Below, one piece after another: positions 1 to 42,863 of a DNA stretch of 42,863 bases. The stretch is taken from positions 1-42,863 of the forward strand of contig ONSU01000019.1 of assembly GCA_900320545.1 (NCBI GenBank), in the 5' to 3' direction. The first letter of the stretch is position 1; each line of letters begins with the position of its first letter. Under the pieces are notes generated by a model. It did not search any database. It was not told the DNA's origin and worked only from the letters and a program-made list of their open reading frames with translations. The translations under genes were made by a program, and so were the position numbers. The DNA comes from an uncultured Bacteroidales bacterium (lineage in GTDB: Bacteria; Bacteroidota; Bacteroidia; Bacteroidales; UBA932).

Positions 1-1205
1 TTATGGAGAGCGCAAAGCAGACCGTCGCCGCCGTCCTCGGCGATTCGGTCCGCTGGGATATCCGCTACCGGAAACCTTTCAGCGTATGGCGGGAAATGCA
101 GGAACTCGGCTGCGACTTCTACCATGTGCCGTTCAAGCATTATATCCGCGCCGTATTCTCGGCCGAAGAGGTCAACCTCGCAACCGGTCTGCAGATGGCC
201 GAAGGCGATATCGTACTCAAAATCTACAGCATCCTGGCCGCCAACTACCGCGAACAGACCGGCAGTTTCGTCAACTATATGGCCCAGCCCAAGGCCAACG
301 GATATCGCTCCGTGCACGTCCGTCTGCTCAATCCCTTCGGCGGCATCGAGGAATTCCACCTCAGTTCCGACAATATGCGCGAGCAGTCCTACTTCGGCTG
401 CATCGTCGAGAATCAGGAACAGTGGCTGCACCGCTTTACCGAGGTACTGGGCGACCTGGCGGAAGATCCGGAATCGCTGATGCCCGGCATCCGCGCCTCC
501 CTCTACAACGAGGATGTCGTCATCTATACTCCCAAGAGCAAGCCCATTACCCTTCCCAAGGGCGCCACGGCCCTGGATTTCGCCTATGATGTACACACCG
601 AGATCGGCGATCACGCCCAGTACGCCCGCATCAACGGCCAGCTCTCCTCGGTCAAAACCGTCCTCAAGCGGGGCGACTGCGTCGAAATCGGCACCGATCC
701 CGCCGTCCATCCCAAACCGGACTGGCTCGCCGCGACGGTTTCCTACAAGGCGAAGAAACATATCCGGAATTATCTGAAGAAGCTGCCCAAGCCCAAATAC
801 ACCCTTTGCCCGCACTGCAATCCGATGCCCGGCAGCGAGATCATCGGCTTCCGCGATGCGGCCGGACATATCACCGTCCACAGCCGGAACTGTCCCGACG
901 CCATCCGCATCGCTTCCGAGCAGGGCAACACCATCGTCGCCATCGACGACTTCAAGACCGATCCGAACACCCTGTATCCCGTTACCATCGAGATCATCGG
1001 CGTAGACCGTTACCACCTCCTTCGCGATATCATCGACTGCATCGTCGAGGTTCACCATCTGTCGATGACCTCCCTGTGCACGGAGACCAAGGATAACATC
1101 GTCTCGTGCACGATCGGCTTCGCCGTGCACTCGGCCGGCGAACTGAACGAAACCCTTTCGGGAATTTCCGCCATTGAAGGCGTAGAAGAGGTAATGATCC
1201 GTTAA
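1..1205 (+). CDS. RelA/SpoT-family (p)ppGpp protein, C-terminal part
   Basis: The gene is cut by the left edge; 401 codons are visible (residue numbers here start from base 3). RSH proteins make or degrade the alarmone (p)ppGpp. The visible part begins inside the synthetase domain (RYRKPFSVWREMQ near residue 21, ANGYRSVHV at 98-106). A TGS domain follows at about 171-231, then the zinc-finger region (Cys269, Cys272, His293, Cys297) and a C-terminal ACT domain from about 325. The usual synthetase motif EVQIRT reads EEFHLSS here, keeping the glutamate but changing the following residues, so synthesis may be weak or lost. Any HD hydrolase domain would lie outside the window. The stop overlaps the stop of the converging nucleotidase gene. 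The family call is firm; whether it acts as Rel or SpoT cannot be decided. Confidence 0.9.
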   Translation, partial: MESAKQTVAAVLGDSVRWDIRYRKPFSVWREMQELGCDFYHVPFKHYIRAVFSAEEVNLATGLQMAEGDIVLKIYSILAANYREQTGSFVNYMAQPKANGYRSVHVRLLNPFGGIEEFHLSSDNMREQSYFGCIVENQEQWLHRFTEVLGDLAEDPESLMPGIRASLYNEDVVIYTPKSKPITLPKGATALDFAYDVHTEIGDHAQYARINGQLSSVKTVLKRGDCVEIGTDPAVHPKPDWLAATVSYKAKKHIRNYLKKLPKPKYTLCPHCNPMPGSEIIGFRDAAGHITVHSRNCPDAIRIASEQGNTIVAIDDFKTDPNTLYPVTIEIIGVDRYHLLRDIIDCIVEVHHLSMTSLCTETKDNIVSCTIGFAVHSAGELNETLSGISAIEGVEEVMIR

Positions 1206-2923
1206 CGGCTGAACATCAGCTCCAGATCCCGCTCGATCGCAGGCCCGGCCACCTTCTCGGGAACGAATTTCCACGCTCCGATCACGTCCGGATTGCCGGT
1301 GACGGCCGGATCGATGCCGCCGTTGGCTTTCAGATATTCATACAGGATTTCGCGGATCTCCGGATAGCGGGAGACAATCCGCTCGTCGATCCGGTTCGTG
1401 TCCACGCCCGCCTCCCGGAGAAGGCCGCCTCCTCCGCTGGCGCGGTAGGACGTCATTGCGACATTGTATTCCTTAGAAAGGTCGAAGGATTCGATCGCTA
1501 CCCGCTCCCCTTTCGGCTTTGTCACATCCACCGTATAGCGGATGCCGGCGGCGGAGTCGAAATTGTACGAGCGCTCCACGAACGACCAGCCCTTCTGGCC
1601 GGTGCGCGGATCGTCCCGTTCGCGGATCTTGAGGACGTGCCCCCCGGCGGGCGACTGGATCCATTTGTCATAACTCGCCTCCAGCATCAGCCGGATTTCC
1701 TCCCCCGTCATCCTGACGATATAAAGCTGATTCTCATACGGGTAGATGGTGAAGAGGTCGTTGTAGACGAGCGTTCCGGCCTTGACGATACCGTCGTAGG
1801 TCAGGGGCGCGGCAATGGAAATCTCCGCAGGCGCGCAGCCGAGCTGCAGCGTATGGATCAGATTGATGTAGTCGCTCATTCCCCTGTAGGCGTCCCGGGT
1901 GCGGAGGTCGCTCCCGAGCGTGCCGACTTCCTGCAGGGTAAAGGCCTTGACCTTCAGATAGTCCTCATGGAAGGTCTCCCGCATCACGGTATCCGCCTTC
2001 TCGGCGAAAACGGGAATCAGCCCGCCGGAAATATGCTTTTCCGTGACCTTGCCGCCCTCGACGCGGAGGGAGAGTTTGCCGATGCCGACATAGCGGCAGT
2101 GGCTGCCGGAATTCACCAGCGCCATCGTATCGTTCTGCTCGGTGTAGGGCCTGTGGTCGTGGGCGCAGACGACGAAATCCACCCCGCGGACGCTCCGGAA
2201 CACATCCAGGGCCTCCGCCTCCGCGACAGACCCGTCCCCCTTCCCGGTCGCGCTGTGCATCGCGGCGATCACCACGTCGGGTTTCTCCGCGGCACGGACC
2301 CGGTCCACATCCTCCTGCACGTGGTCCATGATCCGGTCGAAATGCATTCCGCTCCAGATCTCTTCGTTGAGCCAGGCCTTGATGTTGGCGTTGGTGTAGC
2401 CGAGGATGGCGATTTTGAGTCCGGCTCGACGCACCACGGTGTACAGCGGGAAATAGGTCTTGCCGTTGTCGTTGCGGATGGCGTTTCCGGCCAGGAGCGG
2501 AACCTTGAAGGCCTTCATCTCGGAGAATACCCGGTCGTACACCGGGTGTCCCGTCTCGACGTCGTGGTTGCCCCAGGCGAGCGCGTCATAATGCAGGTAA
2601 TCCACCATCCGGGAATAGAGATGCGGCCCGAGGGTGTCGACATAGTTGAAATAGTAGGCGGCATTGTCCCCCTGCAGGCAGTCTCCGGCATCCACCAGGA
2701 CGACATTCTCCGCTCCGTCGGCAACCCGGACGCTGTCTACGACGCGGCTTACGCCGATGAGGGATTTCCGGAGATTGGCGTCCACGTAGGTCGAGTCGAA
2801 GAAGCGGCCGTGGACGTCGTTGGTCGTCAGGAGGGTAAGATTGTACTCACCGTCCTTGAGACGGTTGCACGCGAGCGCGGCGAGCACGGCGGTCGCGACG
2901 AGGAAACAGGGGTTGCATCTCAT
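1202..2923 (-). CDS. 5'-nucleotidase / 2',3'-cyclic phosphodiesterase family lipoprotein
   Basis: 573 residues. A lipoprotein signal peptide ends in LAALAC with the lipid-bearing Cys19, so the enzyme should be membrane-anchored on the periplasmic or surface side. The N-terminal metallophosphatase domain shows the metal-binding motifs NDVHG (D36, H38), DAGDCLQG, WGNHD and a later CAHDHR. The C-terminal half matches the 5'-nucleotidase substrate-binding domain, with YDGIVKAG and the YENQLYIVRMTGEEI stretch. The family (UshA-like) hydrolyses nucleotides or related phosphoesters; the substrate cannot be read from sequence. It is the last gene of the leftward group ffh - barrel - nucleotidase. Its ATG lies 77 bp inside the upstream barrel gene in another frame, and its stop shares the TTAA at 1202-1205 with the RSH gene. 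Confidence 0.88.
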   Translation of the reverse strand: MRCNPCFLVATAVLAALACNRLKDGEYNLTLLTTNDVHGRFFDSTYVDANLRKSLIGVSRVVDSVRVADGAENVVLVDAGDCLQGDNAAYYFNYVDTLGPHLYSRMVDYLHYDALAWGNHDVETGHPVYDRVFSEMKAFKVPLLAGNAIRNDNGKTYFPLYTVVRRAGLKIAILGYTNANIKAWLNEEIWSGMHFDRIMDHVQEDVDRVRAAEKPDVVIAAMHSATGKGDGSVAEAEALDVFRSVRGVDFVVCAHDHRPYTEQNDTMALVNSGSHCRYVGIGKLSLRVEGGKVTEKHISGGLIPVFAEKADTVMRETFHEDYLKVKAFTLQEVGTLGSDLRTRDAYRGMSDYINLIHTLQLGCAPAEISIAAPLTYDGIVKAGTLVYNDLFTIYPYENQLYIVRMTGEEIRLMLEASYDKWIQSPAGGHVLKIRERDDPRTGQKGWSFVERSYNFDSAAGIRYTVDVTKPKGERVAIESFDLSKEYNVAMTSYRASGGGGLLREAGVDTNRIDERIVSRYPEIREILYEYLKANGGIDPAVTGNPDVIGAWKFVPEKVAGPAIERDLELMFSR

Positions 2924-4112
2924 AACGTTGCTTCATTAGGGTATCCAGGTCAAACATCAGCGTGGCAATCTGCTGCCAGCCGGAGAATCCCTCGTTGAAA
3001 TGGGCGACGGCGGCGATGCGGATGCGGAGCCAGTCGCTGATGCGGGGCTGCCAGTAGGCCTCGAGCCGGTCGTAATATGCGGGGAGTTTCGCCGGATCGG
3101 TCCGGACCTGCCAGTAGGCGCCTCGCATATACAGCCGGTCGCCGTAAGGGATTCCCTGCGAGTCTTCCACGGCGAAAAACGGCATCAGGGAAGTTCCGTA
3201 ATAGAATTCGTTGCGGATGCCGACGTTCCAGTGGCGGATCTCCGTTATCGCGTCGACGCCCCAGGGGATTTTGACCTCCTTCCACCGGCGGTCGCGCTGA
3301 TAGCCGACGAACGGACCTACGGAGAGGTTGAGCGCCTGGAGGCCGCTCATCGGCGCGAAATCAAACGTGAAATAGGGATTGAGGACGTGCTCGTCCACTA
3401 CGCCGGGCTGCGTCTTGGAACCGGCGTAATGATGGAACATTCCCTGCCATCCGAAATGCAGCCAGGAAAGGATATAGACATCGCCGTAAGAGAAGATGTT
3501 GAACTGCTCGTGGCGTTCCTCGCCGTATTTGCTGTTCCAGTCCAGGCCGACCTCGTAATAGGATTTGGGACGGGCGAACCGGAAGAGGACGCCCTCGAGA
3601 TTGTTGTCGTAGAAGCGGACGGGATCCGCGAGGAAGGCCGTCGTGTATTTGCCGCGGGTCTCGTAGCGCGGGAAGATGCCGGCCACGAAGGAGAAATCCG
3701 TCTTTTTGAACTGCGCCTCGAAGGTGTAGTAGACTTTGATCTCGCGGAAGAGATTCCAGTTCTGCTGCTTTTTGTCGCTCTCGGGCCCCGTTCCGAAGGG
3801 ATTGGCCCCGAAGTCCTTCTCGATGTCGATGCCGGCGAGGAGACGGTGCTTCATCCCGTTCGGCTGCTCGACGCGAAGCCCGGCAAGGGGCGTCAGCCGC
3901 AGGCCGGTCATTGTTCTGGAGGGCCCGTACGCCTGATGCGAAGCCGAATATTCGTTGTTGACGAAGAACCAGTCGAAATGCACGTTATAGTCGAACCGCA
4001 CCTTGACCTTGCTCTCTTTCCGCCCCGCAACAGAGGTGGTATCCGCCTCCTGCCCCCGGAGCGTCACCCCGGTGCACAGCGCGGCAAGCATTAGGATGAA
4101 CAGTTTTCTCAT
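2847..4112 (-). CDS. putative outer-membrane beta-barrel protein
   Basis: 421 residues with a signal peptide (MRKLFILMLAALCTGVTLRG) and then alternating aromatic/polar strands typical of outer-membrane barrels (for example FDYNVHFDWFF, YEVGLDWNSKYG, LNLSVGPFVGYQ). I do not recognise a named family. Its ATG overlaps the ffh stop by 4 bp, so it is probably translated in the same operon. The C-terminus is odd: after LMFDLDTLMKQRYEMQPLF, a natural barrel end, an Arg-rich tail runs 77 bp into the downstream nucleotidase gene. A 1-bp shift would instead end the protein on the TGA overlapping the nucleotidase ATG. The tail may therefore reflect a late frameshift. Confidence 0.7.
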   Translation of the reverse strand: MRKLFILMLAALCTGVTLRGQEADTTSVAGRKESKVKVRFDYNVHFDWFFVNNEYSASHQAYGPSRTMTGLRLTPLAGLRVEQPNGMKHRLLAGIDIEKDFGANPFGTGPESDKKQQNWNLFREIKVYYTFEAQFKKTDFSFVAGIFPRYETRGKYTTAFLADPVRFYDNNLEGVLFRFARPKSYYEVGLDWNSKYGEERHEQFNIFSYGDVYILSWLHFGWQGMFHHYAGSKTQPGVVDEHVLNPYFTFDFAPMSGLQALNLSVGPFVGYQRDRRWKEVKIPWGVDAITEIRHWNVGIRNEFYYGTSLMPFFAVEDSQGIPYGDRLYMRGAYWQVRTDPAKLPAYYDRLEAYWQPRISDWLRIRIAAVAHFNEGFSGWQQIATLMFDLDTLMKQRYEMQPLFPRRDRRARRARVQPSQGR

Positions 4113-5437
4113 CTCCGACGCATCCCCCGCATTTGCTGCATCAGGGTGCCCGTGACGGCTCCTTTCATCATCTTGCGCGTACCTTCGAACTGCTTCAGCA
4201 GGCGGTTGACCTCGGGGAGCGAAGTGCCGCTGCCGTCGGCGATGCGTTTGCGGCGGCTTCCGTTGATGATGTCGGGATGCTCCCGCTCCTCGGGTGTCAT
4301 CGAAAGGATGATGGCCTCGGTCGCCTTGAAGGCCTTGTCGTTGTCGATATCCACATCCTTCAGGGCTTTCCCCACGCCGGGAATCATCGAAGCCAGGTCC
4401 TTGATGTTGCCCATCTTCTTGACCTGCTGGATCTGGTTGTAGAAGTCCTGGAGGGTGAACTGGTCGCGGGAGAGTTTCTTGCGGAGCTCGCGGGCCTGTT
4501 TCTCGTCGAACTGCTCCTGGGCCTTCTCGACGAGGGAGACGACGTCGCCCATCCCGAGGATCCGGTCGGCGACGCGGTCGGGGTGGAAGATGTCGAGGGC
4601 CTCCATCTTTTCGCCGGTGGAGACGAATTTGATCGGCTTGCCGACGACATATTTGATGGAGAGGGCCGCACCGCCGCGGGTGTCGCCGTCCATCTTGGTA
4701 AGGACGACCCCGTCGAAGTCGAGCCGCTCGTTGAAGATGCGGGCGGTCTCCACGGCGTCCTGACCGGTCATCGCGTCCACTACGAAGAGGGTCTCGGTGG
4801 GCTTTACGGCCTGATGGAGGGTGGAGATCTCGTCCATCAGTTCGTCATCCACGGCCAGGCGGCCGGCGGTATCGACGATCACGACGGAGACACCCTCGGA
4901 GCGTGCTTTGGCGATGGCGTTCTGCGCGATCCGGACTGGATCTTTCACGCCTTCTTCCGTATAGACGGGGACGCCGATCTGCTCACCGAGCACCTTGAGC
5001 TGCTCGATGGCGGCCGGACGGAAGGTGTCGCAGGCGGCGAGAAGGACCTTCATCCCCCGTTTGCTCTTGATATGCAGGGCCAGTTTCCCGGAGAACGTAG
5101 TCTTGCCGGAACCGTTCAGACCGGCAACCAGCACGACGGCCGGATTGCCCTTGACATTGATGTCGGTGCTCTGGTCGCCCATGAAGGAGACAAGCTCGTC
5201 GTGGACGATCTTGACCATCATCTGCTGCGGCTTGACGGCGGTGAGGACGTTGGCGCCGATGGCCTTTTCCTTGACGGTATTGCAGAATTCCTTGGCGACC
5301 TTGAAACTCACGTCGGCGTCCAGCAGCGCCTTCCGAATATCCTTGACAGTCTCCGAAACATTAATCTCTGTAATCTTCCCCTCACCCTTCAATATCTTGA
5401 AGGATCTCTCCAGTCTTTCTGATAAATTTTCAAACAT
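4109..5437 (-). CDS. ffh: signal recognition particle protein Ffh (SRP54)
   Basis: 442 residues, normal for Ffh. SRP GTPase that binds signal sequences of nascent membrane proteins and delivers ribosomes to FtsY. The N domain (about 1-95) is followed by the G domain with P-loop GLNGSGKT (106-113), the conserved CDTFRPAA, DTAGR (189-193) and TKMD (247-250). The methionine-rich M domain runs from about 320 and ends in the basic, Met-rich tail MQQMRGMRRR. It is first in a leftward group and overlaps the barrel start by ATGA. A good Bacteroidota promoter (5619-5626, minus strand) lies upstream, so the leader would run through the structured repeat at 5456-5624. Confidence 0.97.
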   Translation of the reverse strand: MFENLSERLERSFKILKGEGKITEINVSETVKDIRKALLDADVSFKVAKEFCNTVKEKAIGANVLTAVKPQQMMVKIVHDELVSFMGDQSTDINVKGNPAVVLVAGLNGSGKTTFSGKLALHIKSKRGMKVLLAACDTFRPAAIEQLKVLGEQIGVPVYTEEGVKDPVRIAQNAIAKARSEGVSVVIVDTAGRLAVDDELMDEISTLHQAVKPTETLFVVDAMTGQDAVETARIFNERLDFDGVVLTKMDGDTRGGAALSIKYVVGKPIKFVSTGEKMEALDIFHPDRVADRILGMGDVVSLVEKAQEQFDEKQARELRKKLSRDQFTLQDFYNQIQQVKKMGNIKDLASMIPGVGKALKDVDIDNDKAFKATEAIILSMTPEEREHPDIINGSRRKRIADGSGTSLPEVNRLLKQFEGTRKMMKGAVTGTLMQQMRGMRRR

Positions 5438-5455
5438 ATTATTTCCTTGCCTTAA

Positions 5456-5624
5456 AAATTTGTTGTATCAGTTCCTAAAACTTCCGGTGCTTCGCACCTC
5501 CATCCCTCCCAGATCACCCCAAAAATCAAAGATTTTCGGGGACCCCGGAATCCACGCACTGTGGGCCCCTCCCGTTCACGAGGCCACGGGCGGCCACGGT
5601 TTTATCCACTGATACAACAAATTT
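5456..5624. repeat. structured GC-rich repeat element, copy A
   Basis: A 169-bp element between ffh and a divergent lipoprotein gene. Its ends are a perfect 16-bp inverted repeat, AAATTTGTTGTATCAG (5456-5471) and CTGATACAACAAATTT (5609-5624). Inside, in plus-strand order, are a GGTGC-TTC-GCACC hairpin, TCCATCCCTCCC, a second hairpin (CCCC...AAAATC-AAA-GATTTT...GGGG), then GGGCCCCTCCC and the hairpin core GGCC-ACGGGC-GGCC. Copy B (7018-7145) has the same order of parts with different arm sequences. No protein is convincingly encoded. The function is unknown; it could be a non-coding RNA, an mRNA leader structure, or a small non-autonomous repeat. Confidence 0.7.
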
Positions 5625-5626
5625 AT
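5619..5626 (-). promoter_or_regulatory. probable ffh promoter, -7 box TAAATTTG
   Basis: The minus strand reads TTTG (5648-5645), 18 bp, then TAAATTTG, close to the Bacteroidota consensus. Transcription would begin near 5612, inside the right arm of repeat copy A, giving ffh a leader of about 175 nt that contains most of the element. Confidence 0.5.
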
Positions 5627-5683
5627 TGTTTGTAATACATCGAACAAAATTAGCGATTTTGTGGGGAATATGCAAAAATTCGT

Positions 5684-5691
5684 TATATTTG
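5684..5691 (+). promoter_or_regulatory. promoter of the lipoprotein at 5724, -7 box TATATTTG
   Basis: TATATTTG preceded by TTTTG at 5657-5661. It gives a leader of roughly 25-30 nt before the ATG at 5724. Confidence 0.6.
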
Positions 5692-5723
5692 CAATTGTAC
5701 GATAGCCTGACCGGGTAAAGAGA

Positions 5724-6164
5724 ATGAGTATGAAACGATTGATTCGAATCCTCGCCACTCTGGCGATTATCCTTCCGGCTGCAGGGTGTAAAATGGAGGC
5801 CGGTCCTTCCGACGTCAACGATTCCACGGATGAATATACCTTGATTGTATCCGGCTGTGTCGTCGATCAGGAGAATTCCAATCCCCTCCCCGGGATTACC
5901 GTCACGCTTCTCAGCATCGTTCCTTCCAATCCGAATAATCAGAAGACCGCCACGACAACGACGGGCGAGGATGGGTGCTACCTCATTCGCAAACGCTTCA
6001 ATACCCCGGCGTACAACCTGTCTCACGTCTTGCAATGCACCGACGAGAGCGATACCTACAAAGAATCTCTTCAAATGGTGATCACGGTTCACGAAAACAG
6101 TTTCTCCCTCTCCGAGCACGGGTATTTCCTCCCCAATCTCAATTTTGCTTTGAGCAAGAAATAA
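5724..6164 (+). CDS. small lipoprotein with carboxypeptidase-regulatory-like fold
   Basis: 146 residues. A signal peptide ends in LPAAGC (Cys22), so it is a lipoprotein. The rest, LIVSGCVVDQENSNPLPGITVTL...TGEDGCYLI, follows the pattern of carboxypeptidase-regulatory-like (CarboxypepD_reg) beta-sandwich domains, common in Bacteroidota surface proteins. It also resembles, from memory, small lipoproteins annotated next to radical SAM maturases, but no such maturase is visible here. It has its own promoter and stands alone. An alternative start is the ATG two codons later. A strong bidirectional terminator follows. The function is unknown. Confidence 0.75.
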   Translation: MSMKRLIRILATLAIILPAAGCKMEAGPSDVNDSTDEYTLIVSGCVVDQENSNPLPGITVTLLSIVPSNPNNQKTATTTTGEDGCYLIRKRFNTPAYNLSHVLQCTDESDTYKESLQMVITVHENSFSLSEHGYFLPNLNFALSKK

Positions 6165-6196
6165 AAAAACCGGCCTCCTTTCGGGGGCCGGTTTGC
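6165..6196. terminator. bidirectional terminator between lipoprotein and aqpZ
   Basis: Stem AAACCGGCC..CC, loop TTTC, GG.GGCCGGTTT, flanked by an A run on the left and T residues on the right. It lies between two convergent genes and can serve both. Confidence 0.85.
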
Positions 6197-6218
6197 CATT
6201 GAACGGGTCGGGACAAGC

Positions 6219-6917
6219 CTACTTCTCGCACTTCTTGCAGCAGCCGGCAAGGCATTTCCAGACGAGGGCGCTCAGCGCACCGCCGGCGAGCGGGGCCACG
6301 ATGAACACCCAGACATTCTTCAGCGCGTCTCCGCCAGCGAAGAGGGCGGGACCGATGGAACGGGCCGGGTTGACGGAAGTTCCCGTGAGGTTGATGCACA
6401 CGAGGTGGATGAGAATCAGGGTGAGGCCGATGGCCAGACCGGCGGGCTTGCCGGCACCGAGTTTCTCGTCCGTCGTTCCGAGGACCACGAGCACGAAGAG
6501 GAAGGTGGCGATGAACTCGACGAGGAGCGCACCCCAGACACCTCCCGCATTGGCTACGCCGTTGGTGCCGAGACCGGCCATTCCCTGAGCGCCCGCAAAT
6601 TCGGGAGTAACCACCTTGGTGAGGGCGAGCAGCAGCGCACCGGCGATGATACCGCCGATGATCTGGCCGACCCAGTAGCCGCAGGCGTCCTTCCAGCTCA
6701 TACGGCCGGAGAGGGCGACACCGAAGGTGATGGCCGGATTGATGTGGCAGCCGCTGATGCCGCCGATGGTGTAAGCCATCGCGACGACCGAGAGGCCGAA
6801 TGCAATCGCGGTCCCCACGACACCCGCCGTGTCAGCGCAGCCGAGGAACATTGCGGTTCCGCAGCCGAGGAAAGTCAGGACAAAAGTTCCGAGACATTCT
6901 GCAAAATACTTTTTCAT
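6219..6917 (-). CDS. aqpZ: aquaporin Z-like water channel
   Basis: 232 residues with six hydrophobic segments and both half-helix motifs, NPA at 60-62 (HINPAITFG) and NPA at 183-185 (SVNPARS). The narrow filter residues match the water-selective AqpZ pattern: Phe40, His171, Thr180 and Arg186. This favours a water channel over a glycerol facilitator. The start is placed at the ATG at 6917, because the -7 box TATATTTG lies at 6946-6953 and a longer reading from 6959 would begin upstream of the transcription start. The tail CLAGCCKKCEK is unusually Cys-rich. It is monocistronic, with a shared terminator at its 3' end and repeat copy B upstream of its promoter. Confidence 0.95.
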   Translation of the reverse strand: MKKYFAECLGTFVLTFLGCGTAMFLGCADTAGVVGTAIAFGLSVVAMAYTIGGISGCHINPAITFGVALSGRMSWKDACGYWVGQIIGGIIAGALLLALTKVVTPEFAGAQGMAGLGTNGVANAGGVWGALLVEFIATFLFVLVVLGTTDEKLGAGKPAGLAIGLTLILIHLVCINLTGTSVNPARSIGPALFAGGDALKNVWVFIVAPLAGGALSALVWKCLAGCCKKCEK

Positions 6918-6945
6918 TTGTACAAAAGATTTTGGTTTAGCAGTC

Positions 6946-6953
6946 CAAATATA
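6946..6953 (-). promoter_or_regulatory. aqpZ promoter, -7 box TATATTTG
   Basis: The minus strand reads TATATTTGG, matching the Bacteroidota -7 consensus about 29 bp before the chosen ATG. It fixes the aqpZ start at 6917. Confidence 0.6.
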
Positions 6954-7017
6954 CGACATTTTATGAAAAATTGCATCCTTTTTTTTAAGAGTTTTTTATA
7001 AATACGTCGGACGCTCC

Positions 7018-7145
7018 GGAAAGTATGACCTCTGAGAACCCTCCGAACCTTCGGTTCTCCGTCCCTCCCGCTGCGACTCCGTTTTGCGGGCCCCTCCCAT
7101 TCATGTGGCCATGGGCGGCCACAGGTTTCAGAGCCCATACTTTCC
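7018..7145. repeat. structured GC-rich repeat element, copy B
   Basis: A 128-bp second copy, between divergent aqpZ and the gene at 7187. The ends pair as GGAAAGTATG (7018-7027) with CATACTTTCC (7136-7145), continuing inward through CTCTGA and AACC. The first inner hairpin is GAACC-TTC-GGTTC, where copy A has GGTGC-TTC-GCACC: both halves changed together and the TTC loop is kept. TCCGTCCCTCCC, GGGCCCCTCCC, TTCATG and the hairpin GTGGCC-ATGGGC-GGCCAC follow in the same order and strand orientation as in copy A. The middle hairpin is shorter and different. Small reading frames cross it, but none look like real genes. Confidence 0.7.
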
Positions 7146-7173
7146 TCCGCTTGTAAAAAAATATTAAAATACA

Positions 7174-7181
7174 TATCTTTG
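7174..7181 (+). promoter_or_regulatory. promoter of the gene at 7187, -7 box TATCTTTG
   Basis: TATCTTTG ends only 5 bp before the ATG at 7187, implying a leaderless or nearly leaderless mRNA. No later in-frame Met gives a better start. Confidence 0.5.
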
Positions 7182-7186
7182 TATTT

Positions 7187-8227
7187 ATGGGAATTTTCAG
7201 AAAGAAAAATACAAGCGGGGCGAAAGTGACCCTGGCGTATATTATGGCGGGGCTGTGCCTCGTTCTTATCATCGGTAATGTGGCGGCGTTTCTGATGCTG
7301 CCGAACATCGCTGCCAAACTGGCCATCCTGCTGTCGAACAGCGTCACGATTCTGCTGATGCTTTTCGCGATCAGGCCGCTGAACGCCATTATCCAGCGGG
7401 AATTCGACAAAAAAGCCGAGGAACTGGCCGGCAAGGTCCGCGAGCAGAAGGAGATGCAGGAGCGCATCGCCACCCTCGAGAGCGAGAACCGAGAACTCTC
7501 CAGCCGCCTCGACACCGTCACCCAGACGAGCGGCATTCCCACCAACGTCAACTTCTCCTTCAAGGTGGAGACGATGACCTACGACAAGTCGGGCTACATC
7601 GTGAAGGAGGAGCCACTATCGCGCTTCCTGGAGGATCCGGCCTACAAGATTGCCGGCAAGAAGGGCCTGGGCAACCGCATCTCCAAATGGATTGACGACT
7701 ACATCAACCATCCCGGCGAGAAGAAGGTCCTTTACATCGGAAAATACTATATCAAAGCCTCCATCGGCATCGACTTTACCAAGATCAAATACGCCCTCGA
7801 CGGCGATTCCATCATCTTTTACGGGGTCCGGTTCTCGAAGCTCAACGATCTCGCCATCCAGCGTTCCCCCGAGGATGTCAACCATTGCTGGCTCCTGAGC
7901 GACAACGATTTCGAGACCTCCATCAACCGGGGAGAATTCTACCGCGAATTCACGCAGGAATACGCCCGCCTCCGCGCCGAGGAAGCCGACAGGGCCCTGG
8001 AGCAGGAGGTCGACAATCTCTGCGACCACTACACCGCCGTCTTCCGGGAGAATCTTTCCCAGCGCTTCCCCGCCGTGCAGTTCTGTGACTCGATCGAGGA
8101 CAGCACCTCTTCCTGGTTCTCCCTCAAAGAGCATATCCAGGACCGCCGCATCCTCGGCATCGCCTCCAGCATGTTCCTGATGGCCGACGTGATGAGCGAT
8201 TCGCTTGCAAAACAGATCCCGCAGTAA
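7187..8227 (+). CDS. membrane-anchored coiled-coil protein, DUF4230-like
   Basis: 346 residues. Two hydrophobic segments near the N-terminus (about 17-38 and 44-65) are followed by a coiled coil rich in K/E/R (about 72-105). A soluble domain then contains YIKASIGIDFTKIKYALDGDSIIF, a pattern that reminds me of DUF4230 domains of Bacteroidota. A second charged helix (LRAEEADRALEQEV) lies towards the C-terminus. The topology suggests a membrane-tethered domain. It has its own promoter, and the next gene also has its own. The function is unknown and the DUF4230 link is tentative. Confidence 0.6.
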   Translation: MGIFRKKNTSGAKVTLAYIMAGLCLVLIIGNVAAFLMLPNIAAKLAILLSNSVTILLMLFAIRPLNAIIQREFDKKAEELAGKVREQKEMQERIATLESENRELSSRLDTVTQTSGIPTNVNFSFKVETMTYDKSGYIVKEEPLSRFLEDPAYKIAGKKGLGNRISKWIDDYINHPGEKKVLYIGKYYIKASIGIDFTKIKYALDGDSIIFYGVRFSKLNDLAIQRSPEDVNHCWLLSDNDFETSINRGEFYREFTQEYARLRAEEADRALEQEVDNLCDHYTAVFRENLSQRFPAVQFCDSIEDSTSSWFSLKEHIQDRRILGIASSMFLMADVMSDSLAKQIPQ

Positions 8228-8259
8228 AAGATTGTATTGCGTTTCTTCGTTTTTTTGGC

Positions 8260-8267
8260 TAATTTTG
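8260..8267 (+). promoter_or_regulatory. promoter of the DHS-like gene, -7 box TAATTTTG
   Basis: TAATTTTG ends one base before the ATG at 8269, so that ATG would lie at or upstream of the transcription start. This argues for the ATG at 8290. Confidence 0.5.
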
Positions 8268-8289
8268 TATGCTTAAAACCCAAGATAAA

Positions 8290-9264
8290 ATGGAAAAAGG
8301 TCCTATTTCTCAGTTCATCGTTCACAACTACCGCCATTTCAACGCAGCGTCGCTCGTCGATGCCGCCAAGGCGTATGAAGACCTCCTGAACAAGGGAGGC
8401 AAGATGTTCCTCGCGATGGCCGGCGCGATGTCGACCGCCGAGCTTGGCCTCTCCTTGGCCGAGATGATCCGTCAGGACAAGATCAGCTTCGTCTGCTGCT
8501 CGGCCAACAACCTCGAGGAGGACATTATGAACCTCGTGGCCCACAGCCACTATTATCGCGTACCCGGTTACCGCGACCTCACTCCGCAGCAGGAGCAGGA
8601 ATTGCTGGACAACCATTACAACCGCGTCACCGACACCTGCATTCCCGAGGAAGAGGCCTTCCGCCGCCTCGAGAAGCACCTGGTGGATGTCTGGGACAAG
8701 GCCAAGGCCGAAGGCAAGCGCTACCTCCCCTATGAGTTCATCTATCAGATGATCCGCAGCGGTGTGCTGGAGCAATATTACGAGATCGACCCGAAGGACA
8801 GCTGGGTCGTCGCCGCCTGTGAGAAGAACATCCCCATCATCTGCCCGGCCTGGGAAGACTGCACCACCGGCAACATCTTCACCGCCCACGTCATCCGCGG
8901 CGAATACGATCCGCACATGGTCATCCAGGGCGTCGAGGTGATGATGTTCCTCGTGGACTGGTACAAGAAGAACAGCGAAGGCGCCGGCGTCGGCTTCTTC
9001 CAGATCGGCGGTGGCACTGCGGGCGACTTCCCCATCTGCTGCGTTCCGATGATGGAGCAGGACCTCGGCTGGACGGGCACCCCGCTCTGGTCGTATTTCT
9101 GCCAGATCTCCGACTCCACGACCTCCTACGGCTCCTATTCCGGCGCCGTCCCCAACGAGAAGATCACCTGGGGCAAACTCTCGCCGACCACCCCGCGCTT
9201 CATCGTGGAGTCCGACGCGACCATCGTCGCCCCGCTCATCTTCGCCTACGTACTGGGCTGGTAA
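8290..9264 (+). CDS. deoxyhypusine synthase-like protein
   Basis: 324 residues from the chosen ATG. It belongs to the DHS family, NAD-dependent enzymes that transfer an aminobutyl group from spermidine. The NAD-site region is recognisable (NNLEEDIMNL, GGGTAGDF), and the catalytic-lysine motif is intact as ITWGKL (human VSWGKI, Lys329). By eye, positions that bind spermidine in human DHS differ: the loop DGSDSG reads YGSYSG, the HH pair reads DF, and DGSLGD reads DCTTGN. Bacteria lack eIF5A, so the natural substrate must differ; homospermidine or another polyamine reaction is possible but unproven. The gene is monocistronic with a strong terminator downstream. Confidence 0.85.
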   Translation: MEKGPISQFIVHNYRHFNAASLVDAAKAYEDLLNKGGKMFLAMAGAMSTAELGLSLAEMIRQDKISFVCCSANNLEEDIMNLVAHSHYYRVPGYRDLTPQQEQELLDNHYNRVTDTCIPEEEAFRRLEKHLVDVWDKAKAEGKRYLPYEFIYQMIRSGVLEQYYEIDPKDSWVVAACEKNIPIICPAWEDCTTGNIFTAHVIRGEYDPHMVIQGVEVMMFLVDWYKKNSEGAGVGFFQIGGGTAGDFPICCVPMMEQDLGWTGTPLWSYFCQISDSTTSYGSYSGAVPNEKITWGKLSPTTPRFIVESDATIVAPLIFAYVLGW

Positions 9265-9301
9265 GCGTTAAGTGCAACTCGCTGATTCATTGTAATTTAC
9301 G

Positions 9302-9340
9302 CAAAACGCCTTACTCAAAACCGAGTAAGGCGTTTTAGGT
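9302..9340. terminator. bidirectional terminator between DHS-like gene and glsB-like gene
   Basis: A perfect 14-bp stem AAAACGCCTTACTC / GAGTAAGGCGTTTT with a short loop. It sits between convergent genes and ends the leftward glycine operon as well as the rightward DHS-like gene. Confidence 0.9.
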
Positions 9341-9361
9341 AAATAGCACTGTAACAATAAC

Positions 9362-10432
9362 TTACACTTCGCGTGATTCTATTTTTCTAAGTATGTTCCT
9401 CACCTTCCGGCGACGCAGCTGAAGCCAGTGCTCCACCAGCTGATCTTCCATCTCCGGGGTGGTTCCCTGCGCTTCCTTCCGGTTTCTCCTGGAATGAAAG
9501 AAACGGATGTACGCGCCGATGTGGCGTGTCTTCTTCTCCTTGTAGATGGCGTCGAACGGAATCAGGATTGCGGTATCTTCGATATCGTGCATCAGATGGT
9601 TGACCGCCGTCCCGAACATCAGCATCTGCGGCGTGGCGGAGATATAGGCCGTCACATTCGGCGGAATGTTCACGCCCCGCAGCCGGGCCGCGGCTTTCAG
9701 TAACTTGTAATCCTCCACGAGGTCGTTCTCCCGGAGGACCAGATTCATCAGACCCGGATCGGAATCCGGCATCCGGGCCTGGTCGGGCCACGGACGGACC
9801 AACTCTTCCTTGTCGCCGAAATGCTTCCACAGGAAATGATAGATCAGGTCTCGCGTAATAGAGTCGTAAGAGGGATAAACGGTGATCTTCCCGAAGAAAT
9901 ACAGCACGTCGGGATTTTTCATGATCACGGCCACAAGCCCGTCCCAAAGGTTGTCCATCGCGAAAATGGACTTGGCGCCGGTCTTGGAACTCTGGTAGGC
10001 CGGAGACACGAAGTTGCGGCCCAGTTCCATCACGTGCGGGAGATACTCGTCAATGTATTTCCGTGAGAATCTGAACTGGTGCGAACTGGCCAGGACCGGC
10101 TGTCCGTCCGCATCAAAAGTGGCATCCGAGCCGAGCAGGAAGCGGTATCCGCCGATGATCGCCTCGTTGTCCGGATCCCAGACGATCAGCTGGCGATAGG
10201 GCTTCTCCATCTTGTCAAACTCGTCCAGATCGAGCTCCTCGCCCGTGGAGCCGCCAGCCGCACGGAACGCTTCTTCCCGCAGACGCCCGATTTCCGTAAC
10301 GACGTTGGGTGCATCCTGCCAGGTTACAATGTAAAGTTCGTTGTGTCCTTTGTTGGTGTCCACCAATTTCTTGGACGGGGTCAGTTCCGCTTTCAGGAGT
10401 TCTACCGGAACCGGGGAAATGATCGGTTTCAT
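9362..10432 (-). CDS. glsB: GNAT-type N-acyltransferase, GlsB-like (glycine lipid synthesis)
   Basis: 356 residues. The N-terminal half matches the OlsB/GlsB acyltransferase family: RLREEAFRAAGGSTGEELDLDEFD, YRQLIVWDPDNEAIIGGYRF, and MELGRNFVSPAYQ. In Bacteroides, GlsB joins a fatty acyl group to the amino group of glycine, the first step of glycine-lipid synthesis; ornithine-using relatives (OlsB) share the fold. The protein is cytoplasmic or membrane-associated. It follows the PlsC-like gene by 15 bp and is the last of six leftward genes beginning with gcvH. The family call is firm. The glycine specificity is inferred from the PlsC-like partner and the glycine-cleavage operon. Confidence 0.8.
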   Translation of the reverse strand: MKPIISPVPVELLKAELTPSKKLVDTNKGHNELYIVTWQDAPNVVTEIGRLREEAFRAAGGSTGEELDLDEFDKMEKPYRQLIVWDPDNEAIIGGYRFLLGSDATFDADGQPVLASSHQFRFSRKYIDEYLPHVMELGRNFVSPAYQSSKTGAKSIFAMDNLWDGLVAVIMKNPDVLYFFGKITVYPSYDSITRDLIYHFLWKHFGDKEELVRPWPDQARMPDSDPGLMNLVLRENDLVEDYKLLKAAARLRGVNIPPNVTAYISATPQMLMFGTAVNHLMHDIEDTAILIPFDAIYKEKKTRHIGAYIRFFHSRRNRKEAQGTTPEMEDQLVEHWLQLRRRKVRNILRKIESREV

Positions 10433-10447
10433 GGGTTGGGGAGTTTT

Positions 10448-11302
10448 TTAGTCAATTCCGGGCGGCCAGGGGTTGGAGACGATGCCTGCCATCTCCAGCA
10501 TCGTCCGGTGGGCCAGGTCGCGGATGCGTTTCGCCTCTTCTTTCCGCGGGGCGTCGGGATCGGGGATGATCGGATCGCCGACGTGGATGGTCAGCAGCGG
10601 TTCGCCCTTGCCGAAGAGTCTGCGCCAGCCGGTGCGGGGACGGAAGGTAATGATCGTGGGAATTACCGGAAGCGAATATTTACAGGCGAGGTTGAAGGCA
10701 CCCGTCTTGAAGGGCCTGAGGGGCGCGTAGAATTTCCAGCTGCAGCTTTCCGGGAAGATATGGATCCATTTCTTCCGATCGTGCAGCGTGTCCAGCGCCT
10801 TGTTGAATTCCCGGAGGCCGCTGTAATTCTCGGGGATGGGAATGCCGCCCACGTATTTCATCTTGAATCCGTCCTTTCCGTTGAAGGGTTCCGCGTACAT
10901 CGGAATCCAGGCCGTCCGGTAGCGCATCGCCTGCAGGACGCAGATCATATCCCAGCGGTGTACATGGTTGCAGACGGTCATCACGCCGCCCTCGAAGAGT
11001 TTCCGGTTCCGGAGGATCTTTTCGCGGCCTTCGATCCGGAGGCCGAACCGGATCCGGTTGAGCGGAAAGGCGACGAGCCAGACGATCATGTAGACAAGCG
11101 AGTGCAGGAATTTGAATTTGAAGGATCTGTCCAGATAGGGATAGGTCCCGTCGAAATGGATATCTTTATACTTCCCGCGGATGGGTGCCATCCGGGTGAA
11201 CGGATTCTCGCCGGAGAAATCCGCCGCCGGTTCGGGAACGAACACCTCGTCCCGGACTTTGAAGTCCCTGTAGGCCGGACCGTATGAGGAATAATCCTGC
11301 AT
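10448..11302 (-). CDS. glsA: PlsC-type O-acyltransferase, GlsA-like
   Basis: 284 residues with the PlsC/LPLAT motifs: NHVHRWD (the HX4D catalytic motif), GGIPIPEN, and FPESCSW in place of the usual FPEGTRS. One hydrophobic segment (LVYMIVWLVAFPL) precedes them. Such enzymes acylate lysophosphatidate. In Bacteroides the PlsC-like GlsA adds the second, ester-linked acyl chain to N-acyl-3-hydroxyacyl glycine. The N-terminal extension of about 70 residues before the membrane segment is longer than in standard PlsC. The gene starts 2 bp after the lpd stop and is followed by the GNAT gene, which favours GlsA over general phospholipid PlsC. Confidence 0.75.
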   Translation of the reverse strand: MQDYSSYGPAYRDFKVRDEVFVPEPAADFSGENPFTRMAPIRGKYKDIHFDGTYPYLDRSFKFKFLHSLVYMIVWLVAFPLNRIRFGLRIEGREKILRNRKLFEGGVMTVCNHVHRWDMICVLQAMRYRTAWIPMYAEPFNGKDGFKMKYVGGIPIPENYSGLREFNKALDTLHDRKKWIHIFPESCSWKFYAPLRPFKTGAFNLACKYSLPVIPTIITFRPRTGWRRLFGKGEPLLTIHVGDPIIPDPDAPRKEEAKRIRDLAHRTMLEMAGIVSNPWPPGID

Positions 11303-11304
11303 TC

Positions 11305-12645
11305 TTAAACCATCAGGGCTTCCGACAGGGTCGGGTGGGCATGGATGAGGTCACGGAATTCCGCCAGGGTGGTGCGGCGTGCGATGAGGGCCGCCATCTC
11401 GTGGATGAGGTCGGCGGCGTGCGGACCGAAGAGATGGCAGCCGAGAAGCCGGCCGTCCTCCTCAGAAGCGACCACCTTGATGAAGCCGTCGGTCTCCCCC
11501 ATCGTCAGCGCCTTCCCGTTTGCACGGAACTGGGACTTGAGGCATTCCACCGGGATACCTTTCTCCTTGCATTCGTCCTCCGAAAGGCCAACCGTAGCCG
11601 CCTCCGGAGAAGTAAACACGGCCGCCGGAACGATGCCGAAGTCAATACCGTCTTCCACGCCGGTCAGGTGGTTGAGCGCGTGCAGGCCCTGGAAGGTCGC
11701 GACGTGCGCCAGCATATAACCGCCGATGATGTCGCCGAAAGCATAGATGCCGGGGACAGATGTCTGGAAATCCTTGTCCACGACCACACCGCGTTTACCG
11801 GTCTCGATGCCGATGTCTTCGAAATTGAGCGAGCCCAGGGCCGGGCGTCGGCCGACGGCCATCAGAACCTTGTCAGCAAGGACTTCCTGCGGCTGGTCTT
11901 TCTTGATATAACTGACTTTGAAGGAACCGTCCGCCTCCCGGGCAATGCCCTGGACGGATGCTGAAGTATCGATGGAGATTCCCTTGCGGGACAAACTCTG
12001 TTTCAGACGTTTGGATAGGTCGGTATCGAAGCGGGGTAGGATCTCTTTGCAGTATTCCAGCACGGTCACTTCGCTGCCGAAACTCCGGAAGATGGAGGCG
12101 AATTCCAGCCCGATGACGCCGGCGCCGATGACGCAGAGCCGATGCGGGATCGCGTCTGCCGACAGGAGAGCGGTCGAATCTACGGCAAACTCCGCTCCCG
12201 GGATCGGCAGCGAGGCCGATACGGATCCGGTCGCTACAAAGATCGCATCGGAAGTGACCGTTGCCTCTCCCCCGTCCTGCAGGGCGACGCGGACGGTCCG
12301 GGCATCGACAAAGGACGCCTTGCCGCTCAATACGTTTACTTTGGCTTTCTTGAGGAGGAACTCGATCCCGCCGCGTAACTGCCCCACGATCTCTTCCTTG
12401 CGGGCCATCACGCGCGGGAGGTCCACGCCGCCCGCCGAGGCCTCGACGCCGAATCCGGCCGCCCCGGCCACGAGGTCGGCCACATCCGCGCTGCGCCGGA
12501 GCGCCTTGGTCGGGATGCAACCCTCATTGAGACAGGTACCGCCCAGCGGGCCCGACGAGATCAGCGTCACTTCCAGTCCCCTCTCCGCCGCCTTCAGGGC
12601 CGTTTCATAGCCCCCGGGGCCTCCGCCTATAATCGTAAGTTTCAT
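11305..12645 (-). CDS. lpdA: dihydrolipoyl dehydrogenase (glycine cleavage L protein)
   Basis: 446 residues. A flavoprotein that re-oxidises dihydrolipoyl groups using NAD. It shows the FAD-binding GGGPGGYE at the start, the redox-active disulfide in GGTCLNEGCIPTK (Cys38 and Cys43), the NAD-binding GAGVIGLEFASIF, the FAD motif GIYAFGDI, and the C-terminal HAHPTLSE with catalytic His437 and Glu442. The start overlaps the gcvPB stop by ATGA, so here it serves as the L protein of the glycine cleavage system. The sequence cannot exclude use by other 2-oxoacid dehydrogenases. Confidence 0.95.
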   Translation of the reverse strand: MKLTIIGGGPGGYETALKAAERGLEVTLISSGPLGGTCLNEGCIPTKALRRSADVADLVAGAAGFGVEASAGGVDLPRVMARKEEIVGQLRGGIEFLLKKAKVNVLSGKASFVDARTVRVALQDGGEATVTSDAIFVATGSVSASLPIPGAEFAVDSTALLSADAIPHRLCVIGAGVIGLEFASIFRSFGSEVTVLEYCKEILPRFDTDLSKRLKQSLSRKGISIDTSASVQGIAREADGSFKVSYIKKDQPQEVLADKVLMAVGRRPALGSLNFEDIGIETGKRGVVVDKDFQTSVPGIYAFGDIIGGYMLAHVATFQGLHALNHLTGVEDGIDFGIVPAAVFTSPEAATVGLSEDECKEKGIPVECLKSQFRANGKALTMGETDGFIKVVASEEDGRLLGCHLFGPHAADLIHEMAALIARRTTLAEFRDLIHAHPTLSEALMV

Positions 12646-14105
12646 ATAGAATACTTCAAGATGGGATTACGGGCCGCCTGGGTTTCGTCCGGTCGGCGGA
12701 CCGGAGTGTCGTGCGGCGCATTGTGCAGGATTTCGGGATCCTCCGCGGCCTCGGCGGCGATCTGCCGCATCACGGAGATGAAGCGGTCGAGGGTCTCCTT
12801 GGATTCGGTCTCCGTGGGCTCGATCATCAGCGCCTGGTGGAACAGGAGCGGGAAATAGATCGTCGGTGCGTGGAAGCCGTAGTCGAGCAGGCGCTTGGCC
12901 ACATCGAGGGTCGTCGCGCCGGGGACGCCTTCGCGGGCGCCGTCATTCAAGAGTCCGTCAAAGACGAATTCGTGCTTGCAGACACCTCCGATCGGGAGTT
13001 TATACACATCCTTCAGGCATTCTTTGATGTAATTGGCGCCCAGCGTGGAAAGCTCGCCCACACGGCGGACATTTTGCCGGCCCAGCATCTTGATATATGC
13101 CAGGGCGCGCAGGATGACGCCGAAGTTGCCGAGGAAACCGGATACTTTGCCGGCCGAATTTTCTTCCTCACCCAGTAGCGAGAAATGTCCGTCGGCCTCC
13201 CGGATCACCCGCGGCAGGGGCAGGCAGCGCACCAGATGCGCCGCCACGCCGACCGGACCGGAGCCCGGGCCGCCGCCGCCGTGCGGGGTCGAGAAGGTCT
13301 TGTGCAGATTGAGATGCATCACGTCGAAGCCCATATCTCCGGGGCGGACGACGCCCATCAGCGGATTCATATTGGCCCCGTCGTAGTAGAGCAGGCCGCC
13401 GGCTTCGTGAACCAGGGCGGCGATTGTCTTAATCTCGGTCTCGAAAAGACCCAGCGTGTTGGGGTTGGTCATCATGATGCCGGCCACATCGGGGCCAAGC
13501 AGCCCTTTCAGCGCCTCTACGTCGATCCGTCCGTTCTCCAGGGACTTGACTTCCACCACATCGAAGCCGCAGACCGCCGCCGAGGCGGGATTGGTGCCGT
13601 GGGCGCTGTCGGGGACGATGATCTTGACGCGGGCCGTGTCGCCGCGCAGTTCGTGATAGCGTTTGATGACCATCAGGCCCGTCAGTTCGCCATGGGCGCC
13701 CGCGCAGGGATTGAAGGTGAAGGCCTCCAGCCCCGTCAGGGCTCTCAGAGCCCGCTCCGTCTCCCAGTACACCTCGAGGGCGCCCTGGACCGTTTCCGAC
13801 GGCTGGAGCGGATGCAGTCCGGTAAAGGACGGCATTGCGGCGATCTCCTCGTTGATCTTGGGATTGTATTTCATCGTGCAGCTGCCGAGCGGATAGAAGC
13901 CCGTGTCGACACCGAAATTCATCTGCGAGAGATTGGTGTAATGCCGTACCACATCGGGTTCGCTCACTTCGGGGAGCGCCGGGGCCTCCGCACGCCGGAG
14001 CGCCTCGGGGACGGCTGTATGGACGGGATATCGGTTCGCCGGGAGCGTATAGCCCTTCCGTCCGGGGGCGGAAAGTTCGAAAATGAGTTTGTCGTAGTAA
14101 ATCAT
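12642..14105 (-). CDS. gcvPB: glycine dehydrogenase (decarboxylating) subunit 2, P protein
   Basis: 487 residues, typical for the PLP-carrying subunit of the two-subunit P protein. PLP lysine Lys269 lies in HLNLHKTFSTPHGGGGPG. Also visible are NFGVDTGFYPLGSCTMKY near the N-terminus, SAHGTNPASA and DGANMN. With GcvPA it decarboxylates glycine and passes the aminomethyl group to lipoyl-GcvH. It overlaps gcvPA and lpdA by 4 bp on either side, so translation is probably coupled. Confidence 0.97.
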   Translation of the reverse strand: MIYYDKLIFELSAPGRKGYTLPANRYPVHTAVPEALRRAEAPALPEVSEPDVVRHYTNLSQMNFGVDTGFYPLGSCTMKYNPKINEEIAAMPSFTGLHPLQPSETVQGALEVYWETERALRALTGLEAFTFNPCAGAHGELTGLMVIKRYHELRGDTARVKIIVPDSAHGTNPASAAVCGFDVVEVKSLENGRIDVEALKGLLGPDVAGIMMTNPNTLGLFETEIKTIAALVHEAGGLLYYDGANMNPLMGVVRPGDMGFDVMHLNLHKTFSTPHGGGGPGSGPVGVAAHLVRCLPLPRVIREADGHFSLLGEEENSAGKVSGFLGNFGVILRALAYIKMLGRQNVRRVGELSTLGANYIKECLKDVYKLPIGGVCKHEFVFDGLLNDGAREGVPGATTLDVAKRLLDYGFHAPTIYFPLLFHQALMIEPTETESKETLDRFISVMRQIAAEAAEDPEILHNAPHDTPVRRPDETQAARNPILKYSI

Positions 14106-15436
14106 AGCCGCACCTCCTTAACACAAGCGACCAGTGCGTCGATTTCTTCCTTTGTCCGCCGCTCGGTGACCGCGAAGCTCACGCGGCCTTCGCCGAGGTC
14201 GAGCGCACCGAAGAATCCGGCCTTCGCCAGATGCTTCTGCAGCGTAGCCGCTGGAATTTTCGACACGAGGGTGAATTCCTTCAAGAACGGTTTTCCGGGG
14301 AAGGCCTCCTCGAACAGACCCGTCGCCAGCAGCTGACCGTGCAGATATGCCGCACCGTCGGCCGAGAGCCGATTGACTTCACGAAGCCCTTCCGGCCCCA
14401 GCAGGGACAGATAAACCGTCGCGAAAAGCGCCATCAGTGACTGGTTGGAGCAGATGTTGCTCGTGGCCTTGGCCCTGCGGATATGCTGCTCGCGGGCCTG
14501 CAGGGTGAGCACATAAGCCCGCTTGCCGTCGCGGTCGACCGTCTCGCCGACGATCCGGCCGGGAAGTTTGCGAAGATGCTCTTTTTTAACGGCCATGAAG
14601 CCCACATAGGGGCCGCCGAACGACATCGGAATACCGAGCGCCTGTCCGTCCCCGACCGCAATGTCGGCACCCCACTCGGCAGGCGTCTTGATGACCGCCA
14701 GGGCGGAAGGATCGCAGTACTCGATCAGGAGCGCGCCGGCGCCGTGCACGGCTTCGGCAAAGCCGGAATGATCTTCGATATTGCCATACCGGTTTATCTG
14801 GGGCACCAGAACCCCCGCGACATCCCCCGCGGCAAGGGCGCCGCGAAGGCAGCCCGGGCAGGTCTGCCCTTTCATCACGGGAACGGTATCGACGGTAATT
14901 CCGCCATAGTGGGCGTAGGTCCTGACGACCTCCAGCACTTGCGGCAAAAGTCCTTCGGATACCAGCACGCGGGTGCGTTTCTTTGCGGAAGCGACCGCCA
15001 TGCGGACCGCCTCGGCCGCGGCGGTAGGGCCGTCGTACATCGAGGCGTTGCTCACATCCATCCCGGTGAGGGCGCAGATCATGCTCTGATATTCGAAGAT
15101 GTAACGAAGCGTTCCCTGTGAGATTTCGCACTGGTAGGGTGTGTACGCAGTGAGAAATTCCGAGCGGGAGAGGATGTAGGGCACCACGGAGGGGGTATAA
15201 TGGTCGTATACGCCGCCTCCGGCGAATACCTTGAGCGGCTGGTTCTTCGCGCCGATCCGGGAGAACCAGGCGCGCACTTCCTCCTCCGACAGGGCGTCGG
15301 GAAGATCGGGCTCCCCTTTCAGGAGGAATTCCTCCGGGACGTCGGCGTAGAGGTCCTTCAGGGACGCGGCGCCGATCCGAGAGAGCATTGCGGAAATATC
15401 CCCCTCTGTATGGGGGAAATAAGGAAATCCGGACAT
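14102..15436 (-). CDS. gcvPA: glycine dehydrogenase (decarboxylating) subunit 1, P protein
   Basis: 444 residues, the expected length of the N-terminal-type subunit of the two-part P protein. Recognisable stretches are FPYFPHTEGDISAML at the start, GGGVYDHYTPSVV, the TPYQCEISQGTLRYIFEYQS motif, SNASMYDGPTAAAEA, and SNICSNQSLMAL. It begins 10 bp after gcvH and overlaps gcvPB by ATGA. Splitting P into two genes is usual in Bacteroidota only for some lineages; others have a fused GcvP. Confidence 0.97.
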   Translation of the reverse strand: MSGFPYFPHTEGDISAMLSRIGAASLKDLYADVPEEFLLKGEPDLPDALSEEEVRAWFSRIGAKNQPLKVFAGGGVYDHYTPSVVPYILSRSEFLTAYTPYQCEISQGTLRYIFEYQSMICALTGMDVSNASMYDGPTAAAEAVRMAVASAKKRTRVLVSEGLLPQVLEVVRTYAHYGGITVDTVPVMKGQTCPGCLRGALAAGDVAGVLVPQINRYGNIEDHSGFAEAVHGAGALLIEYCDPSALAVIKTPAEWGADIAVGDGQALGIPMSFGGPYVGFMAVKKEHLRKLPGRIVGETVDRDGKRAYVLTLQAREQHIRRAKATSNICSNQSLMALFATVYLSLLGPEGLREVNRLSADGAAYLHGQLLATGLFEEAFPGKPFLKEFTLVSKIPAATLQKHLAKAGFFGALDLGEGRVSFAVTERRTKEEIDALVACVKEVRL

Positions 15437-15446
15437 AGGTTGTTCT

Positions 15447-15824
15447 TTATGCGATGAAGGCCTCGTAGGCGGCGGCGTCCATCAGGGCGTCGAGTTCCGA
15501 AGGGTCGCTCATCTCGACCTTGATGATCCAGGCGGCGTAGGCGTCTTCGTTGACGGTCTCGGGGCTGTCTTCGAGGGCTTCGTTGGTCGCGATGACGGTG
15601 CCGGAAACCGGGCTGTAGAGGTCGCTGGAGGCCTTGACGCTCTCCAGGGCGCCGAATTCTTCTCCGGCGGTCACCTCATCATCCACGTCGGGCATATCCA
15701 CATACGTGATATCGCCCATTTCGCTCTGCGCGAAGTCCGTTACACCGATCGTGGCGACATTGCCATCGACGCTTACCCATTCATGCGACTCGCTATATTT
15801 GAGTCCTTCCAAAATTTTGCTCAT
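15447..15824 (-). CDS. gcvH: glycine cleavage system H protein
   Basis: 125 residues from the chosen ATG. It carries the lipoyl group that shuttles the aminomethyl intermediate between P, T and L proteins. The lipoylated lysine is Lys64 in GALESVKASSDL; KYSESHEW near the start and SPVSGTVIATNE after the lysine are conserved. A longer frame reaches 15875, but the -7 box TAAATTTG at 15846-15853 would fall inside it, so the ATG at 15824 is preferred. First gene of the leftward run gcvH-gcvPA-gcvPB-lpdA-glsA-glsB. Confidence 0.96.
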   Translation of the reverse strand: MSKILEGLKYSESHEWVSVDGNVATIGVTDFAQSEMGDITYVDMPDVDDEVTAGEEFGALESVKASSDLYSPVSGTVIATNEALEDSPETVNEDAYAAWIIKVEMSDPSELDALMDAAAYEAFIA

Positions 15825-15845
15825 ACTGTTTATAAATTTAATCCT

Positions 15846-15853
15846 CAAATTTA
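15846..15853 (-). promoter_or_regulatory. promoter of the gcvH-glsB operon, -7 box TAAATTTG
   Basis: The minus-strand TAAATTTG gives a leader of only about 15 nt. It is the one clear promoter seen for the six genes downstream, and it leaves no room for a leader riboswitch. Confidence 0.6.
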
Positions 15854-15982
15854 ACGAATTCTCATCAATCTTCAAAGAATAACCCTAAAAATAATACCAC
15901 TCCATAATGATTTGGAAAAATCAGGGTTTTTACGTTACTTTGCAGAAAGCGGAAAAGACAACTTATCAAACCCTGTATCAAT

Positions 15983-16552
15983 ATGAAACGTTTCCTCCTT
16001 CTGGCCGCCGCGGCGGTCGTGCTCGCATCCTGCGGCAGCAAGCAGTACACCTGGGAAGACCTGGTCTTCGACTATCCGGGCCTTTACGAGGTCAAACTCC
16101 CGGAGAATGACATCAACGACAATCCGAACCGTCACCTTTTCTTCGTGGAGGACGGGATCGACAGTTCACTTGATCTGATCTCCATCGAAATCTGGAAACA
16201 GGATCCCGACGAGCTGGCGGATGCGAGTGAGCCCGAACTCGGAGAATTTCTTGCCGAGAGCGCTTTTGACGAGATTACGATGATGGCCCTGGAGGACAAG
16301 GATTTCCAGTTCTACGAGAAACCCGAATCCGTGGCGGACGTCAAAGTCTCCCACAATTCCACCACTGGCCAGATGGAGGCGCATACATATGCCAAAGGCC
16401 ATTGGAATGGGGAGGACCTTTACGTCGAGGCCAACTGTATGACCTTCGACGGACGTTACACGATAACGATGTACGCCCAGTCAAAAACGGAGAGTTATCT
16501 TAAGATGCTCACCGACATCTACCGCAGCGTCCACCTTGCGGAGGCCAAATAA
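15983..16552 (+). CDS. lipoprotein of unknown function
   Basis: 189 residues. The signal peptide ends in VLASC (Cys17). The mature part has no motif I recognise; it is acidic, with predicted mixed alpha/beta content (for example FDYPGLYEVKLPEN, LYVEANCMTFDGRYTITMYAQS). It lies between gcvH and gcvT on the opposite strand, splitting the glycine-cleavage genes. Its stop TAA (16550-16552) abuts the reverse stop of gcvT. A TTACTTTG sequence at 15935-15942 is a possible weak -7 box. No clear link to glycine metabolism beyond position. Confidence 0.75.
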   Translation: MKRFLLLAAAAVVLASCGSKQYTWEDLVFDYPGLYEVKLPENDINDNPNRHLFFVEDGIDSSLDLISIEIWKQDPDELADASEPELGEFLAESAFDEITMMALEDKDFQFYEKPESVADVKVSHNSTTGQMEAHTYAKGHWNGEDLYVEANCMTFDGRYTITMYAQSKTESYLKMLTDIYRSVHLAEAK

Positions 16553-17668
16553 TTACTTCTTGTAATTCGGCTTGTAGAATCGCTTCCCCGTCACTGTGGC
16601 GGGGAAGATTTTTTTGCGGATACGGACGAGGAGTTCCGTGCCGAGCGGCGCATAGCGGCTGTCGATCAGCGCGAAGGCGATGCTCTTGTCGAGGGTGATG
16701 GAATGGTAGCCTGTCGTGACAACGCCGATTTCCTCACCTGTCGGAAGCTCTACGGGATAGCCAGCGCGCGGAATGGCACGATCGTGGACCTCAAGCCCGA
16801 CGAGCTTGCGCGGCATCCCTTCCGCCTTCTGGGCGGCGAGGGCATCTCGGCCGATGAAAGCCTTGTCGAGTTTGCAGAACATCCCAAGACCTGCCATCAC
16901 AGGCGAAATCTCCTCGCTGAGTTCGTCGCCATAGAGCGGCAGACCGGCCTCGAAGCGGAGAGTATCCCGGCACCCAAGACCGCAGGGAGCGACGCCCGCT
17001 ACGATCAATTTATCCCACAGAGCCTGCGTCCCCTCGAGCGAAGTGTAAAGCTCAAAGCCATCCTCGCCGGTATAGCCCGTGCGACTGACGATGAGGCGCC
17101 TTCCGGCGAATTCGGTATTATAATAGGTATAGAATTCCAGCTCAGCGGCCTCCTTGAGGCCGAGCACTTCCACGACGGTCTTTTCGGCGAGGGGACCCTG
17201 CACGGCGATCTGGCCCCAGTCGGGGGATTCGTTCCGGACGGTGACCTGGAAGGCCTTTGCCTGCTTTTCAATCCAGGCAAAATCCTTGTCGATGTTGGCC
17301 GCGTTCACTACCAACAGGAAGTGATCCGGCTCGAACTCGCGATAGACCAGCAAGTCGTCAACGGTGCCTCCGTCCCGCTGGCACATCATCCCGTAGAGGA
17401 CCTTTCCCGGAGCGAATCCGCGGATCTCGTTGGTGAAAATATAGTTGACAAACGTCTCAGCCTCCGGTCCTTCCACGAAAATTTCGCCCATATGGGAGAC
17501 ATCGAACATCCCAACCCGCTGCCGGACGGCATTGTGTTCTTCGATGATGGAAGTGTACTGAATGGGCATATCGAACCCGGCGAACGGGCTCATCTTCGCC
17601 CCGAGCGCAACGTGCCTGTCGTGCAGGCAGGTCAACTGAAGCGGAGCATTGGTTATCGGTTCTGACAT
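16553..17668 (-). CDS. gcvT: aminomethyltransferase (glycine cleavage T protein)
   Basis: 371 residues, standard length. It transfers the methylene group from lipoyl-GcvH to tetrahydrofolate and releases ammonia. Conserved parts are FAGFDMPIQY, the GMFDVSHMGE region, the folate-site stretch VDDLLVYR, SRTGYTGEDGFELY and the CGLGCRDTLRFEAGLPLYG segment. It is downstream of lplA on the same strand with a 108-bp gap that has an imperfect promoter (TATCTTCG on the minus strand), so it may be co-transcribed with lplA or separately expressed. Confidence 0.97.
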   Translation of the reverse strand: MSEPITNAPLQLTCLHDRHVALGAKMSPFAGFDMPIQYTSIIEEHNAVRQRVGMFDVSHMGEIFVEGPEAETFVNYIFTNEIRGFAPGKVLYGMMCQRDGGTVDDLLVYREFEPDHFLLVVNAANIDKDFAWIEKQAKAFQVTVRNESPDWGQIAVQGPLAEKTVVEVLGLKEAAELEFYTYYNTEFAGRRLIVSRTGYTGEDGFELYTSLEGTQALWDKLIVAGVAPCGLGCRDTLRFEAGLPLYGDELSEEISPVMAGLGMFCKLDKAFIGRDALAAQKAEGMPRKLVGLEVHDRAIPRAGYPVELPTGEEIGVVTTGYHSITLDKSIAFALIDSRYAPLGTELLVRIRKKIFPATVTGKRFYKPNYKK

Positions 17669-17775
17669 AAAAATGTGGTGTAATTAATCATTGTTTCGCG
17701 AAGATAATAAATATTCCGCTCTTCTCATAGCTTTTGTTCCGAAAACAGCTATTTGGCTCCGGAAGTAAACAGCAA

Positions 17776-17800
17776 GTCATTCCGGACTTGATCCGGAATC
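17776..17800. repeat. short palindromic repeat ending lplA (copy 1 of 3)
   Basis: A 25-bp palindrome; on the minus strand it reads GATTCCGGATC then AAGTCCGGAATGAC. It supplies the last codons and the TGA stop (17777-17779) of lplA. Similar copies lie inside the DUF819 gene and hutI. It resembles short palindromes scattered through many bacterial genomes. Confidence 0.7.
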
Positions 17801-18445
17801 TTCGAGCCAGAAGGTAAGGCGCTCCAGAAAGCCGTGGAGATCCAGCGGGCGGCCGGCGGCGGCGAGGAGGGGGCGGAGGTTGGCGACGCGGGAGCGGACG
17901 GAGGCGACGCCGTGCCGGCCGAGCTTTTCCGCGGAGGGCGTAATGGCCCGCTCAAGTATGTCGAAGTCGACATCAAACAGCAGCGTGCCGTGCACGATGT
18001 CGGCGGTTGGGGTCTTGCAGTAAGCGTTGCCGGAGACCTTGCGGCCGTCTACGAGGATGTCGTTGCGGCCGGATACCTCGGCAGCAAGTCCGAGGCTCCG
18101 GAGGAAGCCGGCGATGCGCTCCATCTGGCGGGGAAACACTTCTTCCACGGGGCCCGGGCGGACAATCATCGAAACCATCACATTCCCTGGATCGGAATAC
18201 ACGCACCCTCCCCCGCTCTTTCGCTGCACCACGGCAATCCCCTTCTCCCGGCAGAAATCCAGGTTAACCTCCTGCTCCGCCACCTGATTGCGGCCGTAAA
18301 TCACTGTCGGGGGCGACTGCCAGACCATAAACAGGCCGGCTTGCTGCTGCTCATCAGCCATCTCCGCAAAATGGGCCGCCAGCGCCTGCTCAGCGTCCAG
18401 ATACGCCTGCAGCGGCAAGCCGGGAGCTATGTCTATTCGGTACAT
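17777..18445 (-). CDS. lplA: lipoate-protein ligase family protein
   Basis: 222 residues from the chosen ATG. It is a cofactor-transferase (BPL/LplA/LipB) domain: VIYGRNQ, RKSGGGCVYSDPGN (75-88), DGRKVSGNAY with Lys136, and HGTLLFDVD. It attaches lipoate to acceptor proteins, and GcvH is the likely target. The start is set at 18445 because a TAAATTTG -7 box lies at 18451-18458; a longer frame to 18556 would cross the promoter and hairpins. It is shorter than full-length LplA and seems to lack the C-terminal accessory domain. The C-terminal residues EDSGSSPE and the stop come from a palindromic repeat. Confidence 0.88.
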   Translation of the reverse strand: MYRIDIAPGLPLQAYLDAEQALAAHFAEMADEQQQAGLFMVWQSPPTVIYGRNQVAEQEVNLDFCREKGIAVVQRKSGGGCVYSDPGNVMVSMIVRPGPVEEVFPRQMERIAGFLRSLGLAAEVSGRNDILVDGRKVSGNAYCKTPTADIVHGTLLFDVDFDILERAITPSAEKLGRHGVASVRSRVANLRPLLAAAGRPLDLHGFLERLTFWLEDSGSSPE

Positions 18446-18450
18446 CAGCG

Positions 18451-18458
18451 CAAATTTA
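18451..18458 (-). promoter_or_regulatory. lplA promoter, -7 box TAAATTTG
   Basis: TAAATTTG on the minus strand, 5 bp before the lplA ATG, implying a very short leader. It is one of two divergent promoters flanking the twin-hairpin element. Confidence 0.55.
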
Positions 18459-18475
18459 CAAAGAATTTTCGACGA

Positions 18476-18569
18476 ACTGCGCCCAATCGTGCAGCCGGAC
18501 GCACGATTAGGTACGAAAAATGGCCAAATCCGCACCCAATCATGCAAGCAATGCACGATTAGGCGCAGT
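18476..18569. repeat. twin-hairpin element with four AATCGTGC-type half-sites
   Basis: Two hairpins, CCCAATCGTGC / GCACGATTAGG (18482-18492, 18501-18511) and CCCAATCATGC / GCACGATTAGG (18535-18545, 18553-18563), are enclosed by an outer inverted repeat ACTGCGCC (18476-18483) / GGCGCAGT (18562-18569). It sits exactly between the divergent promoters of lplA and the lipoprotein at 18641. It could be a tandem repressor operator or a REP-like repeat pair. Confidence 0.65.
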
Positions 18570-18606
18570 CAAACAGTGAGAATTTGTGGAATTCGGGAAG
18601 GTTTCG

Positions 18607-18614
18607 TATATTTG
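18607..18614 (+). promoter_or_regulatory. promoter of the lipoprotein-permease-porin-ftcD operon
   Basis: TATATTTG preceded 20 bp upstream by TTTG (18583-18586), a full Bacteroidota consensus. The leader is about 20 nt. Confidence 0.7.
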
Positions 18615-18640
18615 GGCAAGTTTAATAAATCTCGCAAATT

Positions 18641-19042
18641 ATGAGAAAGTGGATCTTTATGGCGGCAGCCCTCATCGCAACGCTGGCCGCGGTTTCCTGC
18701 GAAAAAGAAAAAATGGGTGACCGCCTGCTTGGTTCCTGGACCCTGGATCATCGGTCCGTTAACGGCATCAGCGATATGCCTGAAGGGGAAGTAACCGTCA
18801 CATTCTACAACGACGGGACAATGACCTGGAATTCCACCCCGTACACCTGGACGGTGAAAGGCAAAAAACTGACGTTGACCCCCGTTCCGACCAAGATGTT
18901 GGACCCGAACCCCCTTACGATCACCATCGACCATATCGCTCAGGAGGGAAAGGATACATTTTTATCCTGGCATTACAGCGATTACGGGGATAATTTCCGC
19001 GAGGAGTATCATTTTATCGGCATCGTTGATTTACCCAAATGA
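18641..19042 (+). CDS. lipocalin-like small lipoprotein
   Basis: 133 residues. The signal peptide ends in AAVSC (Cys20). The remainder (LLGSWTLDHRSVNGISDMP, VTVTFYNDGTMTWNSTPYTWTVKGKKLTL) has the look of a small lipocalin-like beta-barrel, frequent in Bacteroidota lipoproteins. It overlaps the start of the DUF819 permease by ATGA and is the first gene of an apparent operon ending in ftcD. Its role is unknown; the context suggests a helper in uptake or envelope handling. Confidence 0.75.
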   Translation: MRKWIFMAAALIATLAAVSCEKEKMGDRLLGSWTLDHRSVNGISDMPEGEVTVTFYNDGTMTWNSTPYTWTVKGKKLTLTPVPTKMLDPNPLTITIDHIAQEGKDTFLSWHYSDYGDNFREEYHFIGIVDLPK

Positions 19043-20211
19043 TCGTTAGCACGATTCTGCTTGCGCTGGTGTTTGTGCTGGCACCGGCTGGGGTAATGTG
19101 GGTCTGCCGGAAGGTGAGCTGGCTGGGGAAAATCGGCCCGGTGCTGATCCTGTACATCCTCGGCGTCATCATCGGCAATCTGGTCCACGTTCCCCATCAG
19201 GCCGAGCTGCAGGATATCCTTTCGAGCGCGGCGGTTCCGCTCGCGATTCCGCTGATGCTTTTTACCTGCACCTTCCGCCGGAGCGAAACCCGCAGCCAGC
19301 TGCTCGCGCTGATCACGGGCCTTCTCGCCGTCATCACGGCCGTCATCGCCGGCTATTTCATTTTCGGGAAGAATATCACCGACGCCCCCAAGATCGGCGG
19401 AATGCTGACGGGTGTCTATACCGGCGGCACCATCAATCTGGCCGCCCTCAAGACGATGCTGGGCGTGCCGGAGGAGACTTTCATTCTGATGAACTCGTAC
19501 GATATGCTCATCAGTTTCCTGTTCCTGACGTTTCTGCTGTCGTTCGGGATCAGGTGGTTCAGGAAGATTCTCGGGTCAAGCCCGAAAATGACGGAAATGT
19601 CAAGCGTGGAAACGGTGGAGGGAACAGGAACCGGACTGGCGGAAGGAAGCGAAACGTCCGACTACCGGCGTCTGTTCACGAAGGAAGGCCTCAAGGATGC
19701 CGGATTCCTGCTGCTGGCCGATATCCTGATCATCGGGATTTCGGCGGGCCTGGCGGTACTTGCCGGCGACGGATGGTTCATGACCGTGCTGATCCTGATG
19801 CTCACGACGCTCGGCATCGCGGCCTCGTTCTGGAAGCCGGTCAGAAGCCGCAGGGGCGGCTATGAGATCGGGATGTATCTGATCTATATCTTTTCGATTG
19901 TCGTCGCCTCGATGGCCGACCTCCAGGCCCTCGACTTCAAGGGCGGCGCCGCCCTTCTCGGCTACCTGAGTTTCGTCATCTTCGGCTCGCTCCTCATTCA
20001 GGTCATCCTGGCCAGAATCTTCCGGATCGACGCCGACACGATGATGATCAGCAGCGTGACCTATATCTGTTCCCCGCCCTTCGTGCCGATGATGGCCACC
20101 GCCATGAAAAATCCGCGGATCATCGCCGCGGGCCTTGCCATCGGGGTGGTCGGCTATGCGGCCGGCAATTACCTCGGATTCCTGATGGAGCGCCTCCTTT
20201 CGCTGTTCTAA
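19039..20211 (+). CDS. DUF819 family membrane permease
   Basis: 390 residues with about ten hydrophobic segments. The DUF819 family is recognised from GPVLILYILGVIIGNL, PLAIPLMLF, GGMLTGVYTGGTINLAALK and a closing block GVVGYAAGNYLGF. It is likely an inner-membrane transporter; the substrate of the family is not settled. The loop at about residues 176-185 (ILGSSPKMTE) is encoded by a palindromic repeat and sits in a low-complexity hydrophilic stretch (SVETVEGTGTGLAEGSE). It overlaps the upstream lipoprotein by 4 bp, and a porin starts 13 bp downstream. Its place before ftcD suggests import of histidine or a related compound, which is an inference. Confidence 0.82.
   Translation: MIVSTILLALVFVLAPAGVMWVCRKVSWLGKIGPVLILYILGVIIGNLVHVPHQAELQDILSSAAVPLAIPLMLFTCTFRRSETRSQLLALITGLLAVITAVIAGYFIFGKNITDAPKIGGMLTGVYTGGTINLAALKTMLGVPEETFILMNSYDMLISFLFLTFLLSFGIRWFRKILGSSPKMTEMSSVETVEGTGTGLAEGSETSDYRRLFTKEGLKDAGFLLLADILIIGISAGLAVLAGDGWFMTVLILMLTTLGIAASFWKPVRSRRGGYEIGMYLIYIFSIVVASMADLQALDFKGGAALLGYLSFVIFGSLLIQVILARIFRIDADTMMISSVTYICSPPFVPMMATAMKNPRIIAAGLAIGVVGYAAGNYLGFLMERLLSLF
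19566..19592. repeat. short palindromic repeat inside the DUF819 gene (copy 2 of 3)
   Basis: A 27-bp palindrome GATTCTCGGGTC + AAGCCCGAAAATGAC read in frame as ILGSSPKMT. It has the same layout as the copies at 17776 and 28575 but is 2 bp longer. It falls in a hydrophilic loop, where an insertion would be tolerated. Confidence 0.6.
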
Positions 20212-20224
20212 ACCCTCCCCGCCC

Positions 20225-21532
20225 ATGAAAAAACCGCTTCTCATCTTCCTGCTGCTGACCGCCCTCACCGGGCTGCAGGCTCAGGACCGGCCCGATTCCC
20301 TGAAAAAAAACACGCTGACCATCGACCTTGACTTCCTGACACGCGGCGAGGTCCGTGGCGGCGGACTCACATACGGCGATGACACCAAACCCGATTTCGC
20401 CGCCTTCATCCTGGAACGGACCCTGCTCGGCATCGGCTATGAGCGATCCTTCCTCTCGGCCCGCGTCACCGCCCAGCACAGCGGTACCTGGGGCAATAAC
20501 GACAACAGTTTTTTCAGTCTCTACGAGGTATGGATCCAGCTCGCCTCCAGGAAAGGATTCTTCGCAAAAGTGGGACGGCAGGACATTTCCTACGACGACC
20601 AGCGCATCTTCGGCTCCGACGACTGGGCGATGACGGCCCGTTCCCACGACGCGCTCCGGCTCGGATACGAGGGCCACGGGCACAAACTGCACCTGATCGG
20701 CGCCTACAACCAGAACCTCGCCAACATCGCGGGCGGCACCTACTACAAAGGCGGCCTCCAGCCCTACAAATCGATGGCGGCGCTGTGGTATCATTACGAC
20801 GTTCCCAAAACCGATTTCGGCTTCTCCGTGCTCTTTATGGACGCCGGCATGCAGGGCGGCGAGCAGGATGAGAGTGAAAAGGTCTGGCATCAGCAGCTCG
20901 CCGGCGCCTACCTGGCCTATACCCCGGCGAAATGGTCGGCCGAAGCCGCCTATTACCATCAGTTCGGCAGAGAAGAGCACGGCCTCCCGGTCAACGCCTT
21001 TATGGCGAGCGCCAAATTTACCTGCACTCCGGAGAGGCACTGGACCGTCACGGCCGGCTACGATTATCTGAGCGGCGACAAAGACTTCGCCACCCCTGTC
21101 GGCGGCACCATCGGCCTCACCCGCCACGAGGTCATCCGCGGATTCAGTTCGCTCTACGGCTCGCATCACAAATTCTACGGCGCGATGGATTTCTTCTACC
21201 TGACCACCTACGTGGGCGGATTCACCCCCGGCCTGCAGAACGCCTACGCCGGACTCCGATGGACCTTCAAGGAGAAGCACTCGGTAAGCGCCTCCTATCA
21301 CTTCCTGGCGACGGGCACCAAGCTCCGCAATGCCGATATGCCGCTCGGGCACGAACTGGAAGTCGCGGCTTCCTTCCAGCTCTTCCGCGACTGCAAACTC
21401 AGTTTCGGCTATTCCTTCATGAAGGGTACCGATACGATGACGGTCCTCAAAAAAACGGCGGACCGCCGCGAACTCCACTGGGGCTGGCTGATGCTGACCG
21501 TCGCCCCCCGGATTTTTACAGGAAAATGGTAA
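20225..21532 (+). CDS. alginate-export-type outer-membrane porin
   Basis: 435 residues. A signal peptide (MKKPLLIFLLLTALTGLQAQ) is followed by a beta-barrel with the AlgE/alginate_exp signature FAKVGRQDISYDDQRIFGSDDW and many aromatic strands to a C-terminal FTGKW. Family members form monomeric outer-membrane channels; despite the name most are not for alginate. It follows the DUF819 permease by 13 bp and precedes ftcD by 15 bp, so it probably gives outer-membrane passage for the same substrate. The substrate is not determined. Confidence 0.85.
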   Translation: MKKPLLIFLLLTALTGLQAQDRPDSLKKNTLTIDLDFLTRGEVRGGGLTYGDDTKPDFAAFILERTLLGIGYERSFLSARVTAQHSGTWGNNDNSFFSLYEVWIQLASRKGFFAKVGRQDISYDDQRIFGSDDWAMTARSHDALRLGYEGHGHKLHLIGAYNQNLANIAGGTYYKGGLQPYKSMAALWYHYDVPKTDFGFSVLFMDAGMQGGEQDESEKVWHQQLAGAYLAYTPAKWSAEAAYYHQFGREEHGLPVNAFMASAKFTCTPERHWTVTAGYDYLSGDKDFATPVGGTIGLTRHEVIRGFSSLYGSHHKFYGAMDFFYLTTYVGGFTPGLQNAYAGLRWTFKEKHSVSASYHFLATGTKLRNADMPLGHELEVAASFQLFRDCKLSFGYSFMKGTDTMTVLKKTADRRELHWGWLMLTVAPRIFTGKW

Positions 21533-21547
21533 AATGAAATAATACTT

Positions 21548-23236
21548 ATGAAACGACTTGTTGAATGTGTTCCCAACTACAGTGAGGGAAGAGACCGGAA
21601 AATCATCGATGCCATCGTTGCCGCGATCGCGGAAGTGGAGGGCGTGAAAGTGCTGGACGTGGATCCCGGAGCGGCGACAAACCGGACCGTGGTGACCTTC
21701 GTGGGCGCCCCGGAACCGGTCTGCGAGGCCGCCTTCCAGGGGGCGAAGAAAGCGCAGGAACTGATCGATATGCGGCGCCATCACGGGGCCCATCCCCGGA
21801 GCGGAGCGACGGATGTCCTTCCGCTGATTCCCGTAGCCGGCATCACGCTGGAGGAATGCGCCGCGCTGGCCCGGGGGCTGGCCGAAAGGATGTTCACCGA
21901 ACTCGACATCCCCTGCTACTGCTATGAGGCCGCCGCTTTCAGGCCCGAACGCCGCAATCTCGCGGTCTGTCGTGCCGGAGAATACGAGGCCCTGCCCGAA
22001 AAAATGGCCGACCCGGAGCGGAAGCCCGATTTCGGCGGCGCCTGGAACGAGACCGTCGCCCGGTGCGGCGCGTCCAATGTGGGAGCCCGCAACTTCCTCA
22101 TCGCCGTCAATTTCAACCTCAATACCACCTCCACACGCCGGGCCAACGCCATCGCCTTCGACGTCCGTGAAAAAGGCCGCAAGGCGCGGGAGGGCGGACG
22201 GCTGGACGGCGCGCTTCTCAAGGACGCCGAGGGGAAGCAGATCTGGATTCCCGGCACCCTGAAGGGCTGCAAGGCCATCGGCTGGTACATCGAGGAATAC
22301 GGCATCGCTCAGGTTTCGATGAATATCACCGACATTGACGCCACTCCCCTGCATGTGGCTTTCGAGGAAGTTTCAAGAGCCGCCGCGGCCCGCGGCCTGC
22401 GCGTGACGGGTACGGAGATCGTCGGCCTGGTGCCGAAACGCGTGCTGATCGAAGCCGGACGCTTCTATTTGGCGCGGCAGCAGCGCTCACTGGGCATCCC
22501 GGAGGCGGAAATTGTCAAAATCGCCGTCAAATCGATGTCACTGGATGATCTGAAGCCGTTCGAGCCCCGCGAAAAAGTCATCGAATATCTCCTCGGAGAC
22601 GGGATTCCCGGTCCCCTGGCCGCGATGTCCGTCGCCGGATTCGCCCGGGAGACCGCGTCGGAATCCCCCGCACCGGGAGGCGGCAGCGTTTCCGCCGCGA
22701 TGGGTTCCTTCGGCGCCGCCCTCGCCACGATGGTCGCCAACCTCTCCGCCCACAAGCGGGGCTGGGACGACCGCTGGGAAGAATTCTCCGCCGTCGCCGA
22801 AAAAGGCCAGGCCGTCCTGGACGAACTGCTCGCCCTGATAGACGAAGATACGGCCGCCTTCAACCGGATTATGGAAGCGCTCGGGATGCCGAAAGGCAAC
22901 GAGGCCGAGAAGGCCGCCCGCTCCTCCGCGATACAGGACGCCACTCTTTATGCCGCCACAGTGCCTCTCAAGACGATGGAAGCGGCCTTGAAGGCGCTTC
23001 CGCTGGCCCTGGAAATGGCATCGAAAGGCAATCCCGCCTCGGCCTCCGACGCCGGCGTAGCGGCGCTTGCCGCCCGTGCCGCCATCCGCGGAGCGCATCT
23101 CAACGTCCGCATCAACGCCGCCGGACTCGCCGACAAGGCGCCCGCCGCTCCCCTCCTGGAGCGCGCCAAGGCCATCGAAGCCGAAGCCGCCGCCCTGGAA
23201 GCGAAGGTTCTGGAAGAAGTGGATAAAAACCTGTAG
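21548..23236 (+). CDS. ftcD: glutamate formiminotransferase / formiminotetrahydrofolate cyclodeaminase
   Basis: 562 residues, a bifunctional fusion. The N-terminal formiminotransferase domains (about 1-325) begin with MKRLVECVPNYSEGRD and include RHHGAHPRSGATDVLPLIP and VGARNFLIAVNFNL. The C-terminal cyclodeaminase domain (about 355-560) includes ASESPAPGGGSVSAAMG and ends in helical repeats. It moves the formimino group of N-formiminoglutamate to tetrahydrofolate and deaminates it to 5,10-methenyl-THF, the last step of this histidine pathway. It is the last gene of the lipoprotein-permease-porin operon and separated from hutUHI by a leftward glycosyltransferase. Confidence 0.97.
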   Translation: MKRLVECVPNYSEGRDRKIIDAIVAAIAEVEGVKVLDVDPGAATNRTVVTFVGAPEPVCEAAFQGAKKAQELIDMRRHHGAHPRSGATDVLPLIPVAGITLEECAALARGLAERMFTELDIPCYCYEAAAFRPERRNLAVCRAGEYEALPEKMADPERKPDFGGAWNETVARCGASNVGARNFLIAVNFNLNTTSTRRANAIAFDVREKGRKAREGGRLDGALLKDAEGKQIWIPGTLKGCKAIGWYIEEYGIAQVSMNITDIDATPLHVAFEEVSRAAAARGLRVTGTEIVGLVPKRVLIEAGRFYLARQQRSLGIPEAEIVKIAVKSMSLDDLKPFEPREKVIEYLLGDGIPGPLAAMSVAGFARETASESPAPGGGSVSAAMGSFGAALATMVANLSAHKRGWDDRWEEFSAVAEKGQAVLDELLALIDEDTAAFNRIMEALGMPKGNEAEKAARSSAIQDATLYAATVPLKTMEAALKALPLALEMASKGNPASASDAGVAALAARAAIRGAHLNVRINAAGLADKAPAAPLLERAKAIEAEAAALEAKVLEEVDKNL

Positions 23237-23239
23237 GGG

Positions 23240-24427
23240 CTATTTAACTCCGGCGTGTTCGTCAATCTCTTCCTGCAGCATCTGCTCGAAGAGTGTGACG
23301 GAACGTGACAGGGTGTAGTTTTTGGCCGCCTCGTGATAGCAGCCCTCCATGTAGCGGCGTTCGTTGGGATGGTCGAACCAGTAGTCCATCGCACGGGCAA
23401 GGTCCCCGGGGTCCCCGACTCTGAAAAGACTCCGTCCATCCAGCGCGAACTGGGGTGTTGCGCTGTTGTCGCTGTTCGAGATGACGGGCACCAGTCCGGT
23501 AGCGAAAGCCTCGATGCAGCTGATCGCCTCGCTCTCCATATCGGATGCGTGGATGTAAAGATCCGTTTCCAGCAGTTCCCGGATGAGTTCGTCCCGATCG
23601 ACGTAGATGAATTTCGGCGGATGATGAAGGGACTTCCCGAGTTCGACATAATGGTCGTATTCCGGGCCGCGGCCGGCAAAGACCAGCTGGATCCGGTCGC
23701 CATAGCGGGAGTATTGCAAAGCATTGATAATCACGTCCTGCCGCTTTTCTTGCGAGAGACGGCCGATCATCATCACTTTCAGGAGCCGTGTTTCGTCTTC
23801 CGATTCCACCCGGGGGGGCCGGCCGGCGATCTTTTTTTCCCCCGCCTCCAGGAAAGCGTCCTGGATGCCGTTGGAGATGACGTGGATCTTGGCCTTGTAT
23901 CCGCGGGCGGCAATCATATCGCCCATAAACTTCGAGGGGACATGGACGTGTCGCGCCCGGTTATAGACAAAGTAACGGAAACTCCGGTAGAAAATGTCGT
24001 TGAACCACCCCACTTTACCCATGCTGACGGAGGATGTAAGGTTCTCGGCCTGGATGTGGAAAGCCGCCGTGAAGGGCTTGCCGATCTCCTCGCAATATCC
24101 GATCGCTTCCACCGAGATGGCGAAAGGTACCAGGATATGCACGATATCCGCCCAGTCACAGGCCTCGTGGATCTTTTCCCGGTCGATCTTCGCAAAACTG
24201 AAATCGTGCTTGTCCATCAGGGACTGGAACACGGGCATGTGGAAACGCGGTGTCGTAAAATCGCCGTCTGTCAGGGTCAGTTGATAAGTGTCCGGCGTCG
24301 GCGAATCCCAGCAAAGCGCCTTTACTTCGTGTCCCCGCCGGCGAAGTTCCATGGAGAAACGCTGCGCCGAGATGGAAGTGCCGTTGTTGGTCGTGTAAAA
24401 ACTGTCGATTACGAATAGAATTTTCAT
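23240..24427 (-). CDS. GT4-family glycosyltransferase
   Basis: 395 residues, GT-B fold. The N-terminal part shows IDSFYTTNNGTSISAQRFSMELRRRGHEV; the C-terminal donor-binding domain shows MMIGRLSQEKRQDVIINAL, FAGRGPEYDHY and the EX7E-type motif in DMESEAISCIEAFATG. Similar enzymes add sugars to diacylglycerol or cell-surface glycans, but the acceptor cannot be read here. It interrupts the histidine genes on the opposite strand. A promoter TACCTTTG (24449-24456) lies upstream, with a Shine-Dalgarno-like GAGGAGGAG just before the ATG, unusual for this genome. Confidence 0.88.
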   Translation of the reverse strand: MKILFVIDSFYTTNNGTSISAQRFSMELRRRGHEVKALCWDSPTPDTYQLTLTDGDFTTPRFHMPVFQSLMDKHDFSFAKIDREKIHEACDWADIVHILVPFAISVEAIGYCEEIGKPFTAAFHIQAENLTSSVSMGKVGWFNDIFYRSFRYFVYNRARHVHVPSKFMGDMIAARGYKAKIHVISNGIQDAFLEAGEKKIAGRPPRVESEDETRLLKVMMIGRLSQEKRQDVIINALQYSRYGDRIQLVFAGRGPEYDHYVELGKSLHHPPKFIYVDRDELIRELLETDLYIHASDMESEAISCIEAFATGLVPVISNSDNSATPQFALDGRSLFRVGDPGDLARAMDYWFDHPNERRYMEGCYHEAAKNYTLSRSVTLFEQMLQEEIDEHAGVK

Positions 24428-24448
24428 ATCTCCTCCTCAAAAACACTG

Positions 24449-24456
24449 CAAAGGTA
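24449..24456 (-). promoter_or_regulatory. glycosyltransferase promoter, -7 box TACCTTTG
   Basis: The minus strand reads TACCTTTGCAG about 21 bp before the ATG at 24427. Confidence 0.55.
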
Positions 24457-24531
24457 CAAAAATACTTTCACTTTGTTACTTTTTTTATGCTTCCCGCGCA
24501 AAAACAGTTTGCTTAAACAAGATGCTTTTTG

Positions 24532-24539
24532 TAAGTTTG
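24532..24539 (+). promoter_or_regulatory. promoter of the small membrane protein and hutUHI
   Basis: TAAGTTTG with TTTG (24508-24511) 20 bp upstream, a complete consensus. It is the only clear promoter seen before hutU. Confidence 0.65.
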
Positions 24540-24555
24540 TAGAAAATTATAACCT

Positions 24556-24900
24556 ATGGCTTGTTTTATCGTACCCCTCGTACAGGCAGTTGCCACCAGC
24601 ATCTACCGCAAATGCAATGAGAAATCCATTGCAAATCCCGCATCGAGCACTTTCAAACATCAGATCCCGGCCCTCGAGAAAATGCTCTGGGGCGGTTCGG
24701 TGATGCTGATCGTCGACCATATCATCAACGGCGAACTCACCTGGAGATTCCCGTTCTTCACCGCCCTCGGCGAAACGGGCGGCGCCTCCATCATGCTCCG
24801 TGAGATGCTCACCGTCGGTGTTCCGATGTCGCTGGTCCTGACCTGCGTCTGGCTGATCTACGCCCTTGTAAAGAAGAGAAGCGCCAGCGTTTCCGCATAA
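24556..24900 (+). CDS. small conserved membrane protein
   Basis: 114 residues. Up to three hydrophobic stretches: one at the N-terminus (MACFIVPLVQAVATSIY), a central one (MLWGGSVMLIVDHIING) and a C-terminal one (VPMSLVLTCVWLIYALV). I recall similar short proteins annotated only as hypothetical in Bacteroidota and Firmicutes. It ends 12 bp before hutU and shares its promoter, so it may aid histidine uptake or be a bystander. The function is unknown. Confidence 0.65.
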   Translation: MACFIVPLVQAVATSIYRKCNEKSIANPASSTFKHQIPALEKMLWGGSVMLIVDHIINGELTWRFPFFTALGETGGASIMLREMLTVGVPMSLVLTCVWLIYALVKKRSASVSA

Positions 24901-24912
24901 TAGAAAACTGCG

Positions 24913-26931
24913 ATGACATTCTGTGAAGAGATTCTCTCAGGCATTCCGACGGAATTGCCGGAGCCGATGCCATACGATCCGGCGGTCAACCACGCGCCGG
25001 TACGGAAGGATATCCTGACGGACCGGGAGAAAGTCCTGGCCCTTCGCAACGCCCTCCGGTATTTCCCGGAGCGGCACCACGCGGTGCTGGCGGAGGAATT
25101 CGCCGGGGAACTGCGCCGCTACGGCCGTATCTACATGTACCGATTCCGTCCTTCGTATGAGATGTACGCCCGCCCGATCGACGAATATCCCGCCCGATGC
25201 CGCCAGGCCGCGGCCATCATGGCGATGATCCAGAACAATCTGGATCCGCGCGTGGCCCAGCATCCGCACGAACTGATCATCTACGGCGGCAACGGAGCCA
25301 TATTCCAGAACTGGGCGCAGTACCGCCTCGTGATGCAGTATCTCGCCACGATGACAGAGGAGCAGACGCTCGTAATGTATTCCGGCCATCCGCTGGGGCT
25401 CTTCCCTTCGCACAAAGACGCCCCCCGCGTGGTCGTTACCAACGGAATGGTCATTCCGAACTACTCCAAACCCGACGACTGGGAACGCTTCAACGCCCTC
25501 GGCGTGAGCCAGTACGGCCAGATGACGGCCGGTTCCTATATGTATATCGGTCCGCAGGGCATTGTCCACGGCACCACGATCACCGTGATGAACGCCGCCC
25601 GGAAGGTGCTGCGCGCACGGGGAGCGTCCAATACCGACGACCGGGGCGGAATGCTCTTCGTCACCGCCGGTCTCGGCGGGATGTCGGGTGCCCAACCCAA
25701 GGCCGGCAACATAGCCGGCGTCGTCTCCGTCACGGCCGAAATCAATCCCCTCGCCGCCCGCAAACGCTATGAGCAGGGATGGGTCGATGAACTCCACGAC
25801 GACCTCGACGAACTCATCGTCCGCATCCGCAAGGCCGTCGCCGGCAAAGAAGTCGTCTCCCTCGCATTCGTCGGCAATGTCGTCGACCTGTGGGAAAGAC
25901 TCGCGGACGAAGATATCCGCGTCGACCTGGGCTCCGACCAGACCTCGCTGCATAATCCCTGGGCGGGCGGTTACTATCCGGCCGGGTTCTCCCTGGAGGA
26001 ATCCAAACGGATGATGGCAACCGAGCCGGTGCGTTTCAAAGAGGCGGTACAAGCTTCACTGCGACGTCAGGTAGCGGCCATCAACCGGCTTACAGCCAAA
26101 GGAATGTACTTCTTCGACTATGGCAACGCTTTCCTGCTGGAGAGTTCCCGCGCCAAGGCGGACGTCCTCCTCGAAGACGGTCGATTCCGCTATCCGTCCT
26201 ACGTGCAGGATATCATGGGTCCGATGTACTTCGACTACGGCTTCGGTCCGTTCCGCTGGGTCTGCATGAGCGAGAAGCCCGAAGACCTGGCGAAGACCGA
26301 CGCCCTAGCCGTCAGGGTCCTGTCCGAGATCGCCGCCACGGCACCGGAGGAGATCGCCGGCCAGATGCGCGATAACATCCGCTGGATCGAAGAGGCCGGC
26401 CGCAACCACCTCGTAGTCGGCTCCCAGGCCCGCATTCTCTATGCCGACTGCGAAGGCCGCACCAAGATCGCCCTCGCCTTCAACGAGGCCATCCGCACCG
26501 GCGAAATCACGGCCCCCATCGTTCTCGGCCGCGACCATCACGACGTCTCCGGCACCGATTCCCCGTTCCGCGAGACCTCCAACATCTACGACGGCTCGCA
26601 GTTCACGGCCGACATGGCCATCCAGAACGTCATAGGCGACGCCTTCCGCGGCGCCACCTGGGTATCCGTCCACAACGGCGGCGGCGTCGGCTGGGGCGAA
26701 GTCATTAACGGCGGCTTCGGCATGGTCATCGACGGCTCCCCCGACAGCGACCGCCACATCCGTGAGATGCTCTTCTGGGATGTCAACAACGGCATCACCC
26801 GTCGCAGCTGGGCCCGCAACGAGGGTGCCCGCAGCGCCATCGAACGCGAGATGGCCCGCACCCCCGGCCTCCGCGTCACCCTCCCGAATATCGCGGATGA
26901 AAATCTGGTAAAAAAAGCATTGAATCTATGA
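24913..26931 (+). CDS. hutU: urocanate hydratase
   Basis: 672 residues, the longer urocanase form compared with the about 555-residue form of many proteobacteria. It hydrates urocanate to imidazolone propionate using NAD as an electrophile. Recognisable are YGGNGAIFQNWAQYRL, YSGHPLGLFPS, the NAD-binding GGLGGMSGAQPKAGNIAG, SDQTSLHNPWAGGYYP, and FGPFRWVCMS with the active-site cysteine. It overlaps hutH by ATGA; second in the group membrane protein - hutU - hutH - hutI. Confidence 0.97.
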   Translation: MTFCEEILSGIPTELPEPMPYDPAVNHAPVRKDILTDREKVLALRNALRYFPERHHAVLAEEFAGELRRYGRIYMYRFRPSYEMYARPIDEYPARCRQAAAIMAMIQNNLDPRVAQHPHELIIYGGNGAIFQNWAQYRLVMQYLATMTEEQTLVMYSGHPLGLFPSHKDAPRVVVTNGMVIPNYSKPDDWERFNALGVSQYGQMTAGSYMYIGPQGIVHGTTITVMNAARKVLRARGASNTDDRGGMLFVTAGLGGMSGAQPKAGNIAGVVSVTAEINPLAARKRYEQGWVDELHDDLDELIVRIRKAVAGKEVVSLAFVGNVVDLWERLADEDIRVDLGSDQTSLHNPWAGGYYPAGFSLEESKRMMATEPVRFKEAVQASLRRQVAAINRLTAKGMYFFDYGNAFLLESSRAKADVLLEDGRFRYPSYVQDIMGPMYFDYGFGPFRWVCMSEKPEDLAKTDALAVRVLSEIAATAPEEIAGQMRDNIRWIEEAGRNHLVVGSQARILYADCEGRTKIALAFNEAIRTGEITAPIVLGRDHHDVSGTDSPFRETSNIYDGSQFTADMAIQNVIGDAFRGATWVSVHNGGGVGWGEVINGGFGMVIDGSPDSDRHIREMLFWDVNNGITRRSWARNEGARSAIEREMARTPGLRVTLPNIADENLVKKALNL

Positions 26932-28415
26932 TCCATTATATTTCCAAAGACTGGCTCTCCCTGGAGAGGTTGAAAGAGATTATCGACAGCCACGCCGAAA
27001 TCCGGCTGTCAGACGAAGCGACGGCCGCCATCGTCAAGTGCCGTAAATACCTGGACGACAAGATGGAAGAGACCGACAAGCCGATGTACGGCATCACCAC
27101 CGGCTTCGGGTCCCTGTACAACGTCACCATTCCGAAGGAAGACCTTTCGCAGCTCCAGCACAACCTCGTAATGTCGCACGCCTGCGGCGCCGGAGAGACT
27201 GTCCGTCCGGAGATCGTCAAGCTGATGCTTTTCCTCAAGGTCCAGAACCTCTCCTACGGCCACTCCGGCGTGCAGCTCATCACCGTGCAGCGCCTGATGG
27301 ACATGTTCAACAACGACATCCTTCCGGTCGTCTACCAGCAGGGGTCCCTCGGCGCCTCCGGCGACCTCGCCCCGCTGGCGCACCTGAGTCTGCCGCTCAT
27401 CGGGCTCGGCGAAGTGCTCTGCAAGGGCGCCGTCCGGCCTGCCGCGGAAGTCTGGGCCGAATTCGGCTGGGAACCGATCCGCCTCCAGAGCAAGGAAGGC
27501 CTGGCTCTGCTGAACGGCACGCAGTTCATGAGCGCACACGCCGTATGGTCGATTCTCAAGAGCATGCGGCTCTCCCGCTGGGCCGACCGCATCGGCGCGA
27601 TGTCGCTCGACGCCTACGACGGCCGGATCGAGCCGTTCCTGCCGCTGACGCATCTGCTTCGTCCGCACAGCGGGCAGATCGAGACCGGCGAACGCTTCTG
27701 CGAACTGCTCGACGGCAGCGAACTGATCCGCCGTCCCAAGGAGCACGTACAGGATCCGTACAGTTTCCGCTGCATCCCGCAGGTGCACGGCGCGGTCAAG
27801 GACAATATCATGTACGTCAAGTCCGTCATCGAGAACGAAATCAATTCGGCGACCGACAACCCCAATATCTTCCCCGACGAGGACATGGTCATCTCGGCCG
27901 GCAATTTCCACGGCGAGCCCATCGCCATCCCGATGGACGCCCTTGCCATCGCGATGTCCGAACTCGCCAGCATCTCGGAGCGGCGCACCTACCAGCTCAT
28001 CCACGGCCTCCGCGGCCTCCCGAAATACCTCGTGGCCAATCCGGGACTCAACAGCGGCTTCATGATTCCGCAGTATACGGCCGCTTCGATCGTAAGCCAG
28101 AATAAAGGGCTCTGCTGGCCCGCCTCCTGCGATTCCATCCCTTCTTCGCAGGGGCAGGAGGACCACGTCAGCATGGGGTCGAACTCGGCGACCAAGCTGG
28201 TCCGCATCGTGGACAATGTGGAGCGCGTGCTCGCGATCGAACTGTTCAACGCAGCCCAGGCCCTGGAATTCCGCCGTCCGGCAAAGTCCTCCCCCGCCCT
28301 GGAAGCCATTTTCAAGGCGTATCGCCAGGTCGTTCCCTTCATCAAGAACGACACCTATATGTCTCCGCTGATCGCCGCCTCGGTACGCTTCCTTCGCAGC
28401 CATCCCGAACTCTGA
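26928..28415 (+). CDS. hutH: histidine ammonia-lyase
   Basis: 495 residues, normal length. It deaminates histidine to urocanate. The Ala-Ser-Gly triad that forms the MIO cofactor is at 143-145 (GSLGASGDLAPLAHL). Other conserved parts are YGITTGFG, LLNGTQFMSAHA, NEINSATDNPNIF and QYTAASIVSQNK. The sequence context and hut neighbours exclude phenylalanine or tyrosine lyase. It overlaps hutU by 4 bp, and hutI begins 1 bp after its stop. Confidence 0.97.
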   Translation: MIHYISKDWLSLERLKEIIDSHAEIRLSDEATAAIVKCRKYLDDKMEETDKPMYGITTGFGSLYNVTIPKEDLSQLQHNLVMSHACGAGETVRPEIVKLMLFLKVQNLSYGHSGVQLITVQRLMDMFNNDILPVVYQQGSLGASGDLAPLAHLSLPLIGLGEVLCKGAVRPAAEVWAEFGWEPIRLQSKEGLALLNGTQFMSAHAVWSILKSMRLSRWADRIGAMSLDAYDGRIEPFLPLTHLLRPHSGQIETGERFCELLDGSELIRRPKEHVQDPYSFRCIPQVHGAVKDNIMYVKSVIENEINSATDNPNIFPDEDMVISAGNFHGEPIAIPMDALAIAMSELASISERRTYQLIHGLRGLPKYLVANPGLNSGFMIPQYTAASIVSQNKGLCWPASCDSIPSSQGQEDHVSMGSNSATKLVRIVDNVERVLAIELFNAAQALEFRRPAKSSPALEAIFKAYRQVVPFIKNDTYMSPLIAASVRFLRSHPEL

Positions 28416-28416
28416 G

Positions 28417-29625
28417 ATGAAAATGCTGATCGAAAACATAGGCCTCCTCGCTGGGATCGTGCCGGAAGGCGTCCTTCGGAAAGAGGGCGTGGAGATGGCC
28501 GAAACCGGGACGCTGGAAAACGCCTGGCTCCTTGTCGAAGACGGCCGGATCGCCGACTTCGGAGAGATGGGAAAGATGCCCGATCAGGTCGGGCATGACG
28601 AGGTCATCGACGCCGAAGGCGGGATGGTCATGCCGGCATTCTGCGACAGCCATACGCACATCGTGTATGCCGGGAGCCGGGAAGGTGAGTTCCTCGACAA
28701 GATCCGGGGTCTGTCCTACGAGGAAATCGCCGCACGCGGCGGCGGGATCCTCAATTCCTCCGACCTCCTTCACCGGACCTCCGAAGAGGACCTCTATGCC
28801 CAGTCCATGGCCCGGGTACGGGAAATGATGGCCCACGGAACGGGAGCGATGGAGATCAAGAGCGGCTACGGCCTCAATCCGGAGGATGAGCTCAAAATGC
28901 TCCGGGTCATCGCGCGTATCAAAGAGTCGGTTCCTGCCATCGTGCGATCCACCTACCTCGGCGCCCACGCCGTCGGACGGGGTTATTCCCACGATGAATA
29001 TGTGCAGACCGTCATCGACACCACCCCGGAAGCGGCCCGATATGCCGATTTCATCGATGTGTTCTGCGACGAAGGTTTCTTCACGCCGGAAGATACCGCC
29101 CGGATCCTCGAAGCGGGCGCGGCGGCCGGCCTGCGCCCCAAAATCCACGCCAACGAACTCGCCGTCAGCGGTGGCGTCGAGGTCGGCGTCCGATACGATG
29201 CGCTGTCCGTGGATCATCTGGAGCGGACCACTCCGGCACAAATTGATGTCTTGAAGGGCTCAGCGACCATGCCCACGATGCTGCCCGGTTCATCCTTCTT
29301 CCTCGGAATTCCCTTCGGAAACGCCCGCGGCTTCATCGACGCCGGACTCCCCCTCGCCCTGGCCTCCGACTACAATCCCGGATCCTCCCCTTCCGGCGAC
29401 ATGCGCTTCGTCATGGCCCTCGGCTGCATCCGCATGCGCCTCACCCCGGTCGAAGCCTTCAACGCCGTCACGCTCAACAGCGCCTATGCCATGGGCATCA
29501 GCGACATCGCCGGCTCCATCACCCGCGGCAAACAGGCCAAACTCCTCCTCACCGAGCCCGGATGGAACCTCACCCGCCTCGCCTACCACTACCGTACCCC
29601 CTGGCTCCGGCAGGTCATTTTATAG
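28417..29625 (+). CDS. hutI: imidazolonepropionase
   Basis: 402 residues. It opens the imidazolone ring to give N-formiminoglutamate. It is an amidohydrolase with the metal-binding HTH (His79, His81) in CDSHTHIVYAG, REGEFLDKIRGLSYEEIAARGGGI, GAMEIKSGYGL and ASDYNPGSSPSG. Residues 53-62 (KMPDQVGHDE) are encoded by a palindromic repeat placed in frame in the N-terminal beta-sandwich region, before the catalytic core. It is the last gene of the hutUHI group. Confidence 0.97.
   Translation: MKMLIENIGLLAGIVPEGVLRKEGVEMAETGTLENAWLLVEDGRIADFGEMGKMPDQVGHDEVIDAEGGMVMPAFCDSHTHIVYAGSREGEFLDKIRGLSYEEIAARGGGILNSSDLLHRTSEEDLYAQSMARVREMMAHGTGAMEIKSGYGLNPEDELKMLRVIARIKESVPAIVRSTYLGAHAVGRGYSHDEYVQTVIDTTPEAARYADFIDVFCDEGFFTPEDTARILEAGAAAGLRPKIHANELAVSGGVEVGVRYDALSVDHLERTTPAQIDVLKGSATMPTMLPGSSFFLGIPFGNARGFIDAGLPLALASDYNPGSSPSGDMRFVMALGCIRMRLTPVEAFNAVTLNSAYAMGISDIAGSITRGKQAKLLLTEPGWNLTRLAYHYRTPWLRQVIL
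28575..28599. repeat. short palindromic repeat inside hutI (copy 3 of 3)
   Basis: A 25-bp palindrome GATGCCCGATCAGG + TCGGGCATGAC read in frame as MPDQVGHD. It has the layout of the copies at 17776 and 19566, and the peptide is the familiar PDQV-type product of such palindromes. Confidence 0.65.
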
Positions 29626-29636
29626 CGAAAAAACAT

Positions 29637-29644
29637 TATATTTG
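29637..29644 (+). promoter_or_regulatory. promoter of the SH3-domain protein, -7 box TATATTTG
   Basis: TATATTTG lies 20 bp before the ATG at 29665, just after the hutI stop. Confidence 0.6.
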
Positions 29645-29664
29645 CCGAAAAGACCCACAGGAAT

Positions 29665-30156
29665 ATGAAACGGATTCTCGTATTGCTCAGCATGGTACTG
29701 ACGTGCATTGCACTGAAAGCCCAGGATGTATTGACGGTAGTTTATGCGACCTCGGACGACGGTTTCCTCAATGTCCGCTCCGAACCCTCCAACAAAGGGA
29801 AAATCCTCACCACCCTCGCGATGCGTTTCCATGACCTCGGAGACGGCATCCTCATCGAAAAAGGCGACCAGTGGAGCAAAGTCCAGGTCCACGGCAAAAC
29901 CGGCTGGGTCTACAACAAATACCTCGGCTTCCAGACCTGGTACACCGGCAAAGGCAAGCGCAAACTCGTCGCCGCCCGCGACAACACTCCCCTCTACGGC
30001 GAAGACTTCTCCGGCGAAAACCAGCTCCCCCTCTTCGGCACCGTTCCCAAAGGCACCGTCCTCGCCGACGAATTCACCGAAGAGAACGGCTACTACATCC
30101 TCTGGACCATCCACGACAACCTCTTCATCCGCAAGAAAGACGCAAGGGTGGAGTAA
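29665..30156 (+). CDS. secreted bacterial SH3-domain protein
   Basis: 163 residues. A signal peptide (MKRILVLLSMVLTCIALKAQ) is followed by a bacterial SH3 domain (about 27-90): LNVRSEPSNKGKILTTL, DQWSKVQVHGKTGWVYNKYL. Such domains often bind peptidoglycan or cell-wall peptides in the periplasm. The C-terminal 70 residues have no recognised motif. It has its own promoter. The specific role is unknown. Confidence 0.8.
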   Translation: MKRILVLLSMVLTCIALKAQDVLTVVYATSDDGFLNVRSEPSNKGKILTTLAMRFHDLGDGILIEKGDQWSKVQVHGKTGWVYNKYLGFQTWYTGKGKRKLVAARDNTPLYGEDFSGENQLPLFGTVPKGTVLADEFTEENGYYILWTIHDNLFIRKKDARVE

Positions 30157-30170
30157 CGGAGGGTACACGT

Positions 30171-30599
30171 TTACTTCGCTTTGGGAACGACTTCGTAGCC
30201 TATATTACTGAGGAGACGCCGCTGGAAAATGCCGCAGGCCTTGCCGAATTCCTTGGCCAGGATTTCCGTACCGGACTTGATCTGGCTGCGTTCTTCGACG
30301 GCGGCCATCGCATGATAGAGTTCGTGGGGAACGGTTTCGAAGATCAGACGTAGTTTATCCTCCGTTTGCTTATCCCGATTGATGAGAATGAGGATCACCG
30401 GCCGGCTGGCGTTTTCCGCACCACACCACCTGACATAGGAGGTCACCCCGCAGATGTCACCGGGCAGGCGGCCCTTCAAGGCCTTGGAGATGCAGGCATA
30501 ATCCTCCTCGTTATCCTCGGAGAAAGCGATGAAATTGATGTAAGAATTTTCGAAGCGGGCGCCGACCTTGTGCAGGCTGTAAGAATACAAACAATCCAT
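30171..30599 (-). CDS. small HExxH protein, putative metallopeptidase
   Basis: 142 residues without a signal peptide. It contains HELYH (His92, Glu93, His96) in ETVPHELYHAMAAVEE, the zinc-binding pattern of metallopeptidases; the third metal ligand is not evident. I do not recognise the family; similar small proteins occur in phage-like or mobile contexts, but no other phage genes are here. It stands alone on the minus strand between two envelope-protein genes, with no clear promoter. Confidence 0.6.
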   Translation of the reverse strand: MDCLYSYSLHKVGARFENSYINFIAFSEDNEEDYACISKALKGRLPGDICGVTSYVRWCGAENASRPVILILINRDKQTEDKLRLIFETVPHELYHAMAAVEERSQIKSGTEILAKEFGKACGIFQRRLLSNIGYEVVPKAK

Positions 30600-30672
30600 A
30601 TAATTTATGTAAAATGATCAGTCGTCACCCCGATATACAAGACCCCGGAAAAAAACTTACACAAAATCTTGC

Positions 30673-30680
30673 TATCTTTG
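30673..30680 (+). promoter_or_regulatory. promoter of the phytase-like gene, -7 box TATCTTTG
   Basis: TATCTTTG lies 17 bp before the ATG at 30698. Confidence 0.6.
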
Positions 30681-30697
30681 GGAAAAATTAACGGAAA

Positions 30698-32365
30698 ATG
30701 AAAAAAATCCTTCTCCCCGTCGTGATACTGATCCTGGCCGGAACGGCCGCACAGGCGATGAACCGTAAGCCGCCGGTCCGCCTTGGAAAGAAAGCGGAGG
30801 CCGATACGACGACCGTGGTGCGGCTGCATATTGCGCCCGTGCTGATGGAGGGCGGCGGACAAGTCGTCCTGCAGGATGTATGGAAGCAGGACGATCGGAT
30901 CGAACTGCACGGGGAGACCTCAGTCACGCTGCTGCAACTGCAGGAGGGAGTCGGAACGCCCGACGGGACGCTCACGTTGAATCCGGCTCTTCCGGAGGGC
31001 GCGGTCTTCACCGTCCTTCTCGGGCGGGACGTCCGTTACGGATGGAAGAATCCGGCAGACGCGCTTTCGGGAGAAGGCACCGTGCAGGACGGCGTACTGG
31101 ACGTTACTCTGATGCACAATTCAGCCTACGTGCTGCTAAGTCCGGGCAATCCGCAGGTGGAGATCGAGCCGTTCCTTTCCTCCCGTTATTCCCGGGAAAC
31201 CGTCAAGGTGCAGGAGAGCGGGCTTCTCGTGATGCTTCCGCCGAATTCGGAGGAACTCGCCGCAATCATCCGTGACACTTCCGGGGTCCGGTCTGCGGTC
31301 CTCTCGGCGGGAGAAGCCGGGAGCTGCAGGGCCGTCTCCTTCTCCGAAGATCCCTGGTTCGCCCTTCCCAGTTCGTTGATGGCCACGACCCTCCAGACGC
31401 GGAACCTGTCGACCGGGAAAGATTATGTCTGCGGCGAATATTCCGGCATCACGCCGGTCTCCGACGGCCGTTACGCCCTGGTGCACAATGGCGCGAAAGG
31501 CGGCGGCATCTATTTCGCCGATTTGGCCATCGAGGGAGGAAAGGTGACATCCGCCCGGATCGAGGCCGCCCCCGGGACGCTCGATGCAAAAGACGTCCGT
31601 GACCCCGAGGGAATCGCCTATATGCCCTCGACCAACACGCTCTGGGTCTCCGGCGAGAAGGATCAGAGCATCCTCGAATACGACCTGGAAGGCCGCCCGA
31701 CAGGCCGGCGGATGGCTGTACCCTCCGATTTTGGGGCAGGGGAACTCTCGACCGGCAACGGCTTCGAATCGCTCTCCTATTCACCCGCGACCGGACTGAT
31801 GTGGACCGTCACGGAAGAGCCCTTGAAAAAGGATCTGGACTGGATCCCCGCCGGGGAAGAACGGCGGATGCTGCGCCTGCTGGCCTTCGACGGCAATACC
31901 CTCGAGCCGAAGCGGCAGCGTTTCTACGCGATGGACGCGCCCCAGTACAAACCGGCCAAGGCGGACACCTACGTGCACGGCGTGGCTGATCTGCTGGCCC
32001 TGGAAGACGGCACCCTCCTCGTCCTGGAACGGGAAGTATATGTCCCGACCTATAATTCAAACGACAAGGCCAGTATGCTCTCGATGCTGACGACGGCCGC
32101 CGCGAAAGTCAAACTCTACCTCGTAGATCCTTCCTCCAAAGAGGCCCTGCTGTCGAAAGTGCTGGTAGGATCGTTCTACACCCGCTTCCCCGGCCCGCTC
32201 AGCCTGCTGATGGGTGCCGATCCGCAGCTGGCCAATTTCGAGGGAATGTGCCTCGGGCCGATGGTCGACGGCCATCTTACCGTCCTCCTCGTCAACGACT
32301 CGGAACGCGGCAAAGGCAACTCTTACGCCCGCCTGCAGGATTATATAAGGGTAATGCTGTTCTAG
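30698..32365 (+). CDS. esterase-like activity of phytase family protein
   Basis: 555 residues. A signal peptide (MKKILLPVVILILAGTAAQA) is followed by a beta-rich N-terminal region of about 200 residues that I do not recognise. The phytase-like beta-propeller domain runs from about 240 to the end: DPEGIAYMPSTNTLWVSGEKD, GNGFESLSYSPATGLMWTVTEEP, and NFEGMCLGP with LLVNDSE. It is periplasmic or surface-exposed; family members are thought to be phosphodiesterases or esterases, but the substrate is unknown. The stop shares CTAG (32362-32365) with the converging lipoprotein gene. Confidence 0.8.
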   Translation: MKKILLPVVILILAGTAAQAMNRKPPVRLGKKAEADTTTVVRLHIAPVLMEGGGQVVLQDVWKQDDRIELHGETSVTLLQLQEGVGTPDGTLTLNPALPEGAVFTVLLGRDVRYGWKNPADALSGEGTVQDGVLDVTLMHNSAYVLLSPGNPQVEIEPFLSSRYSRETVKVQESGLLVMLPPNSEELAAIIRDTSGVRSAVLSAGEAGSCRAVSFSEDPWFALPSSLMATTLQTRNLSTGKDYVCGEYSGITPVSDGRYALVHNGAKGGGIYFADLAIEGGKVTSARIEAAPGTLDAKDVRDPEGIAYMPSTNTLWVSGEKDQSILEYDLEGRPTGRRMAVPSDFGAGELSTGNGFESLSYSPATGLMWTVTEEPLKKDLDWIPAGEERRMLRLLAFDGNTLEPKRQRFYAMDAPQYKPAKADTYVHGVADLLALEDGTLLVLEREVYVPTYNSNDKASMLSMLTTAAAKVKLYLVDPSSKEALLSKVLVGSFYTRFPGPLSLLMGADPQLANFEGMCLGPMVDGHLTVLLVNDSERGKGNSYARLQDYIRVMLF

Positions 32366-32865
32366 AGGTCCATCCGGTCCACGGTGCCGATGATATCGGC
32401 CTCGTCGGCAGCTTCGATCAGCGAATCGATATACGCATTGACCGCATCGATCCCGGCCTTCAGGTTCGTTCCCGGCCAGGCATTGTCGCCGCCGGAATAA
32501 ACGGTTCCGTTCCCGTAACGGAAACGCACGCTCCACATGGTCCCGTCCAGGACATGGGCGAGCGGGCGGTAATTCTCTTTCAGCCGGTAAAGTTTGTATT
32601 GCCACATCAGGGCGTCGATCTTCACCAGAGCGTCATCTTCCACCCGGATGACCGTCCCGTCGGAGGCGTTTTTCGCCCAGGTCAGCTGTACGCCGCCCTT
32701 CTCGGACGGCTCCACGAGATAATAGACGGAAGGGGAAATCCGCATATCCGAACGGCGATATTGATAGGACAGGAGCGCACCTTCCGGCTTAGAGCCGTTT
32801 TCCATATTTCCGTGACATCCGAAAAGGGATAATAACATAGACATACAAAGAATAATCGGTTTCAT
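32362..32865 (-). CDS. lipoprotein of unknown function
   Basis: 167 residues. The signal peptide ends in LSLFGC (Cys17). The mature part (YQYRRSDMRISPSVYYLVEPSEKGGVQLTWAKN ending before DGT) looks like a small soluble domain but matches nothing I can name. It overlaps the phytase-like gene tail-to-tail by 4 bp. No clear role. Confidence 0.7.
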   Translation of the reverse strand: MKPIILCMSMLLSLFGCHGNMENGSKPEGALLSYQYRRSDMRISPSVYYLVEPSEKGGVQLTWAKNASDGTVIRVEDDALVKIDALMWQYKLYRLKENYRPLAHVLDGTMWSVRFRYGNGTVYSGGDNAWPGTNLKAGIDAVNAYIDSLIEAADEADIIGTVDRMDL

Positions 32866-32908
32866 CTGGCAAAGGTTACTAACTTCTGCAATAATAGCAA
32901 TTATAATT

Positions 32909-32916
32909 TAAATTTG
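32909..32916 (+). promoter_or_regulatory. candidate promoter of the GDPD lipoprotein, -7 box TAAATTTG
   Basis: TAAATTTG gives a leader of about 30 nt to the ATG at 32952. A second candidate, TATTTTTG at 32940-32947, would give a leaderless message. Confidence 0.45.
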
Positions 32917-32951
32917 ACACACCCTGTCTTCAAATTTTGTATTTTTGTTCT

Positions 32952-34301
32952 ATGAAACGATATGCGATCATTCTAGCCGCGGTGGCGGCGGCGCTGATGC
33001 CGGCGGGATGCCGGAGCGGTGCGGATAAACTGTACGAGCAGGTGAAGGGCTATGTGCCGGCTTATGCCGTGATGGCCCACAGGGGATCCACTTACTGGGC
33101 CCCCGAAGAGACGGAAAGCGCCTGGAGATGGGCGCGGGAAATCGGCGCCGATTATCTCGAATCCGACCTCCAGTGCACCAAGGACGGCATCATCCTCGCC
33201 AATCACGACGTCAATCTCACCCGGACGACCGACATCGAAGAGGTCTTCGGCGAAGGGATTCCCGCCGGCCGGAAGGACTTCTACCTCTCCCTCGGTTTCG
33301 GAGAAGAGGATGCCGAAGCCCAGATCGAACGCGACAAGGCCACCTTCGAGCCCTATCACGCCGCATCCTACTATTATGCCGAGCTGCTGATGCTGGATGC
33401 CGGGAAATGGTTCAACGAAGCACATCCGGAGCGGGCGCGGGAGGCCTATGCCCGCAGTCAGTATGTCTCCGCCCTGCAGGACCAGATCGCCTATGCCGAA
33501 GGGAAACGCCTCCGCCGCGACGAAGACGGCCGACGGATACTCCCCTGTTCGCTGAAAGAAACCGGGAAGACGCTCGCACAGATCTACGCCGAAGGCAAGG
33601 AAGGCGGGAAATATATGGAATTCCTCTCCTATGATTTTTCGGGGGCCTACGAGGACGATCCCGCCGACACCGGCAACCGGCCCGGCATCTATATCGAATT
33701 CAAGGAGCCGGAAGTCAACCCGGTCGATATGGAGCAGCGCGTGTATGACGTGCTGGATGCCGCCGGATGGAATATCATCACACGCCCGGCCACAGACAAG
33801 GCCTTCTACAAGGACGGCAAGGTCAACGTCGGCCGAACAGCCGGCAAAGTCATCCTTCAGACCTTCTCCACCGCCTCCCTGAAAAGGGCCGACGCCATCT
33901 TCAAGGGCCGCCTTCCGATGTGTTTCCTGCTGTGGCCCCCGTGCCCGGCCGATATCGAAGGCGGCGATCTTGATACGGAGGAAGGATTCCGCACCATTCT
34001 GAAATGGGCACGGGAGAACGGCGCCGACATCATCGGCCCGTCCATTTCCGGAGCGCCGAACAACTACGCCGAACTCAACCAGGCCTGGCAGGCCGCCCTC
34101 GTGCATGAAGCCGGAATGCTCGACCACCCTTATTCCTTCGACAGCCCGGAACAGATGGAGACGCAGACCGCCCGCAGCGACGGCTTCTTTACCAACCGTT
34201 CCGAGATGACCCTCGCCTACCTCGTCGGGAAAGGGCTCCGCGACCCCGGGGCACCAAAAATCCCAGACGCGGAGGAAACCCTCCTGCGCCTGGGATATTG
34301 A
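32952..34301 (+). CDS. glycerophosphodiester phosphodiesterase family lipoprotein
   Basis: 449 residues from the ATG at 32952. The signal peptide ends in LMPAGC (Cys20). GDPD catalytic motifs are present: MAHRGSTYWAPEET (His43, Arg44), ADYLESDLQCTKDG (Glu70, Asp72) and NHD (His85). The family cleaves glycerophosphodiesters to glycerol-3-phosphate and an alcohol. A large insertion (about residues 95-235) separates these from the C-terminal barrel half (YIEFKEPEVNP onward), making the protein longer than the usual 250-350 residues. The 3' end of the gene contains the terminator of the converging gene. Confidence 0.85.
   Translation: MKRYAIILAAVAAALMPAGCRSGADKLYEQVKGYVPAYAVMAHRGSTYWAPEETESAWRWAREIGADYLESDLQCTKDGIILANHDVNLTRTTDIEEVFGEGIPAGRKDFYLSLGFGEEDAEAQIERDKATFEPYHAASYYYAELLMLDAGKWFNEAHPERAREAYARSQYVSALQDQIAYAEGKRLRRDEDGRRILPCSLKETGKTLAQIYAEGKEGGKYMEFLSYDFSGAYEDDPADTGNRPGIYIEFKEPEVNPVDMEQRVYDVLDAAGWNIITRPATDKAFYKDGKVNVGRTAGKVILQTFSTASLKRADAIFKGRLPMCFLLWPPCPADIEGGDLDTEEGFRTILKWARENGADIIGPSISGAPNNYAELNQAWQAALVHEAGMLDHPYSFDSPEQMETQTARSDGFFTNRSEMTLAYLVGKGLRDPGAPKIPDAEETLLRLGY
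34256..34296 (-). terminator. terminator of the lipoprotein gene 34317-35060, embedded in the GDPD coding end
   Basis: Read on the minus strand: ATCCCAG / CTGGGAT (7 bp), a G-U pair, CGC / GCG, a one-base bulge, then GGAGG / CCTCC around a GTTT loop, followed by TTTTT. It lies within the last codons of the rightward GDPD gene, 20 bp past the lipoprotein stop. Confidence 0.8.
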
Positions 34302-34316
34302 GTGATTCCGTAACGC

Positions 34317-35060
34317 TTACTTGGAAAGGTTCTTCATCGCATCCTTGAGCTGCTTCTGCACCTCGGGATCGCTGAGGACCTTCTCGGCCTCGTCCATCGT
34401 TTCGTTGAAACTCTTCTGGAGGCCCTGGTCGATGATGACGCGGGCCGCATAGGGCTTGTCCTCACCGTTGACCTTCTTCTCGAGCTGCTTGACGTCGAGC
34501 ATGTAGTAGACGCCGTCCTTGATGAATTCCCAGCCGTAGTTGCCGATATAGAACTCCATGCCGAAGAGCTTGCTGGGCTTGCCCTCGTCGAGAACCGTTT
34601 CGAGGGTCTTCTCGGCAGCGGCCTCTTCGGGTTTCTCCTTGGCCATGAAACCGTAGACGTTGATGCCGCCGTCGGCGACCTTCTGCGTGGCCGCATAGAC
34701 TTTCTTCACATACTCGATGTATTCGTCACGGACGAGGGTGCTGTCCTTCGCGATGAATGTGATATAGCTGGATGACTTCTCCTCTCCGAGGAAATCGTAC
34801 TTGCCGGGGGTGCCGCCCTGGAGCGCGAAATCGGGCTTGAGGTTGTTGATGTCCAGGCCGAAATTCTTCTTGAAGTAGAAAGCTGCGGCCTCTTTGGTGT
34901 TCTTTTCGCCGTCGAACGTCGCTTTCTCGATGTTCTCGACGACCTTGCCGAGGTCGACTTCGCCGTCGTCGGAGGCGGCTTTCTTGCCGGCCTTGTTGCC
35001 GCAGGCCGTGAAAGCGAAGACACTGGCCGTGCAGAGGAAGAGGATGAAAAGTTTGCGCAT
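34317..35060 (-). CDS. lipoprotein of unknown function
   Basis: 247 residues. The signal peptide ends in FAFTAC (Cys20), followed by GNKAGKKAASDDGEVDLGK. The mature protein is Lys/Glu-rich and probably mainly helical towards the C-terminus (DEAEKVLSDPEVQKQLKDAMK). I recognise no family. Divergent from the metal ATPase; a palindrome in the shared upstream region (35132-35146) could affect both genes. An imperfect promoter, TACCTTTA on the minus strand, lies just upstream. Confidence 0.75.
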   Translation of the reverse strand: MRKLFILFLCTASVFAFTACGNKAGKKAASDDGEVDLGKVVENIEKATFDGEKNTKEAAAFYFKKNFGLDINNLKPDFALQGGTPGKYDFLGEEKSSSYITFIAKDSTLVRDEYIEYVKKVYAATQKVADGGINVYGFMAKEKPEEAAAEKTLETVLDEGKPSKLFGMEFYIGNYGWEFIKDGVYYMLDVKQLEKKVNGEDKPYAARVIIDQGLQKSFNETMDEAEKVLSDPEVQKQLKDAMKNLSK

Positions 35061-35131
35061 AGTATAAAAGTTAAAAGATTAGGCATTTCGGTATGTCCGG
35101 TTGTAAAGGTAAGTATTATTTTTCAATAAAT

Positions 35132-35146
35132 TGCAACCGGGTTGCA
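35132..35146. promoter_or_regulatory. candidate metal-responsive operator, TGCAACCGGGTTGCA
   Basis: A perfect 15-bp palindrome around a central G, immediately upstream of the -7 box of the P-type ATPase gene and next to the divergent lipoprotein. Position and symmetry fit a repressor site such as one for a Fur/Zur-like regulator; the identity of the regulator is an inference. Confidence 0.5.
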
Positions 35147-35158
35147 GAAACATAGCAA

Positions 35159-35166
35159 TAACTTTG
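35159..35166 (+). promoter_or_regulatory. promoter of the metal P-type ATPase, -7 box TAACTTTG
   Basis: TAACTTTG lies 26 bp before the ATG at 35193. No upstream TTG has the ideal spacing, so activation or derepression through the adjacent palindrome is plausible. Confidence 0.55.
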
Positions 35167-35192
35167 CGGCAGAAAATAAAATATACATAAAT

Positions 35193-37130
35193 ATGTCGCA
35201 CGATCATCATCATCACCACCATCACGAAGAAGAGTGCTGCGAGCTCGGGCATCACCACGAAGAAGAAGGGCACGGGACCCTCGTCAAGATCATTCTTGCC
35301 GCCGTGCTTCTTGCCGCCGCCTGGCTTGTCGAGCATTTCTGCGACCTCGCCACCTGGCAGCTGCTGCTGATCTATCTGGTCCCCTACCTCATTGTCGGCT
35401 GGGACACGCTGAAAGAGGCGGCCGAAGGACTTGTGCACGGAGAAGCTTTCAACGAGCATTTCCTGATGAGCGTCGCCACCCTGGGCGCCCTCTGCATCGG
35501 ATTCCTCCCGGGCGCGGAGACGCAATTCCCCGAGGCGGTCTTCGTCATGCTGTTCTTCCAGGTCGGCGAACTCTTCGAAGGATATGCCGAAGGGAAGAGC
35601 CGCGAGAGTATCTCCCACCTGATGAATATCCGGCCCGAAACGGCCACAGTGCTGCGAGACGGCGCCGAGGTAAGCGTTTCTCCGGAGGAAATCGCTGTCG
35701 GCGAAACGCTTGTGATCCGTCCGGGCGAACGGATTCCGCTCGACGGGATCGTCCTTGAGGGCGCTTCCGGCATCGACACCAAGGCCCTGACGGGAGAAAG
35801 CGCTCCGCGCGACGTCGCCGAGGGGGATGAAGTCATCTCCGGATGTGTCAACCTGAGCGGCGTCCTGCGCATCCGGGCCACCAAGGCCTACGGAGAGAGC
35901 ACCGTTTCCCGCATTATTGAACTCGTCGAGCACGCCGGCGAGCGGAAATCCCGCAGCGAAACGTTCATTTCCCGGTTCGCCCGCATCTACACGCCGGTCG
36001 TGGTGTTCGCCGCTCTGGCGCTGGCTGTGATCCCTCCCCTCGTGAGCGGACATTTCGGCGAAACCTTCCCGACCTGGCTGTACAGGGCCCTGATGTTCCT
36101 TGTGGTATCCTGTCCGTGTGCGCTGGTAATCAGCGTTCCGCTCACCTTCTTCGGCGGCATCGGCGGCGCATCCCGACGGGGCATCCTCGTCAAGGGCGCG
36201 AACTATCTGGACGCCCTCGCCTCGGTGAAAACGATGGTTTTCGACAAGACCGGCACACTGACCCGCGGCCAGTTCGCCGTCGAAGCCGTGCATCCCGAGA
36301 CCTGTGACGAGCGGCAGCTCCTGCATCTGGCGGCCCATGTCGAGCATTTCTCCACCCATCCGATCGGGGCGGCGCTCCGGGATGCCTTCCCGGACGAAGC
36401 CACCGACGGCTGCGAGGTGTCCGAGGTCACGGAAATCGCCGGACAGGGCATTACGGCCCTGGTGGAGGGGATGAAAGTCGCCGTCGGCAATACACGGCTG
36501 ATGGACGGCGTCGGTGCCGCCTGGCATGACTGCCACTGCCCCGGCACAATCATCCACGTCGCCATCGACGGCCTTTATGCCGGGCATATCGTCATCAACG
36601 ACAAGGTAAAGGACGACAGTGCCGGAGCCCTGGCCGACCTGCGCGGGCTGGGAGTCCGCCGTCTGGTGATGCTGACCGGCGACCGCAAGGCCATCGCAGC
36701 CAAGGTGGCCGGAGAACTGGGGATAAACGAATACCGCCCGGAATTGCTTCCGGACGGTAAGGTTGCCGCCGTAGAGGAAATGCTCGGCGGAGAAAGACCC
36801 CTCGCCTTTGTCGGAGACGGCATCAACGACGCCCCTGTTCTTTCCCGAGCCGATATCGGCATCGCGATGGGCGGGCTCGGAAGCGACGCGGCCATCGAGG
36901 CGGCCGATGTGGTCCTGATGGACGACAAGCCCTCCAAGATCGGACTGGCTGTCCGGCTGGCCCGGAGGACGGTCCGGATCGCCCGGGAGAATGTCTGGTT
37001 CGCCATCGGCGTCAAGGTGGCCGTACTGGTGCTGGCGGCCCTCGGAGTGGCCACCCTGTGGATGGCCGTCTTCGCCGACGTGGGCGTCACCGTCATTGCA
37101 GTGCTTAACGCAATGCGGGCGCTGAGGTAG
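35193..37130 (+). CDS. heavy-metal-exporting P1B-type ATPase (Zn/Cd/Co-type)
   Basis: 645 residues. The N-terminus is a metal-binding tail, MSHDHHHHHHHEEECC and a further HHH, in place of a folded HMA domain. It has the actuator motif TGES, the CPC metal site at 307-309 (VSCPCALVISVP), the phosphorylation site DKTGT at 351-355, the HP of STHPIG, and GDGINDAP. CPC together with the His-rich tail points to zinc, cadmium or cobalt export; the C-terminal DVGVTVIAVLNAMR resembles ZntA. The start is placed at 35193, after the -7 box; an upstream in-frame ATG at 35142 precedes the promoter. It ends 1 bp before the converging OmpA-like gene. Confidence 0.93.
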   Translation: MSHDHHHHHHHEEECCELGHHHEEEGHGTLVKIILAAVLLAAAWLVEHFCDLATWQLLLIYLVPYLIVGWDTLKEAAEGLVHGEAFNEHFLMSVATLGALCIGFLPGAETQFPEAVFVMLFFQVGELFEGYAEGKSRESISHLMNIRPETATVLRDGAEVSVSPEEIAVGETLVIRPGERIPLDGIVLEGASGIDTKALTGESAPRDVAEGDEVISGCVNLSGVLRIRATKAYGESTVSRIIELVEHAGERKSRSETFISRFARIYTPVVVFAALALAVIPPLVSGHFGETFPTWLYRALMFLVVSCPCALVISVPLTFFGGIGGASRRGILVKGANYLDALASVKTMVFDKTGTLTRGQFAVEAVHPETCDERQLLHLAAHVEHFSTHPIGAALRDAFPDEATDGCEVSEVTEIAGQGITALVEGMKVAVGNTRLMDGVGAAWHDCHCPGTIIHVAIDGLYAGHIVINDKVKDDSAGALADLRGLGVRRLVMLTGDRKAIAAKVAGELGINEYRPELLPDGKVAAVEEMLGGERPLAFVGDGINDAPVLSRADIGIAMGGLGSDAAIEAADVVLMDDKPSKIGLAVRLARRTVRIARENVWFAIGVKVAVLVLAALGVATLWMAVFADVGVTVIAVLNAMRALR

Positions 37131-37131
37131 A

Positions 37132-37557
37132 CTACTTCTTTACAAAGACGACGCGGCGGTTCTTGGCGCGGCCCTCCTCCGTATCGTTATCGGCGATGGG
37201 CTCTTCCTGGCCCTTGCCGACAGCGGTAAGGCGGCTGGCGGGAACGCCGAGCTTGACCATCCGGTCGACGACGGCCTGAGCGCGCTTCTGGCTGAGTTTC
37301 ATGTTGGAAGCGGCGCTGCCGGTGTTGTCGGTGTGCCCCTGGACCTCGTAGTTGAGGTTGGGATTGTCAATCATCAGTGCGACGATGCGAGCGATCTCCT
37401 TGTCGGATTCGGGCTTGAGAGTGGCCTTGCCGACGTCGAAGGTGATGTCGTAAGAAATGATATTCGCGATTTCACGGCCGGCCTTCCTGACATTGGAGCA
37501 GGAAGACATCATCACAAGAGATGTGACGCACAGGAGTGCAAGAAGGAGTTTTTTCAT
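37132..37557 (-). CDS. OmpA-family (Pal-like) lipoprotein
   Basis: 141 residues. The signal peptide ends in MMSSC (Cys20). The OmpA C-terminal peptidoglycan-binding domain follows: YDITFDVGKATLKPES, VQGHTDNTGSAASNMKLSQKRAQAV, and GRAKNRRVVF with the conserved Arg. It probably ties the outer membrane to peptidoglycan. There is no beta-barrel part. It begins 1 bp after the DUF4870-like gene on the same strand, so the two are likely co-transcribed. Confidence 0.9.
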   Translation of the reverse strand: MKKLLLALLCVTSLVMMSSCSNVRKAGREIANIISYDITFDVGKATLKPESDKEIARIVALMIDNPNLNYEVQGHTDNTGSAASNMKLSQKRAQAVVDRMVKLGVPASRLTAVGKGQEEPIADNDTEEGRAKNRRVVFVKK

Positions 37558-37558
37558 T

Positions 37559-37945
37559 TTATTTGAGAATTTGGAATTTACCGATCAGAGGGAGTTCTTT
37601 CGCCTTGCCCTGGGCGGCGTTGACGATGCCGATGATGGCAAGGATACCGACGCACAGCGAAAGCAGGGAGCCGATAATACTTGCCAGCCATCCCAGCTTG
37701 ATGGCGCCGAAAACAGCGCCGAGAATCGCGCTGACGATGACGGCCGCGATGGCGGCGATGAACAGGACGATGCCCTGGTTGGTGTGGTACTTCGCGAATT
37801 TCGAATCTTTCGCCGCGAGAAGCGGTACGAGGAACAGGATTCCGAAATAGGCCAGAACAGCCATCACTTTGTTTTTCTCGATGTCCTGGGGATCGAACTC
37901 GGCCGTGGTCTCCGGCGTGTTGAGGACGTTTTGATTTTCATCCAT
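37559..37945 (-). CDS. DUF4870-like small membrane protein
   Basis: 128 residues. An acidic N-terminus of about 25 residues is followed by KNKVMAVLAYFGILFLVPLLAAKDSKFAKYHTNQG, typical of DUF4870-type proteins, then two further hydrophobic segments. It is an inner-membrane protein of unknown function. Promoter TAAATTTG lies at 37973-37980 on the minus strand. The OmpA-like lipoprotein follows directly. Confidence 0.8.
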   Translation of the reverse strand: MDENQNVLNTPETTAEFDPQDIEKNKVMAVLAYFGILFLVPLLAAKDSKFAKYHTNQGIVLFIAAIAAVIVSAILGAVFGAIKLGWLASIIGSLLSLCVGILAIIGIVNAAQGKAKELPLIGKFQILK

Positions 37946-37972
37946 AATTTAAAGAATTAAGAGGTTATAATG

Positions 37973-37980
37973 CAAATTTA
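37973..37980 (-). promoter_or_regulatory. promoter of the DUF4870-ompA pair, -7 box TAAATTTG
   Basis: The minus-strand TAAATTTG lies 27 bp before the ATG at 37945. Confidence 0.6.
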
Positions 37981-38011
37981 ACATTCACGCGAAAAAAAAC
38001 AAAATAATTCT

Positions 38012-39298
38012 TTAAGAATCACTTGATTCTCCGGCCGGCTCCGGAAGGGCGTTCTGTCCGGCGGGCGGCGTGATTCCGTGACCGATGGCTTTCATCGCGG
38101 ATCTGACGATGCTCTGACGGCCGTCCACCAGGCGTTTGGTGTTTTCCCTGAAGCCCTCCAGCACTGTCTCCAGGTCTTTCTCAAGTCTGGCATTGTGGCG
38201 GCAGAAGATCCCCACGCGTTCGACCATTTCCTGCGCGGCGTCCACGATGCCGGAGATATTGTCCATCTGCTCCTTCTGCGCCCAGGCGGAACGGATCAGC
38301 CGGAGGAAAGGAATGAGGGTTTCTTCCGTCGTTATCAGGACATTCTGCTCGAAAGCATACCGGAATATTCCCGGTTCTTCCTTTTTCGCCAGCTGCCAGG
38401 CCCCGTAGTTCGGAATGAACATAATGACATAGCCGATCGTATGGCGGCCGACGACATATTTCTGGTATTCCTTGCCGGTAAGCTCCCGGATGTGGCTCTT
38501 GACGGATTCGAGATTGCGGCGGGAAGCGTCGGCGCGGTCTTCGTCCGTTTCCGCCGAGAAATAGTCGGACAGCGCACTGAGGGAGACTTTCGCATCGATC
38601 AGGACATCCGTATCGTCGGGATAATGAAGGATGAAGTCGGGACGCATCCGCCGGCCCGTCTCCTGGTTGGAAAGGATCCGGCCGTCGCGGTCCCGGAGCC
38701 AACATTCCGCATCGTAGTCCCGCCCCTGCCGGAACCCCTCCTCCTTGAGGATGTTGCCGAGAATCGTCTCGCCGAAAATCCCCTGCATCTTGTTCTGGCC
38801 CTTGAGGGCGCTGGCAAGCGATTCGGCCCGGCTGCCGATCGATTCGGTCTGCCGCCGGAGGTTCTCCACCGTCTCGGAGAATTTCGTCCGGATGGTGGCG
38901 CTTTCGTCGGTGTGCGCTTTCTTCTGGGCCTCGAAGGCCTCCTTCATATCATTGATGTCTTTGTTGAGATCGCCGGTGATAACTTTCATCGTCTCAGCGG
39001 CTTCCTTCCTGAGGGATTCCTCCCGGGCCTTGAGGTTTTTCTCGTTATCAAGGGCGAGGGCCGCACGGGCCGCCTCGATCGCCCGGGCCTGATTTTCCTG
39101 CAATTCCTTCAGTTCTTTCTCGTGCCGCCGGGCATCGTTCTGCCGGAGCGCCTCCTCCGTCATCAGTTCCCCGCGCACCTGCACCAACTCCAGTTCTTTC
39201 CGCGCAAGGGCGGCGTTTTTCCGTGCGAGAAGCACCCCCGCCACAATGAGGACGGCAATCAGCAGCACGGCCGCTATGGCAATAATTATCGTTTCCAT
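38012..39298 (-). CDS. rmuC: DNA recombination protein RmuC homolog
   Basis: 428 residues from the ATG at 39298. An N-terminal membrane anchor (IIIAIAAVLLIAVLIVAGVLLA) is followed by a long coiled coil (about 30-170) and the RmuC nuclease-like domain: QGIFGETILGNILKEEGF, RPDFILHYPDDTDVLIDAKVSLSALSDYF, GYVIMFIPNYGAW. RmuC limits DNA inversions and rearrangements in E. coli. A frame reaching 39352 crosses a TATTTTTG box at 39303-39310, so the shorter start is preferred. The gene is monocistronic. Confidence 0.92.
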   Translation of the reverse strand: METIIIAIAAVLLIAVLIVAGVLLARKNAALARKELELVQVRGELMTEEALRQNDARRHEKELKELQENQARAIEAARAALALDNEKNLKAREESLRKEAAETMKVITGDLNKDINDMKEAFEAQKKAHTDESATIRTKFSETVENLRRQTESIGSRAESLASALKGQNKMQGIFGETILGNILKEEGFRQGRDYDAECWLRDRDGRILSNQETGRRMRPDFILHYPDDTDVLIDAKVSLSALSDYFSAETDEDRADASRRNLESVKSHIRELTGKEYQKYVVGRHTIGYVIMFIPNYGAWQLAKKEEPGIFRYAFEQNVLITTEETLIPFLRLIRSAWAQKEQMDNISGIVDAAQEMVERVGIFCRHNARLEKDLETVLEGFRENTKRLVDGRQSIVRSAMKAIGHGITPPAGQNALPEPAGESSDS

Positions 39299-39367
39299 AT
39301 TGCAAAAATATAAAAAAATCCCTATCTTGCGTAGGTAATTTGAAACGAACAAAAACCTTATAGCACA

Positions 39368-39886
39368 ATGAAAGCAATCCGTCGCATCGCCGTGCTCATC
39401 GCCGGCATCTTCCTGATCTCCTCCTGTTCCATCCTCGGCCGCCTCACAGGCAACGCCACCACCACGGGCACCAACACCGGCAGCGCCCTGCTGAACCTCT
39501 ACCAGCTCTACCAGGCCTTCCGCGCCGGCGGCAGGACGCCCAGCGTCTCCAACAACTACGGCATCGACCTCTCCAACGCCTCCAACCTGATCAGTCTCGG
39601 ACAGATCCTCGCAGGCGCCAGCGCGCTTCCGAACGCGACGCAGAGCTACACCAACGAGTTCTCCAACGCGATGATGACCGGCTCCTCCAACCTTGTCAAC
39701 CAGTCCAACCTGGGCGGCATCCTGGGCAGCCTTCTCACGCTCGGCAACGCCAATACCTCCGCCCTGTCAGCTGCGGCCGCAAACGCCCAGGCAGGCGCTG
39801 CGACCACCGTCAACAACAAGACGGCCGGCATGGCCGACGCAATGTCGGCCCTCGGCACCATCTTCAGTCTGATTGGGAACCGCTAG
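39368..39886 (+). CDS. Asn/Ala/Ser-rich small lipoprotein
   Basis: 172 residues. The signal peptide ends in FLISSC (Cys20). The mature protein is of low complexity, rich in Gly, Ala, Asn, Ser and Thr (for example GNATTTGTNTGSALLN, NANTSALSAAAANAQAGAA). I recognise no domain. Divergent from rmuC; the stop shares CTAG (39883-39886) with serB. The function is unknown. Confidence 0.7.
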   Translation: MKAIRRIAVLIAGIFLISSCSILGRLTGNATTTGTNTGSALLNLYQLYQAFRAGGRTPSVSNNYGIDLSNASNLISLGQILAGASALPNATQSYTNEFSNAMMTGSSNLVNQSNLGGILGSLLTLGNANTSALSAAAANAQAGAATTVNNKTAGMADAMSALGTIFSLIGNR

Positions 39887-41118
39887 AGTTGCCCCTGCGC
39901 GCCAAGGTGACTGTCCTTGAAGCCCAGGAAATACAAGACCCCGTCAAGCCCGATAGTACTCAGTGACTGTCGGGCGCTTTCTTTGACGCGGGGCTTGGCG
40001 TGGAAAGCGATGCCGAGACCGGCCTCCATCAGCATCGGGAGGTCGTTGGCTCCGTCTCCGACGGCGATCGTCTGCGCGAGGTTGACCTTCTCGGTCATCG
40101 CGATGAGTTTCAGCAGGTCGGCCTTGCGCCGGCCGTCGACGATCTCGCCCACATGGCGGCCGGTGAGTTTGCCGTCCTCCCCCACTTCGAGTTCATTGGC
40201 GTAGACGTAATCGATGCCGTAGCGGCGCTGGAGGTATTCGCCGAAGAAAGTGAATCCGCCGCTGAGGATGGCGATCTTGTAGCCGCAGGTCTTGAGGACC
40301 GTCATCAGGCGGTCGGTGCCCTCGGTAATGGGAAGATGCTCGGCAATGTCCCTCATCACGGAGACGTCAAGGCCTTTGAGAAGGGCCACACGCTCGGTGA
40401 AACTCTCGCGGAAATCGATTTCGCCCCGCATCGCGCGCTCGGTGATGGCCGCGACCTTGTCGTAGACGCCGTGGCGGCGGGCCAGTTCGTCGATGCATTC
40501 GGCCTGGATGAGCGTCGAGTCCATATCGAAGCAGATCAGACGCCGCATCCGCCGGTACATATCGTCCTTCTGGAAGGAGAAATCCATCCCGGATTCGGCC
40601 GAGAGGGCCATCAGTTCCCGCTGGAAGGCGGCCTTGTCCTCCAGGGTGCCGCGGATGGAGAATTCGACACAGGCGCGGACGTTCCGCTCCGGATGCATGA
40701 TGCTCATCCTTCCGGTAAGACGCTTAATGGCGTCGATATTGAGGTTGTGCGAAGAAATGATCTGCGTGGCGGACTGGATCTGGCTGGCGCTCAGGCTGCG
40801 GCCGATCGCCGTCAGGATATAGCGGTTGCGCCCCTGACGCCCCGCCCAGGCCTCGTAGTCGTCGTCCGACACGGGTTCGAATCCGATGGTGACGCCGAGT
40901 TCGGTGGTCTTGAACAGCAGTTCCTTCATCACCTGGCCGGAGAGGTTGTCGTCGAGACGGATCAGGATGCCGAGCGAAAGCGTGCTGTGGATGTCGGCCT
41001 GACCGATGTCCAGGATTTGCGCGTCATACTTGGCGAGAATGGCCATAATCTCGGCCGTGAGGCCGATCCGGTCTTTGCCGGAGATGCGGATCAATATCTG
41101 TTCTTTCTTAGTTTCCAT
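39883..41118 (-). CDS. serB: phosphoserine phosphatase SerB with N-terminal ACT domains
   Basis: 411 residues from the ATG at 41118 (an in-frame ATG at 41133 is also possible). It removes phosphate from phosphoserine, the last step of serine synthesis, and so supplies serine and then glycine. N-terminal ACT-type domains occupy about 1-180 (ILIRISGKDRIGLTAEIMAILAKY as a start of the fold). The HAD domain carries DMDST with nucleophile Asp198, LSGGFTFF, and GDGANDLPML. The gene is monocistronic, divergent from tRNA-Ser. Confidence 0.95.
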   Translation of the reverse strand: METKKEQILIRISGKDRIGLTAEIMAILAKYDAQILDIGQADIHSTLSLGILIRLDDNLSGQVMKELLFKTTELGVTIGFEPVSDDDYEAWAGRQGRNRYILTAIGRSLSASQIQSATQIISSHNLNIDAIKRLTGRMSIMHPERNVRACVEFSIRGTLEDKAAFQRELMALSAESGMDFSFQKDDMYRRMRRLICFDMDSTLIQAECIDELARRHGVYDKVAAITERAMRGEIDFRESFTERVALLKGLDVSVMRDIAEHLPITEGTDRLMTVLKTCGYKIAILSGGFTFFGEYLQRRYGIDYVYANELEVGEDGKLTGRHVGEIVDGRRKADLLKLIAMTEKVNLAQTIAVGDGANDLPMLMEAGLGIAFHAKPRVKESARQSLSTIGLDGVLYFLGFKDSHLGAQGQL

Positions 41119-41148
41119 AATATTTTTTGTCATTTCCGAAAAAATCGC

Positions 41149-41156
41149 TACATTTG
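41149..41156 (+). promoter_or_regulatory. tRNA-Ser promoter, -7 box TACATTTG
   Basis: TACATTTG with TTTG (41126-41129) 19 bp upstream; both boxes and spacing match the Bacteroidota consensus closely. Confidence 0.75.
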
Positions 41157-41170
41157 CAGTCCCTTAACCC

Positions 41171-41257
41171 GGTGGGTTGTCCGAGTGGTTGAAGGAGCCT
41201 GCCTCGAAAACAGGTGTACGGGAGACCGTATCGGGGGTTCGAATCCCTCACCCACCG
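41171..41257 (+). tRNA. tRNA-Ser (anticodon CGA)
   Basis: 87 nt. The acceptor stem is GGTGGGT / ACCCACC with discriminator G. The D arm is TCC..GGA, the anticodon loop CTCGAAA (CGA, reading UCG), the long variable arm ACGG-GAGA-CCGT marks a serine tRNA, and the T loop is TTCGAAT. CCA is not encoded. The closing pair of the anticodon stem is C31-A39, a mismatch. Confidence 0.95.
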
Positions 41258-41266
41258 CGAAGGAAA

Positions 41267-41294
41267 GCAGAGTCGGATCCGACTCTGTTTTTTT
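41267..41294 (+). terminator. tRNA-Ser terminator
   Basis: Palindrome CAGAGTCGGATCCGACTCTG followed by a run of seven T. The T run also carries the reverse stop codon of the short-chain dehydrogenase (41293-41295). Confidence 0.85.
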
Positions 41295-42108
41295 ATGCCC
41301 CCGCGGCTGGCGTCCGGGATTTCGCCCCTCTCCCGAGCCGGGGCTTGAGTTTCTTCCAGATCCAGGCCTCGAAGGGCGGAGGAAGCAGGGAGACGAGGGC
41401 GGGAACAAGCCCGTTGATCAGCGAAGGACTTACCCGGCAGCGGCCGCGCATCAGGGCCCGGAGAGCCCGGCGCACCAGCCAGGCGGGCGTGTGGATCAGG
41501 CCGAGTCTTCTTCCCCAGAGGCGCATCTTGTCCGAAAGCCCGTAGAGCGGCGTGTCGATGGCGGCCGGGCAGACCGTCGTCACGGTCACGCCATAGGGTC
41601 TCAGTTCGTAGTACATCGACTCGCCGAAACTCCGCAGATAGGCCTTGGAGGCGGCATAGACCGAGATCCCCGGTGCGGGAATCCTTGCGGCCATCGAGGA
41701 GACGAGCAGCATCCGGCCGCTCCCCCGCTGTTTCATCCGTTCACCGAAAAGCACCACGGACGAAGTGACGAAACCGACGTGCAGGCGCACCATCGCCTCC
41801 GCCTTCGGCAGCAGTTCGGGATTCAGTTCCAGGAAGAAGAACATTCCGGCGTTGTGCACCACAATCTCCGGAAAAGCGTCCATCGCGTCCACCTTCTCCA
41901 GCAGCAGCGAGGCCGCAGCCGGATCCGCCAGATCCAGGAACAGGGGAATCACTTTGACGCCGGACTCGCCGGAGAGGGCCGGAGCCGCTTCATCCAGCTG
42001 GTCCTGGCGGTTGCTGACCATGATGATATCATACCCGCGTCGCGCGAGCTGCCGGCAATATTCCAGTCCCATTCCGGAACTGCCGCCGGTGACAAGGGCA
42101 TAAGCCAT
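41293..42108 (-). CDS. short-chain dehydrogenase/reductase
   Basis: 271 residues. Classical SDR: NAD(P)-binding TGGSSGMG (8-14 region), HNAG at 85-88, a serine near 138 (LLVSSMAARIP) and the catalytic YAASK (Tyr151, Lys155). The C-terminal 60 residues are basic and contain a short hydrophobic patch (INGLVPALVSLLPPPF), suggesting membrane association as in acyl- or steroid-reducing SDRs; the substrate is unknown. It follows clpX by 1 bp on the same strand and ends inside the tRNA terminator. Confidence 0.88.
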   Translation of the reverse strand: MAYALVTGGSSGMGLEYCRQLARRGYDIIMVSNRQDQLDEAAPALSGESGVKVIPLFLDLADPAAASLLLEKVDAMDAFPEIVVHNAGMFFFLELNPELLPKAEAMVRLHVGFVTSSVVLFGERMKQRGSGRMLLVSSMAARIPAPGISVYAASKAYLRSFGESMYYELRPYGVTVTTVCPAAIDTPLYGLSDKMRLWGRRLGLIHTPAWLVRRALRALMRGRCRVSPSLINGLVPALVSLLPPPFEAWIWKKLKPRLGRGAKSRTPAAGA

Positions 42109-42109
42109 T

Positions 42110-42863
42110 CTACAGTGAATTTTTCAGTTTTTCCTGCGCGTATGCTAACGTCAGGGTAAATGTTTTCTTCCGGGAAGACGGGGCCTCGAACATTGCGTCG
42201 GTCATCACCGTCTCGAAAATCCCTCGGAGCCCCCGGGCGCCGAGCTTGTTCTTGATGGAGGTATCCACCACGAAATCAAGCACTTCCGGCTCTATGACCA
42301 GTTTCAGCCCGTCCATCTCGAAGAGCCGCTCATACTGCCGTACGATGGCGTTCTTCGGCTCGGTCAGGATCCGCTTCAGCGCATCCCTGTCGAGCTGGTC
42401 CAGGTAAGTCACGACCGGCAGGCGGCCGACGATCTCGGGGATGAGACCGTAGGAACGGAGGTCCTGCGCATCCACATATTGCAGGAGGTTGTCCTTGTCG
42501 ACCCGCTGCTTCTCCGAGGCGCCGAAGCCGATTACCTGCGTGTTGAGACGCTGGGCGATCTTGCGCTCGATCCCCTCGAAGGCGCCGCCGCAGATGAAAA
42601 GGATATTCTGCGTGTTGACGTGGATGAATTCCTGTTCGGGATGCTTGCGGCCGCCCTGGGGCGGGACGTTGACGACACTCCCCTCCAGCAATTTCAGCAG
42701 CGCCTGCTGCACGCCTTCACCGGATACGTCGCGGGTAATGGACGGATTGTCGCTCTTGCGCGCAATCTTGTCGATCTCGTCGATGAAGACGATGCCCCGC
42801 TCGGCCTCCTTGACATTGTAGTCACATGCCTGAAGGAGCCTTACCAGCAGGCTCTCGATGTCC
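42110..42863 (-). CDS. clpX: ATP-dependent protease ATP-binding subunit ClpX, C-terminal part
   Basis: The 5' end is cut by the right edge; about 250 codons are visible. ClpX unfolds tagged proteins and feeds them to ClpP. The visible part begins just before Walker B ([20 protein letters not shown]) and continues with the highly conserved [34 protein letters not shown] and the sensor-2 GARGLR. The reading frame is open to the window edge. The N-terminal zinc-binding domain and Walker A are outside. Confidence 0.96.

Follow-up and report, generated by a model that had tools for sequence, protein, structure and literature searches.

The window, a stretch of 42,863 nt from an uncultured Bacteroidales bacterium, carries two hairpin units in the spaces between genes. 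Copy 1 lies between an SRP54/Ffh gene, which runs leftwards from 5437, and a small gene running rightwards from 5724. Copy 2 has on its left a major-intrinsic-protein gene (leftwards from 6959) and on its right a gene without a Pfam match (rightwards from 7187). The sole Rfam match of the window is a tRNA gene at 41171-41257. The first-pass annotation, made by a model from the letters alone, had described two structured copies here, and we found both of them by their arms, a shared block and their folding (Table 1). The inverted arms measure 26 nt with 88% complementarity in copy 1 and 18 nt with 89% in copy 2, and a block of 44 nt is common to the two copies with 84% identity. Folding of the minus strand gave z = -4.9 for copy 1 and z = -2.9 for copy 2; among 200 shuffles of each, none folded as well as copy 1 and 2 as well as copy 2. 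The replacement of GGTGC/GCACC by GAACC/GGTTC in the first hairpin, with the loop TTC unchanged, can be read directly from the sequence. A scan of the window with a covariance model at E<=5 returned only copies 1 and 2 (E 5.2e-37 and 3.9e-31, respectively).

Table 1. Positions of the two hairpin units and their parts in the window
Feature	Position	Strand	Basis
Copy 1, whole hairpin unit	5456..5624	folded strand minus	arms, covariance-model match, folding
Copy 1, outer stem P1, 3' arm of folded strand	5456..5481	minus	inverted-arm comparison
Copy 1, outer stem P1, 5' arm of folded strand	5599..5624	minus	inverted-arm comparison
Copy 1, H-type pseudoknot	5571..5598	minus	family covariation; coordinates read from sequence
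Copy 1, pseudoknot alpha strands	5592-5598 and 5579-5585		
Copy 1, pseudoknot beta strands	5586-5590 and 5571-5575		
Copy 1, variable hairpin P3 with CCC/GGG foot	5508..5565	minus	sequence and G212 ortholog
Copy 1, hairpin P4, folded-strand loop GAA	5486..5498	minus	
Copy 2, whole hairpin unit	7018..7145	folded strand minus	arms, covariance-model match, folding
Copy 2, outer stem P1, 3' arm of folded strand	7018..7035	minus	inverted-arm comparison
Copy 2, outer stem P1, 5' arm of folded strand	7128..7145	minus	inverted-arm comparison
Copy 2, H-type pseudoknot	7096..7123	minus	family covariation; coordinates read from sequence
Copy 2, pseudoknot alpha strands	7117-7123 and 7104-7110		
Copy 2, pseudoknot beta strands	7111-7115 and 7096-7100		
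Copy 2, hairpin P3 with CCC/GGG foot	7067..7090	minus	
Copy 2, hairpin P4, folded-strand loop GAA	7045..7057	minus	

A covarying pseudoknot enclosed by self-paired arms

The unit is non-coding, about 115-180 bp long, with one hairpin per copy. Read on the minus strand, it starts with one arm of stem P1, followed by alpha, one base, beta, the alpha partner, a short linker and the beta partner, and it continues with AGGGG, CCC-P3-GGG, AGGGAT, P4 and the second P1 arm; P4 is missing in some lineages, e.g. L031, L037 and L248. The strands of alpha and beta interleave, forming an H-type pseudoknot enclosed by P1. Regarding the GGCC..GGCC hairpin noted initially, the pairing is real but constitutes stem alpha of this pseudoknot.

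Four truncated or rearranged rows (L013, the first hit of L014, L019 and L022) were left out of the alignment and the second site of L008 was skipped; alignment A1 was also made without the duplicated L014 copy and L029, which has an extra hairpin. Later omissions were L080 and L221 (no anchor), L215 (insertion), and L098, L104 and L216 (3' motif missing). In both L029 and L215, each a single copy, the extra hairpin sits inside the pseudoknot loop region. Among 53 distinct cores, and without correction for relatedness, the pseudoknot positions were paired in 95.2% of 629 cells compared with 81.6% in shuffles, 9 of 12 pairs changed on both sides (6.0 in shuffles), 89 cells showed double changes (18.3 in shuffles), and the covariation score was 0.440, versus 0.168 in shuffles and at most 0.098 in slid versions. 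None of 500 shuffles reached those four values; the number of pair types was attained by 11 of the 500. Pairing-preserving change, which the first-pass annotation had seen between two copies, holds at the scale of the family and exceeds both the shuffled and the slid controls.

Stem beta was paired in every cell of the 53 cores (100%), the third alpha pair was unpaired in 22 of 48 cells, and the CCC/GGG foot of P3 was paired in 25 of 25 copies. A quadruplex had been suggested as a possibility for the G-runs of the minus strand; it finds no support, since these runs serve stem beta and the P3 foot and are accounted for by pairing.

As for the outer arms, 88 of 92 5' arms found their best partner in their own element when compared with all of 40 randomly drawn partners. 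In the 77 arm pairs without a common 12-mer we counted 1965 Watson-Crick columns, from 12 to 38 in an element with a median of 25, together with 48 G.T, 27 A.C and 77 other mispairs and 33 gaps; this stricter count was used instead of a looser earlier one (G.T 74, A.C 35), which covered 93 non-independent elements. The arms had been called unrelated yet self-paired. The self-pairing stands, but the arms of the window's own genome form subfamilies with a common inner part, many of them sharing an internal loop, and diverge further out with pairing mostly kept. The ends are indeed unlike those of a normal MITE, with arms common only within subfamilies and no conserved-end behaviour. The element resembles MITEs in being short, non-autonomous and dispersed with inverted ends, and differs from them by its covarying core and by having no common terminal sequence.

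In genome G016, 13 aligned copies have common arms, and eleven of these also share adjoining repeat parts to a varying degree. Two shared-arm copies, L091 and L092, lie in unrelated surroundings, so the unit has spread arms and all. G016 also has copies with near-identical cores and very different arms. Between species, orthologous elements had 518 of 530 aligned core letters identical, compared with 1335 of 1419 in the flanks. On contig C2 of G016 (L105:1470-2400), a cluster of two elements that differ in core type precedes tandem repeats of 74 nt.

Copy number, range and turnover

Using blastn, copy 1 gave many full and partial matches within the window's own genome. We built two covariance models, R1 from 25 copies and R2 from 100 aligned matches. 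R1 gave 38 matches in the own genome at E<=0.01 and 34 at E<=1e-9, with a few fragments among the 38, and G016 has 38 copies too. The search of the own genome and its relatives that the first-pass annotation had proposed therefore yielded a dispersed family with covariation, and not two isolated sites or a set of copies defined by conserved ends. In a sample of 61 genomes the element was present in 32, all among the 37 genomes of the same genus (own included), and R1 found it in none of the 24 from other families. Draws of more than 40 genomes were searched under stricter filters and give lower bounds: matches in 49 of 149 genomes and 11 of 25 genera in the family draw; with R2, 5 of 295 genomes in the order draw (the own genome, one of its own family and one each from three other families); and, also with R2, the own genome alone among 345 in the phylum draw. 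A copy was confirmed in the goat omasum Bacteroidales MAG RGIG2877 (L039). Plasmid and phage collections gave no match at E<=0.1, and an exact-pattern search of viral contigs found none. In G000, G004, G007 and G419 copies stand at the very end of contigs, a hint that short-read assemblies are broken by the family.

No Rfam family matches, in line with the first-pass annotation, which knew of no named family: Rfam covariance models gave no element match in the window or, at E<=5, in three other element loci, the latter showing two weak unrelated matches, both off the element. Titles and abstract openings searched in the literature held no description of it, which is no proof of absence.

The copies are dispersed in extragenic space by simple ORF calls, which also placed 60 loci of two genomes in gene configurations of 16, 18, 12 and 12, with 2 unresolved. 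The same orientation of the two copies, true in the window, does not extend to the family, which is unbiased over these 60 loci. This argues against a leader or riboswitch, and we rejected a riboswitch or cis-acting leader because no consistent orientation upstream of genes was found. Nor was there a replication-strand bias in G016 (16 versus 21 of 37, with 37 of 38 matches scored and a weak GC skew), so a lagging-strand mechanism, which would predict one, is unsupported. No recurrent neighbour gene family stood out among the flanking frames of 74 loci, where clusters, the repeats themselves aside, covered three to four loci at most.

We joined the flanks of 17 elements without the element and searched for them in the close relatives G374 and G212. 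Among 13 element-relative comparisons, copy 1 included, ten had 0-87 nt between the flank matches and the other three 132-187 nt, compared with 155-207 nt in G000. The ten short sites represent nine loci (L044 twice) and lack the element and, mostly, the arms; in the two cleanest cases (L061 compared with G212, L042 with G374) zero nt separate the flanks. R2 at E<=5 detected no element at the 13 relative sites, and one elsewhere in loci L108 and L148. The short site of L044 resembles an arm in both relatives (scores of 19 and 21, at most 12 at the other eight), so deletion is possible there. With this exception, we rejected palindromes present in the target before insertion for most sites, since the short sites lack arms. 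The two copies described at first are real, but they belong to an intergenic dispersed family with copies present or absent from one related species to the next. No target-site duplication was resolved, the flanks being too diverged at the sites compared. In G212, loci L153, L157 and L158 (the sites of L041, L050 and L042) contain 132-187 nt of other sequence, two of them with a similar CTTCC..GGAAGG hairpin; perhaps another repeat family uses the same spots.

Six loci have a clearly orthologous element, and five of them keep its orientation. At L060, compared with G212, the whole unit of 135 bp is inverted in place, with 97% identity on the opposite strand and 85-90% in the nearest flanks. 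L055 has an element in both relatives, with different arms and core, and the core of G212 is reversed. The P3 hairpin of copy 1 is entirely unlike that of its G212 ortholog in almost identical surroundings, which suggests exchange between copies.

Folded strand and molecule type

On the minus strand, the excess of G.T over A.C mispairs in P1 is modest (p = 0.02), the pseudoknot has 11 G.T and 2 A.C, and the pair adjoining the P3 foot is A-U in 13, G-U in 11 and G-C in 1 of 25 copies. Both the G.T excess and the tolerance of G-U indicate that it is the minus strand that folds, in line with the single-stranded structure (RNA or DNA) proposed at first.

We also looked at the triloops of the folded strand, which are of the GNA type in 28 of 45 cases in P3 (75 distinct segments) and 31 of 37 in P4 (51 distinct segments). 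Altogether, 59 of 82 triloops are GNA and 58 of those 59 are closed by C-G, as raw counts uncorrected for descent and with no significance test attached. As a control, the perfect triloop hairpins of 30 stretches of G016 comprised 68 GNA and 71 TNC among 818. The middle base of the GNA loops can be A, C, G or T, so more than one inherited loop is involved, though the elements are related. RNA versions of GNA minihairpin loops are less stable. For DNA minihairpins, unusual stability is described where the GNA loop contains a sheared G-A pair (PMC6479982). The mispair asymmetry and the c(GNA)g loops suggest that the element acts through one of its strands, perhaps in the form of single-stranded DNA. 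The first-pass annotation had left RNA and single-stranded DNA side by side; the loop statistics lean to DNA, so that single-stranded DNA is favoured over RNA, rather than proven, and the choice is not settled by them.

A proposed mobile hairpin and its alternatives

We read these observations, with moderate confidence, as a family of non-autonomous mobile hairpins recognised by their folded core. One strand would become single-stranded and fold, and the element would move in that form; a putative enzyme encoded elsewhere would recognise the folded core, and the ends would be set by the base of the hairpin instead of a fixed terminal sequence. The P1 arms would mainly need to pair with each other and enclose the conserved core of pseudoknot, G-rich junction, P3 and P4. 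After insertion they would drift, constrained to stay paired, and their self-complementarity would let the unit flip in place. Among the points that count against the mobile-hairpin reading, replication-strand bias is absent, the P1 asymmetry is modest, the loop count is uncorrected for descent, L044 may represent a deletion, and palindrome correction could account for part of the P1 pairing. Furthermore, paralogous arms are so different while orthologous copies change little, and we found no mobilising enzyme with Y1_Tnp, a RAYT-like profile or the neighbouring frames. Pfam Y1_Tnp occurs in 38 of 61 genomes, weakly in the own genus, and we rejected an IS200/IS605 (Y1) partner because its presence does not track the copy number of the element.

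A bolder form of this reading, which we hold tentatively and consider possible, is an 'inside-out' mobile element, whose identity and mobility would reside in a folded single-stranded DNA pseudoknot core, with an enzyme reading the shape of the hairpin base. In integron attC sites, structure is conserved more than sequence and one strand of the hairpin is active. The element would share with them this structure-led conservation and single active strand, but its core is highly conserved in sequence. REPINs, as described in PMC3116915, are doublets of REP sequences that form hairpins and are associated with RAYT transposases. According to the same source, they are short, non-coding, extragenic and dispersed, show compensatory changes and are proposed to be mobilised as whole units by way of a single-stranded form (PMC3116915); our element shares the structural traits and would move likewise, and a hairpin is also predicted in its single-stranded form. 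In that description (PMC3116915) the ends of REPINs are conserved, the spacer varies and RAYT genes lie next to them, whereas the element has a conserved middle and variable ends and no RAYT link was found for it. By analogy, it resembles REPINs built inside-out, and of the known systems compared REPINs come closest in behaviour.

Among the alternatives, the one that survives best, although we consider it rather unlikely, is that the working form is a structured RNA produced from the folded strand: a small RNA present in many copies, or else a mobile RNA or a ribozyme. P1 would serve to release or protect this RNA, for instance as an RNase III substrate. The covariation of pseudoknot and hairpins, the G-U tolerance of one strand and the greater conservation of the core than of the flanks between species would all fit an RNA. 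However, an Rfam match is absent, orientation to genes is random and the triloops are of the GNA type and not GNRA tetraloops. Also, by inspection, the flanks outside the arms have no conserved sequence, so no promoter seems to travel with the units. Among the candidate RNAs of a human-microbiome survey are palindromic structures 80-132 bp long that come mostly or only from Bacteroidetes (PMC8040213); they resemble the element by description.

We find it improbable that the element is of the REPIN type, with a Bacteroidetes-type HUH transposase, RAYT (TnpA-REP), acting on it in trans. A RAYT-like profile built from nine Y1_Tnp proteins matched 44 of the 53 genomes searched, and one element of G000 lies 0.8 kb from a RAYT-like gene. 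In addition, atypical structures that recur elsewhere in the genome are reported on the flanks of TnpA-REP subclass 2.6 genes from Bacteroidetes (PMC6006769), a likeness in phylum and in unusual structured repeats with dispersed copies. In that account (PMC6006769), however, the structures flank the transposase gene, which our element does not in the loci searched; the comparison is one of descriptions. Moreover, G013, G046 and G065 have elements without a RAYT-like match, while G009, G010 and G047 have the match without the element; R1 and R2 gave no convincing element beside 21 RAYT-like loci (one weak R1 match, E 0.27, at L190), and 15 other loci yielded only the one mentioned in G000. Several of the loci inspected have their own, different repeats, and the element, with its conserved middle and variable ends, reverses the layout of a REPIN. 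With neither co-occurrence nor convincing flanking copies in the genomes and loci searched, we rejected a RAYT partner.

The RAYT-like loci have arrangements of their own. In L194 (G000 contig C47), the RAYT-like Y1 gene at 1417-2277 is bordered on both sides, at about 842-1149 and 2276-2397, by arrays of a separate repeat of roughly 52 nt, which the model search did not relate to the element. Elsewhere in the genus, RAYT-like genes come with palindromes of other kinds. In L306 (G000 contig C42), a RAYT-like gene has a matching AAAGGCCTTACTC palindrome on each side, in inverted repeats at 1399-1432 and 2497-2528, a REP-like arrangement.

Neutral palindrome dynamics, in which one arm serves to correct its partner through template switching or inversion and the fold is unselected, seem very unlikely to explain the family. 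In their favour, the arms exceed in length and perfection what a small RNA would require, one unit is inverted in place, and such palindrome correction could partly maintain the pairing of P1. Hairpin correction would not yield covariation in the interleaved stems of the pseudoknot, though, and the core changes less than the flanks and the mispairs favour one strand. Equally doubtful is a role in regulating the adjacent genes, as a leader, a terminator or an invertible switch: on the folded strand both copies of the window head towards a start codon, one ortholog is inverted and some arms have A and T tracts, but the gene configurations of the 60 loci are mixed, copies are missing at orthologous loci, and known invertible promoters have repeats common between loci, whereas the element shares its middle.

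Turning back to the mobile hairpin, if this reading is true, the element would be an uncatalogued mobile repeat across a family in Bacteroidales, with up to about 40 matches per genome, and a search keyed on conserved ends would miss such an element. If the inside-out form is also true, the ends would hold nearly no sequence information beyond their mutual complementarity, and the transposition or recombination system would be unlike the known HUH, DDE or integron systems. A covarying pseudoknot in a mobile hairpin would offer a testable case in which the shape of a nucleic acid, and not its end sequence, marks the unit.
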